Below are positions 1 to 64,000 of a stretch of DNA of 64,000 nucleotides, piece by piece. The notes below the pieces were generated by a model. It had not been told where the DNA came from and did no database searches. It saw nothing but the letters and a program-made list of their open reading frames with translations. Where the stretch lies: IMG/VR virus record IMGVR_UViG_3300050343_000265, positions 1-64,000 of that record; one strand, 5' to 3'. A program made the translations under genes and the position numbers. The DNA comes from a virus. Numbering within the stretch: the first letter of the stretch is position 1; the number at the start of each line of letters is the position of its first letter.

Positions 1-487
1 CTAATGTTACGCACAAGTTCTAACGTAAGTTATGAACGACAGTTATCCAACTGAAGTAACTGGTGCTTACAAATGTGAACGCAAGACGAGAACGAACACA
101 ACACAATAGTTAACATTAAGTGTTGAACTAAAGATATTGTGTGAGTTCTACTTGCGTGAACAGAAGAATAAACGTGAGCTCAATTGCGTAAGCAATTACG
201 AGCGAACTACAGTAGTAATGAGCGAGCGAAGCGAGCGGGTGAAACCCTTGTGCTCTACTAGTTTATTTTTTTTGTTCCACCGGCCGATCGGGAACAGAGG
301 GTATTAAACATGTCTAAAATTTTGTATCATTTTTAGCCCCCTATAGAGGTTTTTCCCTGCCGATGTATAGATAGACTTTATATTTTAGTTTTCCACAATC
401 ACTACAACTACGTTGTATGGCTGTGTGACGTATTGACAAATTACTGAAAAGTCTGCGTGGTTCTGCCTGCTTTGGAGTCGAGCAGCA

Positions 488-615
488 AAGCTACACAAAC
501 TACCGTGGTTTCCTATATACCTTCTTTTTAATTCCTTAGCCCTCTCCTCCTATGTAATTTATTCAGAAAGGGTTAGATAGAACCGTAGCTAGCGTAGTTT
601 TGTAGTTTGTAGAAT
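488..615 (+). repeat. Promoter module, copy 1 (partner at 41405-41540)
   Basis: Bases 489-535 match 41406-41452 with only a handful of differences, including a shared core AACTACCGTRGTTT followed by CTATATACCT and CTTTTTAAT. Further right both copies have AGATAG, then CGTAGYTAGCGTAG, then TAGAAT. CTAC/GTAG blocks occur in both orientations, so each copy also contains imperfect inverted repeats. Binding sites for a phage regulator, or arm-type sites for the integrase, are possible; neither is shown. Confidence 0.7.
610..615 (+). promoter_or_regulatory. Late-type promoter hexamer (TAGAAT)
   Basis: TAGAAT lies 26 nt before the ATG at 642 and fits the TTARAATA pattern seen before many virion-half genes. 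No TTGACA is found 16-19 nt upstream. Confidence 0.6.
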
Positions 616-641
616 GGTCAAAGATTACAAATATTAGAAAG

Positions 642-1781
642 ATGCCACAACAACCTGGTTGGTATAACGTAGCTGGTAAAGGTGAACGTTATTGGGACGG
701 TAAAAATTATAGATTTTATGGACCCAGTGGCACTGCTGCTTCTAAAGGTCAGGGCAAGATAAGCTCAGACGTTGGTGGAATGTTTAATAATATTGTTGAT
801 GCTTTTGGTAGAACTACTTCTGATCCATCAAAAGTTGGACAACAACGTTGGCAGCAGCAAGGTTATAAATCAATGGCTGACTACCAAAAAGCTATGACGA
901 AAGCAAGAGAAACTTCTGGACAAACAGGAAGTAATATGTGGCGTTTTCCTTGGGCTAAAGATCAAGTGAAACCATCGACACCAACACCAGTAGACAAAAG
1001 AACTGGAAGTGTAGATAGTCCTACTAAATATCCAACTAGAGCTGAGTTAGAAACTATAAAACCTAGCCGAGACTACCAACAAGAAAGGGATGAGGACTCA
1101 GGTAATATCAATGGTGTAATGCAGAAAGGGCGAGATCTATCTGCAATTAATTCCGCATACGCAGATCTGTTTGAGGGTATGACATACAACGGTAAAACTA
1201 TCTACAATAGCAATAGGTTTGTAGATAGTATTGTGAGCACACTTGAATTTAATGGTGGTCTTAATAATCGCCGTATTGTTACTACTGGGAACATCACTGC
1301 TAGTAATGATCCGGCTCAATTAAAGCATGATCTAAATGAGCAGCTAATTAAAGGTGCTGAGGTGCTTGCTGCAGGTGATCTTCTCGGAATGCCTAAGGAT
1401 GAGGCTATGGAGAAGTATAGAGAGAAGCAAAGAGATGAATATCTGCAAAAGACGATGGGACGAGAGGCATATCTGAAATATAAGGGTAAAGATTTCGCTG
1501 TCAACGTAGAGGATGATGAACTAGTACGCGATTCAAGGAATTATGAGCGTGGATTCCAAAAGGAAATGCCACAACGGGAGGCAGATGTCTTTTCAGATGC
1601 AGAATACGGTTCAAATGAAGCAGATCTTCAGCAAGTAAGTTCAGATCGTATTGAAAGCATCCAACAACAGGACCAATCTGGGTTAGGTCGTCAGATCGTG
1701 TCGATAAGAAGTTCCGTGGAGCACGAAGAGACAATTCACCTTACAAAGTCAATGTCAATCTGGATGATTCGTTTGAATTAG
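642..1781 (+). CDS. N-terminal piece of the broken large virion protein
   Basis: 379 codons from an ATG that sits 26 nt after a TAGAAT promoter hexamer. Residues 5-28 have a PGWY...RYWDGKNY pattern like the small DUF2510 fold. The rest is polar, rich in Gln, Arg, Asp and Gly, with no signal peptide or membrane segment. The last ~30 codons (after about 1690) are probably out of frame: another frame there reads smoothly through ELDGTPRGFVQGD towards the next piece. Virion function is inferred from position ahead of the packaging genes. Confidence 0.6.
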   Translation: MPQQPGWYNVAGKGERYWDGKNYRFYGPSGTAASKGQGKISSDVGGMFNNIVDAFGRTTSDPSKVGQQRWQQQGYKSMADYQKAMTKARETSGQTGSNMWRFPWAKDQVKPSTPTPVDKRTGSVDSPTKYPTRAELETIKPSRDYQQERDEDSGNINGVMQKGRDLSAINSAYADLFEGMTYNGKTIYNSNRFVDSIVSTLEFNGGLNNRRIVTTGNITASNDPAQLKHDLNEQLIKGAEVLAAGDLLGMPKDEAMEKYREKQRDEYLQKTMGREAYLKYKGKDFAVNVEDDELVRDSRNYERGFQKEMPQREADVFSDAEYGSNEADLQQVSSDRIESIQQQDQSGLGRQIVSIRSSVEHEETIHLTKSMSIWMIRLN

Positions 1782-1953
1782 ATGGAACACCACGTGGATT
1801 CGTTCAAGGAGACGTTCAACCAGGACAAATTGTCCCAAGAGAGCTGCGTGAAGCTGCAATTTTGCAGGATGCAGAGCTGACAGATCAGAAGCGCTCCCTG
1901 CCTATGTATCAGTCATACAGAAAGGCCCAAGTAGGCGTAATTTTGGAACAGTA

Positions 1954-2712
1954 TTGAAAGATGGTAATGATGACGTAGTTAAAGAGCGGTTATCACGGGT
2001 TAAGCGTGCTCGACCTGCTGGTCAGACGTTAAATCCTGAAGACGTCATCTCAGTTGACAAATTTGAGACCGCAAGGCGAGGTCGCGAACGTGGAATCGGT
2101 AATGACGGTCCTGAAGAGATGCGTCGTGTTCGTAATGCTCCGTCTCGTGCACAGATTGGACCCGGTAGTGCTTATGACCGTCTGGTAAAAGGAATTGAGA
2201 ACGGAACAGTCGCACCGACTGACGAAAACTTCCGTTTGTTGGATCGAATGCTTGAATCTGCTGATCCTCAGACAGCTGCTCGTAATGCAAGGATCCGTGG
2301 TCGTAAATTAGTACGAGAATCACGTCCTGTTGGTCTTGAGTCTTCTGAACGTCAGGCACGCAGTCGTAAACAGGCTGAAAAGGATATCGTAAGTCAATTA
2401 ATTGCAAGTCAGGGTAGTACTCCTGAAATGATTGGTGAAACAGTCATGTCTGATGAGGCTTGGAAGGCTAAGGCACAGAAAGTCATTCCATCACTGCCTA
2501 TTCGATCCCAAGCTGACAACATCAGTGATAGACCTGTCTACCAGATGGTGAATCAGTCTGGTCAAGTAGTTGGACACAGTGACGGTACGAGTTTCTTGGG
2601 TGAAGTGAATGATCCAACCAATTCACAGATGCTGAATGCTCCGACACCAGCAGATAAGAGTTTGATGAGCTTCATAAGTGAGAACCTTGAATCCAGATTC
2701 GAAGGGTGGTGA
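1954..2712 (+). CDS. Second piece of the broken large virion protein
   Basis: 252 codons from a TTG; the same frame is open upstream to about 1920 and reads sensibly there, so this is not an independent start. Composition matches the first piece: Arg-rich, many Asp/Glu/Gln, no hydrophobic segment. The frame ends at 2712, while a neighbouring frame continues with GGDFQVNITDATSTFTDRA. I recognise no domain. Confidence 0.5.
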   Translation: MKDGNDDVVKERLSRVKRARPAGQTLNPEDVISVDKFETARRGRERGIGNDGPEEMRRVRNAPSRAQIGPGSAYDRLVKGIENGTVAPTDENFRLLDRMLESADPQTAARNARIRGRKLVRESRPVGLESSERQARSRKQAEKDIVSQLIASQGSTPEMIGETVMSDEAWKAKAQKVIPSLPIRSQADNISDRPVYQMVNQSGQVVGHSDGTSFLGEVNDPTNSQMLNAPTPADKSLMSFISENLESRFEGW

Positions 2713-2774
2713 TTTTCAAGTCAATATTACTGATGCAACAAGCACGTTTACTGATCGTGCACGTGGATTGACAA

Positions 2775-2960
2775 TTGGCACGCTTTGGTCGTGAGTTAAA
2801 AGCTCTTCCACCAGGAATTCGCAGCTTTACTGATGCAAGTCAGGCTGATGGCTCGAATTATTCAAGAAGGTCAGGAATCAAGACACTTCATTCAGTAGCT
2901 TCAATCCTGAAATCCAACTCAACCGAAAAAGTCCCACCAGGTGTAGGCACCAACTGTTAG
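2775..2960 (+). pseudogene. Third piece of the broken large virion protein
   Basis: 61 codons from a TTG. The first ~45 residues (ARFGRELKALPPGIRSF...) read like a continuation of the upstream piece; the last third is probably a wrong frame, because the overlapping frame reads ARIIQEGQESRHFIQ. No independent translation signal is visible. Confidence 0.35.
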
Positions 2961-2964
2961 TGAC

Positions 2965-3186
2965 TTGATGAGCACTATGAATATTGATAAGAAAGAGCAA
3001 AAGAATCTTGCTAATGCTTTGTACATGATGTCTTTGGCAGAAGGCCAAGATGTAAACCAAGAAGGTAAGCAAAGGTTTGCTGAACGACGTGGTTCTTACC
3101 AACCTGTCTATCGTCCTAATGCACAACGGGGAAGTGTCAATCTAGATCTACGTAGGCAAGGGAATTGCAGCAGTAGATCTGCCTAG
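2965..3186 (+). pseudogene. Fourth piece of the broken large virion protein
   Basis: 73 codons. Residues 1-60 (STMNIDKKEQKNLANALYMM and onward) are helix-like and charged, in keeping with neighbouring pieces. The end is probably out of frame. From 3187 to 3626 protein-like segments appear alternately in several frames (for example DPETRAPFIGATKEAGEGPA), so no gene can be called there with confidence. Confidence 0.35.
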
Positions 3187-3626
3187 ATCAGAACATCACT
3201 TTTGATAGTCCAGCTGGACGTTTCTACGACGGTGCTGAGTTGCATATCTTCCGAATTCAAAGCGGCAAAATGATGGATAAAAGCAGATTTACTGTCCAAG
3301 CAGCTCTACGAGAATCATATCAAGGAGATCTTAGATCCTGAGACTCGTGCCCCATTCATTGGTGCTACAAAAGAAGCCGGTGAAGGTCCTGCATGGTATT
3401 TAGAAAAGGTTTCAATAGAGAAGGGTAAAGATGGTATCTCATTGAAGAAGGATATTCGAAGCAAATGGAAAGAGACCGTAATAAGAAGTCAGGTCGCAAA
3501 GGTATGACCAACGGAAAGTAGACTTTGATATTGCCAGAGCACGTGGTGTCGAGGAACGTACAGAACGGATGTACGAAGATCAAATGGTTCGTCAGATCAT
3601 GCAGGAAGTAGATAGCCGTAAAGCTG

Positions 3627-4127
3627 ATGAACGCTTTAGCGCAAGATGTGAATATGAGCTTCGAGCGTGAACGTATGGAAGAGCGAGTCCTAAAACAAGG
3701 ACTTGCTGGTGGCAATGCATTGAACACTGATATCCAGTCAATCAAACCTGCACCTGTACAACGTTCAATCGCTCCTGACCCTTGGGCACAGCCAGGTCCA
3801 AACAGTCAACCAATGGTTAGTGCAGGAGGTGGTATGGGAGGACAACCTCCACGTCGTCCAGTAGCTGCACTGCCTTATGGATTCTCAGACGGAGATGAGC
3901 AAGGTCCTGATCTAGAACGTAAGCGCGGTCCAGGATATAAAACAACCGCAGGTCCAGGTAATGCACAAGGTCGAGTAGAACGTCGCCTCCGTCAAATGGA
4001 AAACCTGCGTACCAATCCTAAGTATCAACGTGGACGCCGTATTGCTTATGGAGTTGGAGGTGCTACTGCATTAGGTAGTATCCTAGGTATAGGCAATGAT
4101 GACGAACGTGAGGAACGTTACCAATGA
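3627..4127 (+). CDS. C-terminal piece of the broken large virion protein
   Basis: 166 codons. Upstream, another frame reads up to ADERFSA and this frame picks up at QDVNMSFERERMEER, so the annotated ATG is probably internal to the original gene. The sequence is Pro/Gly/Gln/Arg-rich and ends in GSILGIGNDDEREERYQ. The stop overlaps the next start (ATGA), which indicates translational coupling with the gene at 4124. Confidence 0.5.
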   Translation: MNALAQDVNMSFERERMEERVLKQGLAGGNALNTDIQSIKPAPVQRSIAPDPWAQPGPNSQPMVSAGGGMGGQPPRRPVAALPYGFSDGDEQGPDLERKRGPGYKTTAGPGNAQGRVERRLRQMENLRTNPKYQRGRRIAYGVGGATALGSILGIGNDDEREERYQ

Positions 4128-4438
4128 AGTTCTCAAGAGAAAACATTAAACAGGGACTATTAAATCAACAAGCCTCTATTGAAACGCCCGATAGCTTTGC
4201 CACTATTGATGGTGCGACAGTTCCTGGCCAAAGCATGGAACTCTCCAGTGCACATCAACGGATGGCTGGTCAGCAAGGTGCAAGGGCATTGGCAATGATG
4301 AATAACCCAGAAGAGCAAGCACGCACTGAAGGTTGGATGAATATGTTCAGGCTAAGTAATCAAGGTGCAGAGTTCGATCGTGCTAGACAAATGGCCATGG
4401 CACCACCTCCACCACCTGGAAGTGAAGGTATGGTTTAA
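4124..4438 (+). CDS. Small Met/Gln-rich virion-region protein
   Basis: 104 residues; the start overlaps the previous stop by 4 nt. The sequence is hydrophilic, rich in Met, Gln and Ala, with a Pro run (PPPPPG) near the C terminus. No family recognised. The gene order (large broken protein, this gene, two glycine/alanine-rich proteins) suggests a virion component. Confidence 0.6.
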   Translation: MKFSRENIKQGLLNQQASIETPDSFATIDGATVPGQSMELSSAHQRMAGQQGARALAMMNNPEEQARTEGWMNMFRLSNQGAEFDRARQMAMAPPPPPGSEGMV

Positions 4439-4498
4439 GACAAATATTTAACCAAGCTAAAATAAAAAGAGCTTCTGTAATTTACGGATAAATACATC

Positions 4499-5080
4499 AT
4501 GATAGGACTATTAGCCAGAGCAATTGCAGCTGCAAAAGGTTTAAAAGCTGGGGCTGCCGTTAGCAAAGCAGTAGGCGGAGCTCGATTTGCTGGAACAAAA
4601 CTTGCAGAAAAACTTGGTCCTAACTTTGCAAAAGCATTCCCTAAAGAAATTAATGGTGTGCCGTTACGTGGTCGTGGAATTGTTGGATCAGTTTTACCTG
4701 ACATCGGTTTTGGGGTAATGTCTGGAATGCAGCAACCAGGTGATCTAGGAGATAAAATGATTGCTGGTGGAACGGATATGATTCTTGGAGCAGGACTGAC
4801 TGGAGGATTACGTGGAGTACTTGGTGCTCGTCCTGGATCAGCACTAAGTAACACAATCGAGATGGCTGGTGGTTACGGATCTGGAATGGCTTCATATCCG
4901 CTTTCAGAACAATTGCTACGAATTAAAGGTGGAGGACAAAGCCCCTATGACAAATTACAGACAGAACAATATGCAGAAATGGAGCAACAGATTAAAGACG
5001 ATCTATATGCACAAATGATGGGCGGTAATCGCACACCATATATACAAGATCCATTCCTTTCAGCCAACGGGTTAGCGTAA
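4499..5080 (+). CDS. Gly/Ala-rich membrane-active virion protein (putative)
   Basis: 193 residues. The first two thirds alternate Gly/Ala-rich hydrophobic stretches (AIAAAKGLKAGAAVSKAVGG; MIAGGTDMILGAGLTGG), which resembles glycine-zipper segments; the last third is charged. A TAAAAT lies 35 nt upstream of the ATG. The stop overlaps the next start (TAATG). Such composition is seen in proteins ejected with phage DNA; this is inference, and no domain is recognised. Confidence 0.6.
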   Translation: MIGLLARAIAAAKGLKAGAAVSKAVGGARFAGTKLAEKLGPNFAKAFPKEINGVPLRGRGIVGSVLPDIGFGVMSGMQQPGDLGDKMIAGGTDMILGAGLTGGLRGVLGARPGSALSNTIEMAGGYGSGMASYPLSEQLLRIKGGGQSPYDKLQTEQYAEMEQQIKDDLYAQMMGGNRTPYIQDPFLSANGLA

Positions 5081-6246
5081 TGAGAGAAGGACGTATTAAA
5101 AATATTCTTGAGACTCTTCAGCGAGTTAAGGCAGGTGCAACGTCAGCATTCGGTGAAGGTAGGGAAGATCATCGTGCTGCACTAAAGCAGGGCTTGAAAG
5201 CACAAGGTATTGAAACTGATTCCACAATGTGGGAACAGATGATGGGCTCCAACGCCACAGTCACTAGAGCACGTGAACTGATGGGTATGGCAGACCCTGC
5301 ACAGGTACAAGCACGTAAGAACATGGGCCTAGGGCTCTCAGAAGACAAGGCAACACGGATTGGACAAGTTCTGGGGACGCTTGGTTCTGATGTGGTCCAA
5401 GACCGTGGAAGGAGCATCTGGTGGCTACTCAATGCACCACAGGCAACAGCACAAGTCCTACAAGATCTTGCACTCAAGAAGCACGCACCAAACTTATATA
5501 AGGCTGACGTAGTTCCAGGGGTCAACACTTTTAAAACTGCTGTCCGAGAAGGTCTAGTTGATGCCGAAAGTGGAATGGAGAAAAAAGGCGTTTCTACACG
5601 GAAAGTACAAGTTGGTAAAACCAAAGGTGGTGAGCCTAAGTTCCGTACCGAATATAGAAAGCGTCGTTACGAACCAGGCTTTGTGGATGTACTTGCTTTC
5701 CCAGCTGGACTTGCAGTGAACAGTTCAATCGGTTTAATGAATCCGTTTGGTGGACAGGAAGGTTATAAGGCAGTATTCGAGAGTGAAGAAGATGCAAGTA
5801 AGACTTCAAATGTACTTGGAGAAGTAGCAGCTAAGTATGTCCTAGGTAAGACTGGTAACTTGCTCCCATGGGATGAGTTTAAGAAAGTACGTCCAGACGT
5901 ATCGAAGGGTGAGTACATGGCGTACAAAGCATTCAAGTTTGACAACGACGCTGACCTCAATCCATTAGATGGAGATCTTGTGGGACCAGCTGGTGTGATC
6001 AAGTACACCGATGAAGGCATTCACGGACCTGAGGTTCAGTTCCTTGGTCGTAGCCTTCCAATCGCTACTGGCATCATGCCAACTGCAGCAGCAATTGCAG
6101 GTACTGCATATGGAGCACGTCGTGGACCTGGTCGTGGGTTAGCAACAGGATTACTTTCCTCAGGAGCAGCGATGCTCACAGGAAACATTATCGAAGGTGA
6201 ACGCCGTCGTCGCAATGCTGAATCAAACGGTATTGATACAATTTAA
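5080..6246 (+). CDS. Putative internal or ejected virion protein
   Basis: 388 residues, translationally coupled to the gene at 4499. The N-terminal half is helical and basic, the middle is charged, and residues ~325-375 form a Gly/Ala-rich hydrophobic segment (PTAAAIAGTAYGARRGPGRG then LATGLLSSGAAMLTGNI), followed by an Arg-rich tail. No enzyme motif seen. A role in DNA ejection is suggested only by composition and by neighbours. Confidence 0.6.
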   Translation: MREGRIKNILETLQRVKAGATSAFGEGREDHRAALKQGLKAQGIETDSTMWEQMMGSNATVTRARELMGMADPAQVQARKNMGLGLSEDKATRIGQVLGTLGSDVVQDRGRSIWWLLNAPQATAQVLQDLALKKHAPNLYKADVVPGVNTFKTAVREGLVDAESGMEKKGVSTRKVQVGKTKGGEPKFRTEYRKRRYEPGFVDVLAFPAGLAVNSSIGLMNPFGGQEGYKAVFESEEDASKTSNVLGEVAAKYVLGKTGNLLPWDEFKKVRPDVSKGEYMAYKAFKFDNDADLNPLDGDLVGPAGVIKYTDEGIHGPEVQFLGRSLPIATGIMPTAAAIAGTAYGARRGPGRGLATGLLSSGAAMLTGNIIEGERRRRNAESNGIDTI

Positions 6247-6263
6247 AGATAAGGATTAATAAA

Positions 6264-6605
6264 ATGACTGCATACGCTGGCGGCCCACAAATTCAAAACT
6301 ATTTAGATCCCGAAAGGCCAGACTATGGGGCTATACTTTTATCAGGAGCAGAGTCAACAAGTGCATTGGAGCAAGCTTTAATGAAATTAAATTCAGAAGT
6401 ACAAGGTACCGAAACAATATTTGATGCACGAGTAAAGGCAGCAAAGATGGGAGCTGCTGATGCTTCAAACCTTGCGGGCGCAGAGACGTTTGCAGCAGGC
6501 TTGGGAGCAGGAGCTAAAGCAATTAGTGCAGGAATTGGTGCTATTCCAACTGGTGGTGGTGGTGGTAATGAAGGTTTAGGGATACAGGCAACAGATATAC
6601 TATAG
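6264..6605 (+). CDS. Small Ala/Gly-rich virion-region protein
   Basis: 113 residues from an ATG preceded by AAGGATT. Residues ~60-95 are Ala/Gly-rich and end in a Gly run. The frame stops at 6605, but an adjacent frame continues as QIYYRSQHSGAGSALGEA to a stop near 6649, so the natural C terminus may be about 15 residues longer. Function unknown. Confidence 0.55.
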   Translation: MTAYAGGPQIQNYLDPERPDYGAILLSGAESTSALEQALMKLNSEVQGTETIFDARVKAAKMGAADASNLAGAETFAAGLGAGAKAISAGIGAIPTGGGGGNEGLGIQATDIL

Positions 6606-6782
6606 ATCACAGCACAGTGGGGCTGGATCAGCGCTAGGTGAAGCTTAATAGGAATGACTGGCTACAGGTGGTACTTTATGGAATTCAGATATGACCAGTA
6701 ATCTATTTTAAGAGAAATTTTCCAAGTTAAACTAAATAAAGGAATTACCGTAGAAACATGGCACGTCAAGCTCCTAGTATTT

Positions 6783-7025
6783 TTGGCTTTACAGGTAAAA
6801 GTCGGTGACTATAAAGTACCTGAATTTTGGGGACTCGGCACAGCTCGTACTACAACAAGTGCAGGTAGTGCAGCAGACACTGTAAGTGTTGGTTCTATAT
6901 ACGGAGGACTTAGAGAAAACTCACCAGATCACGAAGATATTGTCAAGAGAATGGAACGCATGCGGATGGAAGAAAATATAGCAGCACAAACAGCTAGTGC
7001 ATTCATGGAGAAAGCTAGGCATTGA
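6783..7025 (+). pseudogene. N-terminal half of the broken S74 protein
   Basis: 80 codons from a TTG; the residues from KVGDYKVPEFWGL onward look genuine and continue the MARQAPSIFGFTG start found in another frame at 6758. The frame ends at EKARH, whereas a different frame carries the protein on. No independent ribosome site is visible. Confidence 0.45.
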
Positions 7026-7462
7026 AGCTGACGCAACAAAGGATATTGCAAAGTTTGAATCGAAAGCTGCTAAGGATCAAGCAGATGCAACCAAAAAGGG
7101 TAGTATCTTTAGTGCAATTGGAAGCATCGCTTCTGCAGCAGCACCATTACTTGCTAGCGTCAGACGAAGATACTAAACATACAATCGATAAGTTAGAAAA
7201 CGCATGTGAAACACTGCGTCAATTAAAGCCTGTCACCTTCTTCTACAAAGAAGAGTACAGCCAACATCCAGAGCGTATGCACTATGGATTTATTGCACAG
7301 GAATATCAGAAGGTAATGCCTGATGCAACCTATACAGATTCAACGACTGGCAAGCTTTGCATTGATCCTATTGAACTGATCGGACTACTCGTACGTGCTA
7401 ATCAAGAGCTAGAAGTACGTGTTACGCGGATGGAAGCAAAACAAGCATTAGCAACTGTGTAA
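7022..7462 (+). CDS. S74 endosialidase-chaperone domain (3' part of broken gene)
   Basis: From about residue 45 onward the frame reads SDEDTKHTIDKLENA, then LKPVTFFYKEE, HYGFIAQEYQ and PIELIGLLVRANQELE, a good match to the Peptidase_S74 intramolecular chaperone found at the C termini of phage fibres, which assists trimerisation and then cuts itself off. The first ~43 codons are most likely out of frame. The short size and place among Ala-rich proteins are unusual for a fibre, so its parent may be another trimeric virion part. Confidence 0.65.
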   Translation: MKLTQQRILQSLNRKLLRIKQMQPKRVVSLVQLEASLLQQHHYLLASDEDTKHTIDKLENACETLRQLKPVTFFYKEEYSQHPERMHYGFIAQEYQKVMPDATYTDSTTGKLCIDPIELIGLLVRANQELEVRVTRMEAKQALATV

Positions 7463-7756
7463 AATAGTAAAAGATCAGCAGAAGATGAAAGAGTTTCCTA
7501 TTACAGTTTAGGTAATCGAGAAGAACGTAGAGCTACTGCAGAAGCCCGTAATGACAATTTACTCCTGCGTGCTCAACAGCGTGCCGATGCGAACGAAAGT
7601 CGTTTAGATGAATTGGGTTATCTCAGGTCACGCGATAATAAAGAAGATCTCCGTTATAACGAAAGGATGGAACGTGAAAACAAGAAAGACAGACGTGCAG
7701 CTATTTCTTCAACAGTTGCAGGTCTTGTTGCCCTTGGTGCAGCTTTTGCAGTTTAA
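7463..7756 (+). pseudogene. Open reading frame without a start: helical basic protein remnant
   Basis: In the same frame as the S74 domain, immediately after its stop, the sequence is open for 97 codons (SKRSAEDERVSYYSLGNREE, ending in TVAGLVALGAAFAV). It is strongly helical with many Arg, Glu and Asp, then a hydrophobic C-terminal tail. No ATG, GTG or TTG is placed to start it; the in-context ATG at about 7488 is out of frame. Probably a small gene damaged by an indel. Confidence 0.4.
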
Positions 7757-7759
7757 GAA

Positions 7760-7975
7760 TTACTGGCCATAATTGTAACCAGCAATGAAGGCATTGTTCT
7801 TGGCGATGCCCCCTGCAACATCTGCGGGAATCTCCCATTTACGTAAGAAATATTCAGATGCGGCTTGTGGTGTTTGGAAAGTAGTATTTAAAAAATCATT
7901 AGTAACCTTGTTGTATTCAGGCAATTGATTTTGTGACAACGCATGATCTAATTGACCTTTCCAATTGGTATTAAG
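7760..7975 (-). pseudogene. Open frame that may complete the gene at 7971-8273
   Basis: On the minus strand a frame is open from just inside the end of the 7971-8273 gene down to a TAA at 7760 (NTNWKGQLDHALSQNQLPEY, then QTPQAASEYFLRKWEIPADV). It has no start codon and begins where the upstream gene stops, so one indel near 7972 would fuse the two into a protein of about 170 residues. Confidence 0.4.
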
Positions 7976-8273
7976 CTACAGCAAGTGCTCCAGCCTTACG
8001 TTTAGCTGATTTAAGCTTCGATGCAGAATCAATTTGCATCTTCTTGGCTTTTACATCTGCGTCAGCAGTAAGACGTGTTGCAGCTACCTCAGCCTGGTTT
8101 TTAATAGTAGCTAGCTTTTCTTTCTTCTTCAACTCTGCATTCGTCAGAGCAATTTCACCCATGTTCGGTGAGTTTCTACGTGCTGCTAAGAATGCACGAA
8201 GAGTATCGTCAGCAACTGCCTTACCTGCCTGTGAGTAATTACCTTGTGCACCGATACCTTGAAACTTGATCAT
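7971..8273 (-). CDS. Small helical Ala/Lys-rich protein
   Basis: 100 residues: a short N-terminal part (MIKFQGIGAQGNYSQAG), then a long charged helix rich in Ala, Lys and Asp. No family recognised. Reality is supported by its own promoter hexamer, 24 nt before the ATG, arranged back to back with the promoter of the rightward gene at 8341. It probably continues in another frame to 7760. Confidence 0.6.
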   Translation of the reverse strand: MIKFQGIGAQGNYSQAGKAVADDTLRAFLAARRNSPNMGEIALTNAELKKKEKLATIKNQAEVAATRLTADADVKAKKMQIDSASKLKSAKRKAGALAVA

Positions 8274-8297
8274 ATTGATTAATCATGCGATATGGCT

Positions 8298-8303
8298 ATT
8301 CTA
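8298..8303 (-). promoter_or_regulatory. Late-type promoter hexamer (TAGAAT, leftward)
   Basis: GTTAGAATA on the minus strand, 24 nt before the ATG at 8273. It is back to back with the rightward hexamer at 8311-8316, seven bases between the two. Confidence 0.6.
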
Positions 8304-8310
8304 ACTTTTG

Positions 8311-8316
8311 TAGAAT
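8311..8316 (+). promoter_or_regulatory. Late-type promoter hexamer (TAGAAT, rightward)
   Basis: TGTAGAATA, 24 nt before the ATG at 8341; mirrors the leftward element at 8298-8303. Confidence 0.6.
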
Positions 8317-8340
8317 ATAGAAAATGTGTGTTAAATAAGA

Positions 8341-8607
8341 ATGGCTTCAGTAGATCCAAAATACATGAAAAAAACTGTTACTGGCACAACCAGAGGGGAA
8401 TTGCAAGGGTCATCTCCACAGGGCGGACGTAAAATTAATCCTCCTGTAGCTCCAACAATTGCTGGTGCTAGCTATGGAACTGGCAGTCAAAAATCAACTA
8501 CTAATAACCCCCTACCACCAACAGCGTCTACTCCTACCCCTACGCAGGAACTAAAACCCTCCCCGGTCAACCAACCCTCCCCCCGGAACACAAAAAGGAT
8601 CTTTTGA
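8341..8607 (+). CDS. N-terminal part of an 11-residue-repeat protein
   Basis: 88 codons, Pro/Thr/Ser-rich at the end. The frame runs into a C6 run at 8579-8584. With one base changed there, the sequence reads PGTQKGSFDFKKIMDSFYN straight into the gene at 8621, so both are probably one protein of about 400 residues. The C-run makes either a sequencing indel or slipped-strand variation plausible. Promoter hexamer 24 nt upstream of the ATG. Confidence 0.6.
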   Translation: MASVDPKYMKKTVTGTTRGELQGSSPQGGRKINPPVAPTIAGASYGTGSQKSTTNNPLPPTASTPTPTQELKPSPVNQPSPRNTKRIF

Positions 8608-8620
8608 TTTTAAAAAAATC

Positions 8621-9547
8621 ATGGATTCGTTTTATAATTACAAACCTAAGGAAGATGGTGATGCCACTGATTTGCAGAAGCAGGCATATCAAGGAAATAT
8701 GGTTCAATCGATTCTTGATAGCCAATTAGCACAGCAGCTGGGTCAATACAATGCAGGCTTAGCTCAAGATAATATGACGCATCAAGCTGATCTTGAGCAA
8801 CGTAATCAGACTGGCCTAATGGCTGAGGAGTTTAATTATGGAATGGCTGGAATGGATGCGCAGTTCAAGTACGGAGAACAAGGAGCACAGAATCAACATG
8901 AACGTGATATCGGAATGCTATCGGCAACTGGTGAAGAGCAGCGGCTTAATCTTTCAGCACAAGGTGATCAAGATCGTCTGGGTCAAATCGTAAAGGGTGA
9001 ACAAGATCGTATGACCAACGATCTAAATAACCAATCCTCCGAAGCAATTGCTTCTGGACGATATTCCGCTGATACAACAATTGCATCAACACAAGCCGAT
9101 GCTAGTAAGTACGGATCTAAAGAAGCTGCCGACGCGAGTAAGTATGGTTCTCAGGCTAGTAAAGATGCAAGCATTTACGGTTCGGATCGATCGGCTCAAT
9201 CGAGTATGTATGGATCTGACAAATCAGCTGAAGCAAGTATCTATGGATCTCAAGCAGCTAAAGATTCAAGTATCTTTGGTTCACAAGCATCAAAGGACGC
9301 AAGTACTTATGGATCTGATAAATCAGCTCAAGCTAGTATGTATGGATCTGACAGATCAGCTCAAGCCAGTATGTATGGAGCAGATAAATCTCTTGAAGGA
9401 TCTAAATATGGTACAGATGGAGTTATCCGTAACACTCGTGCAACAGGAGATGAAACTCGTAAGACCATGGATACTGAGCAACAGCTAAAAGCAAAAGAGC
9501 GGGCAGGGATGCATAAGTATGCACGTGGTACAGCGAGGGCTATGTAG
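8621..9547 (+). CDS. Virion-type protein with nine tandem 11-residue repeats
   Basis: 308 codons. Residues 1-150 are Gln/Asp-rich and helical. From about base 9112 to 9413 come nine tandem 11-residue units of the form YGSDKSAQASM (YGS, a variable pair, SA/AK, charged residue, ASx), encoded by 33-bp DNA repeats. The end is charged (KERAGMHKYARGT). An 11-residue period is typical of hendecad helices; a long stalk or helical filament is inferred. The stop overlaps the next GTG start (TAGTG). The gene is likely fused upstream to 8341. Confidence 0.65.
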   Translation: MDSFYNYKPKEDGDATDLQKQAYQGNMVQSILDSQLAQQLGQYNAGLAQDNMTHQADLEQRNQTGLMAEEFNYGMAGMDAQFKYGEQGAQNQHERDIGMLSATGEEQRLNLSAQGDQDRLGQIVKGEQDRMTNDLNNQSSEAIASGRYSADTTIASTQADASKYGSKEAADASKYGSQASKDASIYGSDRSAQSSMYGSDKSAEASIYGSQAAKDSSIFGSQASKDASTYGSDKSAQASMYGSDRSAQASMYGADKSLEGSKYGTDGVIRNTRATGDETRKTMDTEQQLKAKERAGMHKYARGTARAM

Positions 9548-10086
9548 TGTCAACCACGAAGGCTAAAACAGGTAAGGTCTATTTAAATACAGTTGACCAA
9601 TGGTTGGATAATATCCCTGCATCTGATAGTGAGGACTTCAAAGAATTTGCTGAGGTAACTCCATCCATCATTGAGATTTGGGTATATTCAGGAATCGTTG
9701 GATATGAAGGTACATTCAATGATCTTAGTCGATGGGTCAAAATGAAATATAAGAAGCTGGATCGTCGTGGAATTCTTAACAGTGAAATTAGTGCCCTTCA
9801 TTCCGATATACAGGAACTTAGAATGGCTATTACCTCAGGAGAAATCAAAGGAGATAACGGTGCTGCCAGGTTGGCGGCCCTGGAAAAAGAGCTTCGTTCT
9901 CACATTGAAGTCTCCGAACGAATCAATAAGTCTACTGATAAACGCGGGCTCGTCTTGGCCGGTGCAGACAGAGTGATGCGTGAAATGACAAGTATTTTCA
10001 AAGATGATCCTCAATTTGCTGAACCCATTGAAAATGCTATAAATGCAGTATGGGCAAAAGTCTATAGTGAGGTTAGTAATGCATGA
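9547..10086 (+). CDS. Putative small terminase subunit
   Basis: 179 residues from a GTG that overlaps the previous stop. Residues ~15-75 look like a helical DNA-binding region with aromatic residues (EIWVYSGIVGYEG, LSRWVKMKYKKLD), residues ~80-135 are coiled-coil-like, and the C terminus is a short helix. This plan (helical N domain, oligomerisation coil, tail) and its place just ahead of the large terminase suggest TerS, which recognises phage DNA for packaging. No sequence signature proves it. Confidence 0.45.
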   Translation: MSTTKAKTGKVYLNTVDQWLDNIPASDSEDFKEFAEVTPSIIEIWVYSGIVGYEGTFNDLSRWVKMKYKKLDRRGILNSEISALHSDIQELRMAITSGEIKGDNGAARLAALEKELRSHIEVSERINKSTDKRGLVLAGADRVMREMTSIFKDDPQFAEPIENAINAVWAKVYSEVSNA

Positions 10087-10354
10087 TCTTAGTCTGCCAG
10101 AACTTCCTGGTTATATTCCTAGTGTTGATATTCAAGAGCTGCGTCGTCAGGAGTATTTAGATAACCGATTGCCATCGATGCCTGGTGTAAGTATTGAAAA
10201 GTACTTTATGACTGATAGGCAAGCAGAAGCAGCAGCATTGGCACAAGCTATTGGCATCGCATACGAAGAAGATAGACAGCGTGCAATTATTATGCGAGCA
10301 AAGATGAGAGCTGAAGAAAGAATTGCTCAAAGATATGCTGAGGGTGAATATTAA
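10079..10354 (+). CDS. Small helical protein between terminase genes
   Basis: 91 residues from the ATG at 10079, whose overlap of 8 nt with the previous gene is more natural than the longer version from 10043. The start (LPELPGYIPSVDIQELRRQE) is followed by a long charged helix ending in ERIAQRYAEGEY. No family recognised; packaging role only by position. Confidence 0.55.
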   Translation: MHDLSLPELPGYIPSVDIQELRRQEYLDNRLPSMPGVSIEKYFMTDRQAEAAALAQAIGIAYEEDRQRAIIMRAKMRAEERIAQRYAEGEY

Positions 10355-10381
10355 AAGCTAGACTGATAGAAAAGTATCAGT

Positions 10382-11920
10382 ATGGCAATTGCAAGTTCTT
10401 CATTAGCATTTAAACGAGCTGCCTTGATGACAGCTACGAAGGTTACATCAAAACCCCCAACACCAGAGGTACTAAGAGCACGCGACGATTTCAAGGACTT
10501 TTGTGTAGCAATGGGAAAAGCTCCAGCACATCACATGTTGGAGTGGCATACGGAGTTATGTACCGGTAAAGATAGCGAGTGCCTACTTGGAATAGCGGGT
10601 CCTAATACTTCAATTTTGGCACCACGAGGATCAGCCAAAAGTACCGTGCTTGGTTTATTCGCAGCTTGGATGATTGGACGTCACACAGCTGCTAAAAAAA
10701 TGTTGAGGATCTTGTATATCGCATATATGGTAGACATCAGTAGAGCCAAGTCTGCAACTATTAAAGGGATTCTTACTAGTAACAAGTACAGAGAAATCTT
10801 TCCAATGGTGAGATTAAGTAAAATAAAACGTTCGGATGAATATTGGTCAATTGATTATGATTTTGCAGGTATTGATACAGCAGGTGAAGAAGCTTTTACA
10901 ATTGCGTGTGGTGGTCTCAAAGGTGCAATCACCTCTAAACGATCACAGCTGGTGCTTATTGATGACCCTATTAAATCTGCCGCTTCGATCAACAACCCAG
11001 ACATTCGCCGTGAGATGGAGCAAACGTGGTCTAACGTTATCGCACCAACGATGTTCCAAGGTGCACGGGCTATCTGTTTGGGAACCCGCTTCCACTTTGA
11101 CGATGTTCACGCAACTCTGTTTACTCCCAAGCACAACTGGAAACAGATAGTCCAAAAGGCTGTAATTACAGATGCTGAAGGTAGACAACGTTCATACTGG
11201 CCAGAATTCTGGTCTATGAAATATCTCAACGAAAGAAAGCTTGAAAACCGTACCGCATTTGCATATCAGTATTTGAATACAGCTGTCCGTAATACAGATG
11301 TAGGCATCTCACCTGAATTGATTGTTCGTTCTGAAGTGCCTGAAGACTATGACTGTCTTGGTGTAGGAATTGACTTGAGTGCAGGATTATCAGAAAAGAA
11401 TGACTGGACTGTATTTACACTTGGTGGAATTAAAGAAGGCAAGATTTATTTAATTGATCAACGTCGTGAGCGGACCATGGGAAACATGGACAAGATGGAC
11501 ACGCTTTGTGAAATGCTTGCAGATTGGAACATCCTTGTAGAAAACGATGAAGGTCAGTTCTTTCCAACAATGTCACCTTGCATAATCTGGCCTGAAGCTG
11601 TTGCGTACCAAACTTCTTTTGAAGGTGACTTCAAACGAATCATGCATGAAAATCGTGCTCTATACAATCTGACAGTTTCTCCAGTCAAAGGTTTTAAGGG
11701 AGACAAATTAGCGAGATTACGCGGAGTTCTAGGTTTATATGAAAATCGAAGAGTTGTTTGGAACAAGTGGAGAAAGTGGAATGTACTTGAAGAAGAGCTC
11801 TTAAACTTTGGTCATTCACAACATGATGATGCTGTTGACAGTATGGTTTTAGTTATGGGTGGACTACTTAGAAGAGGTAGTTTACAAATTGACTACAATA
11901 GTGACAGCTTTAGTTTATAA
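10382..11920 (+). CDS. terL: Terminase large subunit (DNA-packaging ATPase and nuclease)
   Basis: 512 residues. Walker A LAPRGSAKST at ~79-88, Walker B QLVLIDDP at ~188-196, and a C-terminal RNase H-like nuclease with GVGIDLSAG near residue 330 and HDDAVDSM near 480. This is the motor that threads DNA into the prohead through the portal and cuts the concatemer. Size and motif order fit phage terminases of the short-tailed and related groups. Its neighbours, a putative small subunit just upstream and portal downstream, are as expected. A TAGACT with correct spacing (about 21 nt) precedes the ATG, a poor match to the late motif. Confidence 0.92.
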   Translation: MAIASSSLAFKRAALMTATKVTSKPPTPEVLRARDDFKDFCVAMGKAPAHHMLEWHTELCTGKDSECLLGIAGPNTSILAPRGSAKSTVLGLFAAWMIGRHTAAKKMLRILYIAYMVDISRAKSATIKGILTSNKYREIFPMVRLSKIKRSDEYWSIDYDFAGIDTAGEEAFTIACGGLKGAITSKRSQLVLIDDPIKSAASINNPDIRREMEQTWSNVIAPTMFQGARAICLGTRFHFDDVHATLFTPKHNWKQIVQKAVITDAEGRQRSYWPEFWSMKYLNERKLENRTAFAYQYLNTAVRNTDVGISPELIVRSEVPEDYDCLGVGIDLSAGLSEKNDWTVFTLGGIKEGKIYLIDQRRERTMGNMDKMDTLCEMLADWNILVENDEGQFFPTMSPCIIWPEAVAYQTSFEGDFKRIMHENRALYNLTVSPVKGFKGDKLARLRGVLGLYENRRVVWNKWRKWNVLEEELLNFGHSQHDDAVDSMVLVMGGLLRRGSLQIDYNSDSFSL

Positions 11921-11926
11921 AGAGGC

Positions 11927-12511
11927 ATGTCAAAACTAAAAAAAAGAATGGCTGGGAAAAAGCTTGATGAACGTTTTGGTGAAGGGTTCACAGATCGCGT
12001 AAAAGGCGATGGAATGCAGGAACCTACTAAACAGGGTTATTCCAAACGAGAATTGCTTGCTGAATTTCGCGGACGTCCAGATGGTGTAAGTATCGATGAA
12101 GGTGAAGGAAACTTAGTTGATAAATACCAAGGTCTTGTAGACTCAGGCAAAAGATTCAATAATCAAGCTGAGGACTATCTAAAAAGCCATGGTGTGATTT
12201 TTAATCAGCCTGAAGAGATTGTTATCAAAGATGAGCCTGAAGAAATCGATCTTATTACTGATGAGCCTACAGTTGAATATACTCCAGCACCTGTAACATT
12301 TTCCTCAGCACCAATTCAATCAATCGTGAGTAGTGGAGACGGTGGAATGAATATTAACCAGGACAATGATATTAGTAATATGATCTACGGCAATGATAAT
12401 AATGTTTCGAACTATCAAGATAATTCCATAGGCAATATTGGGGATGAATTATATGCCCAACGAAATCCCATGGATTTCAAAAATATGTTCATGCAAAATC
12501 TATTTAGCTGA
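11927..12511 (+). CDS. Acidic protein with Asn/Asp-rich C-terminal motif
   Basis: 194 residues, 6 nt after terL with GAGG before the ATG. The N terminus is basic (KLKKRMAGKK), the middle acidic (PEEIVIKDEPEEIDL), and the C-terminal third reads MNINQDNDISNMIYGNDN then NYQDNSIGNIGD. The same motif recurs in the gene ending at 14047 (NVNQDNDINNN, NNQQDNSIRNYGGD), so the two proteins probably share a fold or partner. Function unknown. Confidence 0.6.
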   Translation: MSKLKKRMAGKKLDERFGEGFTDRVKGDGMQEPTKQGYSKRELLAEFRGRPDGVSIDEGEGNLVDKYQGLVDSGKRFNNQAEDYLKSHGVIFNQPEEIVIKDEPEEIDLITDEPTVEYTPAPVTFSSAPIQSIVSSGDGGMNINQDNDISNMIYGNDNNVSNYQDNSIGNIGDELYAQRNPMDFKNMFMQNLFS

Positions 12512-12558
12512 GGACTGAACCATGGCAAGAAGGAATCAAGGTAAAGGAAACAAAGGCG

Positions 12559-13473
12559 GTGGAAACCGAGGTGGTGGAAACCGAGGTGGTGGAAACAAAG
12601 GTGGTGGAAATAGAGGTGGTGCCAATAATCCGGGGTGGTGGAGGCGGTAGAAGTCAGCCTGCAGCACAGAGTGGAAGAGGTGGCGGCGGTAGAAGTCAGC
12701 CTGCATCCAGTCCTTCACCACAGCCAGCTCAAGCTAAAGCGCAAAGTCAGCTTAGAACTAAAGTCCAAGGACTCCGCGCTAAAGCCAGGGAAGCTACTAA
12801 ATCTGGTAACGATACTCGTGCAAGCCAAATTCGTGCAAAGATTGGCAATAAGAGAATTAAAAATACACGTAATAAACTTGCTACAGCTCAAGCTGCGGGC
12901 AATACAAAGCGTGCTGGACGTGTTGGTAATCGTCTAGAGAATTTAAAAACAAAGAGAAACGATAGACGTCAAAAATCTTTTAACTCACAGCAGAATGTCA
13001 ACAGTGCGGCAGATTTTGATTTTGCAAAACATTCTAAAGGGAGAGTCGGCGTAAGGGAGCTCGGGTATCTCAAACGTGATAAAGGTTTCTCTAGAGATGA
13101 AATTGCTGCAGCCGCCAACAATAGTGGATTAAAAATTGGCAAGCGAGCTCAGAATCGCCTTAATAGGTGGGCTTCCGCTAAAGATAAAGCTAATGGCACT
13201 CCTGTACCTGAAGGTAGTCAAACAATTATAAATGAAGAGCAACCTCCAAAATTTGACCAACCGTTGACTACTATGCCTGTACCTCAACCATCTCCTTCTC
13301 CTTCTCCTTCACCTTCACCTTCACCTTCACCTTCACCTTCTCCTTCTCCTTCTCCTGATAAGCCGATCACAGTTGTTAACCCCCAACCAAATCCATACGT
13401 TACTCCTAACCCGACCATCGTCACTCCTCAACCTACCGTTCAACCTTACTCAGCCAAATCCTTATATAACTGA
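12559..13473 (+). CDS. Middle part of the Gly/Pro-rich protein
   Basis: The first ~25 codons of this frame (ETEVVETEVV...) are an out-of-frame reading of the Gly-Asn repeats; genuine sequence starts at about residue 25 (RGGGGGRSQPAA). It includes a helical basic section, a segment GVRELGYLKRDKGFSRDEIA, and near 13290-13350 a run of nine or more Ser-Pro pairs. Function unknown; surface or linker protein inferred from composition. Confidence 0.55.
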   Translation: METEVVETEVVETKVVEIEVVPIIRGGGGGRSQPAAQSGRGGGGRSQPASSPSPQPAQAKAQSQLRTKVQGLRAKAREATKSGNDTRASQIRAKIGNKRIKNTRNKLATAQAAGNTKRAGRVGNRLENLKTKRNDRRQKSFNSQQNVNSAADFDFAKHSKGRVGVRELGYLKRDKGFSRDEIAAAANNSGLKIGKRAQNRLNRWASAKDKANGTPVPEGSQTIINEEQPPKFDQPLTTMPVPQPSPSPSPSPSPSPSPSPSPSPSPDKPITVVNPQPNPYVTPNPTIVTPQPTVQPYSAKSLYN

Positions 13474-14047
13474 TATTGATGATAGCTTCAATGATTTTGA
13501 TGATAGCTTCAACAATAACAACGACCAAGATGTTGACTACACTCAGACGTTAAATGTTAATCAAGACAATGACATCAACAATAATGTTACTGGTGACGGC
13601 AACTACATAAATAATCAGCAAGATAATTCCATTCGTAACTACGGTGGGGATCAGCGCGTCTTTAATTATCAAAGCAATGGTTATGGTGGCACAGGCAGAG
13701 GTGTAGATAGTCCTGCATCTGCTGCAACAATGGCCGGTTTCTATTCACCTAGTGATAGTCATGCCGCTAACGCTGCTCGTCTTGATCGACGCATAACTCA
13801 AGGAAACGATTATGCGAAGAACAATATGAATACAAGTAATATTGCACAGGGTGCAATGATGATGGCAAAACAAAATAGAAGCATTGATCCAGCTCTCATG
13901 GATCAGCGTGTTCAAGGACGAGGTGCTGCAAGTAAAGCTCAGGCTTACATGATGGGTAACTCTATTTATGGTGACCTTGCTGGCTTTAGGCCCCAGTGGA
14001 ATCAACCACAGTCCCCTAAGCCACCTCAAATGCCCAATTTCGGTTAG
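13373..14047 (+). CDS. C-terminal part of the Gly/Pro-rich protein
   Basis: Genuine sequence begins around residue 28 (QPNPYITDIDDSFNDFDD). It holds an Asn/Asp/Gln-rich section (NVNQDNDINNN, GNYINNQQDNSIRNYGG) like that of the protein at 11927, then a helical Ala/Met/Gln-rich domain and a Pro-rich tail. Repeated short Asn-rich units suggest a beta-solenoid-like fold, but this is a guess. Confidence 0.5.
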   Translation: MLTPNQIHTLLLTRPSSLLNLPFNLTQPNPYITDIDDSFNDFDDSFNNNNDQDVDYTQTLNVNQDNDINNNVTGDGNYINNQQDNSIRNYGGDQRVFNYQSNGYGGTGRGVDSPASAATMAGFYSPSDSHAANAARLDRRITQGNDYAKNNMNTSNIAQGAMMMAKQNRSIDPALMDQRVQGRGAASKAQAYMMGNSIYGDLAGFRPQWNQPQSPKPPQMPNFG

Positions 14048-14096
14048 TACATTAAATAAGAATTAATCGATAGACTAATAGTAAAGAGAACATAGT

Positions 14097-16379
14097 ATGA
14101 ATCAATCAGGAGATAACGGATTCAATCAAATCCTCACTGCTGCCAAGGAGCGGCGTGGGGACTTGTCCGTTGACACAATGATTGTTAGTTCTCATCTATC
14201 ACAGATGAGAATGTTCATGCTACGTCGGGGTGTTGAGTTCTATGCTGAACAAGATAGCTACGGCTATCGAAAAGAGTTTCTTTCAAAAGTCTGCGAGCAA
14301 AATATGCTCGACATGAAACTAGATAGTATTGTTGATTATTTCTTATGTGACGGACAGGGTTTATTCTACTTCCGTCCATCTGGTGATGATTATCAACTTC
14401 TTTACTTTCCAAAAGAAAACTATAGAGCCTATAGAGATCAGGAAGGTAATTTAAGTAGTGTTATATTACGCTATACCTTTAACGTACAAGAAAACAAAGG
14501 CTTTGACAACTATCCCACCAACACTCAACGTGGTGGAAAGAAAAAATATATCAAACTTCAAGTCTATAAAGATCGAATCGAGCAAACAATTTCTGATGAA
14601 AAAATTGAATTCGAGAATTCACTAGGGGGACCACAAGTTTCATTACCGGGTCAAGTTGAAACACTCACTAATAGTCTTGGTTTTATTCCAGCAGTAGAAA
14701 TCTATAACTACATGGACTGTACCGGTGAAGCTGCTGGTAATGGTGAGTTTGAATGGTTGTCCAACCAAATCATGTATCACAATGAATTGGTTCAGAATGT
14801 TCGTAAGAACTTGAAGTTCTTCGGCAATCCTACGTTGATTTCTAGTCGTCCTAAGCAGGATATTATTGAAAGTGGTGATGAAAATACTTTCCGTCCAACA
14901 ATAAGTTCACAAGCTGGCTTCAGTGCTATTGGACGTTCTAGTACACGTGTAAGTGAACCGTTTGGCGGTGCTTCCATGCTGGACGGACAAATCAGAGTCC
15001 CGAGAGTTATTGCAAACCTAGAACCAACGGATCGTATTAGCTATCTAACGCCTGACAGCGTTAGTGGTGATCAAAACATGTATGTCAAGCAATACCGTCA
15101 AGAGATTCGTCTAGCACTTGGTGGTGTGGATGATCTTGACTTCCAAGCTGCTGGTACTGCATATGAAATTAAAACTCTGTATGGACGTGTAGCAGCGACT
15201 GCTGAAAAGAAAGCACGTGCCATGTTTACGTATGGTCTTTGCCGCTTATTTTCATTAATGATCTCTCATGAAGAACGTATGTTTAATGAGAGCTTTAGCG
15301 TAGCAATTGGATTGGAAAAGCCTGTAATTCCACTCATAGAAGATTATCCAAACCCCGAAGATTATCAAAAGCAGAATGAAAAGTATAGAAAGAACTTTGC
15401 TAAGTATGAACGCTTAAAGAATGAAGCACTGAACGCTATACTTGAGGGAGGCGAAATGCCCCCTGGTGTAACTGGACTTATTCCAGATGGAAGCACACAA
15501 GTTGACTGGCGTTGGATGGGTGAAGTTTTTGAAGATAGCTCTGATGAGATCCTTCAAAACTCTATCGTTGTCCGAAACCTGCAAGAAGCAGGCGTTGGTT
15601 CAATTGAAGCACTGAAGTACCTCTTCCCAAGTAAAACTGACGAAGAACGTTCAGCAATGTTAAGTGGATTTCCATTCAGAGTAGTCCAACAAACACAACA
15701 AAGTATTTCTCAATTCATTGGATTACTTGGCAATTTATATCAGTTGCCACATCCACAAACACCGGATAAGCCTTTGGCATCCGACCCGAACCTAGATATC
15801 ACTGGGTTCTTATACAGATCACTAGATTATTTACGTAAGGAGTTAAGTTACAGTGGAAAGTACAAACCAAGTAGCAACGACACAAGCATCAGTAAGCTCT
15901 CCGATGCAGACATCCGCCGCTCCGGTCTCGGCAGGACAGTACGCGACGAGCGCACCCCAGACATTCCAGGGCTCACCGATGGGCCAGGCACCTCAGGCTC
16001 CGGTCTACCAGGCGCAGGCCCCGGTAGCGCAGGCTTCGGCACCAGCGCAGGCCAGCAATCCGTGGCAGGAGGCGTTCCAGGCGCTGAGCGCAAGTTTGAA
16101 TACAAGCAGCCCCTCCCAGGCCCAGGTTCCATCCTCGGCGTATCAGACGCCAACACCTCAGGCACTTATCCAGGCTCCGCTGGCTTCGGTTCCCCAAACC
16201 CAGCAACAAGCCCAGTATTCGGATCACCGGACTTACAGTCCCCAAGCTTCAACCCAGGCTTATCAGCAGCAGGCTTACCAGCAGCAGCTGGCCGCTCAGG
16301 AGGCGTACCAGGCGCAGCAAATGCAGGCTCCGCAGGTAAACGACGGGTACCTAAGTCAAATCAGCGACGAAAGTCTTGA
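14097..16379 (+). CDS. Portal protein (head-tail connector)
   Basis: 760 residues. The conserved-looking core (to ~590) is rich in helices and has the composition and gene order (terL, portal, scaffold, capsid) of podovirus-type portals; the dodecameric ring would form the DNA channel. Features include residues ~330-380 with LEPTDRISYLTPD and VKQYRQEIRLALGGVDD, typical of the clip and stem helices. The last ~175 codons are a low-complexity Gly/Ser/Pro/Ala tail ending in basic KRRVPKSNQRRKS, and they overlap the scaffold gene in another frame by 527 nt. Assignment rests on size, context and fold impression rather than a diagnostic motif. Confidence 0.75.
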   Translation: MNQSGDNGFNQILTAAKERRGDLSVDTMIVSSHLSQMRMFMLRRGVEFYAEQDSYGYRKEFLSKVCEQNMLDMKLDSIVDYFLCDGQGLFYFRPSGDDYQLLYFPKENYRAYRDQEGNLSSVILRYTFNVQENKGFDNYPTNTQRGGKKKYIKLQVYKDRIEQTISDEKIEFENSLGGPQVSLPGQVETLTNSLGFIPAVEIYNYMDCTGEAAGNGEFEWLSNQIMYHNELVQNVRKNLKFFGNPTLISSRPKQDIIESGDENTFRPTISSQAGFSAIGRSSTRVSEPFGGASMLDGQIRVPRVIANLEPTDRISYLTPDSVSGDQNMYVKQYRQEIRLALGGVDDLDFQAAGTAYEIKTLYGRVAATAEKKARAMFTYGLCRLFSLMISHEERMFNESFSVAIGLEKPVIPLIEDYPNPEDYQKQNEKYRKNFAKYERLKNEALNAILEGGEMPPGVTGLIPDGSTQVDWRWMGEVFEDSSDEILQNSIVVRNLQEAGVGSIEALKYLFPSKTDEERSAMLSGFPFRVVQQTQQSISQFIGLLGNLYQLPHPQTPDKPLASDPNLDITGFLYRSLDYLRKELSYSGKYKPSSNDTSISKLSDADIRRSGLGRTVRDERTPDIPGLTDGPGTSGSGLPGAGPGSAGFGTSAGQQSVAGGVPGAERKFEYKQPLPGPGSILGVSDANTSGTYPGSAGFGSPNPATSPVFGSPDLQSPSFNPGLSAAGLPAAAGRSGGVPGAANAGSAGKRRVPKSNQRRKS

Positions 16380-16875
16380 AGTCCTTGAGCACTTTGGTGC
16401 TGAAGCCCCTTCCCTTCTGAACACCTATGCCTGTGCCGTTGAGGATGCCCTCATCGAGCAAGTACAGCGTGGTCAGTCCCAGTCACTCATGCTTGAGGCA
16501 GCTGGTGAAGAGCGTGCAGCTATGAACCTCATGCTCACCGACCCAGACGTTCTTGCTGATTACGTCAACGATTTCTACGGCCCTGAAGGTCCATATCCAA
16601 CTGAGACTCCTCAAGAGGCATATGACCGTGAGCAGTACGAAGCTTACGAACAGTTTGAAGCTGAAATCGAAGCACAAGAAATGGGTCAAGTCCCTGCTTC
16701 CTTCCAGCGTCCACAAATGGACATGCCAGTTCCCGGTCGCCAGCAGAACCCTGCTAATGACTTCTGGGGTGGCTTTAGCCAGATGATGGATCAGAACCCT
16801 GAGAACGCTTGGCAGTACCTTTCCCAGGCACAGCCCGGCATGCTCTCTACGAAGATGCTTGTTCAGGACACCTGA
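15853..16875 (+). CDS. Capsid scaffolding protein (putative)
   Basis: 340 residues from a GTG preceded by AAGGAG at 15837-15842 (10-nt spacer). The N-terminal ~150 residues are Gln/Ala/Pro-rich and disordered; the C-terminal part is acidic and helical with many Glu and Met. This composition and its position between portal and capsid genes match scaffolds, which guide prohead assembly and leave before DNA entry. Codon choice resembles that of the capsid gene, suggesting strong expression. The first 527 nt also encode the portal tail in another frame, which is exceptional. Confidence 0.65.
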   Translation: MESTNQVATTQASVSSPMQTSAAPVSAGQYATSAPQTFQGSPMGQAPQAPVYQAQAPVAQASAPAQASNPWQEAFQALSASLNTSSPSQAQVPSSAYQTPTPQALIQAPLASVPQTQQQAQYSDHRTYSPQASTQAYQQQAYQQQLAAQEAYQAQQMQAPQVNDGYLSQISDESLEVLEHFGAEAPSLLNTYACAVEDALIEQVQRGQSQSLMLEAAGEERAAMNLMLTDPDVLADYVNDFYGPEGPYPTETPQEAYDREQYEAYEQFEAEIEAQEMGQVPASFQRPQMDMPVPGRQQNPANDFWGGFSQMMDQNPENAWQYLSQAQPGMLSTKMLVQDT

Positions 16876-16887
16876 TAAGTAACAGTA

Positions 16888-16911
16888 AGGGGGTACTTAG
16901 ATGTATCCCCT
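16888..16911 (+). terminator. Nine-pair hairpin after the scaffold gene
   Basis: AGGGGGTAC, TTAGAT loop, GTATCCCCT, with one G-T pair. No T-run follows, so it may be a weak terminator or an RNA-processing or stabilising stem. Its last base is the first base of the downstream promoter hexamer. Confidence 0.45.
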
Positions 16912-16916
16912 ACAAT
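16911..16916 (+). promoter_or_regulatory. Late-type promoter hexamer (TACAAT)
   Basis: CCTACAATA, 24 nt before the ATG at 16941. Variant of the TTARAATA pattern with C at position three. Confidence 0.5.
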
Positions 16917-16940
16917 ATAAGTATTAGTTAGTAATTGAAA

Positions 16941-17429
16941 ATGCAAAGAATTTCTCCTTTTACTATTGCAGAAGAGATGGTTGCTAATGCATCAGCTCAA
17001 AATGGTCAACGTGGAATGCTTCGTACTTCAGCACCACTAGGCCCACAAGCAATGGCTGCTCCTAGTCCGTACACTGATGTACGTGCTGCTGATGACGCGC
17101 AGGCTTACAACAACTCCAGAATGATGGAGCAAAACATCAATCAAAATACTTTTACTGCCATGCAGCAGGCAGGCGCTAATGCAAAGCGTGGTGTTCAAAA
17201 ACAACAGCTTGCAATGGACAATCAGGAATATAAAGCAAATGCACTCCTTACACAGCGCACAGGTGAAGTTCTCAGCATGATGAATTCGCCAGCCACGTTA
17301 GCAATGGGCAATATGTCGCCACCACAAATGGCAGCATTCCGAGCTGACATTGCAACTGGCAAAGCAATGGCAATGGGAGTTAATCCAGATTTGGTTATGA
17401 ATCAAGTTAACGAACAACGTTACGGTTAA
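16941..17429 (+). CDS. Gln/Met/Ala-rich virion-region protein
   Basis: 162 residues from the ATG at 16941; a TTG two codons upstream is possible but less likely. Helical and polar, with long Gln/Asn/Ala/Met stretches (MMEQNINQNTFTAMQQAGAN) and a C-terminal MSPPQMAAFRADIATGKAM. No family recognised. It lies between scaffold and sigma factor, with a promoter at each end. Confidence 0.6.
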   Translation: MQRISPFTIAEEMVANASAQNGQRGMLRTSAPLGPQAMAAPSPYTDVRAADDAQAYNNSRMMEQNINQNTFTAMQQAGANAKRGVQKQQLAMDNQEYKANALLTQRTGEVLSMMNSPATLAMGNMSPPQMAAFRADIATGKAMAMGVNPDLVMNQVNEQRYG

Positions 17430-17434
17430 TTTAT

Positions 17435-17440
17435 TAGAAT
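17435..17440 (+). promoter_or_regulatory. Late-type promoter hexamer (TAGAAT)
   Basis: ATTAGAATA, 26 nt before the GTG at 17467. Confidence 0.6.
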
Positions 17441-17466
17441 AAAGAGAGTTGTTGTAGATAGTTATT

Positions 17467-17757
17467 GTGCGCTTAGCAGGACAAGAAACACAACACGATC
17501 CTGAGGTATTCCAAACTATTTGGAAACACCTTAAAAGTGATGGCGTGCCAGATCAAGCCGCCAATCAAATGACAGCAGAGATGCTGACTCATGGAGAAGA
17601 TTTTGAAAGCAGTGTAGAAAGATATCAACAGTTCGAAGATAACTATCGATCAAAAGGATTTAACGAACATGCTGCACAAGCAATGGCAGTCGAAGCATTA
17701 GAAGGAAGAGAAGAAGCCCCGAAGGAAAGTATTAGATTTGCTCGCACACATGCTTGA
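17467..17757 (+). CDS. Small acidic helical protein upstream of the sigma factor
   Basis: 96 residues from a GTG start, chosen because it follows a promoter hexamer by 26 nt. The sequence is helical, rich in Gln, Glu and Ala, with two similar segments (DGVPDQAANQMTAEMLTHGE and KGFNEHAAQAMAVEALEGRE) that suggest an internal duplication of a UBA-like or EF-like helical unit. Function unknown. It is next to the sigma gene, so an anti-sigma or sigma-partner role is possible but has no direct support. Confidence 0.6.
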   Translation: MRLAGQETQHDPEVFQTIWKHLKSDGVPDQAANQMTAEMLTHGEDFESSVERYQQFEDNYRSKGFNEHAAQAMAVEALEGREEAPKESIRFARTHA

Positions 17758-17764
17758 CTAAATA

Positions 17765-17770
17765 TAGAAT
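17765..17770 (+). promoter_or_regulatory. Late-type promoter hexamer (TAGAAT) of the sigma gene
   Basis: TAGAATA, 35 nt before the ATG at 17806, a slightly longer leader than usual. If its own product uses this motif, the gene would be self-activating (inference). Confidence 0.5.
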
Positions 17771-17805
17771 AAGGGCTAGATTTAATATATAGACAAGAAA
17801 ACAAT

Positions 17806-18744
17806 ATGTCAGCAAAAATTTCAGGTGATTCCGTACGTTCTTACCTTCGAGATATCGGACGCATTCCACTACTAGAGCATGACGAAGAAATCATACTTGG
17901 TCGTCAAGTTCAACGAATGATGGAAATCAAAGCATGTGAAGATCTACTAAATAAGCCAAGTCAAGAGGACCTAGCTGTATCACTTGGTATTACTACAAAA
18001 GAACTAAAACGTGATATGCGTGATGGTAAAAGAGCCAAAGACAAAATGGTTACGGCAAATCTGCGATTAGTTGTGTCAGTTGCCAAGAAATATACAAAAC
18101 GGAATATGGAATTGCTTGATATTATTCAAGAAGGAACAATTGGATTGGTAAGAGGTGTTGAAAAGTTTGATCCTGGCCGTGGTTACAAGTTCAGTACTTA
18201 TGCATATTGGTGGATTAGACAAGGTATTACTAGGGCAATTGCGGAGAAGTCACGCGCAATACGCTTGCCGATCCACGTCACTGAGAATCTCAACAAGCTT
18301 AAGAAAGCACAGCGGGAGCTAAGTCAGTTAAATGGGGAACTACCAAATGTATTTCAGCTAGCTGACTATCTAGGCTTATCAGTTGAAGAGATCAAAGACC
18401 TGATGTGTAAGGCTAGACAACCTACTTCGCTCGAAATCAAGATTGGTGAAAATCGAGATACTGCATTGATTGATCTACTAGAAGACGAAAGTCAACTGCC
18501 TGACATGTTAATTGAACGTCAGTTCATTAAAGAAGATATTAGAGATTTAATTAAAGACCTGCCTGAGATGCAAGCTGCTGTAATCTCTATGCGCTACGGC
18601 ATAGGTGAAGATATCTTGGAACCAATGTCTATGACAGCTATTGGTCAAGTTTTAAATATGAGCCGTGATCGCGTGCGTACTCTTGAGCAAAAAGCAGTAA
18701 GAGGACTCAGAGAACATAACCAGCAAATTAGTAATTATCTCTAA
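17806..18744 (+). CDS. Sigma-70 family factor of the group 2 type
   Basis: 312 residues. Region 1.2 at ~8-38 (DSVRSYLRDIGRIPLLEHDE), region 2 at ~78-150 with 2.1 NLRLVVSVAKKY, the core-binding LLDIIQEGTIGL, -10 recognition YAYWWIRQGITRAI, then region 3 (RLPIHVTENLNKL) and region 4 at ~250-308 with the helix-turn-helix MTAIGQVLNMSRDRVRTLEQ. Length and motifs match cyanobacterial group 2 sigma factors, without the long region 1.1 of principal sigmas. It would direct host RNA polymerase. Its place inside the head gene cluster suggests control of virion genes, perhaps at the TTARAATA sites. Host origin by transfer is likely, though not shown. Confidence 0.93.
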   Translation: MSAKISGDSVRSYLRDIGRIPLLEHDEEIILGRQVQRMMEIKACEDLLNKPSQEDLAVSLGITTKELKRDMRDGKRAKDKMVTANLRLVVSVAKKYTKRNMELLDIIQEGTIGLVRGVEKFDPGRGYKFSTYAYWWIRQGITRAIAEKSRAIRLPIHVTENLNKLKKAQRELSQLNGELPNVFQLADYLGLSVEEIKDLMCKARQPTSLEIKIGENRDTALIDLLEDESQLPDMLIERQFIKEDIRDLIKDLPEMQAAVISMRYGIGEDILEPMSMTAIGQVLNMSRDRVRTLEQKAVRGLREHNQQISNYL

Positions 18745-18745
18745 T

Positions 18746-18751
18746 TACAAT
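18746..18751 (+). promoter_or_regulatory. Late-type promoter hexamer (TACAAT)
   Basis: ATTACAATA, 26 nt before the ATG at 18778, two bases after the sigma gene stop. Confidence 0.5.
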
Positions 18752-18777
18752 AAGAGTAGGTACCAAGACCACATGCG

Positions 18778-19461
18778 ATGAATGTCACACAACAGGTTAT
18801 AAATATTGAGCAAAGCTACGGTGGGGCTCCTAAAGCAAATCCCGAGTATTATTCAACAAACAAAACACTGGATTATGCGAAAGGATCTAATAGCTTATTA
18901 AATGCTCGATCTGAAATCATAACTTCTGTACCTACAACCTTTGCCTACAAAGACTCGGTTGGTTTGTTTGGTGCAGAGAATGTTTTTATCAAAGTTGATT
19001 TAGATATACAGAGTGGAAAAGGATTTTACCAAAACGTCCCATCTCTTCTTGACAACGGATATTACAGTATATATGTAAATACCACCGATCCTGATATTGA
19101 TTTTTTCTTTGACCCAGCAGAGATGGATTTCGCTCGTGAGTTCTTTCCTGAAAATAGTTTTGAACCTACAACATTAAATGACAACCTTGATAACATTAGA
19201 CATCCGGTAGTAAGTGTATCTATAAATAATTTAAAGACAGGAAACAAATTTGTCGATGCTTGGTTCGATGTTCGGTTGTACACCAAAGATCGTATTGAGC
19301 ACCCGTACGACACTTTATATATTGATCCAAAGAGTTATTTTTATATTGGTTTCCATGCAAGAAACACAAGAAGACTGCCATACAACGTGAGTATGACAGT
19401 CGGTGATTCTTATATTGCAGAACAAGATTTAACTAGTGAGCAAAGACGCTACCTAGTTTAG
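18778..19461 (+). CDS. Virion-region protein of unknown role
   Basis: 227 residues with alternating hydrophobic and polar residues typical of beta-rich proteins (NGYYSIYVNTTDPDIDFFFD, HPVVSVSINNLKTG, SYFYIGFHARNTRRLPYNVS). No signal peptide or membrane segment. No family recognised; a capsid-associated or tail protein is possible from its place just before the capsid gene. It meets the leftward gene at 19458 tail to tail with a 4-nt overlap. Confidence 0.6.
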   Translation: MNVTQQVINIEQSYGGAPKANPEYYSTNKTLDYAKGSNSLLNARSEIITSVPTTFAYKDSVGLFGAENVFIKVDLDIQSGKGFYQNVPSLLDNGYYSIYVNTTDPDIDFFFDPAEMDFAREFFPENSFEPTTLNDNLDNIRHPVVSVSINNLKTGNKFVDAWFDVRLYTKDRIEHPYDTLYIDPKSYFYIGFHARNTRRLPYNVSMTVGDSYIAEQDLTSEQRRYLV

Positions 19462-19916
19462 ATATCCTCTTCGTCTGCGTCCTCAACAACCTCAGGTTCG
19501 GGCTCAGGTGCAGGCACAGGTGGAGTAGGCAAAGGATTGATAGAGCGTTTTAGTACACTACCTCCAGAGATTTTAGAGAACTGATACTCAACCAAAAGGT
19601 CATTGCTGCCTTCACCAAAGACAGCTACACGATCAATAGCTCCTTTGCTGTTCTGTGGGAAGGAGAAATTACCATAGCCATCATGGCGAATTTCCATCGT
19701 CACGGGACCAATGTAAGGAACAACCAAACGTACAGATTCGCCGTTATCCAAAGCTACATTGAAGATCGCTGCTTCGATATATTGAATTGATCCCTTTTTA
19801 TTCCACCAACGTGGAAAGCGATGCACCGATCCACGATTAGGCAGAACCAGCTGCATCTCTGTACCAGTGTGATTGACAACGTCAGTGCCACCCTTGTAAA
19901 CAAGTTTATCGGCCAT
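19458..19916 (-). CDS. Beta-rich protein with acidic Pro/Glu tail
   Basis: 152 residues. The core (~1-120) is beta-rich (VRLVVPYIGPVTMEIRHDGY; VEYQFSKISGGSVL) and the last ~25 residues are Pro/Glu/Asp-rich (PAPEPEPEVVEDADEEDI). Its own leftward promoter hexamer lies 25 nt before the ATG, overlapping the end of the HNH gene. No family recognised; a minor head or decoration protein is possible. Confidence 0.55.
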   Translation of the reverse strand: MADKLVYKGGTDVVNHTGTEMQLVLPNRGSVHRFPRWWNKKGSIQYIEAAIFNVALDNGESVRLVVPYIGPVTMEIRHDGYGNFSFPQNSKGAIDRVAVFGEGSNDLLVEYQFSKISGGSVLKRSINPLPTPPVPAPEPEPEVVEDADEEDI

Positions 19917-19925
19917 TAGTTTTAC

Positions 19926-20312
19926 TTAAATACCTTCTTCTATTTTAGTCATCTTTTCATCAGCACGTTTTGACCATTGAAGATTATCTGCACGGCAATC
20001 TTTTTTGTTGCTGTTGATATGTTTAACAACGCTACAACCTTTAAGTCGCCCATATGGAGTTGGGGGTAATCCAAGAAAAGCAAATGCAACAAGAGTATGC
20101 ACAGGAATAGTTATTAACTTACGGCGTCCAATGCGTTGAGTTAAGTTTACGACTGGGTAACCACCCTTACTTATTTTCTGCTTAAGAATCCTTTCGATCC
20201 TTCCCTTAGTACTTTTAATAAGACCTTTTTGGTTTACATAGTACTCAATGCAGCACTCAAAACCCGGCAATGTATGCACAGGGATCCATTCATTATTGTC
20301 TATAAAGTCCAT
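19926..20312 (-). CDS. HNH homing-type endonuclease with NUMOD4-like start
   Basis: 128 residues from the ATG at 20312 (MDFIDNNEWIPVHTLPGFE), preferred to the longer version from 20366 because the family normally begins near this W-x-x-V-x-G motif. The NUMOD4-like part is followed by the HNH core: IPVHTLVAFAFLG, then VVKHINSNKKDCRADNLQWS, where family members usually have DHINGN. The Asp before the second His is Lys here, so activity is uncertain. A free-standing homing endonuclease inserted between virion genes is a common pattern. Confidence 0.75.
   Translation of the reverse strand: MDFIDNNEWIPVHTLPGFECCIEYYVNQKGLIKSTKGRIERILKQKISKGGYPVVNLTQRIGRRKLITIPVHTLVAFAFLGLPPTPYGRLKGCSVVKHINSNKKDCRADNLQWSKRADEKMTKIEEGI
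19942..19947 (-). promoter_or_regulatory. Late-type promoter hexamer (TAAAAT, leftward)
   Basis: ACTAAAATA on the minus strand, 25 nt before the ATG at 19916, inside the 3' end of the HNH gene. Confidence 0.5.
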
Positions 20313-20393
20313 ATAACCAAGTATTCTGGGGTATCTAAATAATATTATAGCGGTAACTATTAACATCAGTATATGTGACTAGTCGAAGTCACT

Positions 20394-20399
20394 TATAAA
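20394..20399 (+). promoter_or_regulatory. Promoter-like hexamer before the capsid gene (TATAAA)
   Basis: TTATAAAC, 27 nt before the ATG at 20427; weaker match to TTARAATA but correct spacing. A GGAG lies 10-13 nt before the ATG. Confidence 0.4.
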
Positions 20400-20426
20400 C
20401 CTTTTAGCTTACGGAGTTAGAAATCC

Positions 20427-21575
20427 ATGTGGATTGATAATGACTTTCCTAAGCTCCTTGGTGCAGAGCTTTACCGCCCTCACCCTGCCTACATCATTGA
20501 GATGGCAGTTGAGCCGGTAGTTGTCCACGATTTCAGCAAGCAACCCGGCCAGACCGTACAGCTTGATCGTTATCGTTTCTGGGGCAAGCCTGGCACTAAG
20601 GAGTCCCGTGAGCGGACCGCCGATCAAACCCTCGGCACCGCTTCAGCTCGCAACATCGTCAAGGACAAGGTCCTTGTGACTCTGCGTGAGTACACCGGCC
20701 CAGCCGATACCCGCGACACAGCACAGCCTTCTACCTTCAAAGTTGCTCGCGAAACCCTGATCACCGCTCAGCGTTTGCTGCTTGATACTGGCAACCTGAA
20801 TGTGTTCCACCAGTCGATCGGTAGCTTGACGCTGCTTGACGACTATCGCCGTTGGCGCGATCGCGTCTTTGCTAACGAACTGCTGAAAGCAGAAGCAAAT
20901 GGCAAAGCTGACAAAGAGCAAGGTGGCTACTACCTTCCTGGCGACAAAGTCAAAGGCGCATCTGGCGGCACCTTGGGTGTTACCTATGCAACTGGCGAGT
21001 CTGCCAAGTTTGATGTAACTACTGACCTTCTCGAAGTTGTTAAGGACATGCGTAAGCGCAACGTCCCAACTTTCGCTGATGGTTACTACCGCTGCATCGT
21101 GGATCCAACTGCAATGATGCACCTGCGTCAGAACAGCGACTTCCGCGAAATCGCACGTTATCCAGGCACTGGCATGGTCAACCCCATGTCACCCAACCAG
21201 GCACCCAACGCAAACTTCTACCAAGGAATGGGTCCTGCTTACGGCCAAGCTGGCTTTGTTGCTGGTCAACCCGTAATGCCTACTGGCTTCCTCTTTGAGG
21301 GTGTCCGTTGGTTCGAGTCCACCAACCTGCCCGAGACCTCTTACAACCTTGTTGTTACCGATGCTGCTGCTGGCGCTGCTGATTACACAGCTTCCCAGTT
21401 GATCTTCTTCGGTCCTCAAGCTGTGGGTGTGGGTATTGGTGGTAACAATGCGCAGATTCTGTTGAACAACAACGACGACTTCAGTCGTTTCATCATCATG
21501 ATCTGGAGCTTGTTCGCCGGTTTTGAAGTACTTAATAAGGACTTCATCACGGTTGGTTACTCTTTCGTATATTGA
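20427..21575 (+). CDS. Major capsid protein
   Basis: 382 residues. Reading order (scaffold, sigma factor, this gene, putative decoration protein), size, lack of Cys-rich or enzyme motifs and biased C-ending codons typical of a very highly expressed gene all point to the HK97-fold shell subunit. The start WIDNDFPKLLGAELYRPHPA and the central LYGDYRRW-like stretch (LTLLDDYRRWRDRVFANELL) resemble N4-gp56-type capsid proteins, an impression that needs a profile search. A strong terminator lies after the next gene, so the two form one high-level unit. Confidence 0.8.
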   Translation: MWIDNDFPKLLGAELYRPHPAYIIEMAVEPVVVHDFSKQPGQTVQLDRYRFWGKPGTKESRERTADQTLGTASARNIVKDKVLVTLREYTGPADTRDTAQPSTFKVARETLITAQRLLLDTGNLNVFHQSIGSLTLLDDYRRWRDRVFANELLKAEANGKADKEQGGYYLPGDKVKGASGGTLGVTYATGESAKFDVTTDLLEVVKDMRKRNVPTFADGYYRCIVDPTAMMHLRQNSDFREIARYPGTGMVNPMSPNQAPNANFYQGMGPAYGQAGFVAGQPVMPTGFLFEGVRWFESTNLPETSYNLVVTDAAAGAADYTASQLIFFGPQAVGVGIGGNNAQILLNNNDDFSRFIIMIWSLFAGFEVLNKDFITVGYSFVY

Positions 21576-21591
21576 TAGGAGCTAACTAACT

Positions 21592-22161
21592 ATGTCCGTA
21601 ATTTTTCCCGGTAATTATGTCGCACACTTGAACGCTTATCGCGATCAAGGTGTGTTTGCACTTCCAGGCGTTGAGTTTTATCAGGTCGTCGGTGCTGCAA
21701 TTGTTGATGCCAACATTGCAAGCTCCGGTACCCTCACGCCTCAAGTCCAGTCACCTGACCTCCGTCAGGATGACAAGCCACGCTTGAACAAGTCAGTGAC
21801 TGTTCCTGCTGGTGCTGTCGTGTATCGCACGGCTATTAACACTGTCAACCTGTCCTCTACAGGCACCTCTACGGTTGCTGTTGATGGCTTGACAACCGCT
21901 GGCCTGGAAGCATCCTTGGCAGCTGTTGGTGGTGTTTATCCCGCCGCTGGTGGCAAGACAACATTCGATGGTTTCGCAACGACTTCTAGTGAGTCTTCTG
22001 CTGCCACGATCACTATCGCTCACTCAGGTGCTTTGAGCCTGATTGATACTGATAGCTGCGCCGCTGTGATTGTTGAAGTCTGCTACTACTTGTCTGCAGA
22101 CGGCCCTGATTCAGACGACCTTTCCCTCCCTTATAAGACGGAAGCTGGACAAGGTTATTGA
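21592..22161 (+). CDS. Putative capsid decoration or minor head protein
   Basis: 189 residues, 16 nt after the capsid gene stop with AGGAGC before the ATG. Ser/Thr/Ala/Val-rich, beta-type sequence with codon use like the capsid gene, which suggests a similarly abundant product. No signal peptide. It ends before a terminator at 22182. A head-stabilising protein is inferred from context and abundance signs. Confidence 0.6.
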   Translation: MSVIFPGNYVAHLNAYRDQGVFALPGVEFYQVVGAAIVDANIASSGTLTPQVQSPDLRQDDKPRLNKSVTVPAGAVVYRTAINTVNLSSTGTSTVAVDGLTTAGLEASLAAVGGVYPAAGGKTTFDGFATTSSESSAATITIAHSGALSLIDTDSCAAVIVEVCYYLSADGPDSDDLSLPYKTEAGQGY

Positions 22162-22181
22162 TAACTTAGTCCGACATTATA

Positions 22182-22207
22182 AGCGTCTCTTAGGGGGCGC
22201 TTTTTTT
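22182..22207 (+). terminator. Rho-independent terminator after the capsid unit
   Basis: AGCGTCTC, loop TTAG, GGGGCGCT (eight pairs, two of them G-T), then seven T. The clearest intrinsic terminator in the virion half. Confidence 0.85.
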
Positions 22208-22212
22208 GTGTC

Positions 22213-22218
22213 TATAAT
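22213..22218 (+). promoter_or_regulatory. Late-type promoter hexamer (TATAAT)
   Basis: TCTATAATA, 23 nt before the ATG at 22242 and directly after the terminator, so a new transcription unit starts here. Confidence 0.6.
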
Positions 22219-22241
22219 AATGGGGTACGGTATAAATAGTA

Positions 22242-22673
22242 ATGAGTAATCTTTTTCAGGATCAAAAAACAGGCAAGCTTGTTGAGTTTATTAATAAGCA
22301 CGACAAAGAATATGCAATGGTCAGAGACGCTGGAGGCAATATTGCTTATGTATGTCTTGATTCATTAGTTCCTTATGACAAGGACAAAGGTCGTCTAACT
22401 AAAGTAGCTGCACCACAAATTCAACCTGAGCCTGAAGAAGAGCTGCCAGTGCCTGTCGTACCTATTGAAGATACACGCTTAAATCTAAACATGGCACCAG
22501 CAGAACAGATTGCAAAAAGGTTGCCAGGTGTTGGCTATGCCACAGCAAAACGTATTGTCGAACTACGGATGTCACTAAGTGGTGAGCGGTTTAACAACCT
22601 TAAGCAGCTAGAAAATATTCCTCGTGTCAACTGGGACCAGCTCATTGAAGAAGACTTAATCTTTATTAGTTAA
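22242..22673 (+). CDS. Helix-hairpin-helix (ComEA-type) protein
   Basis: 143 residues. The N-terminal ~50 residues look like a small beta barrel (KLVEFINKHDKEYAMVRDAG). The C-terminal part (~85-143) is a tandem HhH domain: LNLNMAPAEQIAKRLPGVGY, TAKRIVELRM, then FNNLKQLENIPRV. This domain binds double-stranded DNA without sequence preference. In the head region it might line a DNA-contacting connector or bind genome DNA; that is inference. Confidence 0.7.
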   Translation: MSNLFQDQKTGKLVEFINKHDKEYAMVRDAGGNIAYVCLDSLVPYDKDKGRLTKVAAPQIQPEPEEELPVPVVPIEDTRLNLNMAPAEQIAKRLPGVGYATAKRIVELRMSLSGERFNNLKQLENIPRVNWDQLIEEDLIFIS

Positions 22674-22701
22674 ACTAGGGTTAGTATTATTGAGGAGATA
22701 A

Positions 22702-23100
22702 ATGCTAACAGTACAAGAAGCACTTTTGTTCCAAGCTGCTAAAGATGAGCAGGATCGAATTGATGCGCAAGGAACTGCTGGTGTTATTGGAGGCATGACC
22801 GGTGCTGTTCTTGGAACTACCGGTGGAATGATTCCTCATAGTATTGGCAAACAGATTAATAAGGCAAGAGGACGTACACCAGCGCGATTTAAAGCGGGTC
22901 CACGTATGGCAGGTGGACTGACGGGCCTAATCCTTGGAGGAGTTTTAGGCGCAGGCACAGCAGCAGTAATGAAGCAAGATAACCCTGCTGCAAACATACT
23001 TGCCAAGATTCAAGCTAAAGGTGAACTAACCGAATACGACGAGTACGCTCTTCAGCAAGTGCTTCGTGACATCTACAGCAATCAATCGAGGATGGCGTAA
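22702..23100 (+). CDS. Small glycine-zipper membrane-type protein
   Basis: 132 residues with two Gly-rich hydrophobic segments (~residues 19-40: GTAGVIGGMTGAVLGTTGGM; ~68-92: GGLTGLILGGVLGAGTAAVM) separated by a basic loop. TGAGGAG precedes the ATG. The stop overlaps the next start (TAATG). Holin, ejected membrane protein or virion channel part are all possible; no family match is visible. Confidence 0.6.
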   Translation: MLTVQEALLFQAAKDEQDRIDAQGTAGVIGGMTGAVLGTTGGMIPHSIGKQINKARGRTPARFKAGPRMAGGLTGLILGGVLGAGTAAVMKQDNPAANILAKIQAKGELTEYDEYALQQVLRDIYSNQSRMA

Positions 23101-23597
23101 TGGAATTAGATGATTATCTAAAATCTAAAACTAGGTTTCATCTGGGATATAACTCAGGTGCACAGCTTCCAGCTGGAGATCGTTCAAGGCTTGAAGAAGC
23201 AATGGCGCTTGTGCCAGATGAGCTTTGGTATAACGAGATTGTTTATCACATCAAACGTTGCGATAACGCTTGGAAGGTAAGTGCATACCTGCCTGATGAC
23301 ATCCTAGATCCAAGTGGTCAAGGCATCGTCAACTTCTCACGTCAAGAAATCATTTCAGGAGATGTGCAACGAACCATCTCGCAATCAGATCCATTAAAAG
23401 GTGATGAGTATTTCCGTGAAATCTATTTACGAGAATGCGATCGATTGGCTGAAACTTTGTATGTAGCTAATTACCGTCGTCCTGAAGTACGGCGCTATGC
23501 CTTTGATCGTTCTGGTGCTGAGTTTATTCTGGCTGTACCTGGCCCTGCAGACACTGCAGTAGGTTCAAGAATTGTTTTACATAATACTTGGCGATAA
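23100..23597 (+). CDS. Putative head-tail connector protein
   Basis: 165 residues, coupled to the gene at 22702. Mixed alpha/beta with Arg-rich helices (EYFREIYLRECDRLAETLYV). No motif is diagnostic. Size and location after the capsid unit would suit an adaptor or head-completion protein, which is offered as inference only. Confidence 0.55.
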   Translation: MELDDYLKSKTRFHLGYNSGAQLPAGDRSRLEEAMALVPDELWYNEIVYHIKRCDNAWKVSAYLPDDILDPSGQGIVNFSRQEIISGDVQRTISQSDPLKGDEYFREIYLRECDRLAETLYVANYRRPEVRRYAFDRSGAEFILAVPGPADTAVGSRIVLHNTWR

Positions 23598-23599
23598 AG

Positions 23600-23605
23600 T
23601 AGAAT
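23600..23605 (+). promoter_or_regulatory. Late-type promoter hexamer (TAGAAT)
   Basis: AGTAGAATA, 27 nt before the ATG at 23633. Confidence 0.6.
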
Positions 23606-23632
23606 ATATCTAGGATATATAGCAAGAAAGTT

Positions 23633-23983
23633 ATGACACAAAAAATCACGATGGGTCGTGATAGGCGACAAGATGCTATCGATGCTCAAAATGCAATGCG
23701 TCAGTACGGTGGATACAATCCTAATGCTGGTGATATCCCCGCAGTGATGCCATCTGCACCATCATCAACAGCAAATGCACCTGCTGATGATCCTATGGAT
23801 CGAACAGGTAGTGTTGCTCTAGGTACATCAGGTACAGAGGAACCTAATCAATCTTCTGAACAATTCCAATCATCTGCTCTTAATGATCGCCTGGCGAACA
23901 TTCAAAGAGGTATTGAACGGAGTGAAGGTAATGCATATAACTCTGGCTATAACAATCGTTCTGTCACTGGGAGCCTAAGCTAA
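23633..23983 (+). CDS. Polar low-complexity virion-region protein
   Basis: 116 residues, rich in Asn, Gln, Ser, Pro and Ala, with no hydrophobic core visible and probably disordered. The stop overlaps the next ATG. Function unknown; the run of coupled genes 23633-24989 suggests products made in fixed ratio. Confidence 0.55.
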   Translation: MTQKITMGRDRRQDAIDAQNAMRQYGGYNPNAGDIPAVMPSAPSSTANAPADDPMDRTGSVALGTSGTEEPNQSSEQFQSSALNDRLANIQRGIERSEGNAYNSGYNNRSVTGSLS

Positions 23984-24501
23984 TGAGTAGACGCGCAAAC
24001 TCTAAAAATCTAGATCCAATGCGCTTTGCACCTGAAGCAAAGTCACTATCCAATCTGCCTGGTTCACCGGAGAATACAAATCCAATGAACATGCGAACTG
24101 CAGGTCAAGAAGCTACTCCTCCAATTGGTGGAACAAGTATTTATAACGACTCAAACCAAAATGGTGTCTACCCACAGATGGGATCTGCAGTACTTAATCC
24201 AATGCAGTACACGCCAACTCAGATGCATAATATGCCAGTAGGACAAAAGCTGAACGCTGGATTTAACTACGGTCTTCAACCACAACCGTCAGCAAATGCT
24301 GGTGACCCACTGGAAGGAAAGCGTTTAGGTGAAAATGCATCCATGAAAGGTCTGATGGCGCATCCTTTTCTAGGAATGACAGGATCACCTGCACTTATTC
24401 CTGGAGCATTCCCTGGGAATATGGCCCAAGGTCAACCGTTGATGCAACCCATGATCACAGTAGACGGACAAAACAATTCTAAGAAAGGAGCTAAAGCGTA
24501 A
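23983..24501 (+). CDS. Met/Pro/Asn-rich virion-region protein
   Basis: 172 residues, low complexity, many Met, Asn, Pro and Gly (NPMQYTPTQMHNMPVGQKLN). Starts and ends in single-base overlaps with its neighbours. No family recognised. Confidence 0.55.
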   Translation: MSRRANSKNLDPMRFAPEAKSLSNLPGSPENTNPMNMRTAGQEATPPIGGTSIYNDSNQNGVYPQMGSAVLNPMQYTPTQMHNMPVGQKLNAGFNYGLQPQPSANAGDPLEGKRLGENASMKGLMAHPFLGMTGSPALIPGAFPGNMAQGQPLMQPMITVDGQNNSKKGAKA

Positions 24502-24989
24502 TGGCTACTACAGCAACTAATAAACAACCATTGCTTGTTGATCGGGTATTTCATAAAGCGGTCAGTGCTATGTCATTGGCATCTGGTTCGGCAACATCAC
24601 TAGACATTGAAGGAACTAATCAGTCAGCAGTGCTGGTGGACTGCAGTGCTAACGATGGGGCTGTGGTGGAAGATCTATATGTAATCGCACGAACAAGTAC
24701 ATCCACGGCCTATACAGCTCTCTTTTATTTGAGTTCTGCTGTTGATTACTTGCGTCCCACAGAAGGTGTATATGTAGGTAAGTTGACAAGCTCAACGACT
24801 AGCGCTGATAAAACATCATCTGCTGATCTTCCAAAAGTTCTGGCACCTCTTGCACATGTTGGATCTAATCCACAAGTACGTGCACTGTATGTTCCCAAAG
24901 GAAATGTACTGTGGTGCACACTACAGCTAGCAGGCTCAGTAAACACAACTGATACGCCAATTATTGCAGCACAGGGCGGATTCTATTAA
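24501..24989 (+). CDS. Beta-rich virion-region protein
   Basis: 162 residues, Ser/Thr/Ala/Val-rich with alternating pattern (ATSLDIEGTNQSAVLVDCSA; NVLWCTLQLAGSVNTTD), similar in style to small jelly-roll decoration or fibre-base proteins. Coupled to the gene at 23983. No family recognised. Confidence 0.55.
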   Translation: MATTATNKQPLLVDRVFHKAVSAMSLASGSATSLDIEGTNQSAVLVDCSANDGAVVEDLYVIARTSTSTAYTALFYLSSAVDYLRPTEGVYVGKLTSSTTSADKTSSADLPKVLAPLAHVGSNPQVRALYVPKGNVLWCTLQLAGSVNTTDTPIIAAQGGFY

Positions 24990-24993
24990 GGCG

Positions 24994-26757
24994 ATGCCTA
25001 GGAAGAAGAATGGATATGGAAACTTTAATGTCAATGATATAAAGGGTGTAAACAGTTCGTTTGACAAAGGTAAAGGATCAACCTCTGCAGGTAACTACCC
25101 TGCAGTACGGTCGTTCGGATCAACCTTAACCAGAAGTGCTATTGAGCAATACGACTTAGAAAGCACATGGAGTAGATGGAGACGTGGACTTGAATATTAT
25201 TATCAAGGTGCATACCTAGACTTCACACAAACAGATGCAGTGCTTTATCAGGGAACAAATTTTGAAGTTCCTGTGACTTTTATTGGTCAACGCTTTGCAA
25301 CAAAGAATGCTGACAGTAGAACTCATTACGCAATCCGACGTGAGGTTGATCAAAATCAACAGCTAGGTGTCATTGTCCAAAGGTATAACGATGAATATGC
25401 ATATCCAGAATACAGACGTGACAAAGAAATTTGGTTAAAGGTAGACACATCAGCAGGATATTCAGATGACCTGCTACTGCGTTCAGTAGGTGAGCGAGTA
25501 ACTGACGGAGTCACTGCTGCAAATATTTCATGGGTACTTACATCTGCTAAGCATCCTGCTGTGTACTTAGGTAAATCACAAGCAGAGGGAGTGGTGGCAG
25601 TAACAACTGTCTCACTGAGTGAAGTATTAGCAACTGAGTTTATCACTAACAACAATGGAGATATTCAGTCCCTAGTTGGCGAAGCAGTCAATATGCCTGA
25701 CTTCTATCAGAACAGGACGATCAGTGCATTAGATAAATTTACAGATTATCCACATGACTTCCGTGTGAATCTTACAGAAACAATTACTAGTACCACAATT
25801 CAAATACTAGATACAAGTACAGGACTACCTCCAACTCTAGGTGAGATAAACACTGCAGATCAAATCTTTAGCACGACTACTGCAACCAGTACGTTGGAAG
25901 GAGACTTCGTCTACGAGAAAGAACGATACCAGCGGTTTTTTGGACAGCAATATCTGACTGCTGATTTGGTTAGATCCGAACTTACACAACTTGCATACGG
26001 AATACTACCTTGGAGCATTCAATCAGTAAAAGCAGACGTTACAAATAATGAGCTGACTATTACTTCAGAACCATTCCAAAGCAGTCTTCAACTATATACA
26101 CCAAGTGAAACATACCGATATATCATATTCCCTGAAAAAGGATTTACAACTAAAACACCAGATGTAGATGCAGATGGTAATTACAAGCATGCACCGCCAG
26201 TGCCAGGTGAGAAATTATGGGAGAAAATTAATTTAGATATAGACCCATGGATTGATGAAATATTTTCAAACAACCAGCCATTGTCTATATCAGAGATCTA
26301 TACCTGTAGTTGCCCTGCGTATCTGCATGCTGTGCTGAGAAACCCAGAATCTACAGACGATGATGGTAAAAAAATTAATAGACAACAACGTCTCCCCACA
26401 CCTACTGCAAAAGGGGCCTCTACATATGAAGCCAATGGTTTGCTTAAAACAGTAGGCATTGCAGAGTCTTGGGCCACTGATGAATACAAGAAAAGTTTTA
26501 AAGTCTGCAAGCACACGATTGCTGCAATGTTTATAGATAAAGTACGAGTAATGGAACCGAATACTTTTCCGAGTGCTGATGCACGTGAAAAGTTCGAAGA
26601 AAAATTAGCCAAAGATATACAAGAAGTTGCTGAGGAATTTACAGCACAGCTTAGACGTTCAGAAATGACTCAGATAGAAGTTATATATGCGCTAGCAGAA
26701 GCTCTTAATCTTGATGATGTTGAAATTGGCTATGTGCTATTAACAAGTAAATTCTAA
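24994..26757 (+). CDS. Large structural protein with a SWIM-type zinc finger
   Basis: 587 residues from the ATG at 24994; the in-frame TTG at 24964 would intrude on the previous gene. The N-terminal part contains many Tyr/Trp/Arg (LESTWSRWRRGLEYYYQGAY). Near the C terminus TCSCPAY (C438, C440) and VCKHTIAAMF (C505, H507) form the CxC...CxH pattern of a SWIM zinc finger, with an unusually long 64-residue spacer. SWIM domains bind DNA or protein. The size and place before the fibres suggest a tail or tail-tube protein. Confidence 0.65.
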   Translation: MPRKKNGYGNFNVNDIKGVNSSFDKGKGSTSAGNYPAVRSFGSTLTRSAIEQYDLESTWSRWRRGLEYYYQGAYLDFTQTDAVLYQGTNFEVPVTFIGQRFATKNADSRTHYAIRREVDQNQQLGVIVQRYNDEYAYPEYRRDKEIWLKVDTSAGYSDDLLLRSVGERVTDGVTAANISWVLTSAKHPAVYLGKSQAEGVVAVTTVSLSEVLATEFITNNNGDIQSLVGEAVNMPDFYQNRTISALDKFTDYPHDFRVNLTETITSTTIQILDTSTGLPPTLGEINTADQIFSTTTATSTLEGDFVYEKERYQRFFGQQYLTADLVRSELTQLAYGILPWSIQSVKADVTNNELTITSEPFQSSLQLYTPSETYRYIIFPEKGFTTKTPDVDADGNYKHAPPVPGEKLWEKINLDIDPWIDEIFSNNQPLSISEIYTCSCPAYLHAVLRNPESTDDDGKKINRQQRLPTPTAKGASTYEANGLLKTVGIAESWATDEYKKSFKVCKHTIAAMFIDKVRVMEPNTFPSADAREKFEEKLAKDIQEVAEEFTAQLRRSEMTQIEVIYALAEALNLDDVEIGYVLLTSKF

Positions 26758-26782
26758 TCAAATACAATAGATAAAGAAACAT

Positions 26783-28570
26783 GTGAGTGTAGTTGTGACC
26801 TCAAGTAATGAAAACTACCAAGGTGTATTGGATGCAATTAATGAATTACGTGCACGTAATGGCGAGTCTGCTCAAAACAATCCACCAAACTGGAAAGGTA
26901 TTATTAACGCCTTACAGTCACTAAACAAATGGGGACAGGTAGAAAACGGAGATACTCCACCAGGTTATACACCTGATTATGATTCAAGTGGCAACATAAC
27001 TGGCAGTCACTACAATCCACAACCTGATAATGGTCGTCTATGGTTTGATATCCGATCAGGTCGTTTGCTTATTTGGCAAGACGATGGTTGGTATCAAACA
27101 AATGGTGCGGACGGTTTGCCCTTCTTTGCTACGGCAGCTCCAGGATCGGAAGTCCCAGGCGCACTTTGGTTTAATACGGCAAACTTAAATCTGTATATTT
27201 ATGATGGTTCAAACTGGATTTTAGTATCAAGTCCTACAGGTGCAACAACGACAACAGCACTACCACTAACAAGTGCAGAAAGTAATTTGTTCCCTGTACC
27301 AGGCAATGTTCAAACACAAAATCAAGCCAATACTTACTTTATTAACGCTGTCACAACACTACAAACTGATGTAACAACGCTGGAAACAGAACAAGCTGCT
27401 CCTATTTCAGCTACAGCTCCTAGTGCAGCAACAGCAGGTGAGTTCTGGTTTAACAGCACGACGTTAGAACTAAGAGTCTCCTACGGAGGTGCATGGGTAC
27501 CTGCATCTCTTCCATTGACAGACGACACAGATTTTGTAGCTTTAAGCAATACAGTTACTAACAACTACACGACAACAACTAACTTAATTACTGCATCTAA
27601 TGTTCGTATCACGGCACTAGAAAATGCACCACTACGTACGTTGACGCTTGCAGTAGACACCAATGAAAAGTCAATTGTCCTAAATGATAGTGCTGCAACT
27701 AATACTCAAGTAAAGTTTTTGGGTACAAATGGAATTGGTATAGCAGTTACAGCAACGGACATAACGATCGATGCTGCTGGTGTACTTACCTCTGCTAGTG
27801 CCTTAATTGCAGCAACTGGATGGGGAACAGCAATCACGAACCTAACCACTAGGACTACAACACTAGAAACGGATGTGACTGCCTTGCAGAACACACCGGT
27901 TGTTTCAGTAAGTGCATTCAATACTCTAAGCACTACCGTTAGCGGCTTGCCTACAACAGCTGACCTTAACCTGAAGGTTGACAAAAGTAGTCCATCATTC
28001 ACAACCGACGTTGACTTCAACAACAATCGCCTACTTCAAGTAGGTACAGCTACTGCATCTACAGATGGCGTAAACAAAGCGTATGCAGATGCAATTAAAA
28101 CATATGCAGATAATACTTTTATTACTCAGACGACGAGTACATTAGGCAACTTAATCATTAGTCGAACAAATCTCAGTGCCCCTGCTCTTGACTTCTCAGG
28201 TTCTCATACTAATAGTTATGAAGCATTGAAGTTTAAAACTTATGGTGGAGCAGGTAGCGTTACATTTGGTGTAACTACTTATACCAATGAATATGCCTAT
28301 ACATTTACTGGCGATGAAGAGTTCTCTTGGATTGGAGCTAGTGGTAAAACAGCATTCATAGATGATACTGGGATTACTACTGAAGCATTAACTATTGCGG
28401 ACATCAGTAGAAACGCAGGTGGGACACAAGTCTTGTCCAACACAATTGATGTGAAGGAACGCATTTCTACGTACCAGACTGCATTGATTGGAGTCAGGAC
28501 TGCATTAAATACCTCTTCTGATTACGCCAGCTTTAAGACAGCTGCACTGACCGCATTAGCCAACATCTAA
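26783..28570 (+). CDS. Tail fibre or fibre-base protein
   Basis: 595 residues from a GTG (ATG two bases earlier is followed by TGA). Repeated GRLWFD...LLIWQDDGWYQT and GALWFNTANLNLYIYDGSNW units are typical of phage fibre and baseplate-linker proteins that bind head-to-tail in trimers. The rest is Thr/Ala/Asn-rich with coiled-coil-like blocks (ITALENAPLRTLTL). A TACAAT lies 14 nt before the start, closer than other late hexamers. Role in host binding inferred. Confidence 0.7.
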   Translation: MSVVVTSSNENYQGVLDAINELRARNGESAQNNPPNWKGIINALQSLNKWGQVENGDTPPGYTPDYDSSGNITGSHYNPQPDNGRLWFDIRSGRLLIWQDDGWYQTNGADGLPFFATAAPGSEVPGALWFNTANLNLYIYDGSNWILVSSPTGATTTTALPLTSAESNLFPVPGNVQTQNQANTYFINAVTTLQTDVTTLETEQAAPISATAPSAATAGEFWFNSTTLELRVSYGGAWVPASLPLTDDTDFVALSNTVTNNYTTTTNLITASNVRITALENAPLRTLTLAVDTNEKSIVLNDSAATNTQVKFLGTNGIGIAVTATDITIDAAGVLTSASALIAATGWGTAITNLTTRTTTLETDVTALQNTPVVSVSAFNTLSTTVSGLPTTADLNLKVDKSSPSFTTDVDFNNNRLLQVGTATASTDGVNKAYADAIKTYADNTFITQTTSTLGNLIISRTNLSAPALDFSGSHTNSYEALKFKTYGGAGSVTFGVTTYTNEYAYTFTGDEEFSWIGASGKTAFIDDTGITTEALTIADISRNAGGTQVLSNTIDVKERISTYQTALIGVRTALNTSSDYASFKTAALTALANI

Positions 28571-28572
28571 TT

Positions 28573-28767
28573 ATGCCTTCATTCAACTTTCCATCAAACC
28601 CAACAAATGGGATGATCGTTAAAAACGATACAACAGGGGTTTCGTATTCTTGGGAAAAGACATCTAATTCATGGAACATTGTACGTACAAACGTGAATGA
28701 TGCTCTCGATAATGTGACGACAGCGTTAGTATCATTAACAGGTCCGATGGGTAATAAAAATGTTTAA
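28573..28767 (+). CDS. Short fibre-like protein
   Basis: 64 residues, two bases after the previous stop. The start SFNFPSNPTNGMIVKNDTTG followed by VSYSWEKTSNSWN is the short motif that phage fibres use to describe a shallow beta repeat (NPTNG...YxWxxxSxxW). Stop overlaps the next ATG. Confidence 0.6.
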   Translation: MPSFNFPSNPTNGMIVKNDTTGVSYSWEKTSNSWNIVRTNVNDALDNVTTALVSLTGPMGNKNV

Positions 28768-28963
28768 GCCAGAAGATTTTCACTTGTCAATGGAGAAAGA
28801 ACTTAAGAAGCGAGTAATCTTCGATGATATTAATTCTTGCGATAATGTTGAGACATTGCAAAATAGTCTTCGTCAAGTTACTGATCAATTGATGAAGTAC
28901 CAACAGCTACTAGATGCCACACTGCGACAGCTGTTAGACATGGAGCTAACAAAGTTAGAATAG
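28760..28963 (+). CDS. Small coiled-coil protein
   Basis: 67 residues, charged and helical throughout (TLQNSLRQVTDQLMKYQQLL), probably a coiled coil. It overlaps the upstream fibre gene by 8 nt, so is likely co-translated. The next promoter hexamer overlaps its stop codon. Function unknown. Confidence 0.55.
   Translation: MFKPEDFHLSMEKELKKRVIFDDINSCDNVETLQNSLRQVTDQLMKYQQLLDATLRQLLDMELTKLE
28956..28961 (+). promoter_or_regulatory. Late-type promoter hexamer (TAGAAT)
   Basis: GTTAGAATA, 26 nt before the ATG at 28988, overlapping the last codons of the upstream gene. Confidence 0.6.
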
Positions 28964-28987
28964 ATAGAGAACGCTACTGGATGACAG

Positions 28988-29530
28988 ATGCCTAATGTTG
29001 GAGACACTAAAGCAAGATTTGGTCGTCAGTATATCTATTTAAATCCGGCCCCTAATGGTACAGGAACAATAGGTGAGTGGCGTTTGCGTATTGATGATAA
29101 TGGACAACCACCTATCACACCAGGTGGTAGTACTGATTTGGGTTATCAAGCAGTTGTTGCAACTGGTCAGCCTACTATTGTTGCAGGCAACCTTGTTTAC
29201 CTAGATTCAGCAGGAGAAGCAAAACTTGCAGATGCCTCAACTATCGCTGAATCTGTAGTTGTTGGTATGGCAACTACACAGGCAAGTGCTGGTGCTTTGG
29301 TTGAATTTACAAGGAATGAAATCAAGACAATCTTTAATGTATCAGCAGTTGTTGAAGGTGCACCTGCAGCATTGGTACCAGGATCTGTGTATTACTTAAG
29401 TACTGTTGCTGGAAAATGGACTACAACTCCAAATGCAACAACAGCTGGTTCAGTGATTAGATCCTGTGGCACAGCAGTTGATACAGACAAAATGTCCATT
29501 GAAATTCAAATTGTTACTTCTGCAATCTAA
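28988..29530 (+). CDS. Beta-rich tail-associated protein
   Basis: 180 residues. Sequence of the type DUF2190/decoration-like (GNLVYLDSAGEAKLADAS, then VVGMATTQASAGALVEFTRN and GSVYYLSTVAGKWTTTP), a pattern shared with small beta-barrel phage proteins. Stop overlaps next ATG (TAATG). Virion function inferred. Confidence 0.6.
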   Translation: MPNVGDTKARFGRQYIYLNPAPNGTGTIGEWRLRIDDNGQPPITPGGSTDLGYQAVVATGQPTIVAGNLVYLDSAGEAKLADASTIAESVVVGMATTQASAGALVEFTRNEIKTIFNVSAVVEGAPAALVPGSVYYLSTVAGKWTTTPNATTAGSVIRSCGTAVDTDKMSIEIQIVTSAI

Positions 29531-29979
29531 TGGCAAATCGTAAAATCACAGTCCTTAATCCAACAGGGTATCAAGAGCTATTTCAATCAGGTGACGTCCT
29601 GGTTTTAGATGGAAGTGTAGATCTTCAATCAAATGGCATTACAGGCATTCCTGATCCAACAGCAAATTTAGATTGCTCTAACAAAAAGTACGTAGATGAC
29701 ACTAAAGCCTTGCTTGACAGTGACATCGCAACAATAAACACTAATATTACCAACCTAACAAACAGTATTGGCAACGGTACTGTTAGCTTCAGTGCCTCAC
29801 AGAACATGACTGTTTCTGGGAGTCTTACCACAAACCAAGCTGGTAATTCCACAATTACATTGACAGGTCCTGATCTAACAAACTTATTGCCAAAACCATC
29901 TGCTGATGGTGTGTATGTCGTCAATAAAACAGGAGTCAATGTCACTTACGTAGAAGTGATTGACGGCGGTTCATATTGA
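29530..29979 (+). CDS. Tail-fibre-type protein, short
   Basis: 149 residues. NGITGIPDPTANLDCSNKKY is the fibre motif (pattern GIxDPTxxxDAxxKxYVD) that precedes triple-helical coiled coil, here followed by TKALLDSDIATINTNITNL. Thr/Asn/Ser-rich C-terminal part. Coupled to the gene at 28988. Confidence 0.65.
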   Translation: MANRKITVLNPTGYQELFQSGDVLVLDGSVDLQSNGITGIPDPTANLDCSNKKYVDDTKALLDSDIATINTNITNLTNSIGNGTVSFSASQNMTVSGSLTTNQAGNSTITLTGPDLTNLLPKPSADGVYVVNKTGVNVTYVEVIDGGSY

Positions 29980-30029
29980 TAGAATGAATACAACAGTTAT
30001 TACTGTTGTTATATTGCTTATTAGTCAAA

Positions 30030-32654
30030 ATGAAGCTACAATTAAAGCGCAGTAATGTTCTAGTTAGCGGTGGTGCAAAAGAACCAACAGCAGCACAACT
30101 AGATTACGGCGAATTAGCAATTAACTACAGTGCTGGAGATGCTGCTATCTTCCTGAAGGATAGTACAAATAATGTTATTCGAATCGCTGGCGTACATAAT
30201 ATTGCCGATGATGGTCTAACAAACGTTCCTACTACCACAAGTCCTCCAACATCTCCGACACCAGAAGCTGGAAACCTTTGGTATAACTCTGAAGATGGCC
30301 GTTTATATATTTACTACGTAGATGACAATAGCTCACAGTGGGTTGATGCAAGTCCAGATACTTGGCAAACAACAGTAATTCCAGATACAACTAATCCTGC
30401 TCATCAGGCAGGGACGTTAGACGATCGCTACGTCAATATCAATGGCGACACCCTTACAGGTGCTCTGCTGCTGGATAACGCTGCAACTTCTACAGCACCA
30501 GACCTTGCTTTTGATGGTGATACAAATACAGGCATTTACTCCCCTGGTGCTGATCAATTATCAATCGCTACTGTTGGAGTACAGCGCGTCACAGTTGATG
30601 GATCGGGCAATGTTGGAATTGGGACATCGTCGCCAGCAAAATCCTTAGAGATTTTTAGAGACAGTTTCCCATGTTTGATGTTAAATGACGGTGGTCAATA
30701 TAAATCTTATATGCAGCTAGGGGGTAACGATCTAGAGATTCGTGGTAGTTCTGGCTCAATGGAGTTTTATACAGGTTCAGCTGATGGTTTGTCATCAACC
30801 GAGCGGATGCGAATCGACAGCTCGGGCAATGTTGGGATTGGTACGCCGTCGCCTAGCTCTGCTCTTGACGTTTCTGGTGCTATTTCACTTAGTGCTGTAG
30901 CCATACCTTCTGCGGGAAAAGCAAGGATTTATTCACGAAACACTAATAACGCTCTTTATCTGCAGCCTGAAGGGGACCAAATTGCCTTTTTAGATGGATC
31001 TCAAAATACCATGGGGCTTTTTGAGCCAGATAAAATAAGATTTTTTACAAGCAATACCGAGAAGCTGCGAATCGACAACTCGGGAAATGTTGCTATTGGT
31101 GCAGCAAGCTCTACATCAAGGCTACGTGTTATTGGCAACGAAATTCGGTTTAGCAATAGTTCCAATGCTTCGTACTACGGAACAATTACACACGATGCAG
31201 GTACTACAGGCGCGAACATTTACAACAACGTTGATGGTACAACTGCATCCCATATTTTGCAGCACAACGGCACCGAAACGATGCGACTCGACAGCTCGGG
31301 CAATGTCAATATAGGCGGAAAAGGCTTAACTACACATAGCAGCACTATAGATTCTTTACAGATTGGATATTCATTAAATCTATACGAAGATTCCTACTCA
31401 GGCGGTAATAGCAACTATGTAGTTCTTGCACACAACATTAACTACAACGCTGGCAATCTATATATGCGTAGCGAAGCTGCATCAAGAATAATGCAAAATG
31501 GAGGTATCATTACTTTTTCAAATGCACCAGCAGGGACAGCTGGTAGTGCTGTCGCATTGAATGAGCGGATGCGAATCTACGCCGATGGTGGCGTATCTTT
31601 AAAAAAATATCTTGAGTTTAGAGACGGAGGCGACACAACTTGGGCTGGTTACTTGGGAAGTTCAAATCATCTAATTTCTGGTACCGCTAATACTGATTTT
31701 ACACTTAGAGCTGAAGCAAACTTACTCTTTGCTTCAGGTGGCAACAACGAGCGGATGCGAATCTCCAGCGTGGGCAGAGTACATATTGGTACCACAAGCG
31801 GTACCTCTAAACTAAATATTTATCCAGGAACTGGTGCTTCATCTAGGGGTTATTGGCAACATTGTGGCCTTAGTATTGGCAACTCTACTCTTGTTGGTGA
31901 CTATTCACAAATTGGTTTAGGGTATTTTAATTTAGGAAATTATGCTCCTAGTTACATGGGGTTTCTTTCCACCAGTCAAGCAGCGTATGGGAAAGGAGCT
32001 CTTGTATTTGGAACACGCGATGTAACTACTGATGGCCAAGCAGACGAGCGGATGCGAATCAACGCTAATGGCAGGGTTGATATTGGAGATGAATTAGGTA
32101 CAGCTCATGCTGGTGAATTCCAAGTCATTAATACAAGTGGCGGTCAACAAGACAATGACGCATTAGCATTCTTTGAAACTAATTCTCCAGACTGGATTAT
32201 AATGACAAATTATAATGCTAGTGGTACTCATTACCACATGCGTTTTATGCAGCAAGGTGGTGTGAGAGGGTCAATATCTGGAAGCTCAGGTGCCGGCGTT
32301 ACTTATACTGGCAGTTCTGACTATAGATTGAAGGAAAATATTGTTGAGATAACTGGTCCTCAAGGCATTGATATATGTAAAAAGTTAAAGCCAAGTTATT
32401 TCAACTGGATTAATAATAGAATAGAAACAGGAGAGACCAACACAGTCGATGGTTTTATTGCTCATGAAGTTCAGGAGGCAGGTGTATTAGCGTCTGTTAT
32501 TGGTGAGAAAGATGCAGTAAATGAAGATGGAAGTATTGCTGAACAAATGATGGATTATGGAAAGATGACTCCTGTTCTTTCTGCTGCAATTAAAGGATTA
32601 ATTGATAAAGTTGAAACTCTAGAAGCCAAAGTTGCAGCACTTGAAGCTGGTTGA
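30030..32654 (+). CDS. Tail fibre with C-terminal S74 chaperone domain
   Basis: 874 residues from the ATG at 30030 (MKLQLKRSNVLVSGG); the TTG at 30006 adds eight residues without merit. Near the N terminus APTAAQLDYGELAINYSAGD is typical of cyanophage fibre attachment. The middle carries repeats ERMRIDSSGNVGIGT and variants. The C-terminal ~115 residues are an S74 domain: SSDYRLKENIVEITGPQGID, then FIAHEVQEAG and KMTPVLSAAIKGL. That domain trimerises the fibre and cleaves itself off. Host recognition is the probable role. TAGAAT lies 44 nt upstream. Confidence 0.85.
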   Translation: MKLQLKRSNVLVSGGAKEPTAAQLDYGELAINYSAGDAAIFLKDSTNNVIRIAGVHNIADDGLTNVPTTTSPPTSPTPEAGNLWYNSEDGRLYIYYVDDNSSQWVDASPDTWQTTVIPDTTNPAHQAGTLDDRYVNINGDTLTGALLLDNAATSTAPDLAFDGDTNTGIYSPGADQLSIATVGVQRVTVDGSGNVGIGTSSPAKSLEIFRDSFPCLMLNDGGQYKSYMQLGGNDLEIRGSSGSMEFYTGSADGLSSTERMRIDSSGNVGIGTPSPSSALDVSGAISLSAVAIPSAGKARIYSRNTNNALYLQPEGDQIAFLDGSQNTMGLFEPDKIRFFTSNTEKLRIDNSGNVAIGAASSTSRLRVIGNEIRFSNSSNASYYGTITHDAGTTGANIYNNVDGTTASHILQHNGTETMRLDSSGNVNIGGKGLTTHSSTIDSLQIGYSLNLYEDSYSGGNSNYVVLAHNINYNAGNLYMRSEAASRIMQNGGIITFSNAPAGTAGSAVALNERMRIYADGGVSLKKYLEFRDGGDTTWAGYLGSSNHLISGTANTDFTLRAEANLLFASGGNNERMRISSVGRVHIGTTSGTSKLNIYPGTGASSRGYWQHCGLSIGNSTLVGDYSQIGLGYFNLGNYAPSYMGFLSTSQAAYGKGALVFGTRDVTTDGQADERMRINANGRVDIGDELGTAHAGEFQVINTSGGQQDNDALAFFETNSPDWIIMTNYNASGTHYHMRFMQQGGVRGSISGSSGAGVTYTGSSDYRLKENIVEITGPQGIDICKKLKPSYFNWINNRIETGETNTVDGFIAHEVQEAGVLASVIGEKDAVNEDGSIAEQMMDYGKMTPVLSAAIKGLIDKVETLEAKVAALEAG

Positions 32655-32660
32655 CAGTAA

Positions 32661-32681
32661 ACCGCCCCGTGGCAACGCGGT
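32661..32681 (+). terminator. Possible weak terminator hairpin
   Basis: ACCGC, 11-base loop, GCGGT just after the fibre gene stop; no T-run follows. It resembles the stronger element at 36096 in loop sequence (both contain GTAAC or GGCAAC). Confidence 0.35.
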
Positions 32682-32709
32682 GTATTAATATCTAATCATC
32701 GACAATTGT

Positions 32710-32715
32710 TAGAAT
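32710..32715 (+). promoter_or_regulatory. Late-type promoter hexamer (TAGAAT)
   Basis: GTTAGAATA, 22 nt before the ATG at 32738. Confidence 0.65.
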
Positions 32716-32737
32716 AAATAATATCGACAACAATAAA

Positions 32738-33091
32738 ATGGCCGACACTTATAGCTGGAAAGTATCAACACTAGATCGCGAGATTTCTAACGGTACTGTA
32801 TTTACAGTTCACTATACAGTTTCTGCTTCACGGACTAACCCTGGAGAAGGTGAGAACGATTACACAGCTGGTTCATATGGCACTGTAGGTGTTACTGCAG
32901 ATCCTACTTCCAAGAGCTTTATTGCTTATGAAGATCTCACGGAAGACAATTGTATCGATTGGGTCAAAGCAGATCTTGGTAGTGAATCAGTAGATGCTAT
33001 TGAAGCTTCTATCTCAAGTGATTTAGATAATCAAGTGAATCCTATTGATGCAGCTGGTGTACCTTGGGCTACGGAAACTACTACTGATTAA
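32738..33091 (+). CDS. Small beta-type protein (DUF7936-like)
   Basis: 117 residues. The opening (SWKVSTLDREISNGTVFTVH followed by YTVSA) and NCIDWVKADLGSESVDAIEA resemble short proteins common in marine phage fibre regions, often annotated only as hypothetical. Single promoter hexamer upstream, so a single-gene unit. Function unknown. Confidence 0.6.
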   Translation: MADTYSWKVSTLDREISNGTVFTVHYTVSASRTNPGEGENDYTAGSYGTVGVTADPTSKSFIAYEDLTEDNCIDWVKADLGSESVDAIEASISSDLDNQVNPIDAAGVPWATETTTD

Positions 33092-33115
33092 TCTCACAAA
33101 ATAATAGTTAATAGC

Positions 33116-33121
33116 TAGAAT
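33116..33121 (+). promoter_or_regulatory. Late-type promoter hexamer (TAGAAT)
   Basis: GCTAGAATA, 23 nt before the ATG at 33145. Confidence 0.65.
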
Positions 33122-33144
33122 AAAACCTGAGTCTAATACTTAAT

Positions 33145-33333
33145 ATGGCCTGTAAAAAATCAGAGTTGGTAGGAGCTATCAACTCGTTTGCGACTGCACG
33201 TGTAAGTGGTGATAATGCGCTACAGCAAATGTCAGCACAGTTGTTGCAAAATACAATCGAGACACTTGAGTTTGAACCCGAAGAAGTTGCCGAAGACACT
33301 ACTGAAGCAGAAGAAGAAGAAACTTCTAATTAG
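33145..33333 (+). CDS. Small acidic protein
   Basis: 62 residues: a helical N-terminal part (CKKSELVGAINSFATARVSG) and a Glu-rich tail (EPEEVAEDTTEAEEEET). Typical of small accessory proteins near phage fibres; function not recognised. Own promoter hexamer 23 nt upstream. Confidence 0.6.
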   Translation: MACKKSELVGAINSFATARVSGDNALQQMSAQLLQNTIETLEFEPEEVAEDTTEAEEEETSN

Positions 33334-33340
33334 TAACCGT

Positions 33341-33346
33341 TAAAAT
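33341..33346 (+). promoter_or_regulatory. Late-type promoter hexamer (TAAAAT)
   Basis: GTTAAAATA, 24 nt before the ATG at 33371. Confidence 0.6.
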
Positions 33347-33370
33347 AGGACTATTACAAGTCTCTGAATA

Positions 33371-35860
33371 ATGGCTAAGTTAGATTTTCCTGATGCTTCT
33401 TACTCTCCTTGGGTTGCTCCAAACAATGTAATCTATACTTACATTGGAACATCACCAAACGGGTATTGGGAAGCTAACACTGCCAATGCTGCGACAAACT
33501 TAACAGCTGTCTTTGTCGAACGCACAGGCAGTACAATGACTGGTCCGTTGATATCTGGACTTTCTGGTGCTGGTTATGGATATCAATTAAACAATGGGAG
33601 TACAAACCTAGGAGGATTATATAGAGATACAGGATCCTCAAGACTAATACTAGGAGATGGTTCTACTACAAAGATTGATCTACAAGGATCATCAGGAGCC
33701 GCCGAATTTGCAGCAGGTTCTTTTGTTATTGAAAGCGATGGTGACATCTCTACAAATATTAGAGGTCACGGCCATATAGAGCTTGACTCTAGTGGATCTT
33801 TTAGTAGCCCTAAGATAAAATTATTTTCTACTACAGGAGCCGCCACATTTGCTGGTGATATCACAAGCGAACTAAATGCCAATTACAAGTCCGTCATCGC
33901 AGCAAACGGTAGCATTGCTCTTTATGGTGCTGGAAATTTAGTAACTTACCTGAATAACGATGGATCCGGCTCATTTGCGGCTGATGTAATTATTGGCGAA
34001 GGAGGTTATGCTGCTCAAGACAAAACCGGAATATATCTAGCCGCCAGTGCTGGTTTCGCTAATGTATATCATTCAGCAGCCGCTACAGCAGACTTCTTAT
34101 CATTCACCAAATATGACCCAAATACTGCTCCTTATTTTAGTGTTAAGGCATCTATTACAGACTCAGGAAATGCCACATTTGCGGGTGACGCAACCATTAA
34201 CGGGCTGACTGTTGGCAAAGGTGCGGGTAATATTTCAACCAATACGACGGCTGGAGCTTATGCACTTAATAACAACACCTCTGGTAGTGGCAACACAGGT
34301 ATTGGATCTTATGTTCTTTATAGCAATACTTCTGGGACTCTAAATACAGGATTAGGGTATCAAGCTCTTTATTCCAACACTACTGGTGTTGAAAACACAG
34401 CTATCGGAGTAAACACTCTAGTTTTTAACACTACTGGTCTTCAAAATACGGCTACAGGGTATCGAACTTTATACAATAATACCACTGGTTCTTATAACAC
34501 GGCATCAGGTAAAGATTCTCTTTTTTACAATACTACAGGTAGTAATAATACAGCTATTGGTTATCAGGCAAGTATATCTAACACTACAGGTGGTGGCAAC
34601 ACAAGTGTTGGACAAGATGCTTTATATAATAACTCTACTGGTAACTCAAACACAGCTATGGGCTACCGAGCCCTTACTAGTAATACAACTGCTAATCAAA
34701 ATACAGCAATTGGTTTTGAGTGTTTGAAAGCTAACACTACAGGCGGCAATAATGTAGCGCTTGGGTTGCATTCATCATATGGAAATTCTACAGGTACCAA
34801 TAACGTCAGCGTAGGCGTTAACGCTAGTAAAAACAATACAAGTGGTGGAGAAAATACTGCAGTAGGTTATAAAGCAAGTGAAGGCAATAGTTCAGGTAAC
34901 TACAACACATCCTTGGGAGCTACTGCCCTTATAAGTTCGACCTCTAGTTACAATACGGTCGTCGGTTGGCGAGCTCTTTATGGTCAGACCACTGGTTCGA
35001 TAAACACAGCCTTTGGTGCCGAGTGTATGTATAGCAATACAGGTGGTAATTATAATAGTGCTTTTGGCTATGGAACCTTGAGACAGAGCACTACAGGGGA
35101 TAGAAATGTAGCTCTAGGGTATCAGGCTTTGTACTCAAATACTGTTGGAGGATATTCCACAGCTGTGGGTATGTACGCTAACTATTACAACACCACTGGT
35201 AATGGTAATGACTCTTTCGGCTACACTGCTCTACATTACAACACTACTGGCCTTTACAATTCAGCAATCGGCTATCAAAGTTTGTATCACAATACTAGTG
35301 GCAGCCGCAACACGGCTTGTGGACTAAATACTCTATATTACAACACTACTGGCATCCATAATGTTGGGTTAGGACACAATGGCCTCTATAACAACACTAC
35401 TGGATCTGGGAATATTGGTATAGGTTTTACTACTAGTGCTGGGACATATTCCCCAGTCTTTAACCCATCAAGCCAGGACAATCGTCTGGTTTTAGGTCAT
35501 AATTCAATCACAAATGCCTATGTTAGAGTCTCTTGGACTGTCACATCTGACGAGCGCGATAAGATGAACTTTGCTCCAGTGCCTTATGGTCTGGACTTTG
35601 TTAATCAACTCAAGCCAACTGCCTATCAGTTCAAGGTAGATCGTGACACTGAAACACCCAATGGTGATGTACGTTATGGCTTCAAAGCGCAAGACATTCT
35701 TGCATTAGAAGGTGAGAATCCTGTCATCATTGACATTGAAGATCCAGATCACCTCAAGTATAAAGGTGAGCATCTCGTTCCTGTTCTAGTCAATGCAGTA
35801 CAAGAACTAACTACAATGGTTAAAGAACTACAATCTGAACTTAAAACACTTAAAGGTTAA
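33371..35860 (+). CDS. Fibre with 23 YadA-head-like repeats and S74 chaperone
   Basis: 829 residues. After an N-terminal attachment segment (PDASYSPWVAPNNVIYTYIG) the region from about base 34260 to 35430 holds ~23 repeats of ~17 residues of the form NTTGSYNTASGxxALxx, the pattern of left-handed parallel beta-roll heads of trimeric autotransporter adhesins. The last ~110 residues are an S74 chaperone (TSDERDKMNFAPVPYGLDF, YGFKAQDILALEGEN, LVPVLVNAVQELTTMVKEL). A second, distinct receptor-binding fibre is likely. The repeats would allow length change by recombination. Confidence 0.85.
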   Translation: MAKLDFPDASYSPWVAPNNVIYTYIGTSPNGYWEANTANAATNLTAVFVERTGSTMTGPLISGLSGAGYGYQLNNGSTNLGGLYRDTGSSRLILGDGSTTKIDLQGSSGAAEFAAGSFVIESDGDISTNIRGHGHIELDSSGSFSSPKIKLFSTTGAATFAGDITSELNANYKSVIAANGSIALYGAGNLVTYLNNDGSGSFAADVIIGEGGYAAQDKTGIYLAASAGFANVYHSAAATADFLSFTKYDPNTAPYFSVKASITDSGNATFAGDATINGLTVGKGAGNISTNTTAGAYALNNNTSGSGNTGIGSYVLYSNTSGTLNTGLGYQALYSNTTGVENTAIGVNTLVFNTTGLQNTATGYRTLYNNTTGSYNTASGKDSLFYNTTGSNNTAIGYQASISNTTGGGNTSVGQDALYNNSTGNSNTAMGYRALTSNTTANQNTAIGFECLKANTTGGNNVALGLHSSYGNSTGTNNVSVGVNASKNNTSGGENTAVGYKASEGNSSGNYNTSLGATALISSTSSYNTVVGWRALYGQTTGSINTAFGAECMYSNTGGNYNSAFGYGTLRQSTTGDRNVALGYQALYSNTVGGYSTAVGMYANYYNTTGNGNDSFGYTALHYNTTGLYNSAIGYQSLYHNTSGSRNTACGLNTLYYNTTGIHNVGLGHNGLYNNTTGSGNIGIGFTTSAGTYSPVFNPSSQDNRLVLGHNSITNAYVRVSWTVTSDERDKMNFAPVPYGLDFVNQLKPTAYQFKVDRDTETPNGDVRYGFKAQDILALEGENPVIIDIEDPDHLKYKGEHLVPVLVNAVQELTTMVKELQSELKTLKG

Positions 35861-35862
35861 TT

Positions 35863-36090
35863 ATGGATATTCTTACTATTACTCCTGAACAAATCGCAAA
35901 CAACTACACTGCTGCTCTCGATAGCGTCACAGTAATCAATGAGCTAATGGCTCTAGATTCCCGCGATGACGCTCAGACATATACAGTTGCTCGTAATGTT
36001 GAGCACCTTGAGTTGATGGTTGCTAAGGACTACTGGACTACTGAAGACCTGAGTCCTTTTAATGATGCCATTACAGCTGGTAAGGCATGA
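35863..36090 (+). CDS. Small acidic helical protein downstream of the fibre
   Basis: 75 residues starting two bases after the fibre stop, translated from the same message. Helical, acidic (NVEHLELMVAKDYWTTEDLS). Often such small proteins are fibre-assembly helpers; no proof here. Followed by a terminator at 36096. Confidence 0.6.
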   Translation: MDILTITPEQIANNYTAALDSVTVINELMALDSRDDAQTYTVARNVEHLELMVAKDYWTTEDLSPFNDAITAGKA

Positions 36091-36095
36091 TCGTT

Positions 36096-36118
36096 ACCCC
36101 GTAGTAACGCGGGGTTTT
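36096..36118. terminator. Bidirectional terminator between convergent genes
   Basis: ACCCCG, loop TAGTAACG, CGGGGT then TTTT. It ends the rightward fibre unit and lies just after the leftward lysozyme gene, so it could serve both. Confidence 0.7.
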
Positions 36119-36120
36119 AC

Positions 36121-36828
36121 TTAAACCATATATTGCTTACAGATCTTGTACTTAGCAAGTCTGTCGTTATAACCATTCCAGCCACCATTGATACGGAGAC
36201 AACAGGCATCAAAGCCTTCTGTCAGGCATATATTTAATAGATCATTCTCTTCTATCCAGATGCGTGCTGATGTAAATGGGTAGGTGGTAGACACATAGTC
36301 AACACCATCCATAACCTTTGGATCATTAATACCTTCGGCTAGACGAGAGTAGTTGTATTTTCCAGTTAACTGGAGTACTCCTGCCCCTTTCCAAACCTCC
36401 CCCTCGTCTGGACCATGGCCTAAGTCAGTCCTACCACGTAAGTACATACCGTCTGATATCTCTTTCATATAAACAAAATTACAAGTCTCATGCATCATGT
36501 TTGCCATGAGCATCTGTGCTGCATCAATGTGCTCTATAAACCCTGTGTCACCATACAAGCGATTGCAATCATTTATAAAGACTTTATCAAATGCAGATGA
36601 TGGATAACCAGTTAACTGCTCCATCAGCAGAGGTGTCACCAGTTTTTTAAACTTCTTGACGTCAGCTGTTTTTCTATAAGTCTTTACCCAGTTCGCATCT
36701 TCATTGAGCTGATCACAGTTGCATTCCTGTAAGCCTTTATATAGCTCTTCTACAGCTGCTTGTTGATGAGACTCCCCTCCGTAATACTTAAAGAAATTCT
36801 TGAACGATTCTATTGATAACGTACTCAT
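36121..36828 (-). CDS. GH19 chitinase-type lysozyme homologue
   Basis: 235 residues. MMHETCNF places the first catalytic Glu at 114, and GAGVLQLTGKYNYSRLAE (~149-165) is the family's substrate-binding signature; the SARIWIE and CLRINGG stretches near the end also fit. The canonical second Glu, in a YExRxDLGN motif, appears replaced (YLRGRTDLG), so activity may be altered. It would cut peptidoglycan at lysis or entry. No signal peptide. It is transcribed against the surrounding genes from its own TAGAAT promoter, 24 nt upstream. Confidence 0.75.
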   Translation of the reverse strand: MSTLSIESFKNFFKYYGGESHQQAAVEELYKGLQECNCDQLNEDANWVKTYRKTADVKKFKKLVTPLLMEQLTGYPSSAFDKVFINDCNRLYGDTGFIEHIDAAQMLMANMMHETCNFVYMKEISDGMYLRGRTDLGHGPDEGEVWKGAGVLQLTGKYNYSRLAEGINDPKVMDGVDYVSTTYPFTSARIWIEENDLLNICLTEGFDACCLRINGGWNGYNDRLAKYKICKQYMV

Positions 36829-36852
36829 AAGAACTTATATTCAATACTGTTA

Positions 36853-36858
36853 ATTCTA
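36853..36858 (-). promoter_or_regulatory. Late-type promoter hexamer (TAGAAT, leftward)
   Basis: GTTAGAATT on the minus strand, 24 nt before the ATG at 36828; back to back with the rightward hexamer at 36864. Confidence 0.65.
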
Positions 36859-36863
36859 ACTAG

Positions 36864-36869
36864 TAAAAT
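36864..36869 (+). promoter_or_regulatory. Late-type promoter hexamer (TAAAAT, rightward)
   Basis: AGTAAAATA, 24 nt before the ATG at 36894; only five bases separate it from the leftward element. Confidence 0.6.
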
Positions 36870-36893
36870 ATAATTAGTCTCATTATTATATGT

Positions 36894-37172
36894 ATGACAA
36901 TTAAAGAACGTGCAGCTTTTTGGGAGGCTATTGAAAGTGGCAATAGTCCTCTGTTATCTGTAATGCATACACTCGTTGAGAAGTGGGGATTACCTGCAAT
37001 CATCATGTGTCTTGGTGATATCGGAAACGTATTATCAGAAGACGCGGAGACAGCTGCAGACCTTTCACCAAACCAGCGCGGTTTAATCCTTGGTGCATGT
37101 GCACAAGTATGCAATTTGAGTGATCAGATGCATGCAGAAATGGATCACCTTGCGGCTACTGAAAATGGATAA
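36894..37172 (+). CDS. Small protein of unknown function
   Basis: 92 residues, mostly helical with a hydrophobic middle (LPAIIMCLGDIGNVL) and His/Met-rich end (SDQMHAEMDHLAATENG). Promoter hexamer 24 nt upstream. The last bases overlap the next small gene by 8 nt. No family recognised. Confidence 0.55.
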   Translation: MTIKERAAFWEAIESGNSPLLSVMHTLVEKWGLPAIIMCLGDIGNVLSEDAETAADLSPNQRGLILGACAQVCNLSDQMHAEMDHLAATENG

Positions 37173-37293
37173 GCAAGAAAAAGAGAACTGGAAAAAAATT
37201 AAAGAGGCTTTAGAAGAAGCCGATAAAACTGACTGCTACTTCTACAAAAGAGCAGTGGCCATCTGTGATGGTAAATCAGATCCCTTAAAATAA
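37165..37293 (+). CDS. Very small charged protein (42 residues)
   Basis: ATG at 37165 overlaps the preceding stop (ATGGATAA), then 42 codons to TAA at 37291-37293 (MDKQEKENWKKIKEALEEAD and onward). Charged helix with two Cys and a Tyr-rich end. The overlap start and good codon sense support it; function unknown. Confidence 0.5.
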   Translation: MDKQEKENWKKIKEALEEADKTDCYFYKRAVAICDGKSDPLK

Positions 37294-37299
37294 ATTAGT

Positions 37300-37305
37300 T
37301 AAAAT
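37300..37305 (+). promoter_or_regulatory. Late-type promoter hexamer (TAAAAT)
   Basis: GTTAAAATT, 22 nt before the ATG at 37328. Confidence 0.55.
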
Positions 37306-37327
37306 TAATATAGGTCGCATCTAATGT

Positions 37328-37594
37328 ATGTCTATACGAAAGGCTGGTGAAGTTTTTGCTGGTGAGGACAAACCTAAAAGGACACCAAATCATCCAACAA
37401 AATCACATGCTGTTGTGCATGCTGATAAGTTAATTCGTTTTGGTGAGAAAGGAGCAAAGACTGCTGGCGAACCAAAGGCTGGTGAAAGTGACAAGATGAA
37501 AAATAAACGTGCATCTTTCAAGGCACGTCACGGTAAAAATATTGCCAAAGGTAAAACCAGTGCTGCTTATTGGGCTGACAAGGTGAAATGGTGA
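37328..37594 (+). CDS. Small basic protein (DUF6321-like)
   Basis: 88 residues, Lys/Arg-rich. The C-terminal KNKRASFKARHGKNIAKGKT then SAAYWADKVKW pattern is common in cyanophage proteins of the DUF6321 type, probably nucleic-acid binding. Together with the two genes that follow it forms a cluster of very basic products; virion DNA condensation or entry proteins are possible. Stop and next start overlap (TGATGG). Confidence 0.6.
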   Translation: MSIRKAGEVFAGEDKPKRTPNHPTKSHAVVHADKLIRFGEKGAKTAGEPKAGESDKMKNKRASFKARHGKNIAKGKTSAAYWADKVKW

Positions 37595-37749
37595 TGGATA
37601 ACGATTTTCCGACACGTATGGCAGGTCAAGCGCTACAGCCTTATGTCAACACAGGCGAAGGGTGCGCAAAAATGCCAGAAAAATATCCTGCCAAACCACG
37701 TGGTGGCATGAGTCACGGACCGGCATTATTAGGACAAAGAAATGGCTAA
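37594..37749 (+). CDS. Small protein (51 residues) in basic-protein cluster
   Basis: ATG at 37594 overlaps the previous TGA; 51 codons to TAA at 37747-37749, which overlaps the next ATG at 37742. Sequence begins MDNDFPTRMAGQALQPYVNT and ends GPALLGQRNG; hydrophilic, Pro/Gly-rich. Overlap at both ends strongly suggests a real coupled gene. Function unknown. Confidence 0.55.
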   Translation: MDNDFPTRMAGQALQPYVNTGEGCAKMPEKYPAKPRGGMSHGPALLGQRNG

Positions 37750-38113
37750 AGGTATTGCAACAAAAAAAGATCCCAAGAAATGGGCAGCGTGTAAGTCAAA
37801 AGCCAAAGCGCGTATGGGTGGTAAACACAGTGCACGAGCAATGCAGCTAGCAACTAAGTGCTACAAAGCTGCAGGTGGTAAGTACGAAGGGAAGAAACCA
37901 TCAGCAAAAAATAATAAGATGAAACAGTGGACCAAACAAGATTGGGGTACTAAGTCAGGTAAAAATAGCGTTTTAGGTAAGGATGCTACAGGTGAACGTT
38001 ATGCACCAAGAAAGAGACGCGAGGCTATGTCAAAAGCGGATTACAAAAAAACCAGCGATAAGAAACGCCGTGATACAGCTAAAGGAAAACAATATAGTAA
38101 GCAGCCTAAGTAG
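37742..38113 (+). CDS. Very basic DUF5872-like protein
   Basis: 123 residues, about a third Lys or Arg. Residues ~60-120 (KMKQWTKQDWGTKSGKNSVL, then TGERYAPRKRREAMSKADYK and KKRRDTAKGKQYSKQP) follow the DUF5872 pattern seen in many aquatic viruses. A histone-like or DNA-binding role is likely from charge alone. Coupled upstream to 37594. Confidence 0.65.
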   Translation: MAKGIATKKDPKKWAACKSKAKARMGGKHSARAMQLATKCYKAAGGKYEGKKPSAKNNKMKQWTKQDWGTKSGKNSVLGKDATGERYAPRKRREAMSKADYKKTSDKKRRDTAKGKQYSKQPK

Positions 38114-38142
38114 TTAAACTATTAGTAATTACAGCAATAACT

Positions 38143-38328
38143 ATGGACAGACGTAAAAAAGGCAAGCGGATTACTCTCAACAATAATATCCCCGGACTGC
38201 CTGGTAATGCACCATTTAATCCTACAAATGGTGCAGGTCCTGGACGACTTGATCCACGGTCAGCTGGGCATGATGGTCAAGCCTACATAGATCGCAATCG
38301 CTTTAACCGTAATGAACCCCTTCGATAG
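38143..38328 (+). CDS. Small basic protein before the lysozyme
   Basis: 61 residues, Arg/Asn/Pro/Gly-rich (MDRRKKGKRITLNNNIPGLP). Its end overlaps the lysozyme start by 17 nt, so it may be translated together with it. Function unknown. Confidence 0.55.
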   Translation: MDRRKKGKRITLNNNIPGLPGNAPFNPTNGAGPGRLDPRSAGHDGQAYIDRNRFNRNEPLR

Positions 38329-38914
38329 AAAAAGACAAGATTTAATTGTTAGTTATGAAGGATATGACCCTAATGCTTATCAGCTGCATGGTGAAGATTT
38401 TCATACCATTGGTTATGGAAGCACTGAGTATGAAGATGGTTCTCCTATCGGAAGTACCGACACAGTATCTAAAGCTCGTGCTCAAGAGTTACTAAGCCAT
38501 CATATTGATCGAGCCAGAAGTGAAGTCAGCAAACTTAAGGGTTATCAGCAGTTACCAATTAATGCTCAAATTGCTGTTGACTCGTTTGCCTATAACAGTG
38601 GTCCTAATTTTATCAACGATCCTATTGGTTATGGAACTATCAATAAGGCTATTAGAGCAGGAAATGCGGCAGGTGTTGCAAAAGCACTGCCTCTTTATGA
38701 CAACGGTGGCCTAGCAGGTTTAGTTAGACGTCGAGCCGAAGAAGCAAATTTAGCCGTCACACCGGCATTTGATCCTATTGATTCGACCTTACGAAATGAT
38801 CTCTCCCGTACTTTTGGGACAGAAGCTATTTTAAAAGGAGCTCCTGTCAAATGGGGTGGTAAAAATTATGGATGGCAGTCGCCTGAAAGTTTTAGCTCAA
38901 TAGTTCCAAATTAA
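38312..38914 (+). CDS. T4/lambda-type lysozyme (GH24) endolysin
   Basis: 200 residues. SYEGYDPNAY (catalytic Glu 16), then HGEDFHTIGYG with candidate Asp 29 and Thr 32, then a long helical part with LLSHHIDRARSEV and DSFAYNSGPNFI, matching phage GH24 muramidases. It cleaves the glycan strand to release virions. No signal peptide, so a holin is needed; the small membrane proteins at 22702 or 41569 are candidates. The last ~55 residues (TPAFDPIDSTLRND...) extend the core and may aid wall or virion binding. Confidence 0.85.
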   Translation: MNPFDRKRQDLIVSYEGYDPNAYQLHGEDFHTIGYGSTEYEDGSPIGSTDTVSKARAQELLSHHIDRARSEVSKLKGYQQLPINAQIAVDSFAYNSGPNFINDPIGYGTINKAIRAGNAAGVAKALPLYDNGGLAGLVRRRAEEANLAVTPAFDPIDSTLRNDLSRTFGTEAILKGAPVKWGGKNYGWQSPESFSSIVPN

Positions 38915-38917
38915 GGA

Positions 38918-39214
38918 ATGAAAACCTTATATCTATATAGAAGTGGTGATAACACCTGTGTGTCCCATGACAGCTATATACAAATGGGTGCGATGTCCCA
39001 TTCGGTTGAACATCACATCAAACTAAACCCAACGATCAACTGGATAGAAACCTACTGGTTGCCTGATGTTTTCATGCATCGTTATAAACGTGCAACATTT
39101 CAAGCACACGAACGAGTGTCTGGTGGCAAAGACAGCATCGAAACCCGGCCACGTGACTTTCCCGACGAAGGAGCATCAAGGGGCTTACTGAGTGGCAAGC
39201 CTGTGGGAGAGTAA
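38918..39214 (+). CDS. Small protein of unknown function
   Basis: 98 residues, three bases after the lysozyme stop. His/Tyr-rich (MSHSVEHHIKLNPTINWIET), Arg-rich and acidic end. No motif known. Probably in the lysozyme transcription unit. Confidence 0.55.
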   Translation: MKTLYLYRSGDNTCVSHDSYIQMGAMSHSVEHHIKLNPTINWIETYWLPDVFMHRYKRATFQAHERVSGGKDSIETRPRDFPDEGASRGLLSGKPVGE

Positions 39215-39237
39215 CATAGGTCGTAGTTTTCGTTAGT

Positions 39238-39243
39238 TAAAAT
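39238..39243 (+). promoter_or_regulatory. Late-type promoter hexamer (TAAAAT)
   Basis: GTTAAAATA, 25 nt before the ATG at 39269. Confidence 0.6.
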
Positions 39244-39268
39244 AGTTATATTGCCGAGGATAAAGTAA

Positions 39269-40324
39269 ATGCTTAACAATGAAAATAAAAGGCTAGGGTA
39301 CACCGAAGTTTATTACAATTATAAAGCTGACAAATTTTTCACAGAAGACTTTGGCAATCAATTCAAAGGATTAGATATTACGTTATCCAATGGCGGTGGT
39401 GGAGGAAGTGGTATTCAGGCTGGAGATAATATTAGTCAACTTACAAACGATGCAAACTATGTTGTTTCAGGAGCAAATATTAGTACTTTAGTAAATAATG
39501 TAGGATTTTTGACGTCCTACAGCATTCCATCTGCAGCCAGCCTACCAACTGCAAATTTAAGCTTTGGTAATCTTGCTGCGTTATCTACAGATAACAATCC
39601 ATATTTTTATGATGGTACAGCTTGGCGAAGAATCTTCTTAGCAGATGTTCCACCTCAAGCAGGAGATCCTGATACTGATTGGGACAAAGTTATTCTTCGA
39701 GTACCATTCAATACAAATACTACTGACGTTAAAATTCCTCTCTCATCTAGTACTAATGGTTCTCAAGCAGTTATTACTGGTAGTCCAAGAAAATTTGGAG
39801 CTGGTGCACTTAAAGTCCAAAACTCAAGCTATATTGTCTACAGTGGTAATAGTCTTGGCGCATTTTTAGATAACGATTTCACAATAGAATTTTGGCTCTA
39901 TATAGATTCATTTAATGCCCAAGATCAAGATACAGGTATATTACGCAAAGGCACTACTTATTTCTATTTTGATTTCGTTGGAAATAATCAGATGATCTTT
40001 AAAATACACCTATCGAATGTAGGTGTAACGACACCCGATCTCGTCTATAACATCGTAGGTAACATGCCAACTGGCGGTTGGCATCATATTGCTTACTGTC
40101 GAAATGCGACGTCTGGTTTGTGTCAATTGTTTGTTGATGGTACGTCAAAAGGAACTGTTAATCTCAACAACATGGTTGATTCAACTAGTTATGATTTATT
40201 TATTGGTGACCTAATGAATTCTCAAGCGGATATGGTTATGGATGATTTAAGAATATCTAACTTTGAACGATATACGTCTAATTTCACAGCACCAACTGCA
40301 GAGCTGCCTACAAGTGGCAGTTAA
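39269..40324 (+). CDS. Adhesin with LamG-like (jelly-roll) domain
   Basis: 351 residues. The N-terminal ~130 residues resemble fibre attachment and a coiled region (QAGDNISQLTNDANYVV). From ~150 to the end a concanavalin A/LamG-like fold is visible: GAGALKVQNSSYIVYSG, DFTIEFWLYIDSFN, GGWHHIAYCRN, LFVDGTSKGTVNL, MVMDDLRISNFERYT. Such domains bind surface sugars, so this is a third candidate receptor-binding protein. Single-gene unit with its own promoter. Confidence 0.75.
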   Translation: MLNNENKRLGYTEVYYNYKADKFFTEDFGNQFKGLDITLSNGGGGGSGIQAGDNISQLTNDANYVVSGANISTLVNNVGFLTSYSIPSAASLPTANLSFGNLAALSTDNNPYFYDGTAWRRIFLADVPPQAGDPDTDWDKVILRVPFNTNTTDVKIPLSSSTNGSQAVITGSPRKFGAGALKVQNSSYIVYSGNSLGAFLDNDFTIEFWLYIDSFNAQDQDTGILRKGTTYFYFDFVGNNQMIFKIHLSNVGVTTPDLVYNIVGNMPTGGWHHIAYCRNATSGLCQLFVDGTSKGTVNLNNMVDSTSYDLFIGDLMNSQADMVMDDLRISNFERYTSNFTAPTAELPTSGS

Positions 40325-40344
40325 AACAGATATGTCATCCTGGC

Positions 40345-40350
40345 TAGAAT
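40345..40350 (+). promoter_or_regulatory. Late-type promoter hexamer with no gene behind it (TAGAAT)
   Basis: GCTAGAATC, in the non-coding stretch before the integrase. No open frame of more than 12 codons follows within 200 nt, so it may drive a small RNA. Confidence 0.4.
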
Positions 40351-40484
40351 CAGATATTGAAAAATCCTAGTCAGTGACAGGGTTTTGACCCTGTGGAAAA
40401 CTTTGGCCTCGATTGATAAGCAGAGCTGATTGGTTTTAGCCATATTTCGTGGGTATATTTCAGCCAACACCAAATACCGATGGA

Positions 40485-40508
40485 GCGAATCCCTCGCTCT
40501 CCGTCACC
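40485..40508 (+). other. Putative attP core: tRNA 3'-end-like sequence
   Basis: GCGAATCCCTCGCTCTCCGT has the layout of the T-loop end, T-stem and acceptor strand of a tRNA (GAAT, CCCTC, GCTCTCC, G), most like bacterial tRNA-Ser. No matching 5' half exists nearby, so it is not a tRNA gene. It sits 76 bp before the integrase, the usual place of attP in phages that insert into tRNA genes. Confidence 0.65.
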
Positions 40509-40516
40509 TAACACTT

Positions 40517-40541
40517 AACCCCTCATCTGGGGGGTTATTTT
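40517..40541 (+). terminator. Terminator before the integrase gene
   Basis: AACCCC, eight-base loop TCATCTGG, GGGGTT, then ATTTT. It would stop transcription arriving from the adhesin unit or from the orphan promoter at 40345. Confidence 0.7.
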
Positions 40542-40583
40542 GCTAGATATGTATTGGTGTTGCTTATAACCCAGAAAGATCAC

Positions 40584-41399
40584 ATGAATTACAAACAACT
40601 GATGGAATCAGTCCGCGAAACGCAGGACATTCGAGACAGCACATACAAATGTTGGTGGCAGGCTATTCGGCCTATCGCTGATGTTCCGGTGTCAGCGACG
40701 GACAAAATGTTTGTCACTCGATACTGGAAGTCGCAGCTACAGCCAATTGGCAACTGCTCTCCCGAGACACTACGACGTCGGTTGAGCCTGCTGTCAGGCA
40801 TCTGGGCTATGGCAAATGAGGAGGAGATTCTTAAGGAGCAAGCCAACTACTGGTATCACTCCAGTAAGAAGATCAAGGTCAATCGTGATCTAAATGCAGA
40901 GCGCATGGGAATGGAGTATCCCGTACGACCTTTTGAGTTCTACAAGCCGTATCACCAAGATCCGATCTTCCTTGCAATCTGGTATCACGGGTTTCGGATT
41001 GGAGAGATCGCAGGGCTACTTAACCGGGAAATCGTTTTTAAAAATGCTATTCCGTTCTTTCAGATCAAAGATAATGACAACAGGCTCATAAAGCGCCTAG
41101 CGACAAGGCAAGTGCCTATTCATCCAGAGTTCTATCCATGGGTAGGAATGCTGACGACTGACTTCACTCGCTACCCAGGCAAGAACTGGTCAGAGAAATT
41201 TCATGAAGACATGAAGTTGCCACCTAAAGAAGCGGCACACAGCCTTCGTCATAACTGGAGCACCCGAGCAAGAGATGCTGGATTACAAGATTCGATGATT
41301 TCTAAAATCATGGGACATAAGGTTTCCGGCATGACCGCTCGCTATGGCTCATGGACCCTTGAAAACAAATTCGAGGCAATTAAAAAGGTCCGTCGTTAG
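40584..41399 (+). CDS. int: Tyrosine-family integrase
   Basis: 271 residues from the ATG at 40584; the TTG at 40554 adds ten unlikely residues. Catalytic set visible: Arg 138 in GFRIGEIAGL, HSLRHNW (His 219, Arg 222), MGHKVSGMTARYG (His 245, Tyr 254). It recombines phage attP with a host attB, probably in a tRNA gene since a tRNA-like core lies just upstream. No excisionase or repressor gene is recognised in the window, so a real lysogenic cycle is not established. A strong terminator follows. Confidence 0.92.
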   Translation: MNYKQLMESVRETQDIRDSTYKCWWQAIRPIADVPVSATDKMFVTRYWKSQLQPIGNCSPETLRRRLSLLSGIWAMANEEEILKEQANYWYHSSKKIKVNRDLNAERMGMEYPVRPFEFYKPYHQDPIFLAIWYHGFRIGEIAGLLNREIVFKNAIPFFQIKDNDNRLIKRLATRQVPIHPEFYPWVGMLTTDFTRYPGKNWSEKFHEDMKLPPKEAAHSLRHNWSTRARDAGLQDSMISKIMGHKVSGMTARYGSWTLENKFEAIKKVRR

Positions 41400-41450
41400 C
41401 TACAGAAGCTACGTTAACTACCGTAGTTTTCTATATACCTGCTTTTTAAT

Positions 41451-41484
41451 CCCCTGTGGCTCTTCGCTATAGGGGTATTTTTTT
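41451..41484 (+). terminator. Strong terminator after the integrase
   Basis: CCCCTGTGG, seven-base loop, CTATAGGGG (nine pairs, two G-T), then TATTTTTTT. It closes the integrase unit. Confidence 0.85.
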
Positions 41485-41534
41485 ATCAGTATATAGATAG
41501 CAGCGTAGTTAGCGTAGCTTCAGTGTTAAATAGT

Positions 41535-41540
41535 TAGAAT
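41535..41540 (+). promoter_or_regulatory. Late-type promoter hexamer (TAGAAT)
   Basis: GTTAGAATA, 28 nt before the ATG at 41569, at the right end of the duplicated module. Confidence 0.6.
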
Positions 41541-41568
41541 ATATTTAGTTAAGTAAAATCGGACAACT

Positions 41569-41709
41569 ATGGCTATCTTAGAATCGGCTATCTTCTGGAT
41601 CGTGCTTGCTGCTGCAAGTGAAATTATTGCGTTGACTCCACTTAAGTCAAACAGCATGATTCAGCTTGCGTTGTCGGCGCTGAATTCGTTAAAGCCAAAA
41701 AAAAGTTGA
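41569..41709 (+). CDS. Small membrane protein (46 residues), possible holin-like
   Basis: ATG at 41569, TGA at 41707-41709. Residues ~5-22 form one hydrophobic helix (ESAIFWIVLAAASEIIAL), then a second, amphipathic one (MIQLALSALNSL) and a KPKKS tail. A similar plan (helix, PLKSNS linker, helix, basic end) is familiar from small cyanophage proteins. A TTG start of the next gene overlaps its stop. Holin function is only a suggestion. Confidence 0.6.
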   Translation: MAILESAIFWIVLAAASEIIALTPLKSNSMIQLALSALNSLKPKKS

Positions 41710-41960
41710 GCAATATTCCCGGTGATGGGAAATGGCTCTGGCAATTTGACACTCGTTCAGACTTCGAACGAGCTCAACGCTACATTCAAAAAAAGAAGTT
41801 CTACACCACCCTTACTAATAAGCTTGACCAGGCTGAGGCAGAGTGGAATCAAACGCAGCCAACTGAGGAACCTACGTGGGAGATCTCAGAAAAAGGGACG
41901 TTTGGCACAGACGGATGGTCCATTTCAACCCGTTATAAACATCTACGAACAGATGATTGA
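41706..41960 (+). CDS. Small charged protein of unknown function
   Basis: 84 residues from a TTG overlapping the previous stop (TTGA). Trp-rich (DGKWLWQFDTRSDFERAQRY), helical middle, acidic end. Overlaps the next gene by 8 nt. No family recognised. Confidence 0.5.
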   Translation: MSNIPGDGKWLWQFDTRSDFERAQRYIQKKKFYTTLTNKLDQAEAEWNQTQPTEEPTWEISEKGTFGTDGWSISTRYKHLRTDD

Positions 41961-42192
41961 AGCCGCCATCCCTGTCGTTATTGCTATTGTTACTGGCACA
42001 GCCGTGCTTTTTAACAAAGTCAACAATCGAGTTACCACATTAGATACAAGGGTAGACCGATTGGAGTTAAAACTAGCTGAGTCTTATACATCGAAGCAGG
42101 AATTTACAGCGGCCATGGGACGGATGGAAGATCATTTAATTCGCATTGAAGACAAGATGGATATGCTGGTTACCATTAATCGCACTACATAA
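41953..42192 (+). CDS. Membrane-anchored coiled-coil protein
   Basis: 79 residues from the ATG at 41953 (MIEAAIPVVIAIVTGTAVLF), a single transmembrane helix, followed by a long coiled coil (NRVTTLDTRVDRLELKLAES). Such proteins occur as spanin-like or holin-like lysis helpers in phages. The gene at 42950 has the same plan, so the two may be paralogues. The overlap with 41706 supports this start. Confidence 0.6.
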   Translation: MIEAAIPVVIAIVTGTAVLFNKVNNRVTTLDTRVDRLELKLAESYTSKQEFTAAMGRMEDHLIRIEDKMDMLVTINRTT

Positions 42193-42246
42193 TTACAGAA
42201 GAGACAAGTCTTAAGTAAAGTAAAGGCAGTTGCGAAAAACAACTAC

Positions 42247-42698
42247 ATGGGAATTGCTGAAGACTGGAAGGACCTAATGTTCGACCTCACTTGCTTATCT
42301 AAGCAGAGTGCCAAGCGCAGATTTAAAAAGTCAATTAAGTATGGATGGGGTGGCCTCTGCGGATATTGCAGATGCAATCGAGCAACCACACTGGACCACA
42401 TAAAGCCAAAATCCAAAGGCGGAGATAGCCGAAGAGGGAATCTTCTACCTGCTGCCTTGAGTGTAATCACTCCAAAGGAAGTGAACCTTGGTTAGTATGG
42501 TTTCAAAGGCAGTCTTTTTATAATGAAACTGCGAAAGAACTAATTGAAGAATGGATCTCAAACAAACGTTTTATAGAGGAAGAGTTAGCTGATGGAAGCA
42601 CTAACAGTCGAACAACGGTTTGCCTTAACAAGAGCTCGTTACGAGGTATCTCGGATGAGCCGTCCAGCCTTAGAAAAGACTGCCTTGCGACTGCTTAA
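42247..42698 (+). pseudogene. HNH endonuclease with one frame change
   Basis: The frame from ATG 42247 holds CGYC and DHIKPKSKGGDSRRGNLLP, the first part of an HNH nuclease, and stops at 42495. One base is missing near 42452: in the other frame the protein continues CLECNHSKGSEPWLVWFQRQ to a stop at 42698, giving the second CxxC. The full form would be about 150 residues and would overlap the next gene by ~107 nt. It may act as a homing enzyme or in packaging; with the indel it lacks the last zinc half. Confidence 0.65.
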
Positions 42699-42915
42699 GT
42701 CTCGCATGGAGCTTAAGAACGGCACACAAAATACACTACTTAAAGCAGGGATCATGTTCAAAATTGATGAGCATCAGGCTGGTTTGCCTGAGATCATTAG
42801 TGAAGAAACCTTCATGGAACTCCTGCTAAGAGCAGACAATGATCTTCCTACAAGTATCGACGATCAAGAATATGAGAATGATGATCTCGATGATGATGGT
42901 CTTATGATTGGTTAA
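42592..42915 (+). CDS. Small protein with NblA-like helices
   Basis: 107 residues. Residues 3-50 (ALTVEQRFALTRARYEVSRM, then LLKSRMELKNGTQNTLLKAG) resemble the NblA/Ycf18 pattern (EQ-F-L...V...S...L....MMxKDN...LLK), the adaptor that triggers phycobilisome breakdown. The rest is an acidic tail (YENDDLDDDGLMIG). The likeness is weak and by eye. If true it would be a host-takeover gene, as in some Microcystis phages. Otherwise a plain helical hairpin protein. Confidence 0.5.
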   Translation: MEALTVEQRFALTRARYEVSRMSRPALEKTALRLLKSRMELKNGTQNTLLKAGIMFKIDEHQAGLPEIISEETFMELLLRADNDLPTSIDDQEYENDDLDDDGLMIG

Positions 42916-42949
42916 AGTTAGCTAGACTTCGACTAGTTAATATTTACAT

Positions 42950-43174
42950 ATGGAATATATTTTAGGGCCAGTATTAGCTGTTGCTTTGAGTATTAAATTT
43001 ACAGCTGAGAGAAGCAAGCTTATGGAAAAGCGTATTGCTGCTTTGGAAGCCAATGTAGAGCTTGTGCAGAGTTCTTCTACAACGATGGAAACAGAAATCC
43101 CGAAACGCATGCTTGCAACAATTGTTCCTCTTGCACAGGCAGTAAAGAAATTAAATGAGCAAGTTGGTATATGA
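42950..43174 (+). CDS. Small membrane-anchored coiled-coil protein
   Basis: 74 residues: one N-terminal hydrophobic helix (EYILGPVLAVALSIKF) and a charged coiled coil (RSKLMEKRIAALEANVELVQ). Same plan as the protein at 41953, possibly paralogues. Stop overlaps the next ATG. Function unknown; lysis or virion-membrane role possible. Confidence 0.55.
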   Translation: MEYILGPVLAVALSIKFTAERSKLMEKRIAALEANVELVQSSSTTMETEIPKRMLATIVPLAQAVKKLNEQVGI

Positions 43175-43368
43175 ACGTAGGGCAAGCTAAAAAGGTTGCA
43201 TTTGGAAGCCAGCCATCGAATAACTTGCAAGAATATTTTGATGCATGGCAGTGGCTATATGACAACAAGATCGAGCTAAAAGAACCAGATCATGATTACC
43301 TTGACAAACTGATCTGTGATGGCTCAGTGATCCCTAGAGAAGGATACTTCGATATACTAGACAAGTAG
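43171..43368 (+). CDS. Small protein of unknown function
   Basis: 65 residues, starting in the stop of 42950. Aromatic and acidic (YFDAWQWLYDNKIELKEPDH). No family recognised; coupled to its neighbour. Confidence 0.5.
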   Translation: MNVGQAKKVAFGSQPSNNLQEYFDAWQWLYDNKIELKEPDHDYLDKLICDGSVIPREGYFDILDK

Positions 43369-43381
43369 TCGTAAAGATACT

Positions 43382-43714
43382 GTGAAAAGTGCTGGCTTAA
43401 GAAATAAACCGCTTGATCGGCGCTACTTACGTGATGACGAACGTGAAGCTTATGACGCAAGTGGTGATTATGGTGCACGTGCGCAGGCATTAAAAAGAAC
43501 AAAGGCATACAAAGGTCAAATGGCCTATGAGCAGAATCGTCCGATCAGGACTGTTACAACACGTCCTGGTACAGGTGGTCAGAACTCAGGCATTGGTATC
43601 CAACGTCAGCGCAAAGTCAATCAAGCAATGGCTAACGAACGCTCAGCTGATTTACGTCCAGAAATGGATAGCACACCCAATATTTATAAACAGCTTGATA
43701 CACGCTACGGATAA
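43382..43714 (+). CDS. Basic Gln/Arg-rich protein
   Basis: 110 residues from a GTG start 13 nt after the previous gene. Arg/Tyr/Gln-rich, low complexity (DRRYLRDDEREAYDASGDYG; GIGIQRQRKVNQAMANERSA). It ends at the right border of this unit, followed by a terminator. Function unknown. Confidence 0.5.
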   Translation: MKSAGLRNKPLDRRYLRDDEREAYDASGDYGARAQALKRTKAYKGQMAYEQNRPIRTVTTRPGTGGQNSGIGIQRQRKVNQAMANERSADLRPEMDSTPNIYKQLDTRYG

Positions 43715-43720
43715 ACAATA

Positions 43721-43743
43721 AAAAACCTCCGCGTTAGCGAAGG
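43721..43743. terminator. Terminator between convergent genes
   Basis: CCTCCGC, loop GTTA, GCGAAGG with A-run on the left, so on the minus strand it is followed by a T-run: intrinsic terminator of the leftward porin-like gene. It can also form on the rightward transcript. Confidence 0.75.
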
Positions 43744-43774
43744 CTTAAGACTCTTCCTTAGATCAGCTTAGCGA

Positions 43775-44146
43775 TCAGAAGCGGTAGGTAGCACCAATCT
43801 TGGTACCCAGTGAGAGGGTATCCACGTCAAACTCTTGGTCTTCTGTGATGAATGCAACTTCTCCGTAGAGTTCAAATGATTCTGAGACATCGGCAATAAC
43901 ACCAAACTTACCAGACACTTCAGTCTCAAGCTCTTCATCTTCAATGGAGATAAAAGCAGGACCTGCCTGTACATAAAGGCTAACATTTTCGCTAGCTTCA
44001 AACTCATAGCCAGCGTGGACTTCAGTCACTGCACCTTCAAAGTCATTGCCAACCCAGCCTGCATTGTTCTCAACGTTGGCGTAGGGTCCAGCAAATGCAG
44101 GAGCTGACAGTACAGATAAAGCTGCAATAGTAATAATAGATTTCAT
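43775..44146 (-). CDS. Outer-membrane beta-barrel protein (porin-like)
   Basis: 123 residues with a clear signal peptide (MKSIITIAALSVLSAPAFA, cut after residue 19). The mature part alternates aromatic/hydrophobic and polar residues like barrel strands (YEFEASENVSLYVQAGPAFI; ELYGEVAFITEDQEFDV) and ends in the aromatic C-terminal signature TYRF used by the BAM machinery. It would sit in the host's outer membrane, comparable in idea to Lom-type phage proteins; function (surface change, exclusion) unknown. Own promoter with a long leader, own terminator. Confidence 0.75.
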   Translation of the reverse strand: MKSIITIAALSVLSAPAFAGPYANVENNAGWVGNDFEGAVTEVHAGYEFEASENVSLYVQAGPAFISIEDEELETEVSGKFGVIADVSESFELYGEVAFITEDQEFDVDTLSLGTKIGATYRF

Positions 44147-44194
44147 AATTAAACTAACTAGTATGGATAGCGATTTATACTTATCGCTCTCAAT

Positions 44195-44200
44195 ATTATA
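44195..44200 (-). promoter_or_regulatory. Promoter hexamer of the porin-like gene (TATAAT, leftward)
   Basis: ACATATAATA on the minus strand, 48 nt before the ATG at 44146. The leader carries an inverted repeat (AGCGAT, AAGTATAA, ATCGCT), which may regulate translation or bind a protein. Confidence 0.55.
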
Positions 44201-44214
44201 TGTACTAAATAAAC

Positions 44215-44243
44215 AAAAAAAGACCCCCGCTGTTAAGCGAGGG
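44215..44243 (-). terminator. Terminator of the small gene at 44265
   Basis: On the minus strand CCCTCGC, loop TTAACA, GCGGGGG and then seven T. Strong intrinsic terminator. Confidence 0.8.
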
Positions 44244-44264
44244 ACAGATAATTAATTGTATAAA

Positions 44265-44492
44265 TTAGTGGCAGTAACTAACACCACGGTATGTAAAACA
44301 ACCATGCCGTTCTTTTGTAGCAGTGGCTTTGATAGTTGGGACACCACGGTAGCGTGTCTCAGACAGGCGATGAACACGTAGTTCGTTCTGTGCACGAAGG
44401 TACTCTTTGCGAGCATTTTCGACAGCACGTGCTTGTAATTGGGTCATTGGAAACTCCATAGTGAGGTGTAGTTTCCCGTTCCTTCCCTCCAT
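44265..44492 (-). CDS. Small Arg-rich protein with DUF4278-like end
   Basis: 75 residues. The core is a charged helix (QLQARAVENARKEYLRAQNE), and the C terminus GCFTYRGVSYCH resembles the short YRGxxY motif of cyanobacterial DUF4278 proteins. Start 44492 is chosen because the spacing from its promoter (48 nt) equals that of the neighbouring porin-like gene; an ATG at 44459 after GGAGGGAAGG is an alternative. Function unknown. Confidence 0.5.
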   Translation of the reverse strand: MEGRNGKLHLTMEFPMTQLQARAVENARKEYLRAQNELRVHRLSETRYRGVPTIKATATKERHGCFTYRGVSYCH

Positions 44493-44540
44493 TCGTGAGG
44501 TACTTGCGTCTGCTAAATGTCAGCAGATGAACGTATTTAT

Positions 44541-44546
44541 ATTCTA
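44541..44546 (-). promoter_or_regulatory. Late-type promoter hexamer (TAGAAT, leftward)
   Basis: GCTAGAATA on the minus strand, 48 nt before 44492, overlapping the end of the kinase-like gene. The leader holds a hairpin (TCTGCT, GACATTT, AGCAGA). Confidence 0.55.
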
Positions 44547-46052
44547 GCGGCCTTGGAATAGTTCTGTCAATCCAAACTCAAATTTACTAGGATTAAATCT
44601 ATCTCCAGCTAATCGTAGACGATGTGCTAAATCAGGAAAAGGTGCATCTTTAACAAGCCCCCTACGAATTTGTACAGGATTAGTACCAGCACGTTGAATA
44701 ACAGGTGGGTTATCTACTCGTGCAGCTTCACTAGCAATTTGTTCTTTCAGTGAACTACCAGGAGTTGAATATCCAGTGCGTTCTTCAGTACCTATCGCTT
44801 GACGTGCTTTGGATAGTAGCGTTTCCCCTGTAGTAGCTCTTGACAACTCATTGAGAGATCTCGCGCCTTCCGTCAGTAAAAATCCGCCTGCAACACCAGG
44901 CATGACAGGAGCGATAGCAGGGACAGCTTGAGTTACTAAACCTGCTCCAGCTGCTACAGGCAGGCCCATTAAAGCCTCACCAGCAAATTGACGGGCACCT
45001 GCACCTATTCCTTCTCTTTCAGTAGCTCGGATAGTTTCTGCAGATGGAATTAAATCCGGTAAACCAAGTGATGCGCCTTGAGCAAATGCAGCGCGGGGTG
45101 AAATTTTGGGAGGTGTAAGTTTTTGTTGCTTAAAATCTTTTATCAAGCTAGTGAGTCCGTCTGCATAAATACCTTTTGAAGCTTTTGATTTCCAATCTCT
45201 TGGACCTTGTTTAGTTACTACAGTTGCTTCAGCATCAGCACGAGGAATATCTTGATTACGTTCAGTCCAATTAACTGGATCAATGCGTTGATCAGTCATA
45301 TCAACTACATCTTCACCCTGTTGTATTAAATCAGTTAAAGCAGTTTGGGATTCAACTATTGCGTCTACATTACCATTCGCTATTGCAGTGTTTTTCTCTA
45401 TAAGAAGTCTGTCTGATTCTTCTTGAAAGAGTTCGAGCATGTCAATGTTGCCAGATGCTTTTAAACCCTGAGCAATATTATTAAGACGAACCGGATTAGT
45501 GTTGGCACCAGAATAACGAACCCCCTTATTATCCTTAGCTAAGCCATAATCTAAAACAACTGTTTTATTAGTTTTAGGATTAAATTTAATATTACCTCCG
45601 TGTCGATCATTATGATAAACACCCCCCTTTCTGTATAAGTCAGAAAGAGCTTTTGATTTTGATAAGCTTCTGGTTCTACTAGGTTCAGTTTCTGCAAAAT
45701 CTGCTTTATCCATTTCAATAAAGCTTAAGCCTTGTGTATCACCAGCAGGTGCTTTAACACCAGAATCAGGATTAATCCACCGGTCATTTTCAGGAACAGC
45801 TTTGTCTGGGAAGAAACCTGTTTCTCCTAATTTAGGAACTTCAACGTTATCACCCGCATCAAGAAACGCACGAAATTGCTTATCAATTTCATTGTCATAA
45901 ATTGAGTAATCACCTTGTTGAATCTTGACAACTTTGCCGGGATTAAGCGGAGATTCGTAAACACCACCAAATGCTGATGGATCTCCAATACGCTTCCAAT
46001 CTTTATTTTTACCTGACTTAATAGCCTTAAGCTGTTCTTTAGTAAAATTCAC
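44544..46052 (-). CDS. Protein-kinase-like protein with hydrophobic tail domain
   Basis: 502 residues. N-terminal kinase-like fold: nucleotide loop GDPSAFGGVYES (~24-34), Lys 43 in KVVKI, Glu 55, catalytic loop YHNDRHGGN (His 147, Asp 149, Asn 154) and LDYGLA (Asp 168, DYG for DFG). These are the main residues of eukaryote-type or RIO/AarF-like kinases; about 180 residues is short for a full domain. The second half has a Gly/Ala-rich hydrophobic segment (~355-400: VAAGAGLVTQAVPAIAPVMP), like those of internal virion proteins. Delivery into the host with the genome, or action on host polymerase as T7 gp0.7, is inference. Confidence 0.7.
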   Translation of the reverse strand: MNFTKEQLKAIKSGKNKDWKRIGDPSAFGGVYESPLNPGKVVKIQQGDYSIYDNEIDKQFRAFLDAGDNVEVPKLGETGFFPDKAVPENDRWINPDSGVKAPAGDTQGLSFIEMDKADFAETEPSRTRSLSKSKALSDLYRKGGVYHNDRHGGNIKFNPKTNKTVVLDYGLAKDNKGVRYSGANTNPVRLNNIAQGLKASGNIDMLELFQEESDRLLIEKNTAIANGNVDAIVESQTALTDLIQQGEDVVDMTDQRIDPVNWTERNQDIPRADAEATVVTKQGPRDWKSKASKGIYADGLTSLIKDFKQQKLTPPKISPRAAFAQGASLGLPDLIPSAETIRATEREGIGAGARQFAGEALMGLPVAAGAGLVTQAVPAIAPVMPGVAGGFLLTEGARSLNELSRATTGETLLSKARQAIGTEERTGYSTPGSSLKEQIASEAARVDNPPVIQRAGTNPVQIRRGLVKDAPFPDLAHRLRLAGDRFNPSKFEFGLTELFQGR

Positions 46053-46073
46053 TATAAATATAAACTTGTTATA

Positions 46074-46079
46074 TTTATA
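46074..46079 (-). promoter_or_regulatory. Promoter-like hexamer (TATAAA, leftward)
   Basis: ACATATAAATATA on the minus strand, 21 nt before the ATG at 46052; close to the T4-late TATAAATA and to this phage's TTARAATA. Confidence 0.5.
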
Positions 46080-46110
46080 TGTTATCGATTAATGAATTTA
46101 GTTAATTACA

Positions 46111-46980
46111 CTATTTAAATGCCAAGCGCTTTAGAAAATCATATCCTTCGTTTAACTTTGATAAGCCAGGGCTAATATTGCTGGTCACTCGTTCTTCAAA
46201 CGAAGCTTCTCTGGGCGTTATATCTTGCCAGTGGTTTGGTGAAATTGTTTTATCAATATTGATAGGCTCATAAGTGCCTAAACCCTTGGCAACACTAGCA
46301 ATGATAGAAGGGATATTTCCACCTTCAACTAAGTCAATTTTACGATCAAAAGTATCTTTTGATTTAGAGCTAATTCCTGCACTCTTGTCAGCGGCTACAG
46401 TAGCTGCATCATCAATCTTCCATTGATCTTGTATATTCATTCCACCTTCTGGAGTAGGTCGCATAGATAAACCACCAAAAGTCATTTTTAGATCACGCCC
46501 ATAACCACTGTGATTAGAGTTGTTTTCAGCGTAGGTAGTTATATAAGGTGAATTAAATTTCGCAAGTCTATCGTTATCATGAGCTCGATAGTTTTTATTA
46601 AAAAAGTCTATCTCTGCTTTTTGCTGTTCAGGTGAAAGATCATAGAAAGATCCACCATCATTTGTTGTAAATCTATCTGGCTCAAACTCTCGAACGATTG
46701 GGGTTCGTGTAGGAGCCTTTTGAATAGAATAAGCTTGCTTTAATCTTGCTAGTTGATCATCATTAAGTTCAATACCTCCAGCTGTAACGGTGTCTCCACC
46801 TGTCATAGCTTTAATAAAAGTACGCTCTGGTAAACCAATGCCAGGTGTATTATCAACTACCGCATTACGGAGGTTTTGAAACGGTCCAGAACGTACTAAT
46901 CCACCTAAGACTGCTTTAGAACCTTGAATAAAAGGATTCTGCGCAATAGCATTGGTTGCAAATCTGGATATATCACTCAT
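46111..46980 (-). CDS. Unknown virion-region protein, leftward
   Basis: 289 residues. N-terminal ~65 residues are Ala/Gly/Arg-rich; a central part contains GYGRDLKMTFGGLSMRPTPE, then GGMNIQDQWKIDD, a beta-hairpin pattern seen at the C termini of some toxin or tail proteins. No firm family. It lies 58 bp before the kinase-like gene, with separate promoters, so the two may work together. Confidence 0.6.
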   Translation of the reverse strand: MSDISRFATNAIAQNPFIQGSKAVLGGLVRSGPFQNLRNAVVDNTPGIGLPERTFIKAMTGGDTVTAGGIELNDDQLARLKQAYSIQKAPTRTPIVREFEPDRFTTNDGGSFYDLSPEQQKAEIDFFNKNYRAHDNDRLAKFNSPYITTYAENNSNHSGYGRDLKMTFGGLSMRPTPEGGMNIQDQWKIDDAATVAADKSAGISSKSKDTFDRKIDLVEGGNIPSIIASVAKGLGTYEPINIDKTISPNHWQDITPREASFEERVTSNISPGLSKLNEGYDFLKRLAFK

Positions 46981-47003
46981 AACTAAATATCAAGCTTGTA
47001 ACT

Positions 47004-47009
47004 ATTTTA
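47004..47009 (-). promoter_or_regulatory. Late-type promoter hexamer (TAAAAT, leftward)
   Basis: GTTAAAATA on the minus strand, 23 nt before the ATG at 46980. Confidence 0.6.
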
Positions 47010-47025
47010 ACTATTTATCAAGGGA

Positions 47026-47124
47026 CTTCCCCACAAATCGCAGGGAAGAGTAATTACTCAGAGAGAAGCAGCAGAAATCTCTGAAACCTAAAGTGCACCC
47101 TGACGCTGCTCTTCTTCAGGTGCA
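47026..47124. other. Three consecutive hairpins between divergent promoters
   Basis: CTTCCC/GGGAAG (47026-47048), CAGAGA/TCTCTG (47059-47083) and TGCACC(C)TGA/TCAGGTGCA (47094-47124) follow one another with short gaps. The stretch lies upstream of both divergent late-type promoters (47004 leftward, 47146 rightward), so those promoters would not transcribe it. It has no open frame. Candidate uses: origin, packaging or regulator site, or an RNA from another promoter. Confidence 0.5.
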
Positions 47125-47145
47125 TATTTAGTCTAATAAATTTAA

Positions 47146-47151
47146 TAGAAT
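47146..47151 (+). promoter_or_regulatory. Late-type promoter hexamer (TAGAAT)
   Basis: AATAGAATA, 24 nt before the ATG at 47176. Confidence 0.65.
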
Positions 47152-47175
47152 AGTAAGAGATTTAGTATTAAACAG

Positions 47176-48936
47176 ATGGGCAAGAAGAACAAAGGTGGAA
47201 ATAAAGGCGGTGGGAGAAAGGGAGGCTCATCACCTAAGCCATCACCTAAGCCGTCACGGAGTCCTTCACCTAAGCCGTCACCTAAGCCGTCACGTAGTCC
47301 ATCACGCAATCCTTCACCGAGTCCTTCACGCAATCCTTCACCAAGCCCAGCACCAGCTAGGCAGCAAGCTAAAGCAGTAGCTCAAATGAGCGTTAAAGAT
47401 CGTAGGGCAGGTGCAAAAGCTGCTGGTGTAACTCTTAAGGACTTTAAACAAGGCAACACTGGATCAAAGGCTGTAGCAAGAAAAACTGCTCAAGTAAATA
47501 AAAATACTGGCGGTGGAAATACTGGCGGTGGAAATACTGGCGGTGGAAATACTGGCGGTGGATCTAGTATTAATTACAACCCCGCTGCTCGTGGAGGAGC
47601 AGCATTTGGCAATGAAGATTATAATCATTTAAAATCTCAAGGCCATAATGATCAGCAGATTAATAGCTATCTTGGTACATTAAACAACAGTCAAGTATCA
47701 AATAAATATAAAGCACAAGGGGGATTTACTCCTAATCCTACGAACACATCTACAGGCGGCGGCATAGACTATTCAGATAAATACGACACTAGTAGTCCTA
47801 ATTTTCACAGTAGTTATAAATCATTGATGGGTAATTATGATCCTGCATCACGTGGAGGAGCAGCATTTGGCAATGAAGATTATGACTACTTAAGATCTCA
47901 AGGACATACTGAAAGCAGTATTAATTCGTATCTTGGCGAATTAGATACTTCACAAGTATCTAATAAATATAAAACCAGAGGTGGTCATACACCTAATGCC
48001 AGTATAAATAGTGGTAGAGACAGTAGTGATGGTCTGTATCAAGATAGATATTCCGTAGGTAAAGGCGGCGAAGATGATAAAGGTGATATGTATTTAAGCC
48101 AAGGCGCTCTTGGAAATATAAATAGTTATTTTAATATTTCAGGTAATACACAAGAAGACGTTGTAAATAGTTGGAATGCAAATGATTTTGAAAGGTCATA
48201 CACTTCTTGGAAAGATACAGGGAATAGTGAAGTAGGAAAAGGGCACGGTGGATATGCTGGCGATGTTTTAAAAATGATTGATCAAAATAATTTTAAAGTT
48301 ACTGACGAGCAGTATAATCGTCTTGTTAATGACGCTAAAAATCATAACTGGAACTCTCAAATGTCGTCGGATGGTACGCAGGCTGGCAGGTCACACGCAG
48401 ACTTTGATGCAAGTGGTATGTATGACGCCAGACTTGGTGGGACGATGGAAAGTCAAGGCAATATGAATGATGTAACAGGCGCAAAATATGCTGATTGGAC
48501 TAACTCAGAATACTATAGTGGTGCATCTGTAGACGCAAGGAACAACAGAAGGCAGCAAGTTAATGACTCTATGGATGCAGCTGCTTTTCAGAAAAGTCTG
48601 CACGGGGGAAACGCAGATGTTTCTCATATGCATCGTGAGATGGAGCAATACAAACCAGCAGGTTTTCAGTATGACCCGTGGAGTGGAGCCACAAATCAAC
48701 AAACAATGGGGGATAATAACTTCCAAAACTTTGGAAGTCAGGAGTCAGACTTTGAAGCTCCGACTCAAGCTGCTAGTAATTTTGACATGCCTAATGTTCA
48801 ACAAAGTATGGGGCCACAGTATCAAGGCTGGCAGGAACAGATGGGGAATGCAACCCAAAGTCCATATACTTCTAGAAGTAAGTCTAGTAATATGAACTTT
48901 AATTTTAACCCCTACAAATTTCAGCAAGGGCAGTAG
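47176..48936 (+). CDS. Ser-Pro/Gly-repeat protein with duplicated domain
   Basis: 586 residues. Basic Gly-rich start (GKKNKGGNKGGGRKGG), Ser-Pro-Lys/Arg repeats to ~60, a helical basic segment, then GGGNT repeats (~112-130). Two copies of one domain follow: RGGAAFGNEDYNHLKSQGHN (~137) and RGGAAFGNEDYDYLRSQGHT (~225), each with INSYLG and SQVSNKYK. The rest is Asn/Gln/Ser-rich. Overall plan resembles the broken gene at 12522. Its stop abuts the leftward gene at 48937 with no visible terminator. Virion or surface protein inferred. Confidence 0.65.
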   Translation: MGKKNKGGNKGGGRKGGSSPKPSPKPSRSPSPKPSPKPSRSPSRNPSPSPSRNPSPSPAPARQQAKAVAQMSVKDRRAGAKAAGVTLKDFKQGNTGSKAVARKTAQVNKNTGGGNTGGGNTGGGNTGGGSSINYNPAARGGAAFGNEDYNHLKSQGHNDQQINSYLGTLNNSQVSNKYKAQGGFTPNPTNTSTGGGIDYSDKYDTSSPNFHSSYKSLMGNYDPASRGGAAFGNEDYDYLRSQGHTESSINSYLGELDTSQVSNKYKTRGGHTPNASINSGRDSSDGLYQDRYSVGKGGEDDKGDMYLSQGALGNINSYFNISGNTQEDVVNSWNANDFERSYTSWKDTGNSEVGKGHGGYAGDVLKMIDQNNFKVTDEQYNRLVNDAKNHNWNSQMSSDGTQAGRSHADFDASGMYDARLGGTMESQGNMNDVTGAKYADWTNSEYYSGASVDARNNRRQQVNDSMDAAAFQKSLHGGNADVSHMHREMEQYKPAGFQYDPWSGATNQQTMGDNNFQNFGSQESDFEAPTQAASNFDMPNVQQSMGPQYQGWQEQMGNATQSPYTSRSKSSNMNFNFNPYKFQQGQ

Positions 48937-49122
48937 TTATTTAGATTTACGTCCAAAGTCAAATTCAAATATAGCTCCTTGTAGAAATGGCTTAAGACAG
49001 AAGAGTTCTTCTTGATCCATTTCTCCTTGACCAGTCCATTTTTCTAATGTATATGACACAGCTGAATGGAGCGCACGAATAGCGCGCTCATCAAATACAC
49101 ATGAGACTGATGGTTCATCCAT
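48937..49122 (-). CDS. Last gene of the leftward early module (unknown)
   Basis: 61 residues, mixed charge, with EKWTGQGEMDQEELFCLKPF. It starts 14 nt after the polymerase stop and ends exactly against the rightward gene stop. No family recognised. Confidence 0.5.
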   Translation of the reverse strand: MDEPSVSCVFDERAIRALHSAVSYTLEKWTGQGEMDQEELFCLKPFLQGAIFEFDFGRKSK

Positions 49123-49136
49123 AGATAATATTATAT

Positions 49137-50441
49137 CTAGTGAGTAGCAGCCCAGTTTTCACCATGATCAGCTGATGCAGCCATAGGTACTCGCAGGTTG
49201 TAGTACTTACCAGCCTCAGGTGCTGCTGCTTCTAACAACCGTTTCATTCGATCAACCTCAGCAGGTACTACAGACATCTGAACTTCATCGTGTACGTAAG
49301 CGCAGCGAGTGTAGTCACGGTCATAGGTAAGTCCCGCATCGTCTAACATCTGCTGTCCAATTACCACCCATCGCTTGGAGATGATTGCTCCGGCAGACTG
49401 AAGTAAGAAGTTGGGACTACTGTGCTCAGCACGACAGAATATAGGACGCCCATCAAGGCCCCTAAGACGACCAGTTGAGCGAACTTTAAGTTTAACTGCA
49501 TCTACTAATGGCTCCAATCCAGGGATAGCGTCAAGGAATTTGCGGCGGAGTTCACCGCCAAGTGTTTTCTTCTGTGCATCTGATAGCTCAGGCTGCAGAC
49601 TATGGCCAAGCTTTACATCACCTGCTCCATAAATGAATGCGTAGGTCAGCGTCTTGACTTGTGTACGTGTACATCCCACACGATCAGCATTTTGCTGGTG
49701 AATGTCACCGTTGACGACAACTTCAGCGAAGGAGCCCTGGTCAAAGGCGGCCAAGTAGTGCCCTAATAGGCGTAATTCCAGGCCTTCAAGGTCAGCTCCG
49801 ACCATTACATGACCAGGGTGAGGTACAAATAGTTCACGTGCCCATGGTGCAGATACAACCTGGCCCAAGTTGGGACCACGATGAATATTTCTAGATGTTT
49901 GAGTAGCAAGAATGCAGCTGTGGTGGATACAACCATCGTCTTCCATAGAGTTGAACCATGAATTGGTTCCCTCCGACAGCTGACCTAACCACTTCTGCAA
50001 GGTCAACAAACGAATAAACATCTCACATTCGTCATGCAGTTTTTGGTTACCAGCAGACAATGCAATGTCTCTTACTTCAGAGAGAGTTGCCTCATCAACT
50101 TTTGGCTTACCAGTCTCAGTAACTTTAGTGAAGCGTGCACCACGGAATGTTTGCAAAGCCCAAACAATATTTAGGCGTGACGTAGGGTTAAAGTCAGTCA
50201 AGCGCGTCATAGAAGCACCTGCTACATAGCCTTTCTTTTTATCAGCACGCTTTGGAGTAAATACTTTACCAGGTACGTACAGATAAATTGATTTGATTTT
50301 ATCTGTTAAATCATCAAACTCTTGCTGCAGTTTCGTACGTACACGTACAGCAGCCTCAGTGTCAAATCTAAATCCACTTGCTTCCTGCTGAGCCATAAGC
50401 TCGGCCATCCGCATTTCAAGAGCAACGTAATCAGGCATCAT
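49137..50441 (-). CDS. DNA polymerase, polymerase half (family A, T7 type)
   Basis: 434 residues matching T7 gp5 from its thumb (EMRMAELMAQQEASGFRFDT) to the end (HGENWAATH). Motif A GADLEGLELRLLGH (~214-226), motif B KTLTYAFIYGAGDVKLG (~265-275), motif C VHDEV (~381-385), all catalytic residues present. It has no 3'-5' exonuclease domain; that is encoded separately at 50657-51187, with a small gene between. It replicates phage DNA, with host or phage processivity partner unknown. The start overlaps the 50431 gene by 11 nt. Confidence 0.93.
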   Translation of the reverse strand: MMPDYVALEMRMAELMAQQEASGFRFDTEAAVRVRTKLQQEFDDLTDKIKSIYLYVPGKVFTPKRADKKKGYVAGASMTRLTDFNPTSRLNIVWALQTFRGARFTKVTETGKPKVDEATLSEVRDIALSAGNQKLHDECEMFIRLLTLQKWLGQLSEGTNSWFNSMEDDGCIHHSCILATQTSRNIHRGPNLGQVVSAPWARELFVPHPGHVMVGADLEGLELRLLGHYLAAFDQGSFAEVVVNGDIHQQNADRVGCTRTQVKTLTYAFIYGAGDVKLGHSLQPELSDAQKKTLGGELRRKFLDAIPGLEPLVDAVKLKVRSTGRLRGLDGRPIFCRAEHSSPNFLLQSAGAIISKRWVVIGQQMLDDAGLTYDRDYTRCAYVHDEVQMSVVPAEVDRMKRLLEAAAPEAGKYYNLRVPMAASADHGENWAATH

Positions 50442-50670
50442 TATTTTTTAGCTGGTTGAATCCAAAGTTGAGATCTTTCTCTTTAGCCGCCCTGTCTGCT
50501 CGATTCTTATGACCAAGCTTTGCTACAGACTCCATAACCTTTAAGCAGTCCTCTGTAGTAGCTCCTTCTGGCATACGCGAGTGAACGATATTAAATAGCG
50601 GAAAGAAAATCTCCGCTGCCTCTGTCATTTCTTCAGAGTTGAGTGGATCTGATTTCTTAGGAATAGTCAT
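50431..50670 (-). CDS. Small protein between the two polymerase halves
   Basis: 79 residues, helical and charged (SEEMTEAAEIFFPLFNIVHS; KNRADRAAKEKDLNFGFNQL). It overlaps the exonuclease gene by 14 nt and the polymerase gene by 11 nt. It is not an HNH or GIY-YIG endonuclease by eye and has no counterpart in T7 gp5. A bridging subunit for the split enzyme is an attractive guess only. Confidence 0.6.
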   Translation of the reverse strand: MTIPKKSDPLNSEEMTEAAEIFFPLFNIVHSRMPEGATTEDCLKVMESVAKLGHKNRADRAAKEKDLNFGFNQLKNNDA

Positions 50671-51187
50671 TCATTCTCCTTTGCAATAGTTCGTATAGCT
50701 TTACTGTTACTTTTGTATCTTGGATGCAATAGTCAAGCATCTCAGGAGTGTAAGTAGACCAGTCATTACTGGTGTTCTTAGCAAAGTCTCCTTTGAAGCA
50801 CTTTAATCTATAGCCCCATGCCTCTAGGCTATGTGAGCCGTAGAGCCTTTGTGGCATTCCAATAGGTCTTCTTTCATAATCTCGCTCACTAATGTGAGGA
50901 TAATACAAGCGAGACAGAGTAAGTGTGTCAAGGTAAGAACCTCTTGGTGCAAACTCTGGAAACTGTTCTTTAAGAAGTGGTACATCGTATCCCAGAATAT
51001 TGTGGCCAATAAGAACATCAGCACGCTCAAGGGCTTTTACACCTTGAATGACTGCACGTTCTGGTTTGCAGTCAAAAACTTCTGCTTCTTCTACATTAGC
51101 GATATCACGAATCACAATACAGTGAATTGTAGAACCGACACGCAGTAAGCCAGTACTTTCAATATCAAATAATAGTTCAGTTGTCAT
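50657..51187 (-). CDS. 3'-5' exonuclease half of T7-type DNA polymerase
   Basis: 176 residues equal to the N-terminal domain of T7 gp5. Exo I LLFDIESTGLL (Asp 8, Glu 10), Exo II LIGHNILGYDVPLL, Exo III LDYCIQDTKVTVKLYELL, with HSLEAWGYRL between. It provides proofreading for the separately encoded polymerase part. In most relatives both are one chain, so the gene is split at the domain border. The start overlaps the 51177 gene by 11 nt. Confidence 0.92.
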   Translation of the reverse strand: MTTELLFDIESTGLLRVGSTIHCIVIRDIANVEEAEVFDCKPERAVIQGVKALERADVLIGHNILGYDVPLLKEQFPEFAPRGSYLDTLTLSRLYYPHISERDYERRPIGMPQRLYGSHSLEAWGYRLKCFKGDFAKNTSNDWSTYTPEMLDYCIQDTKVTVKLYELLQRRMNDYS

Positions 51188-51707
51188 AGATGGTTTCTAC
51201 CGCTGGTTTGTCTGGGGATGGGTCTGGATATAATTTTTTATCAATTTTACGATTGGCATGTTTGTTGACTGAGAGCCTCGGGTCTTCGTCTTCGAAGTGA
51301 GGTTCAATAGCAATGTCTAATTCGCGTGCTAGGCGTGCAGCTCTACGGAATTCATCCTTGTAGTAGGGCTCCCAGTCAGATGCAAGAACAACAATCTTTC
51401 GAATACCCATGATGTGTGCTTGAAAGACAGAGGCAGAAAAGGGATATCGCGTTGAGTAAATAGTTGCACCAGTCATAGGTGTGCCTCGCTTGCATGCGCC
51501 AGCAATGGCATAGCAAACGGGATCAATCTCTACCTGAGAGTCAGTTAGCAACGAGCGTCCATCGCCCATGATCTCTCGATCACGCACAATTACACACCCG
51601 CCAGGGCATGACGGATGAGTTGAGGCAGCTCCAACAGCTTTAGCAATATCAATAAAATGTTGCTCCTTATTTTTTATATAAGTGGGATCACCTTTAGGTG
51701 CTGTCAT
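51177..51707 (-). CDS. Cytidine/dCMP deaminase-fold protein lacking zinc ligands
   Basis: 176 residues from the ATG at 51707 (MTAPKGDPTYIKN), chosen because the earlier ATG at 51767 would run into the divergent gene. The fold pattern is that of dCMP deaminase (GGCVIVRDREIMGDG; ATIYSTRYPFSASVFQAHIM then GIRKIVVLASDW). The zinc motif HAE is replaced by a DPV-type segment (VEIDPVCYAIAG) and PCxxC by PFSAS, so deamination is not expected. It may be a regulator or binding protein for nucleotides. It sits between polymerase and other replication genes. Confidence 0.7.
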   Translation of the reverse strand: MTAPKGDPTYIKNKEQHFIDIAKAVGAASTHPSCPGGCVIVRDREIMGDGRSLLTDSQVEIDPVCYAIAGACKRGTPMTGATIYSTRYPFSASVFQAHIMGIRKIVVLASDWEPYYKDEFRRAARLARELDIAIEPHFEDEDPRLSVNKHANRKIDKKLYPDPSPDKPAVETIYDN

Positions 51708-51765
51708 ATCACATTTGGGAGTGGTTACTCTTATATTAGGTAGTGAAACACATGATTGCGGATAC

Positions 51766-52086
51766 ATGGATTACATCAAATTCACTAAAGACATGGAAGA
51801 ATATAATGATTGGAATCGTCTCGATGGACCGCACTCAGTAAACGATGCGTGGTTAGATTTTGGTACGACTGATCGTGTGCATAGCCCAAGCCATTACACA
51901 TCAGGTAAGCAGGAAGTGATTGATGTTATCGAAGACACAATCAAGAATGCACCTGACGTGACGCAAGGAATGCTTCAAGGACAAGTGATGAAATATCTGA
52001 TGCGACTATGGCTTAAGGACAACCCAGCTGAAGATGCTAAGAAAGCACGGTGGTATCTCGATCGCCTGATTAGCAAGATGAGTTAG
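51766..52086 (+). CDS. DUF3310 protein (T7 gp1.7-like domain)
   Basis: 106 residues from the ATG at 51766 (MDYIKFTKDMEEYNDWNRLD); longer versions from 51682 overlap the divergent gene. The C-terminal part is DUF3310: HSPSHYTSGKQEVIDVIEDT, GQVMKYLMRLWLKDNPAEDA, KKARWYLDRLI. The domain is shared with T7 gp1.7, a nucleotide kinase, but here the kinase part is not evident. It is the only rightward gene in the replication half, and it converges with the gene at 52083 (4-nt overlap). Confidence 0.75.
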   Translation: MDYIKFTKDMEEYNDWNRLDGPHSVNDAWLDFGTTDRVHSPSHYTSGKQEVIDVIEDTIKNAPDVTQGMLQGQVMKYLMRLWLKDNPAEDAKKARWYLDRLISKMS

Positions 52087-52496
52087 CACCTTACAAATCT
52101 GAATAAACCATTTTCACAAGTAAGAGTCTCATGCTCTTGCTTGTGCTCTAGTAGTTTGTTGAAGATATGATCAGAAGCAATAGAAGTGTGCTTGAACTCA
52201 ACTGTAATGCCTTGATCAAACCCTGGCAACTCTGGGTCATACCATTTAACAGGACGTAAATATTCCCATGGGTCCAAGCCCTGAGAGACCCATGCATTCA
52301 ACTCTTCTAATCGTTGTGCAGTCTTAATGATATGAGCTTCGTGAGCAATTTCAATAGGCAAGGACTTGAATTCATTATTGCTTAGCAATGCATGCTTCCA
52401 CATCAATGAACCATCCTTGTGGATCAAACGACATGGATGAACACGACTGCCAGATGGCATTGTATAGAAAGCTTCAGGAGATATATGCCTACTCAT
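52083..52496 (-). CDS. Early protein of unknown function
   Basis: 137 residues, His-rich (IEIAHEAHIIKTAQRLEELN), with aromatic and Pro residues (DPWEYLRPVKWYDPELPGF). The ATG overlaps the previous stop. No family recognised. Position between a methylase-like protein and replication genes suggests an early role. Confidence 0.55.
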   Translation of the reverse strand: MSRHISPEAFYTMPSGSRVHPCRLIHKDGSLMWKHALLSNNEFKSLPIEIAHEAHIIKTAQRLEELNAWVSQGLDPWEYLRPVKWYDPELPGFDQGITVEFKHTSIASDHIFNKLLEHKQEHETLTCENGLFRFVRC

Positions 52497-53167
52497 TACA
52501 CGTCTCCCCTGTGCTCTTCGTAATGTTCTAGGTCTTTGAACCAGTTATCACCAGCATACTCATTGTATATAATCCTACCGATGTCACGGAAGGTGTTATG
52601 GAATAAAGTGACCTTATCAATATCACTAATGGTTGCATCCAAAGGTGGGCCATAGATTAATACATTCCAGGTTGAAGGGCAAACTGATTCAAAGCCCTTA
52701 GAAGTAGCTCGAAGTTGTTTAATGCGACGAAAAGGAATACAAACAGGATAATCCCATATAACCGGAGTCGCTCTGACGATTTCTGATGCACTAGTAAAAA
52801 ATACAAAACTGTTTATATGGTTATTGCGATACTCATTAATAGTTTTGTTTAACCACACACGAGTGTTTCGCACTGCACCCTTAGGTGCTACCCAGACATT
52901 TCCATGCCAGTGTTCCTGGAGTGGGTTTGTCTCCAACGATGGAACAGACGTTGCATCTACCAATACCTGCTGAACAGGATCAGATGTTGGGTCATAGTCG
53001 ATAGAGCCCATGACTTGACGAGCTCTTTCGATTAATTGCGGCGTTGGATAAAGAGGTAGTTTTAAACCACTCTCTTTAAGCTTAGCTTGTAAATTCTGCT
53101 GCGAGCGCTCGGAAGCCTTCTTGGCTCCCACCTGCTTCGACTGCAAATGTTCTTGTTCCAGCATCAC
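52496..53167 (-). CDS. Dam-like (N6-adenine) methylase homologue, degenerate
   Basis: 223 residues; overlaps the upstream gene by 86 nt, and no better start is seen. YPTPQLIERARQVMGSIDYD followed by PTSDPVQQ follows the PF05869 phage N6-adenine methylase pattern (TP...R.VMG.IDLDPAS...N). Where the family has W-x-G-x-VWxNPPY, this protein has HWHGNVWVAPKG: the catalytic NPP(Y) is lost. The later FVFFTSASEIV and CIPFRRIKQLRA also follow the family. A DNA-binding pseudo-enzyme is inferred. Confidence 0.65.
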   Translation of the reverse strand: MMLEQEHLQSKQVGAKKASERSQQNLQAKLKESGLKLPLYPTPQLIERARQVMGSIDYDPTSDPVQQVLVDATSVPSLETNPLQEHWHGNVWVAPKGAVRNTRVWLNKTINEYRNNHINSFVFFTSASEIVRATPVIWDYPVCIPFRRIKQLRATSKGFESVCPSTWNVLIYGPPLDATISDIDKVTLFHNTFRDIGRIIYNEYAGDNWFKDLEHYEEHRGDV

Positions 53168-53504
53168 TGATCAAGGTAATTAGTACATTTTTTGACCAGT
53201 CATTCTCATCAATTTCTTCCAGCAGTTTACGCAGGAACTCAACTACATCGGTGTCTTCATTCGCTTCTGCAGCATTAATATCTGCTTCCAGTGAAGTGCC
53301 TGACATAAAAGTAGTAGAGTCGTTGCACAGATTAATTACCAGTGACCCTGCACCTTCTGCAAGCACTCCATTTGAAGCGATATTAATTAGATCAGTAAGA
53401 ATCAGTTCAGCAGTAGCAGCAAGAAACTTTTGCTCTTGCTCCTTCTCTTCTCCGAATTTGTCTGAATGAATTAATTGCTGAAGTAGATCTGTACGTCTAG
53501 ACAT
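53082..53504 (-). CDS. Early acidic protein of unknown function
   Basis: 140 residues, acidic, helical with Leu-rich segments (QKFLAATAELILTDLINIAS; EFLRKLLEEIDENDWSKNVL). The last 28 codons overlap the methylase-like gene in another frame, a long overlap for this window. No family recognised. Confidence 0.55.
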   Translation of the reverse strand: MSRRTDLLQQLIHSDKFGEEKEQEQKFLAATAELILTDLINIASNGVLAEGAGSLVINLCNDSTTFMSGTSLEADINAAEANEDTDVVEFLRKLLEEIDENDWSKNVLITLISDAGTRTFAVEAGGSQEGFRALAAEFTS

Positions 53505-53536
53505 AATGTAATGACTCTTTCAATAGGATAAGTTAA

Positions 53537-54352
53537 TTAAAACTCTGATGTGGGATCTTCATCATTAGTTTCGTGATCTTCTGGTTGTTCAAACAAGCCT
53601 GGAGAATCTGGTTTCGTCTGACTGATGTGACGTCCGTTAAGCATATCTACCATGACAGCTTCAAAACGTTCATCAAACATTGAGTTTGGATTAAGTATGA
53701 GATCTTCCCGTTGATCCAACCCTTCAGACATAGCAATCTTCTCCTGTTCTTTTACTGCTTGCTGGATCATATACTCAGCAATCTGTTGCCTTAGTGTATG
53801 CAACTCACATGCAAGTTCAAAACTTTCTAGATAGCTATCGTGGTCTACAAATACCCCAATATTTTGAGGAATAAGATGGAAGGGATTGCAACAATACTTG
53901 TTCCCACAAGTAGTTTTAACACCAGTGAATCCAAGATCACCCCATGTAAACCACATCGCAACACGTTGAGGATGGTGCTGTGTCGATGATGAGATGCCAT
54001 GCCTTCTCCATGCAAATTGAGGTTGCTTAGTTCTTTTATTTATGCATCCGTTCCATTCCCAGCATTCATCTGGATCAGCCATGTCTACTAATGACCAGAA
54101 CCTAAGAGCTTTTACTCGATTCTTTTTTAGTAACTTTGATATATCAAAGGACATTCGCCCTTCACGTGCACCGGCTACGCAGCGAACACAAGCCTGGTGG
54201 CTGTCATAGCGCATGCTGTGGGAAGAGAATCTCCCAAGGGAATGTCCTGAGTAAAGGCAAAGCTCTCCCTCCTCAGCTGTATTAGACATCTGTTTGACGC
54301 GCCTGCCATAAGCATGACCGCCAACTTTTTTAGAAGGTTGAGCCTCAGCCAT
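53537..54352 (-). CDS. HNH-type endonuclease with acidic C-terminal tail
   Basis: 271 residues. Residues ~30-65 hold a Cys-pair segment (QACVRCVAG). At ~85-170 is an HNH-like unit: ADPDECWEWNGCINKR, HPQRVAMWFTWGD, then TCGNKYCCNPFHLIPQN, the pattern used by small phage HNH proteins. The C-terminal ~100 residues are helical and then acidic, ending NDEDPTSEF. That tail is like those of SSB-type proteins. Stop and next start overlap by one base. Could process DNA for packaging, recombination or host degradation. Confidence 0.65.
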   Translation of the reverse strand: MAEAQPSKKVGGHAYGRRVKQMSNTAEEGELCLYSGHSLGRFSSHSMRYDSHQACVRCVAGAREGRMSFDISKLLKKNRVKALRFWSLVDMADPDECWEWNGCINKRTKQPQFAWRRHGISSSTQHHPQRVAMWFTWGDLGFTGVKTTCGNKYCCNPFHLIPQNIGVFVDHDSYLESFELACELHTLRQQIAEYMIQQAVKEQEKIAMSEGLDQREDLILNPNSMFDERFEAVMVDMLNGRHISQTKPDSPGLFEQPEDHETNDEDPTSEF

Positions 54353-54588
54353 TAGAAAGATCCCTCAGGTTTTACATATGTCCCACCATGAGGTGGGTAT
54401 TGATCTTCAGTGTCGAGTGATTCGAGTTGATTATTAATCATGTACTCGTAACGAGTGGAGTTCTCGTATTTGATTCGAACTAATTTTGAGCTTGGGGTGT
54501 AATACTCTGGTCGTCCAACAACCAAAGCATTCATCCCATTAGTTTGCACACGGACACGCAGCCCAATTTTGATATCGGAAGCAAGCAT
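54352..54588 (-). CDS. Small early protein (SH3-like?)
   Basis: 78 residues. Beta-rich (IGLRVRVQTNGMNALVVGRP; KLVRIKYENSTRYEYMINNQ), a pattern typical of small KOW or SH3-like barrels. No family proven. Coupled to the HNH gene after it. Confidence 0.5.
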   Translation of the reverse strand: MLASDIKIGLRVRVQTNGMNALVVGRPEYYTPSSKLVRIKYENSTRYEYMINNQLESLDTEDQYPPHGGTYVKPEGSF

Positions 54589-54617
54589 ATTAATACCTTA
54601 TATATTGTTTAGTTTAA

Positions 54618-56852
54618 TTAGAAGTCGTTCAAGATATGGGATTCATCTAAAGGATCATCCTTTGGACGTTGCCAAATACGAATCGATTTAGATTTACCAT
54701 TAGCGTCTTTCCTGCTTGTTACCAAACGACGCCACCCCATTGACTGAAGTACATCAGCAACACGGCGTCCTTCACGACGTGACTGGTTGCGAGGGTCAAG
54801 CTCCAGTGCATGTGTAAGCACATCGGCTGCAGTGACCTCTTGCTTGATTGAAACGTAAGCTCCAATCTTGTCTAACCAAGGATCTGGATCACCAAACTCT
54901 TGGATGTATTCCGAGATTGCAGCAATCTCACCACTGTTGAATTCATATCCAACGCCGCTACGGTAAGCATGTACCGCCGCTGCCCATAGACTATCTCGTT
55001 CTTGCTCTAATTGCTTCCAAGGAATCTGAAATCCTCCTGCAATTTCTAGTGGAACGAATCGTCTATTGCCAGTACTGTCAACAAGAAATTGATTCCTATT
55101 GGTAGTACCAATCATCACAAAGCGACGTGGCAACTTCGATGGGAGTGATGCATATGGATAACGAACCTCATCTACCCGACTTGTGATTAGGTTCTTAAAG
55201 TTCTCAATGTTCCTGACATTGAAGTAGTTATCAATCTCAGGTAGCTCAAGCAGCCATGCCATATGCAGGCGGTACTGCTCTTTCATCAGAGTCTCCAAGG
55301 GAATGGTGATCTCTGCGAACAGGGCATCAGGTACCAAGTTCCTTGCGAACATGGACTTACCTACACCCTGAGCACCCACAAGAATGGGTAGCCAGGACAT
55401 GGATGCACCTGGGTTGTAGGCACGAGCTACTGCACCAATCATCATGCGTTGCATGGCAAGAGTTGCTAGCTGATGCTTGTTACCTAGGAAGACTTCTCCA
55501 ATACGGTCCCAATCTTTATGTGGGATCGCATGTGCTGCACAACTATCGAGGTACCGAGTGATCGGGCAGTAACCGTTTTTACCTGCTGCGTACTGAATAG
55601 CTGACTTGATACGCGGCTCAGGAATGAAGACCCCGTACTCACAAGCAAGCTTGGTAGTCATGATGTCTAGGTCATTACCTTCGAGCTGAACAACTTTCCC
55701 GTTGGGGTCGTCATACTCAATGGCATTCGTAAGTCTGTTCTTACGTAGACCAGTCAAGATTGCTTTGACTTTATCTACGTCAGCCTCACGTTCTTTGGCA
55801 GCATCATCACTGCTTTTCTTTGGTCGTCCACGTTTGGCAACCTTTTTGGAATCCGGTAAGGGTTCCGGTTCAAACTGCATAGTTTCTCCTTTTGCTTGTC
55901 GTATAACCTCTTCAAAACTGACCAAAGGATCAGTCTCTGTATAACCAACTGCTCCACCAGATGCACCAAAGCGCACATCACGGGGAAGCTTACTAGTCCA
56001 ATTAGGATCTTGCTTTTTTGCAAGCGAATACAGTTTAGTATGCCCAGCATATTTGCCGAGACCTTTCCACTTAAACGCACGAATGTTTTCTTCTTTGTGA
56101 CCGTGGTGGCCACGAATGACCCAGTCAACCCAGTCATCAAATAGAACGCCACCTACGCCAGCACAAGCTGCCATGACAGGCACGTAGTAAGACTCGTACT
56201 CATCGTCATCAGATGGACGCAGGAACTCTCGAAGGAGCCACTGACATCGTCTTACGTCAATATCCTCACAGTCTGAATGTACAAACTCTGTAGGTTCGTC
56301 GTAATCAATGTCAGTCAGTAGGAATTCAGGAACCAATGCACCATCATTAAGACGATGACGGGTAGCTGTATTGCCATACCAAAGGCGCTCAGGCTTTTGT
56401 CCGCAGTTATCTTTGAGATCATCGAGCTGCAGATCGGCAAGCAAACGGTTAACGATTAACCAGTAAGCACCACGATGCTGTCTAGAAGATTCAAGATCAA
56501 TTTCTAATGCAAAGATTGCACGGAATCTGTGCTCTTCTTCTGTGTGACTTGCAGAAGTATAAGTAGCAAGGCACCACTCTTTAGCAGTTGTGGTTTCCCA
56601 AAACTTATCAAGAGTAGTGTCGCCATCAAAGTCAATGACAATGATGTTGCTACCAGCTGCATTATCTGCACGCCTGTGTCGATCAATAAAATGAGTGGCG
56701 CACCAGCCGTAGCCATGCTCCACCCATCCAAGTAGCCAGTCAATGCTGACTAATACATTTGACCAACCACGAGCAACCAGTTGTGGGTTGCTTTTATTTT
56801 GGCAGTTCTTATTGACTGCTATCTTCAGTATCTTTTGCACTCTCCATCTCAT
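54618..56852 (-). CDS. Primase-helicase (AEP-like plus VirE/VapE-type helicase)
   Basis: 744 residues. The N-terminal part has primase-like elements: IIVIDFDGDTT (~70) and TSASHTEEEHRFRAIFAL (~98-115). A middle linker has RGRPKK. The C-terminal part is a superfamily 3-type/VapE (DUF5906-like) ATPase: Walker A VGAQGVGKSM (~491-500), Walker B-like WLLELPEIDNY, sensor MIGTTNRNQFLVDSTGNRRF. It would unwind DNA and make primers. The tail ends DESHILNDF. The start overlaps the nuclease gene by 44 nt; an internal start is possible. Confidence 0.88.
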   Translation of the reverse strand: MRWRVQKILKIAVNKNCQNKSNPQLVARGWSNVLVSIDWLLGWVEHGYGWCATHFIDRHRRADNAAGSNIIVIDFDGDTTLDKFWETTTAKEWCLATYTSASHTEEEHRFRAIFALEIDLESSRQHRGAYWLIVNRLLADLQLDDLKDNCGQKPERLWYGNTATRHRLNDGALVPEFLLTDIDYDEPTEFVHSDCEDIDVRRCQWLLREFLRPSDDDEYESYYVPVMAACAGVGGVLFDDWVDWVIRGHHGHKEENIRAFKWKGLGKYAGHTKLYSLAKKQDPNWTSKLPRDVRFGASGGAVGYTETDPLVSFEEVIRQAKGETMQFEPEPLPDSKKVAKRGRPKKSSDDAAKEREADVDKVKAILTGLRKNRLTNAIEYDDPNGKVVQLEGNDLDIMTTKLACEYGVFIPEPRIKSAIQYAAGKNGYCPITRYLDSCAAHAIPHKDWDRIGEVFLGNKHQLATLAMQRMMIGAVARAYNPGASMSWLPILVGAQGVGKSMFARNLVPDALFAEITIPLETLMKEQYRLHMAWLLELPEIDNYFNVRNIENFKNLITSRVDEVRYPYASLPSKLPRRFVMIGTTNRNQFLVDSTGNRRFVPLEIAGGFQIPWKQLEQERDSLWAAAVHAYRSGVGYEFNSGEIAAISEYIQEFGDPDPWLDKIGAYVSIKQEVTAADVLTHALELDPRNQSRREGRRVADVLQSMGWRRLVTSRKDANGKSKSIRIWQRPKDDPLDESHILNDF

Positions 56853-57561
56853 GAAATTGTTGGGCTCTTTTCAAAAACTTTGCTTCGAATCTGTCCAGCT
56901 GATCGGTATCTATAAAGATACCTTGAGAGGTTTCTGGAGTAGAGACAATAATCAAAGCTACATCACATTTATATCCTGTTCGTTCAGCTAACGCGAGGCG
57001 GTAAGCCGCCATTTGCTGAGCGCACTTTTGATACTTCCTAAATCCACCAAAACCTAAGCGGTCTCCTTTCTCAGGAAACACAGCAGAGTAAGGAGCGTTA
57101 CTGGTTTTAAAGTCAGCAATTATCTTTACCCCACCTATCTCTCCGATCAAGTCAGGACAACCAGCGTACAAATGTTCTGTTGACCAGACATATGCAACTT
57201 CGCGGTCATCGCTTCTGAGGTGATTCCAGTCAGGACGCAAAGGACGTTCCGACCAATGAAGTGTATCAAACCAATCTAGGTATGGTGTGATTCCATTCCA
57301 GAAGTCTTGATATTCTTCAGAAACTCCGGGATCTAATCCACGGAGATAGTTTTCACAACCAAGGTGAATAGCAGAGCCACGAGTTGAGGCTGCTTCTAAT
57401 GCACCAGGGTTGTTCTTCTGCCAGTTACGTAAGCCAGCCTTAGCCTTTTCAGTTTCTGTAGCAGACAGGACTGTTGTAACCGAAGGCATATACAGACCTG
57501 AACAAAGGTACTTTCTATAGCCGCTCGGAGTTTGTATCCGATACGGCTTATCAGTAGTCAC
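56809..57561 (-). CDS. PD-(D/E)XK exonuclease (RecB/Cas4-like)
   Basis: 250 residues. STRGSAIHLGCENYL (His 66), YAGCPDLIGEIGG (Asp 137), IIADFKTSN (Asp 150, Lys 152), then KCAQQMAAYRLAL (QxxAY) form the PD-(D/E)XK exonuclease core. It fills the place of T7 gene 6 or a lambda-type exonuclease, removing primers, taking part in recombination or degrading host DNA. It overlaps the gene at 57551 by 11 nt. Confidence 0.85.
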   Translation of the reverse strand: MTTDKPYRIQTPSGYRKYLCSGLYMPSVTTVLSATETEKAKAGLRNWQKNNPGALEAASTRGSAIHLGCENYLRGLDPGVSEEYQDFWNGITPYLDWFDTLHWSERPLRPDWNHLRSDDREVAYVWSTEHLYAGCPDLIGEIGGVKIIADFKTSNAPYSAVFPEKGDRLGFGGFRKYQKCAQQMAAYRLALAERTGYKCDVALIIVSTPETSQGIFIDTDQLDRFEAKFLKRAQQFHEMESAKDTEDSSQ

Positions 57562-57928
57562 CCTCTTCTACCTGCTCTTGAAAGTTCTGCGAATACGTTG
57601 CGCCTGTATCTGTAACAGTGGTTTGCTCCTGAAACATGGCATACAGTTGCCCCACTGCGTTACCTACTGCTTCTGTTACCTGTCCAATTGCTTCAACACG
57701 CTGAGTCATAAACGAAACTTCGTTCCTCATATCTGCAACTTCTTGACGCAATGCAATGGTGTGATCCATCAGGGAAGGCACTTTTGGAAGGGGCCTTGTT
57801 GCTAGTGGTCGTTGCGGAGCATCGGGTACAACGGGTTCAGCAGGAACGGTTGCTTGTGCTCCTGCGATGATCTGTGCAATGCGTGCCTGCATTTCAGGTG
57901 GCAAGTTATCCATATTTGAATTAGTCAT
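57551..57928 (-). CDS. Early coiled-coil protein
   Basis: 125 residues: a Pro-rich N-terminal half (PAEPVVPDAPQRPLATRPLP) and a coiled-coil C-terminal half (ALRQEVADMRNEVSFMTQRV). Single-base overlap with the gene upstream (TAATG). Its setting between a putative SSB and the exonuclease suggests a replication or recombination helper; no family recognised. Confidence 0.55.
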   Translation of the reverse strand: MTNSNMDNLPPEMQARIAQIIAGAQATVPAEPVVPDAPQRPLATRPLPKVPSLMDHTIALRQEVADMRNEVSFMTQRVEAIGQVTEAVGNAVGQLYAMFQEQTTVTDTGATYSQNFQEQVEEGDY

Positions 57929-58668
57929 TAGAATTCAGTTTCCTCTTCTACTTTTTTAGTTGCAGTTGTTGTCCCTACATGGGCTCCACGTTTGTCGGTT
58001 CCACCAGCAGGAAGACCTTTCTCATCGACTTGTTTGCCATCGAAAGGATCCTTGCCTTCAAAGAAATTAGGAAGCCAGATGGTGTCCTTCTCTTTGTCCC
58101 AAGTTGACTTAATTTTATCTGGCACCTTACGGACCTTCGGTAGGATGCTGTATGTAGTTTCCAGACCGGCTCCCTTGCGGCTAATCTTAATTGAAAAATT
58201 AGCAAGTCCGTCTTCTGTCCAAGTGTAGTCTTCAATTTCTTGAAGAATTTCTGTGAGCTGTTCTCTAAGTGATTTTTGTTCAATGAAAAGTACCTCTAAA
58301 CGACCGCGAGCTGCACTAGTGCCAACCCAAGCGAGGAATCGCCGGGGCTTGACATAAGTTCCATCGATTTTTGGTCGATCGGGCTTGGACCAATCGGTCT
58401 CTCGTGCGATGTCTTCGGGCTGCCCAGGATGAGTGCGAGTAACAACGTAGCCGTTGAAACGCAAATCACCAGTCTTAGCATCACGGCATTCGGATGCGTA
58501 CTGCCAACCCACGATTGCGTGACCTGTTTCGTAGCAGCCGAGTAGCCGGAACTCTTCTGACTCTCCGTCTTTAAGACTGCTTGGTTTCCAATAAGGTTGT
58601 GGTTCTCTTGTTTCAATTTTATCTTGGTTTTTCTCCAGCATTTCTGGAGGTAGGACTTGTAGCGCCAT
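57928..58668 (-). CDS. Candidate ssDNA-binding protein with acidic tail
   Basis: 246 residues. Mixed alpha/beta body (EEFRLLGCYETGHAIVGWQY; RFLAWVGTSAARGRLEVLFI) and a C terminus that becomes disordered and ends KKVEEETEF, acidic with a terminal Phe as in T7 gp2.5 (232 residues). Size, tail and location make a gp2.5-like role possible. But no OB-fold signature is evident, and another SSB-like gene lies at 59743, so confidence is moderate. Confidence 0.5.
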   Translation of the reverse strand: MALQVLPPEMLEKNQDKIETREPQPYWKPSSLKDGESEEFRLLGCYETGHAIVGWQYASECRDAKTGDLRFNGYVVTRTHPGQPEDIARETDWSKPDRPKIDGTYVKPRRFLAWVGTSAARGRLEVLFIEQKSLREQLTEILQEIEDYTWTEDGLANFSIKISRKGAGLETTYSILPKVRKVPDKIKSTWDKEKDTIWLPNFFEGKDPFDGKQVDEKGLPAGGTDKRGAHVGTTTATKKVEEETEF

Positions 58669-58721
58669 ATTGATGTTATTTAGACTCTACAAATATAAGT
58701 AATACAAAGGATAAATGTGAG

Positions 58722-59342
58722 CTATGAAGCTAATACTTTGTGTCCATACCAGACAACTAAACTATACCGATTACCTTCTCTAAGCATATTGACTCGGTGC
58801 TCACATTTAGAAGGGAAGACCACGAAGTCTCCGTATTTCATTTTGAATACGCGGATATTAGAATCACTACCGTCTTTAATAAATAATTCAGCACCGTCAT
58901 ACATCTCAGAAGAACTCAGGCATACACTGATGCTTAGCTCCCTAACAAAATCAGTAACGTCATCATCATAATAGTCTTGATGCCAGTCATAATGATCGGT
59001 GACTTCATCGTAGATAGTAAATTGATATTCCCTAGCTGAGTCGGAGATATTTAAATTAAAGTATCCTACGTTGATTTCTTGAACCAGCTTGTCAATAAGA
59101 TCAGTAGCTTCTTGAGATTTTTTTAGCCAATGTAATTTTCCTTTTCTTATAGTTAGATCAAGATCATCACCAGACTCATCATCTTCAGAGTCGCCTATAC
59201 AAGCCAGGGACAGTTCGTCAACTTCAATAACTTCTTTAGCAATTATCTCATCAATTAGTTGTGCAGTATCAAGAGATAGCCGTCCACTAACAATGTTATC
59301 TGTAACTAAATCAATATCAAAGGCAGGGTAATTGGTAAACAT
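58722..59342 (-). CDS. 2-oxoglutarate/Fe(II)-dependent oxygenase
   Basis: 206 residues from the ATG at 59342; the longer version from 59387 starts within the upstream terminator. WHQDYY gives His 121 and Asp 123, CEHRVN gives His 182 and NRYSLVVWYG gives Arg 192: the Fe(II) and 2-oxoglutarate ligands of the prolyl-hydroxylase-like (PKHD) family. Substrate unknown. These enzymes are frequent in cyanophages and may modify protein or nucleic acid. Confidence 0.8.
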   Translation of the reverse strand: MFTNYPAFDIDLVTDNIVSGRLSLDTAQLIDEIIAKEVIEVDELSLACIGDSEDDESGDDLDLTIRKGKLHWLKKSQEATDLIDKLVQEINVGYFNLNISDSAREYQFTIYDEVTDHYDWHQDYYDDDVTDFVRELSISVCLSSSEMYDGAELFIKDGSDSNIRVFKMKYGDFVVFPSKCEHRVNMLREGNRYSLVVWYGHKVLAS

Positions 59343-59363
59343 AAGTGTCCATTTTTTAGCATT

Positions 59364-59385
59364 AAAAAAGGTCTCACGTGAGACC
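59364..59385 (-). terminator. Intrinsic terminator after the gene at 59408
   Basis: GGTCTC, ACGT, GAGACC perfect palindrome followed on the minus strand by six T. It separates the small membrane-type gene from the oxygenase, which therefore needs its own promoter or readthrough. Confidence 0.75.
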
Positions 59386-59407
59386 ATTTTGGGTATATTC
59401 AGTTCGC

Positions 59408-59707
59408 TTAGAAAACGAATGCATTACATACAGCTTGATAGTTAACTTCTCCGCCAAAGACTTCGTCAATAGCAGTCTTCGATTCACGCTCAAGTTTGCT
59501 GTCAACTTTTGACAATGCAAAGCCATAACAAGCTTCTGCAATCTGACCTGCATAATTATTTCTGATTTCAATTGCAGCAGCACTGCCTTGCAAATTTTGT
59601 GAAGCTGTAGTTGCAGAATTGATGAGACCACTGGTAGAGAAAGCAAGTGGTACACCGACAGCAGCAATAGCAGCGGAGCGGACGAGGTTGTTAATGTCTA
59701 GGTTCAT
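59408..59707 (-). CDS. Small protein with N-terminal hydrophobic segment
   Basis: 99 residues: DINNLVRSAAIAAVGVPLAF starts a hydrophobic segment (~7-30), then a polar helical part with two Cys (AEACYGFALSKVD; AVCNAFVF). Could be an inner-membrane protein or a small secreted one. No family recognised. A terminator lies directly downstream. Confidence 0.55.
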   Translation of the reverse strand: MNLDINNLVRSAAIAAVGVPLAFSTSGLINSATTASQNLQGSAAAIEIRNNYAGQIAEACYGFALSKVDSKLERESKTAIDEVFGGEVNYQAVCNAFVF

Positions 59708-59742
59708 AATAAAAATAAATAAATGTGTTTGTGTTTAGATAA

Positions 59743-60402
59743 TCAATAGTCAGGTACAGGGTCTACTTCGCCGTAGCCCTTTGCTTGGCCCGTTGTTCGA
59801 GCTTGAGAATTAGATCTCTCCTTTTCTTTGCGAGTAGTGAAGTCGTTTGCAACGATTGCACGGTAAGGGCTTGCGTCACCTTCCTTGCGGTATTCACGGA
59901 GATAGCCATGGACGCATATGCCACGTCCACTACGGATTCGATCGCTAAGTTTGGACTTCCTGCTTTCATGGAGTTCCATAAAGAGCCAGGTAGTGACGTC
60001 AGCGTTATCCAGGGTAGTCCCAATTTTGGTTGCGATTTGTCCATTCTTGCGTTCCTTAATGTCGTTAGATCCAAAGAATGCATTACCTAGGACAACCTGA
60101 TTGCAATACATATCCTGTGGAATGTTGAACTCGACAGTGGTTACCATCAGATCCAATGGCTGTGCTGTGTCCTCAGAGAAAACAAGATAGCCAGTGATCA
60201 GTGCACGATTACCTTTCTTCCATTCGAGGAACGAGTCGAGCTTGGGACCGGATCTGTCGTAACAGAGAACTCGGAGTTTGACCTCGTTGTCACCACTGCC
60301 AGCGGGGATAACAGCATCAGCCCCGCGATAGTCCAACCCATAAGCATTGATCGGATCTGAAATAATGGATCTGAGTTCAACTGTGGCTGCGATAAAATTC
60401 AT
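59743..60402 (-). CDS. OB-fold single-stranded DNA-binding protein
   Basis: 219 residues with two OB-fold-like halves: ELRSIISDPI...KLRVLCYDRSG, GNRALITGYLVFSEDTAQPL, and VVLGNAFFGSNDI, ... DVTTWLFMELHESRK, SGRGICVHGYLREYRKEGDA, YRAIVANDFT. This strand-loop pattern matches SSB proteins, here as a tandem in one chain. The basic/Gln-rich linker and acidic PVPDY end resemble SSB tails. It would protect ssDNA during replication. Confidence 0.7.
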   Translation of the reverse strand: MNFIAATVELRSIISDPINAYGLDYRGADAVIPAGSGDNEVKLRVLCYDRSGPKLDSFLEWKKGNRALITGYLVFSEDTAQPLDLMVTTVEFNIPQDMYCNQVVLGNAFFGSNDIKERKNGQIATKIGTTLDNADVTTWLFMELHESRKSKLSDRIRSGRGICVHGYLREYRKEGDASPYRAIVANDFTTRKEKERSNSQARTTGQAKGYGEVDPVPDY

Positions 60403-60438
60403 TATTGCCTATATATTTATCAGTCTTTAATATAAGCA

Positions 60439-61062
60439 TTAAGACCACATGGCGCGAGATATAGTTGGTAATTCTGTGTCAAGAATCTCTCCGATCTGTC
60501 TAGCAATTTGTGAGTGCTCGACTTGAGTCCCATGACTGGCTCGCAGATCAATATAGTGCAGCCAACTTCGTATAGTGCCTGACATATACATCCTAGTTTT
60601 GGTACTTAGAGGAAGGACGTTACGTGCACATTCTTTAGCAACACCATAAGCGAGCAGCTTTTTGTATAAAGAGTTTGACTTATTGTTATGCAAAGTGATC
60701 ATATCCTGTAATTCTTCTGATAGCTCTTCAGGAAAATCATCAATAGAATTTTGGCGATTATCTAAGTCCTGTCTACGAAGTTGGGGTACTTCTATTTCAG
60801 TGACTTCTGCATAGCGCTGAGAGAACTCTTGAAATGAGAACGATCTGTGCCTGAGGATTTGCGCTCCAATAGCTCTTGTAGTCTGAATCTCGACGCACAT
60901 GGACGCCATTTCGAATGGACTCCAGTGCTTGTGCTTGATGAGATATTTGATGAGACGTTCGACATTGGGATTATCCTCGTTAGCTGGATTGGATACTCGG
61001 GCAAGTTTGCCGATTAATCTTTCGGCATCAGGTGTTACCCATACCAGTTTAGCTGTGTGCAT
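60439..61062 (-). CDS. thyX: Flavin-dependent thymidylate synthase ThyX
   Basis: 207 residues. RHRSFSFQEFS at 71-81 is the RHRX7S signature and QEFSQRY fits the family. It makes dTMP from dUMP with FAD and methylene-tetrahydrofolate, which supplies replication. It belongs to the nucleotide block with ribonucleotide reductase and MazG. Its start overlaps the 40-codon gene upstream by 14 nt, so translation is likely coupled. Confidence 0.93.
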   Translation of the reverse strand: MHTAKLVWVTPDAERLIGKLARVSNPANEDNPNVERLIKYLIKHKHWSPFEMASMCVEIQTTRAIGAQILRHRSFSFQEFSQRYAEVTEIEVPQLRRQDLDNRQNSIDDFPEELSEELQDMITLHNNKSNSLYKKLLAYGVAKECARNVLPLSTKTRMYMSGTIRSWLHYIDLRASHGTQVEHSQIARQIGEILDTELPTISRAMWS

Positions 61063-61171
61063 GTATTGCTAGGAGTTGACGTAATTGTTTGACAGTTAAT
61101 TTATTTGCACGCTCTCTGACGTAGAGACAGAGATCGTCTATGTAATCACTCTTCAGTTTTGATTTTGCCAT
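61049..61171 (-). CDS. Very small gene upstream of thyX (40 residues)
   Basis: ATG at 61169-61171, stop TAA at 61049. Sequence MAKSKLKSDYIDDLCLYVRE, ending LRQLLAIHAHS: basic start and amphipathic helix. It overlaps both the upstream gene (26 nt) and thyX (14 nt) and fills what would otherwise be an 83-base gap in a tight operon. Function unknown. Confidence 0.5.
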   Translation of the reverse strand: MAKSKLKSDYIDDLCLYVRERANKLTVKQLRQLLAIHAHS

Positions 61172-61433
61172 ATAAATTTGGTCGTATCTTTCCGTAGCCA
61201 GATTGAATCTTTAGCAATTCACCCTTACCTTTGAGCTTATCGTAATAAGCATCAAAGATATCGGCCATTGTGTATGCACGAACTACATCATAAGCAAGAT
61301 TGCCATCAATACTATAAGAAACGATATGGCAATCAGATGGTAAGTGGCTGTCTGCAAAGGTCTTAGGATTAATCTCTTGGTCTACGATTTGAATTTTAAT
61401 CTTTTCTTTTACAGTAAATTCAAGGGGAGGCAT
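61146..61433 (-). CDS. Small early protein in nucleotide block
   Basis: 95 residues, mixed alpha/beta (IKIQIVDQEINPKTFADSHL; AYTMADIFDAYYDKLKGKGE). Directly abuts the ribonucleotide reductase small-subunit gene. No family recognised; a glutaredoxin-like redox partner would show a CxxC, which is absent. Confidence 0.55.
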   Translation of the reverse strand: MPPLEFTVKEKIKIQIVDQEINPKTFADSHLPSDCHIVSYSIDGNLAYDVVRAYTMADIFDAYYDKLKGKGELLKIQSGYGKIRPNLYGKIKTEE

Positions 61434-62165
61434 TTATGCGTATTGCGGTAGATTTTGATTAGCGGTTTCAAAGAAAGCAGGCATACGTGATGCACGAGTA
61501 TCAATTAATCCCTCTGCTTTACCTCTGGAGTAGAGCGAATCTGAATTCGCCAGCCAGAAGTTTGACGACAGATGCTTATGCTCTGCTTCCCCTTTGAGGG
61601 ATTGAAGGCACCAAGCAACCGTAGCTCGCCTAAGGTTATTGAGGGTTTTGTCAGACTTAAGTCCAAGCGCTTCACACACGAGTGTGTTCGCCGCGACATG
61701 GGTCTGTTCGTCTCTTGAGATGTCGGCGGATGTTGTGCGTAATCCTGTATCTCCCAGTCGTCGGAAGATGGGCAGTAAGACGAAGAAGACTGATCTCTCA
61801 AGTACCACAGCTTTGAGAACAGGATGGCGGTCCAACTCAAGCCAGGTTTTACAAATGTGTGCAGCTTCTTTCTCAAACCGAGGGGAGACTCCGTGTGCAG
61901 CAGCTGCGAAATTAAGGGCAATGTCATGTTTCTCTTCATCAACAACGTTAGAAGCAAGTAGTTCCTTACAGCCTTTAACGTCAGGCAGATCGCCCTTCAT
62001 AGCGTCAGCAATAAAATCACCAACGGGAATCTCAAGACAACGTAGCGCTAATGCACGTTGAATGACTTCTTCGCCACCATCAAGTAGCTGACCAGCTGAT
62101 ACTTGAACTGGAGTCCAGGTACGCTTGCGCTGGTGAAGATGAATGTAAGGAGTTTCTGCTTTCAT
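61434..62165 (-). CDS. nrdB: Ribonucleotide reductase small subunit (class I, no Tyr radical residue)
   Basis: 243 residues, much shorter than E. coli NrdB (about 375). Six metal ligands are visible: Glu 45, Glu 77 and His 80 (DEEKHD), Glu 123 (VLERS), Glu 153 and His 156 (RDEQTH). The position four after the first His, Tyr 122 in E. coli, is Leu 84 here, so a stable tyrosyl radical there is impossible. A compact class I pair of this kind was described from cyanopodoviruses. The cofactor is unknown. The gene abuts its neighbour and follows the large subunit by 17 nt. Confidence 0.85.
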   Translation of the reverse strand: MKAETPYIHLHQRKRTWTPVQVSAGQLLDGGEEVIQRALALRCLEIPVGDFIADAMKGDLPDVKGCKELLASNVVDEEKHDIALNFAAAAHGVSPRFEKEAAHICKTWLELDRHPVLKAVVLERSVFFVLLPIFRRLGDTGLRTTSADISRDEQTHVAANTLVCEALGLKSDKTLNNLRRATVAWCLQSLKGEAEHKHLSSNFWLANSDSLYSRGKAEGLIDTRASRMPAFFETANQNLPQYA

Positions 62166-62182
62166 TGGATTGGGTATAGGGT

Positions 62183-63607
62183 TTATTCAGCGCAGCCAAC
62201 ACAGGCTGCAGGGTCATTAAAGATGTTGATAATGCCGTCATCATCGTCGTCACCGTCGTTGAATCCGAACATAGTTCCAAAATCACCGTCTAGTGCAGCA
62301 AGTGCATCATCTTTTGCCTGGGTATTCTGCATAACTTGCAAGCTGTAGTACAGCGAAGTTTGGGGAGAATCAAGCCAAGCTTCAATAAAGTCATCGTCGT
62401 ATTGAACAACGTCGCTCCATGAATTGAAACTATAGCCATGCGCCAGGCCGGTGCGTTTAAGCATTTCCATAATGCCATCGACTACACGTTTGTAGTTGTC
62501 CCAGCCAACTGAATCGGCTGTTTCAACTTCTCCGTAATCGAATGTTTCGACACCGAATGTAGAGCTGTCCCTATCCACTGTGCGTCCGATTGGCGGTGCA
62601 ATTTCGGGGGCCGTGGTATAGCCAGCTCGGTCTGTGTAACGGTAACTACATGAGGCAGTTGGAGCAATAGCAAAGCAGCGATCCATATTGGCCCGTTCTG
62701 CAATAGCTGCTGCTGAATCAACACCTAGCTGAAGTTCTTTAACTATCTTACGTGCTTCTGGAGTCGTAATGTAATCACCTTCGGGATACAAATGCGCAGT
62801 AAGTGCTTCGCCAAACTGTTCGTAAGTGACGTTCTCCAGAGCCAATAGATTTGCTAGTCCAAGCATTCCAAGTCCTACCTGACGATCCTCCTTTTGAGTG
62901 AGATACTCACCAGTCTTTTCAACACCAGTTTTTGAATGCAGATCAATAAGCTCTGACATCCCTGCAATAAATGCGGATGGAATATCTTCAGGACGACAAG
63001 CGCCCAAGTTTATATGTTCCAAAAGACAAGTGCCACGGCTCTTGAGAAAAACCTCAAGGCAAACGTTGGCATAAATACGCTCACCATGCTGATCGCTGCG
63101 GATCTTGGCAAGCCAGATGTCACCACGAGCAATGCCTTTGAGGATTGCATCTTTGACTGCAGGCTTGGCCATGTCCCACATGACGTTAGACAAGTTAATG
63201 CAACGCTTAGCCCAAGGGATTTCATGCCTAGGCATGTTTACAAACTCAAGAATATCCCGATGATTGCAATCTAGGTGGAGCACAACAGCGCCGTTCTTGT
63301 AGACCCCACCTCTACGTAGTTGCTCATTCAAACAGCTATAGATTTTGCCAAATGAGCAAGGCCCCGAACTTACTAGCCCTTTACCGTTGTCATGCCCGGC
63401 AGGACGGATCTTAGAAAGATGTACAGCAACGCCTGCTCCAAAACGTAGTCCATGACTCACGTAGCGCCAGCTGGCCTCAATTCCATTAGGTCCTTCCATG
63501 CTGTCTTCGACAACAAATACTGTGCAGCTGACAGGGAGGCGACTGGCTGGATCATCAATCCAATTTTGTACACGACCAGTTCGTGCAATTACCTGATTAT
63601 TTTCCAT
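62183..63607 (-). CDS. nrdA: Ribonucleotide reductase large subunit (compact class I)
   Basis: 474 residues from the ATG at 63607 (MENNQVIARTG), which overlaps the MazG-like stop; the longer frame from 63724 lies inside that gene. Active-site Cys 183 with Asn 181 and Glu 185 (ANVCLEV), the redox pair Cys 28 and Cys 194 (LPVSCTV; GTCLLEHINLG), radical-path Tyr pair (SLYYSL), and a C-terminal CVGC (469-472) for thioredoxin. It reduces ribonucleotides to deoxy forms. It lacks the ATP-cone of larger enzymes. Confidence 0.9.
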   Translation of the reverse strand: MENNQVIARTGRVQNWIDDPASRLPVSCTVFVVEDSMEGPNGIEASWRYVSHGLRFGAGVAVHLSKIRPAGHDNGKGLVSSGPCSFGKIYSCLNEQLRRGGVYKNGAVVLHLDCNHRDILEFVNMPRHEIPWAKRCINLSNVMWDMAKPAVKDAILKGIARGDIWLAKIRSDQHGERIYANVCLEVFLKSRGTCLLEHINLGACRPEDIPSAFIAGMSELIDLHSKTGVEKTGEYLTQKEDRQVGLGMLGLANLLALENVTYEQFGEALTAHLYPEGDYITTPEARKIVKELQLGVDSAAAIAERANMDRCFAIAPTASCSYRYTDRAGYTTAPEIAPPIGRTVDRDSSTFGVETFDYGEVETADSVGWDNYKRVVDGIMEMLKRTGLAHGYSFNSWSDVVQYDDDFIEAWLDSPQTSLYYSLQVMQNTQAKDDALAALDGDFGTMFGFNDGDDDDDGIINIFNDPAACVGCAE

Positions 63608-64000
63608 TGGTGTCGTAGTAATTAAGTTGAGGTTTTGGTAAACAGTCAGCCAGATCAGGCGGTAAATACGATGGACCTTTAAGGACCTTTCCGTCTTCTC
63701 TATAAATTGGCTTTCCTTGTTCATCTAGTTTACTGAGATTAGACTCATAAACGAGTTGCATAGCCTTATCTAAATCGATGCCATAAGTAGCAGCAAATTG
63801 ATAGCAAACAAAGACAAGGTCTGATAGTTCCTTTACAAGTTCTTCTCTACGATTTGTATTTTCAGGATCAGCAAAGCATTCATCCGCAGCAGTCATAAAC
63901 TCCTGGCCTTCTTCAGCTATTAATCGTAGCTGCATATCCCATAAATTCTTTTTAATAAATCCAAACCTAGAGATATTGTCAAGAGTTTCTTGATTAAAGA
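63597..64000 (-). CDS. MazG-like nucleotide pyrophosphohydrolase, cut by window edge
   Basis: The frame is open to the window edge (FNQETLDNISRFGFIKKNLW precedes the ATG at 63935), so the N terminus is outside. EEGQEFMTAADECF, then EELVKELSDLVFVCYQFAAT and NLSKLDEQGKPIYREDGKVL match the all-alpha NTP-PPase (MazG/HisE-like) family, with Mg-binding Glu and Asp residues in EExxE and ELSD. It may hydrolyse nucleoside triphosphates or lower alarmone pools in the host. Overlaps the reductase gene by 11 nt. Confidence 0.82.
   Translation of the reverse strand, partial: FNQETLDNISRFGFIKKNLWDMQLRLIAEEGQEFMTAADECFADPENTNRREELVKELSDLVFVCYQFAATYGIDLDKAMQLVYESNLSKLDEQGKPIYREDGKVLKGPSYLPPDLADCLPKPQLNYYDTNGK

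Follow-up and report, generated by a model that had tools for sequence, protein, structure and literature searches.

Probable overprinting of a portal gene and a putative scaffold gene in a widespread virus group related to a cyanobacterial phage

A stretch of 527 nt in a tailed phage very probably encodes parts of two head-assembly proteins. Over positions 15853 to 16379, the portal gene would run on from its core into a tail, and a second protein, a putative scaffold, would be initiated internally and read in the next frame, as expected for overprinting. The window analyzed comprises 64,000 nt of a virus record that is 83,953 bases long. The features in the following list are all on the plus strand.

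14097-16379 (+): portal ORF, ATG start, 760 aa
14097-15851 (+): portal gene core, residues 1-585 (phrog_20475, E 9e-176; phrog_64 portal, E 0.0097; fold match)
15852-16379 (+): portal tail of 175 predicted-disordered residues plus the stop, overlapping the next gene (pLDDT, relatives, selection)
15853-16875 (+): second gene, putative scaffold, 340 aa, GTG start, frame +1 relative to the portal (ORF, conservation)
15837-15842 (+): AAGGAG, candidate ribosome-binding site of the second gene, within the portal gene (conserved in clades A and B)
15844-15846 (+): TAA closing the second frame two codons ahead of the GTG (stop within two codons in 188/193 relatives)
16060-16101 (+): conserved PWQ helix of the second gene, residues 70-83, a scaffold-ruled block (motif, predicted helix, constraint bins)
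16098-16136 (+): portal-tail motif E-x5-PxPG-xxL, residues 668-680 (portal-frame constraint)
16221-16235 (+): portal-tail motif GxxDL, residues 709-713 (portal-ruled stretch)

The layout agreed with the original prediction. Positions 15853-16379 are common to both ORFs, the second lies in frame +1, and AAGGAG is found 10 nt before the GTG. The same prediction had described a locally GC-rich stretch with low-complexity readings. GC content was indeed 0.58 to 0.60 over 15750-16499 versus about 0.40 in the portal core, and over 148 relatives the tail was rich in Gly, Ser, Pro and Arg, whereas the second ORF, within the overlap, was rich in Ala, Gln, Ser and Pro.

Identification of the first ORF as a portal is supported by its predicted fold. 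A model of medium confidence matched solved portals in Foldseek, the best being that of NF5 (E = 1.4e-8) and others including T7 and cyanophage P-SCSP1u; many portals scored below 1e-3, with modest TM-scores (up to 0.29 by query length). Most of residues 583-760 had a pLDDT below 50; a short helix at 603-610 was the exception in an otherwise low-confidence tail. The second protein is acidic, and its model was weak (mean pLDDT 58.5, pTM 0.21); the first half was predicted to be disordered except for the helix at residues 70-83, and the second half helical. Searches of this protein against PHROGs, Pfam and PDB sequences returned no homologue, and Foldseek yielded no hit at E <= 0.001. Its gene follows the portal gene and precedes that of the major head protein (phrog_1357), from which other genes separate it. 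Position and composition thus fit the scaffold identity given in the original prediction and make it likely. As neither sequence nor structure searches linked it to a known scaffold, we call the protein a putative scaffold.

Three neighboring features were observed along the way. A sigma-70 family factor, complete from region 1.2 to region 4 (17806-18744, plus strand), is encoded between the genes of the putative scaffold and the major head protein, which is an odd location for a regulator. Just upstream of the major head gene, on the minus strand (19926-20366), is an HNH endonuclease with a NUMOD4 motif, probably a homing endonuclease. Two genes upstream of the portal, a second, shorter out-of-frame overlap of 101 nt joins ORFs 12559-13473 and 13373-14047 (plus strand). 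This one depends on a TTG start that is possibly wrong, and ORF 12559-13473 contains a long Pro-Ser repeat.

We compared the overlap among relatives drawn from viral contigs and genome contigs, taking the best 80 matches per scan; the lineage is therefore larger than sampled. At least 319 loci were collected, the window and Synechococcus phage S-EIV1 included, of which 305 could be mapped as far as the portal core's end and 274 extend 600 nt past it. The latter reduce to 193 distinct sequences among the matches listed, many of them so closely related that they do not count as independent events. They nevertheless span at least five clades, with portal identity down to about 45%. Both the overlap, 443 to 641 nt long, and the second ORF were present in all 193 distinct relatives long enough to judge (among the matches listed). 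In every one the portal frame continues for 146 or more codons past the core, reaching a stop after 146 to 212 codons in 192 and running off the contig end in the remaining one. Even the outlying clade E, with five loci including L313, keeps the overlap, its start lying 16 to 19 nt past the core. Relatives in which the portal ends near 15850, as would be expected if the tail were an artefact, were sought and not found (0/193 among the matches listed), and an outgroup relative without the overlap was likewise absent from the matches listed. The overlap is thus lineage-wide, in a widespread virus group related to a cyanobacterial phage.

Two observations on individual contigs belong here. Lineage contigs L083 to L092 lie in metagenome-assembled genomes labelled Euryarchaeota, Rhodobacteraceae, Crocinitomicaceae and others, and these placements are most likely binning errors. 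In L056, a near-identical contig, a frame break cuts the second ORF to 223 aa, ending at 6348 of that contig; this is probably a sequencing or assembly error.

An open frame of this length could arise passively. In that case only the second gene would matter, and the portal tail would be tolerated junk in a stop-poor stretch coding for Ala, Gln and Pro. Synonymous shuffling of the second ORF of the window left the portal frame open in 0.15% of 2,000 shuffles. In 55 relatives, however, the same procedure left it open in a median of 2.6% and a maximum of 32%, so that openness is not improbable in some of them. Two ORFs on the minus strand (105 and 90 aa) are likewise open across the stretch. With stops scarce throughout this stretch, an open frame says little by itself. 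A count of stop avoidance within the overlap (0 of 995 dangerous codons) was dropped as circular, the overlap being defined by the first stop. In its place we counted stops over a fixed length, the 140 codons that follow the portal core, and found 0 in the portal frame versus 720 in the third frame across the 193 distinct sequences. We chose this length knowing the minimum tail of 146 codons, and the sequences share ancestry; the count is therefore descriptive and carries no P value. Conservation and selection, not openness, carry the case for dual coding.

Selection was measured in both frames with an earlier, smaller locus set than that of the 193-sequence counts. From 148 usable sequences out of 159, with L056 left out, we formed 61 disjoint pairs of 75 to 98.5% DNA identity. 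The third codon position of the scaffold coincides with the first of the portal, and the third of the portal with the second of the scaffold. Beyond the overlap, scaffold positions 1, 2 and 3 changed at rates of 0.059, 0.040 and 0.245; in the overlap the rates were 0.042, 0.070 and 0.115. The silent sites of the scaffold thus slow to half, and its second position, which is mostly silent in the portal, speeds up. Among changes that alter the scaffold, dN/dS in the portal frame was 0.62 (bootstrap, 0.55 to 0.70) compared with 1.39 (1.25 to 1.56) in a non-overlapping control. Among changes that do not alter it, the values were 0.40 (0.33 to 0.49) and 1.03 (0.83 to 1.28). The corresponding scaffold-frame ratios in the overlap were 0.34 (0.30 to 0.38) and 0.22. 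Both overlapped segments are of low complexity and the alignment is least sure there, but the 37 closest pairs gave the same picture, with portal-frame ratios of 0.50 and 0.38 against control values of 1.33 and 0.75. The result also held in 21 pairs taken earlier from the first 80 loci. Clades C and E had too few sequences to be tested separately for selection.

We then simulated evolution in which selection, following a BLOSUM62-based rule, acted on the scaffold alone and the portal frame had only to remain open. Over 12 runs the ratio of change at position 2 to position 1 was 0.73 (0.66 to 0.82), compared with 1.45 to 1.86 observed, and the portal ratio was 1.40 (1.29 to 1.50), compared with 0.55 to 0.70 observed. 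An open but meaningless tail was thus rejected under this scaffold-only simulation. The comparison of synonymous change suggested along with the original prediction therefore revealed constraint in each frame, and these sequence comparisons indicate that purifying selection acts on both frames of the overlap.

Constraint was not uniform along the overlap. Segments defined by motifs are biased, as the motif is required in both members of a pair, and we preferred ten-codon bins unconditioned on portal motifs (14 pairs in clade A and 46 in clade B). In both clades, constraint alternated along the overlap. The scaffold frame ruled over the PWQ helix. At PW+40 to +69 in clade B and PW+40 to +59 in clade A, scaffold position 2 changed faster than position 3, so that the portal frame rules over these codons. 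In clade A the portal also ruled the first 40 codons, where scaffold-frame constraint was weak. Near the portal stop we found no portal-frame constraint in the binned pairs, and the scaffold ruled there; a few further bins elsewhere also lacked portal-frame constraint.

Conserved motifs were found in both readings. PW[QE] of the second protein was present in 148/148 sequences. In the tail, P.PG was present in 146 of the 148 and GxxD[LF] in 132, with G709 and D712 nearly invariant; E668, P674, P676 and G677 were invariant in 39 sequences. E-x5-PxPG and GxxDL are kept between the main clades, where the scaffold reading varies more, and PxPG is absent from clade E.

These results bear directly on passive read-through of the portal. 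The predicted disorder of the tail, its lack of portal-frame constraint near the stop and the general openness of the stretch would all suit such a reading. A portal-frame dN/dS of 0.62 against 1.39 in the control, the failure of the simulation with a merely open frame to reproduce the data and the invariance of tail residues between clades would not. We consider passive read-through improbable and overprinting the better account of the tail. Of the two readings of the overlap, the portal one came nearer to the codon usage of other genes in 46/46 sequences of clade A, 91/96 of clade B and 5/10 of clade C; after correction for composition, the portal frame was favored in 33/46, 90/96 and 0/10, respectively. 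By this measure clades A and B favor the portal frame and clade C does not, so the clades disagree on which frame would be the older.

The second gene has a start of its own. Among the 193 sequences, the start codon is an ATG at -2 in 137, a GTG at +1 in 55 and an ATG at +16 in one (L313), so that 192 start at one of two adjacent places. An in-frame stop lies one or two codons ahead of the start in 188 of the 193. AAGGAG was found in 46/47 sequences of clade A and 102/102 of clade B (148/149 together). Synonymous entropy of the portal codons over this site was 0.30 versus 1.21 upstream in clade A, and 0.39 versus 0.95 in clade B. One portal Tyr codon supplies the ATG of the second gene. It is TAT in 102/102 sequences of clade B, whose portal cores encode half of their Tyr with TAT, and TAC in 47/47 sequences of clade A, which uses the GTG. 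The conserved start, the AAGGAG that usually accompanies it, the low synonymous variation over the site, the choice of Tyr codon and the stop just ahead all favor independent initiation of the second gene. In clade C (L057, L061, L068 and others) the internal ATG is kept; AAGGAG was found in 0/10 and GGAG in 2/10, leaving 8/10 with no recognizable ribosome-binding site.

The second gene could instead begin downstream, at the ATG at 15904 or past the portal stop, and the overlap would then be mostly or wholly portal coding. The S-EIV1 record begins the gene past the portal stop, scaffold-frame constraint is weak over the first 40 codons in clade A, and clade C mostly lacks the ribosome-binding site. 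Nonetheless, the start and AAGGAG are conserved at the upstream place, the PW[QE] helix falls within the overlap in all 148 sequences under strong scaffold-frame constraint, and the scaffold dN/dS across the overlap is 0.34. A downstream start is therefore very unlikely.

The original prediction had left a choice between overprinting and a programmed frameshift producing a portal-scaffold fusion. The overlap is long enough to permit a frameshift, and a rare event would be compatible with the sequence. A shift of +1 or -2 would be needed, yet a scan limited to XXXYYYZ strings and homopolymers uncovered XXXYYYZ strings at 16193 and 16196, both of which would give -1 and lead into the third frame. 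The portal stop contexts differ between clades, and no shift-prone stop context is shared. In addition, the second frame is closed just ahead of its own conserved start in 188/193 sequences, and the tail shows conservation in the portal frame. We regard a frameshift fusion as extremely unlikely; the conserved overlap, selection in both frames and the separate start instead support the overprinting half of the prediction.

In the overprinting model, a ribosome on the portal message would continue past the folded core and add the 175-residue disordered tail. A second ribosome would initiate within the portal gene at the GTG, served by AAGGAG, and translate the second protein in the next frame. 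This protein would consist of a disordered arm rich in Ala, Gln, Ser and Pro with one short conserved helix, followed by a helical acidic half. The PWQ helix and the last codons of the overlap would be ruled by the scaffold, and PxPG and GxxDL by the portal frame or by both. Judged from the sequence, both proteins would be made as read. The internal start may permit production of scaffold in excess of portal, and the tail motifs may be short binding motifs for head assembly.

More speculatively, the portal tail and the scaffold arm, translated next to each other from a single message, might bind each other through short motifs and recruit scaffold to the forming portal ring, thereby starting head assembly. 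We consider this rather unlikely. If true, the overlap would be a functional module beyond compact coding, and the shared DNA would keep both partners inherited together. Median charges were +7 for the last 25 tail residues, -7 for the scaffold arm and -11 for the C part of the scaffold, and these signs agree with the binding-module reading. As the basic end of the tail showed no portal-frame constraint, such a contact would need PxPG and GxxDL. Charge mirroring, by which acidic scaffold codons yield arginine in the portal frame, was rejected as the main cause of the basic tail end, as this route accounts for only 315 of 1,118 arginines in the last 25 residues.

Comparison with known phages places the arrangement in context. 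S-EIV1 (KJ410740; portal identity, 48%) was the sole match among 50,697 phage records and resembles the window, with a homologous portal in a 767-aa ORF and an overlapping second ORF of 325 aa (7727-8704 of locus L082). In its record the second gene is annotated for the last 133 codons alone, as a hypothetical protein; the annotated CDS (8303-8704 of L082; KJ410740.1 59863-60264) is the in-frame remainder past the portal stop. The first 192 of the 325 codons overlap the portal and are unannotated, showing that annotation can miss a large part of a core assembly protein. Gene callers that restrict overlap between genes on the same strand would drop the corresponding part across viromes. A search of literature titles and the beginnings of abstracts, a scope outside which the S-EIV1 genome paper (PMC4542036) fell, returned no report of a portal-scaffold overlap of this kind.

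In T7, P22 and P-SSP7, as in the window, the scaffold gene, putative in the window, comes directly after the portal gene. In their records, however, the two are 99 nt apart in T7 and 13 nt apart in P22, and overlap by 1 nt in P-SSP7. The C/nu3 pair of lambda is also similar in that the scaffold gene is initiated internally, inside the preceding head gene. Unlike the window, nu3 shares both frame and stop with C; here neither is shared, and the portal is the outer gene. The +1 frame and the separate stops (16379 for the portal and 16875 for the second gene) rule out an in-frame nested scaffold of the lambda type. The lineage also offers a large natural data set in which two disordered segments share one sequence, with blocks ruled by either frame.

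Out-of-frame overlapping virion genes occur in small phages such as phiX174, and there, too, one stretch of DNA encodes two proteins in two frames. Overprinting is thus of a known kind, and its place between a portal and a putative scaffold is unusual. In contrast to phiX174, the window belongs to a tailed double-stranded DNA phage with a record of 84 kb, whose coding space is less restricted than that of small phages. For a tailed phage of this size, an overlap of 443 to 641 nt between head-assembly genes is unusual.

Follow-up and report, generated by a model that had tools for sequence, protein, structure and literature searches.

Introduction

The protein kinase gp0.7 of phage T7 is the product of an early gene and is not packaged. 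In phage T4, a targeting sequence 10-20 residues long at the N-terminus makes sure that internal proteins are incorporated into the head (PMC5694885), and the ADP-ribosyltransferase Alt is injected along with the phage DNA (PMC5512222). Iyer et al. 2017 predicted injection for the small kinases, reduced in their C lobe, that form part of phage polyvalent proteins; an insert separates the catalytic His of these kinases from the Asp, and they come mainly from (pro)phages of the Verrucomicrobia-Chlamydia and Bacteroidetes groups, no cyanophage being mentioned in that account (PMC5512222).

A sequence-only reading of a 64,000-base stretch of viral DNA (the window) drew attention to an open reading frame (ORF) that appeared to join a kinase to a membrane-active region and, placed by that reading among late genes, might be packaged and injected. 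Following up this proposal, we find that most kinases of related phages share an N-terminal signature with capsid-building proteins, which suggests that these phage particles pack a signalling enzyme and deliver it with their DNA.

The virus and its relatives

The window comprises bases 1-64000 of record IMGVR_UViG_3300050343_000265, which is 83,953 bases long. The record encodes a T7-like cyanophage DNA polymerase and a VapE-type helicase, and it carries an ORF that, on reading its translation, we take to be psbA. By its head genes, the closest isolate is Synechococcus phage S-EIV1 (KJ410740; terminase 54% and portal 48% identity), with which synteny is broad. On the strength of these head genes and of this synteny, the virus is an uncultured relative of S-EIV1, about 84 kb long and psbA-bearing, with marine cyanobacteria as its hosts. 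One survey estimates that S-EIV1-like phages make up about 3% of marine cyanophage content (PMC5332604).

Two features of the record are noted here as side observations. DNA polymerase A is split at window positions 49137-51187 (minus strand) into an exonuclease ORF and a polymerase ORF; the S-EIV1 enzyme is a single 623-aa gene, and the annotation of S-TIP37 has a split like that of the window. The psbA reading frame (L005:5396-6343, minus strand) seems to run out of frame near its C-terminus, reflecting either an assembly error or a real frameshift.

A minimal kinase family

The ORF (44544-46052) lies on the minus strand, which the sequence-only reading had left unstated, and encodes a kinase-domain protein of 502 aa with a GTG start, delimited by the frame itself and by full-length homologues. 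Two such homologues, from two viral contigs, are 48% identical to it and keep every motif. These are, all on the minus strand, the Gly-rich loop IGDPSAFGGVYES (residues 22-34, 45951-45989), the ATP-binding lysine of V-V-K43 (45924-45926), the hinge IEMD, the catalytic loop HNDRHGGN (H147-N-D149-R-H-G-G-N154; 45591-45614) and L-D168-Y-G170, whose DYG (residues 168-170) is at 45543-45551. Gly loop, VxK, HND...N and DYG thus sit where they had been placed from the letters alone. Because homologues at this distance keep them and because the protein matches a family of stand-alone kinases with 96% probability, we consider the motifs to be no chance occurrence.

To define this family we gathered 80 loci of related phages, anchored on the DNA polymerase that neighbours the kinase. 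With a profile built from the three long proteins, stand-alone proteins about 220 aa in length came to light downstream of the DNA polymerase. Of the thirty distinct sequences that passed the family search, one, the annotated kinase of S-N03, falls outside the family. In profile-profile alignment with hhalign, the window protein matched the 14-member stand-alone family (96% probability, E 3e-9) over residues 21-220, colinearly across the Gly loop, Lys, hinge IEMD, catalytic loop and DFG; the catalytic-loop His is absent from the stand-alone members. Together with Foldseek comparison of the family model, this alignment sets the kinase domain at residues ~18-215 (45408-46001, minus strand). In a third architecture the kinase domain occupies the C-terminal half of proteins of 475 and 507 aa, after about 245 residues (L014:6395-7822 and L069:3210-4733, respectively).

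The 219-aa member L085 was modelled with AlphaFold from a 29-row alignment that included the window domain (pLDDT 87.7, pTM 0.81). The model has an N lobe, a catalytic loop, a DFG strand and, after the DFG, three C-lobe helices that make up a reduced C lobe. All 50 of the 50 PDB matches listed by Foldseek are kinase domains (best E 2e-6, probability 1.00), and the first match in BFVD is the kinase of cyanophage S-TIM5 (E 1e-8). Prediction of the window protein from 3 sequences reached a pLDDT of 35, and its place in the fold is assigned by homology. Across the family the active-site Asp and Asn and the Asp and Gly of the DFG/DYG motif are invariant (29/29), and the ATP-binding Lys is present in 28/29. 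Values of dN/dS for five pairs were 0.04-0.11, showing that the family is under purifying selection. By the L085 model and its PDB matches, the invariant catalytic residues and the low dN/dS, this is a conserved family of protein-kinase fold with an intact active site, to which the window protein belongs; the kinase fold itself we regard as near certain. The earlier identification of a kinase is borne out by the profile alignment, Pfam matches, model and PDB neighbours alike.

No kinase homologue was found in bacterial and archaeal genomes, and a tblastn search of 50,697 phage records with the window protein, L001, L041 and L085 gave no convincing homologue. The family appears to be specific to S-EIV1-like cyanophages and is unlisted in the libraries searched.

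An N-terminal tag shared with head proteins

The stand-alone kinases start with MRKAGELI or a similar sequence, in which R2, A4, G5 and L7, ahead of the Gly loop, are invariant in 14 sequences; R2, A4 and G5 stand in the tag sequence MRKAGELIAQYLREG. We scored the tag as R[KFYLM]AG within the first 14 residues. In eight genomes it occurs in 21/418 genes of the structural strand, 0/447 of the other strand and 5/6 kinases. Most of the other tagged genes sit around the terminase, portal and capsid genes. In the window they include the gene for a 96-aa head-module protein between the portal and major capsid genes (17467-17757, plus strand; tag MRLAGQ) and the gene directly after that of the large terminase (11927-12511, plus strand; tag MSKLKKRMAGKK).

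As the tag had been noticed after looking, the pattern was frozen before it was tested on contigs not used to define it. There it was found in 79/697 head-side genes, 3/769 replication-side genes and 18/20 kinases (shuffle mean 0.9), with a p of 4e-23 that overstates independence because the test contigs share gene families with the first set and only about four unrelated families carry the tag there. The three tagged replication-side genes all belong to the variable site past the DNA polymerase at which the kinases lie. An unbiased search for exact-letter patterns of four N-terminal residues found none that reached 7 families; the tag is therefore visible only with a degenerate second position. 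As a sequence pattern, the tag is shown by these counts to be associated with head-side genes, and a short N-terminal sequence common to unrelated head-gene products, as in T4, is present in the stand-alone kinases. Among the head-side genes of loci L148-L227, several unrelated families around terminase, portal and capsid bear the tag lineage-wide. We know of no described counterpart to it.

Elsewhere in the record, a HAD-type phosphatase/nucleotidase gene on the replication strand (L005:12582-13106, minus strand; genome 76582-77106) is preceded by a TACAATA box, and its product, which starts much like the tag with MRKFAGDLF, is a possible second packaged enzyme.

The C-terminal extension of the window protein

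R[KFYLM]AG is absent from the N-terminus of the window protein, which starts MNFTKEQLK. Its sole R-x-A-G is RLAGD, near the C-terminus, and R-x-A-G showed no clear enrichment at C-termini. The kinase domain is followed by an extension with a Gly/Ala-rich hydrophobic segment at residues ~352-398 (44859-44999, minus strand). This segment is present as first described; the label 'membrane-active' is unproven because its best 19-residue Kyte-Doolittle mean of 1.57 and its prolines make no classical membrane helix, and no clear transmembrane stretch is predicted. Gly/Ala-rich hydrophobic segments are about ten times commoner on the structural strand (38/418 genes) than among other genes (4/447). 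When compared with other proteins, the extension gave a sole, weak match (E 0.005), between its hydrophobic part and the product of an S-EIV1 gene near that for the portal; the remainder is unique to the window protein and L001/L002.

The protein ends in a conserved tail, RLAGDRFNPSKFEFGLTELFQGR (44547-44621, minus strand), the end of which resembles the C-termini of the protein family encoded at 47176-48936. Proteins of that family, at window 47176-48936 and L001:14665-15714, are rich in Gly, Ser and Pro and have C-termini (FNFNPYKFQQGQ) similar to the end of the long kinase (FNPSKFEFGLTELFQGR); each of the two genomes with a long kinase has one such protein. A general C-terminal tag (FNPSKF...QGR) was rejected, with only two families carrying it and 10 occurrences observed against 10.2 in shuffles.

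Gene position, upstream box and time of expression

Structural genes occupy the plus strand up to 43714, and replication genes the minus strand. The kinase gene lies towards the end of the replication genes, about 3 kb and a few genes past the DNA polymerase and near the point at which the structural operon converges on them, so the 'late region' to which it had been assigned from position does not hold. Anchored on the polymerase part of DNA polymerase A (49137-50441, minus strand), this site past the polymerase and ahead of the convergent structural operon holds a kinase of the family in 23/38 related contigs and lacks one in 15/38. In 22 of the 23 contigs with both features, the kinase adjoins the convergent end of that operon, marked in the window by a 110-aa ORF (cluster c9; 43382-43714, plus strand). 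Beside the window kinase, 43775-44492 (minus strand) encodes a cyanophage OMP-like beta-barrel protein and a 75-aa protein, both of which recur at the variable site between DNA polymerase and convergent operon. All gene counts carry noise from mechanical gene calling (longest non-overlapping ORFs).

Relatives of the window kinase have an upstream box of the structural-strand type. TACAAT is found in the 48 bases before the start of 47/370 structural-strand genes, 7/393 others and 4/6 kinases; in the kinase family it lies about 30 nt upstream and is often just preceded by a terminator-like hairpin. In the window, a 289-aa ORF (46111-46980, minus strand) lies 58 bases upstream of the kinase ORF, with which it is probably co-transcribed; its N-terminus, MSDISRFATN, resembles the tag, and it gave no family match. 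Upstream of it is a promoter-like GTTAAAATAG (47002-47011, minus strand), and the same 10-mer precedes the structural-strand genes 33371-35860 and 39269-40324. No strand bias was found for TAAAAT as such, which makes the promoter evidence weak for the window.

These observations bear on the most serious alternative, in which the protein is an early or middle host-takeover kinase resembling T7 gp0.7 that is never packaged and targets host RNA polymerase, RNases or translation factors. Its gene shares the strand of the DNA polymerase and lies close to it, a placement with replication genes that counts against packaging as does the missing N-terminal tag of the window kinase, and family members have a weak profile match to the T7 kinase family phrog_15752 (0.0084). 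The upstream box of the relatives, the hairpin that often precedes it, and a tag common to head-side proteins and found in none of the other-strand genes of the eight genomes argue the other way, and we judge this alternative unlikely, at perhaps half the weight of packaging.

The tag and promoter evidence would serve equally for a late assembly kinase, recruited by the tag to the prohead to phosphorylate scaffold or capsid proteins and then leaving or staying, without being injected; its tagged neighbours are encoded between the terminase, portal and capsid genes. A universally needed assembly step is hard to reconcile with the roughly 40% of related contigs that have no kinase at the site and with S-EIV1, in which no homologue was found, and we think such a role improbable.

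Activity and class of the window kinase

The Gly loop of the window protein, G23-D-P-S-A-F-G29-G30-V, is non-canonical: its second glycine is replaced by Ser, as in the close homologue L001. The alpha-C glutamate column holds E in 27/29 members and Gln in the same two proteins, with E55 of the window protein one turn earlier. Because of these two replacements the full activity of the window copy is less sure, and it could have reduced or no activity. Both would suit a catalytically dead pseudokinase kept in the window lineage as a structural part of the virion; K43, D149, N154, D168 and the hinge IEMD are nevertheless kept in both proteins, which leaves this reading with little probability.

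Family members score with kinases of several groups and seem to belong to no single one: PI3_PI4_kinase (2e-5) and ABC1 (3e-4) in Pfam, UbiB (3e-4, in 13 members) in NCBIfam, Bud32 (7e-4), NleH (0.03) and the PD-T4-6 defence kinases (5e-4). RIO kinases were rejected, the STGKEA-type loop being found in 0/29 and DFG/DYG in 29/29. A metabolic or membrane kinase of ABC1/UbiB type acting on host quinone metabolism is very improbable: ABC1 is the best Pfam match of the window ORF (0.014, sub-threshold) and of its homologue (8e-5), but at 15 and 22.3 bits both fall under the curated cut-off of 22.9, the match spans the catalytic loop only, K.GQ occurs in just 3/29, the nucleotide loop is Gly-rich rather than Ala-rich, and for other members PI3/PI4 kinases give the better scores.

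Discussion

We propose that the product of the ORF, a minimal kinase of the family specific to S-EIV1-like cyanophages, is made late, packaged and probably ejected with the DNA, an explanation to which, as a whole, we give a probability of about 0.5. Despite its location on the replication strand, the kinase gene would be transcribed late from its own promoter, as the common upstream box indicates. The kinase would then be incorporated into the head during assembly, a step for which we put the odds at roughly even, the stand-alone relatives by means of the N-terminal tag that they have in common with head-module proteins. In the window protein the C-terminal extension, which holds the Gly/Ala segment, might serve for entry into the head; that it replaces the missing tag is a guess. 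Once in the host with the DNA, the kinase would phosphorylate host proteins at the start of infection. The gene-position argument for packaging fails, and its conclusion gains support from other evidence: late expression and packaging are supported indirectly by the tag and TACAAT box of the relatives and by the Gly/Ala segment of the window protein.

A fuller version of the proposal is rather less probable than its core. Here R[KFLMY]AG would be a lineage-wide packaging signal that leads small head proteins and the kinase into the capsid, the ejected kinase would, by phosphorylation, rewire the cyanobacterial cell ahead of all phage gene expression, and in the window lineage an extension with a head-type hydrophobic segment would have taken the place of the tag. 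Phage kinases are known, as are packaged enzymes that modify the host, and a packaged protein kinase with a targeting signature would join them. The signature would also make it possible to guess from sequence which uncharacterised proteins, numerous in this widespread lineage of marine cyanophages, are destined for the head.

S-EIV1 is the closest isolate, but the kinase has no detected counterpart there; one protein of S-EIV1, encoded at 48012-48629, bears the tag. Among the best viral structural neighbours are the kinases of the cyanophages S-TIM5 and S-CBWM1 (BFVD H6WG62 and A0A3G1L3P9), at 14-21% identity. Like the kinases of polyvalent proteins, the family is small with a reduced C lobe; unlike them, it has no insert between the catalytic His and Asp, the H147-N-D149 spacing of the window protein being canonical. 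With T7 gp0.7 it shares the nature of a phage-encoded protein kinase and a weak profile match, and it differs in the late-type upstream box and head-protein tag of the window kinase's relatives. The mode of action that we propose is that of T4 Alt: as with Alt and the T4 internal proteins, a host-modifying enzyme would be marked by a short N-terminal sequence common to head proteins, although the tag is a different one and the chemistry would be that of a kinase instead of an ADP-ribosyltransferase.
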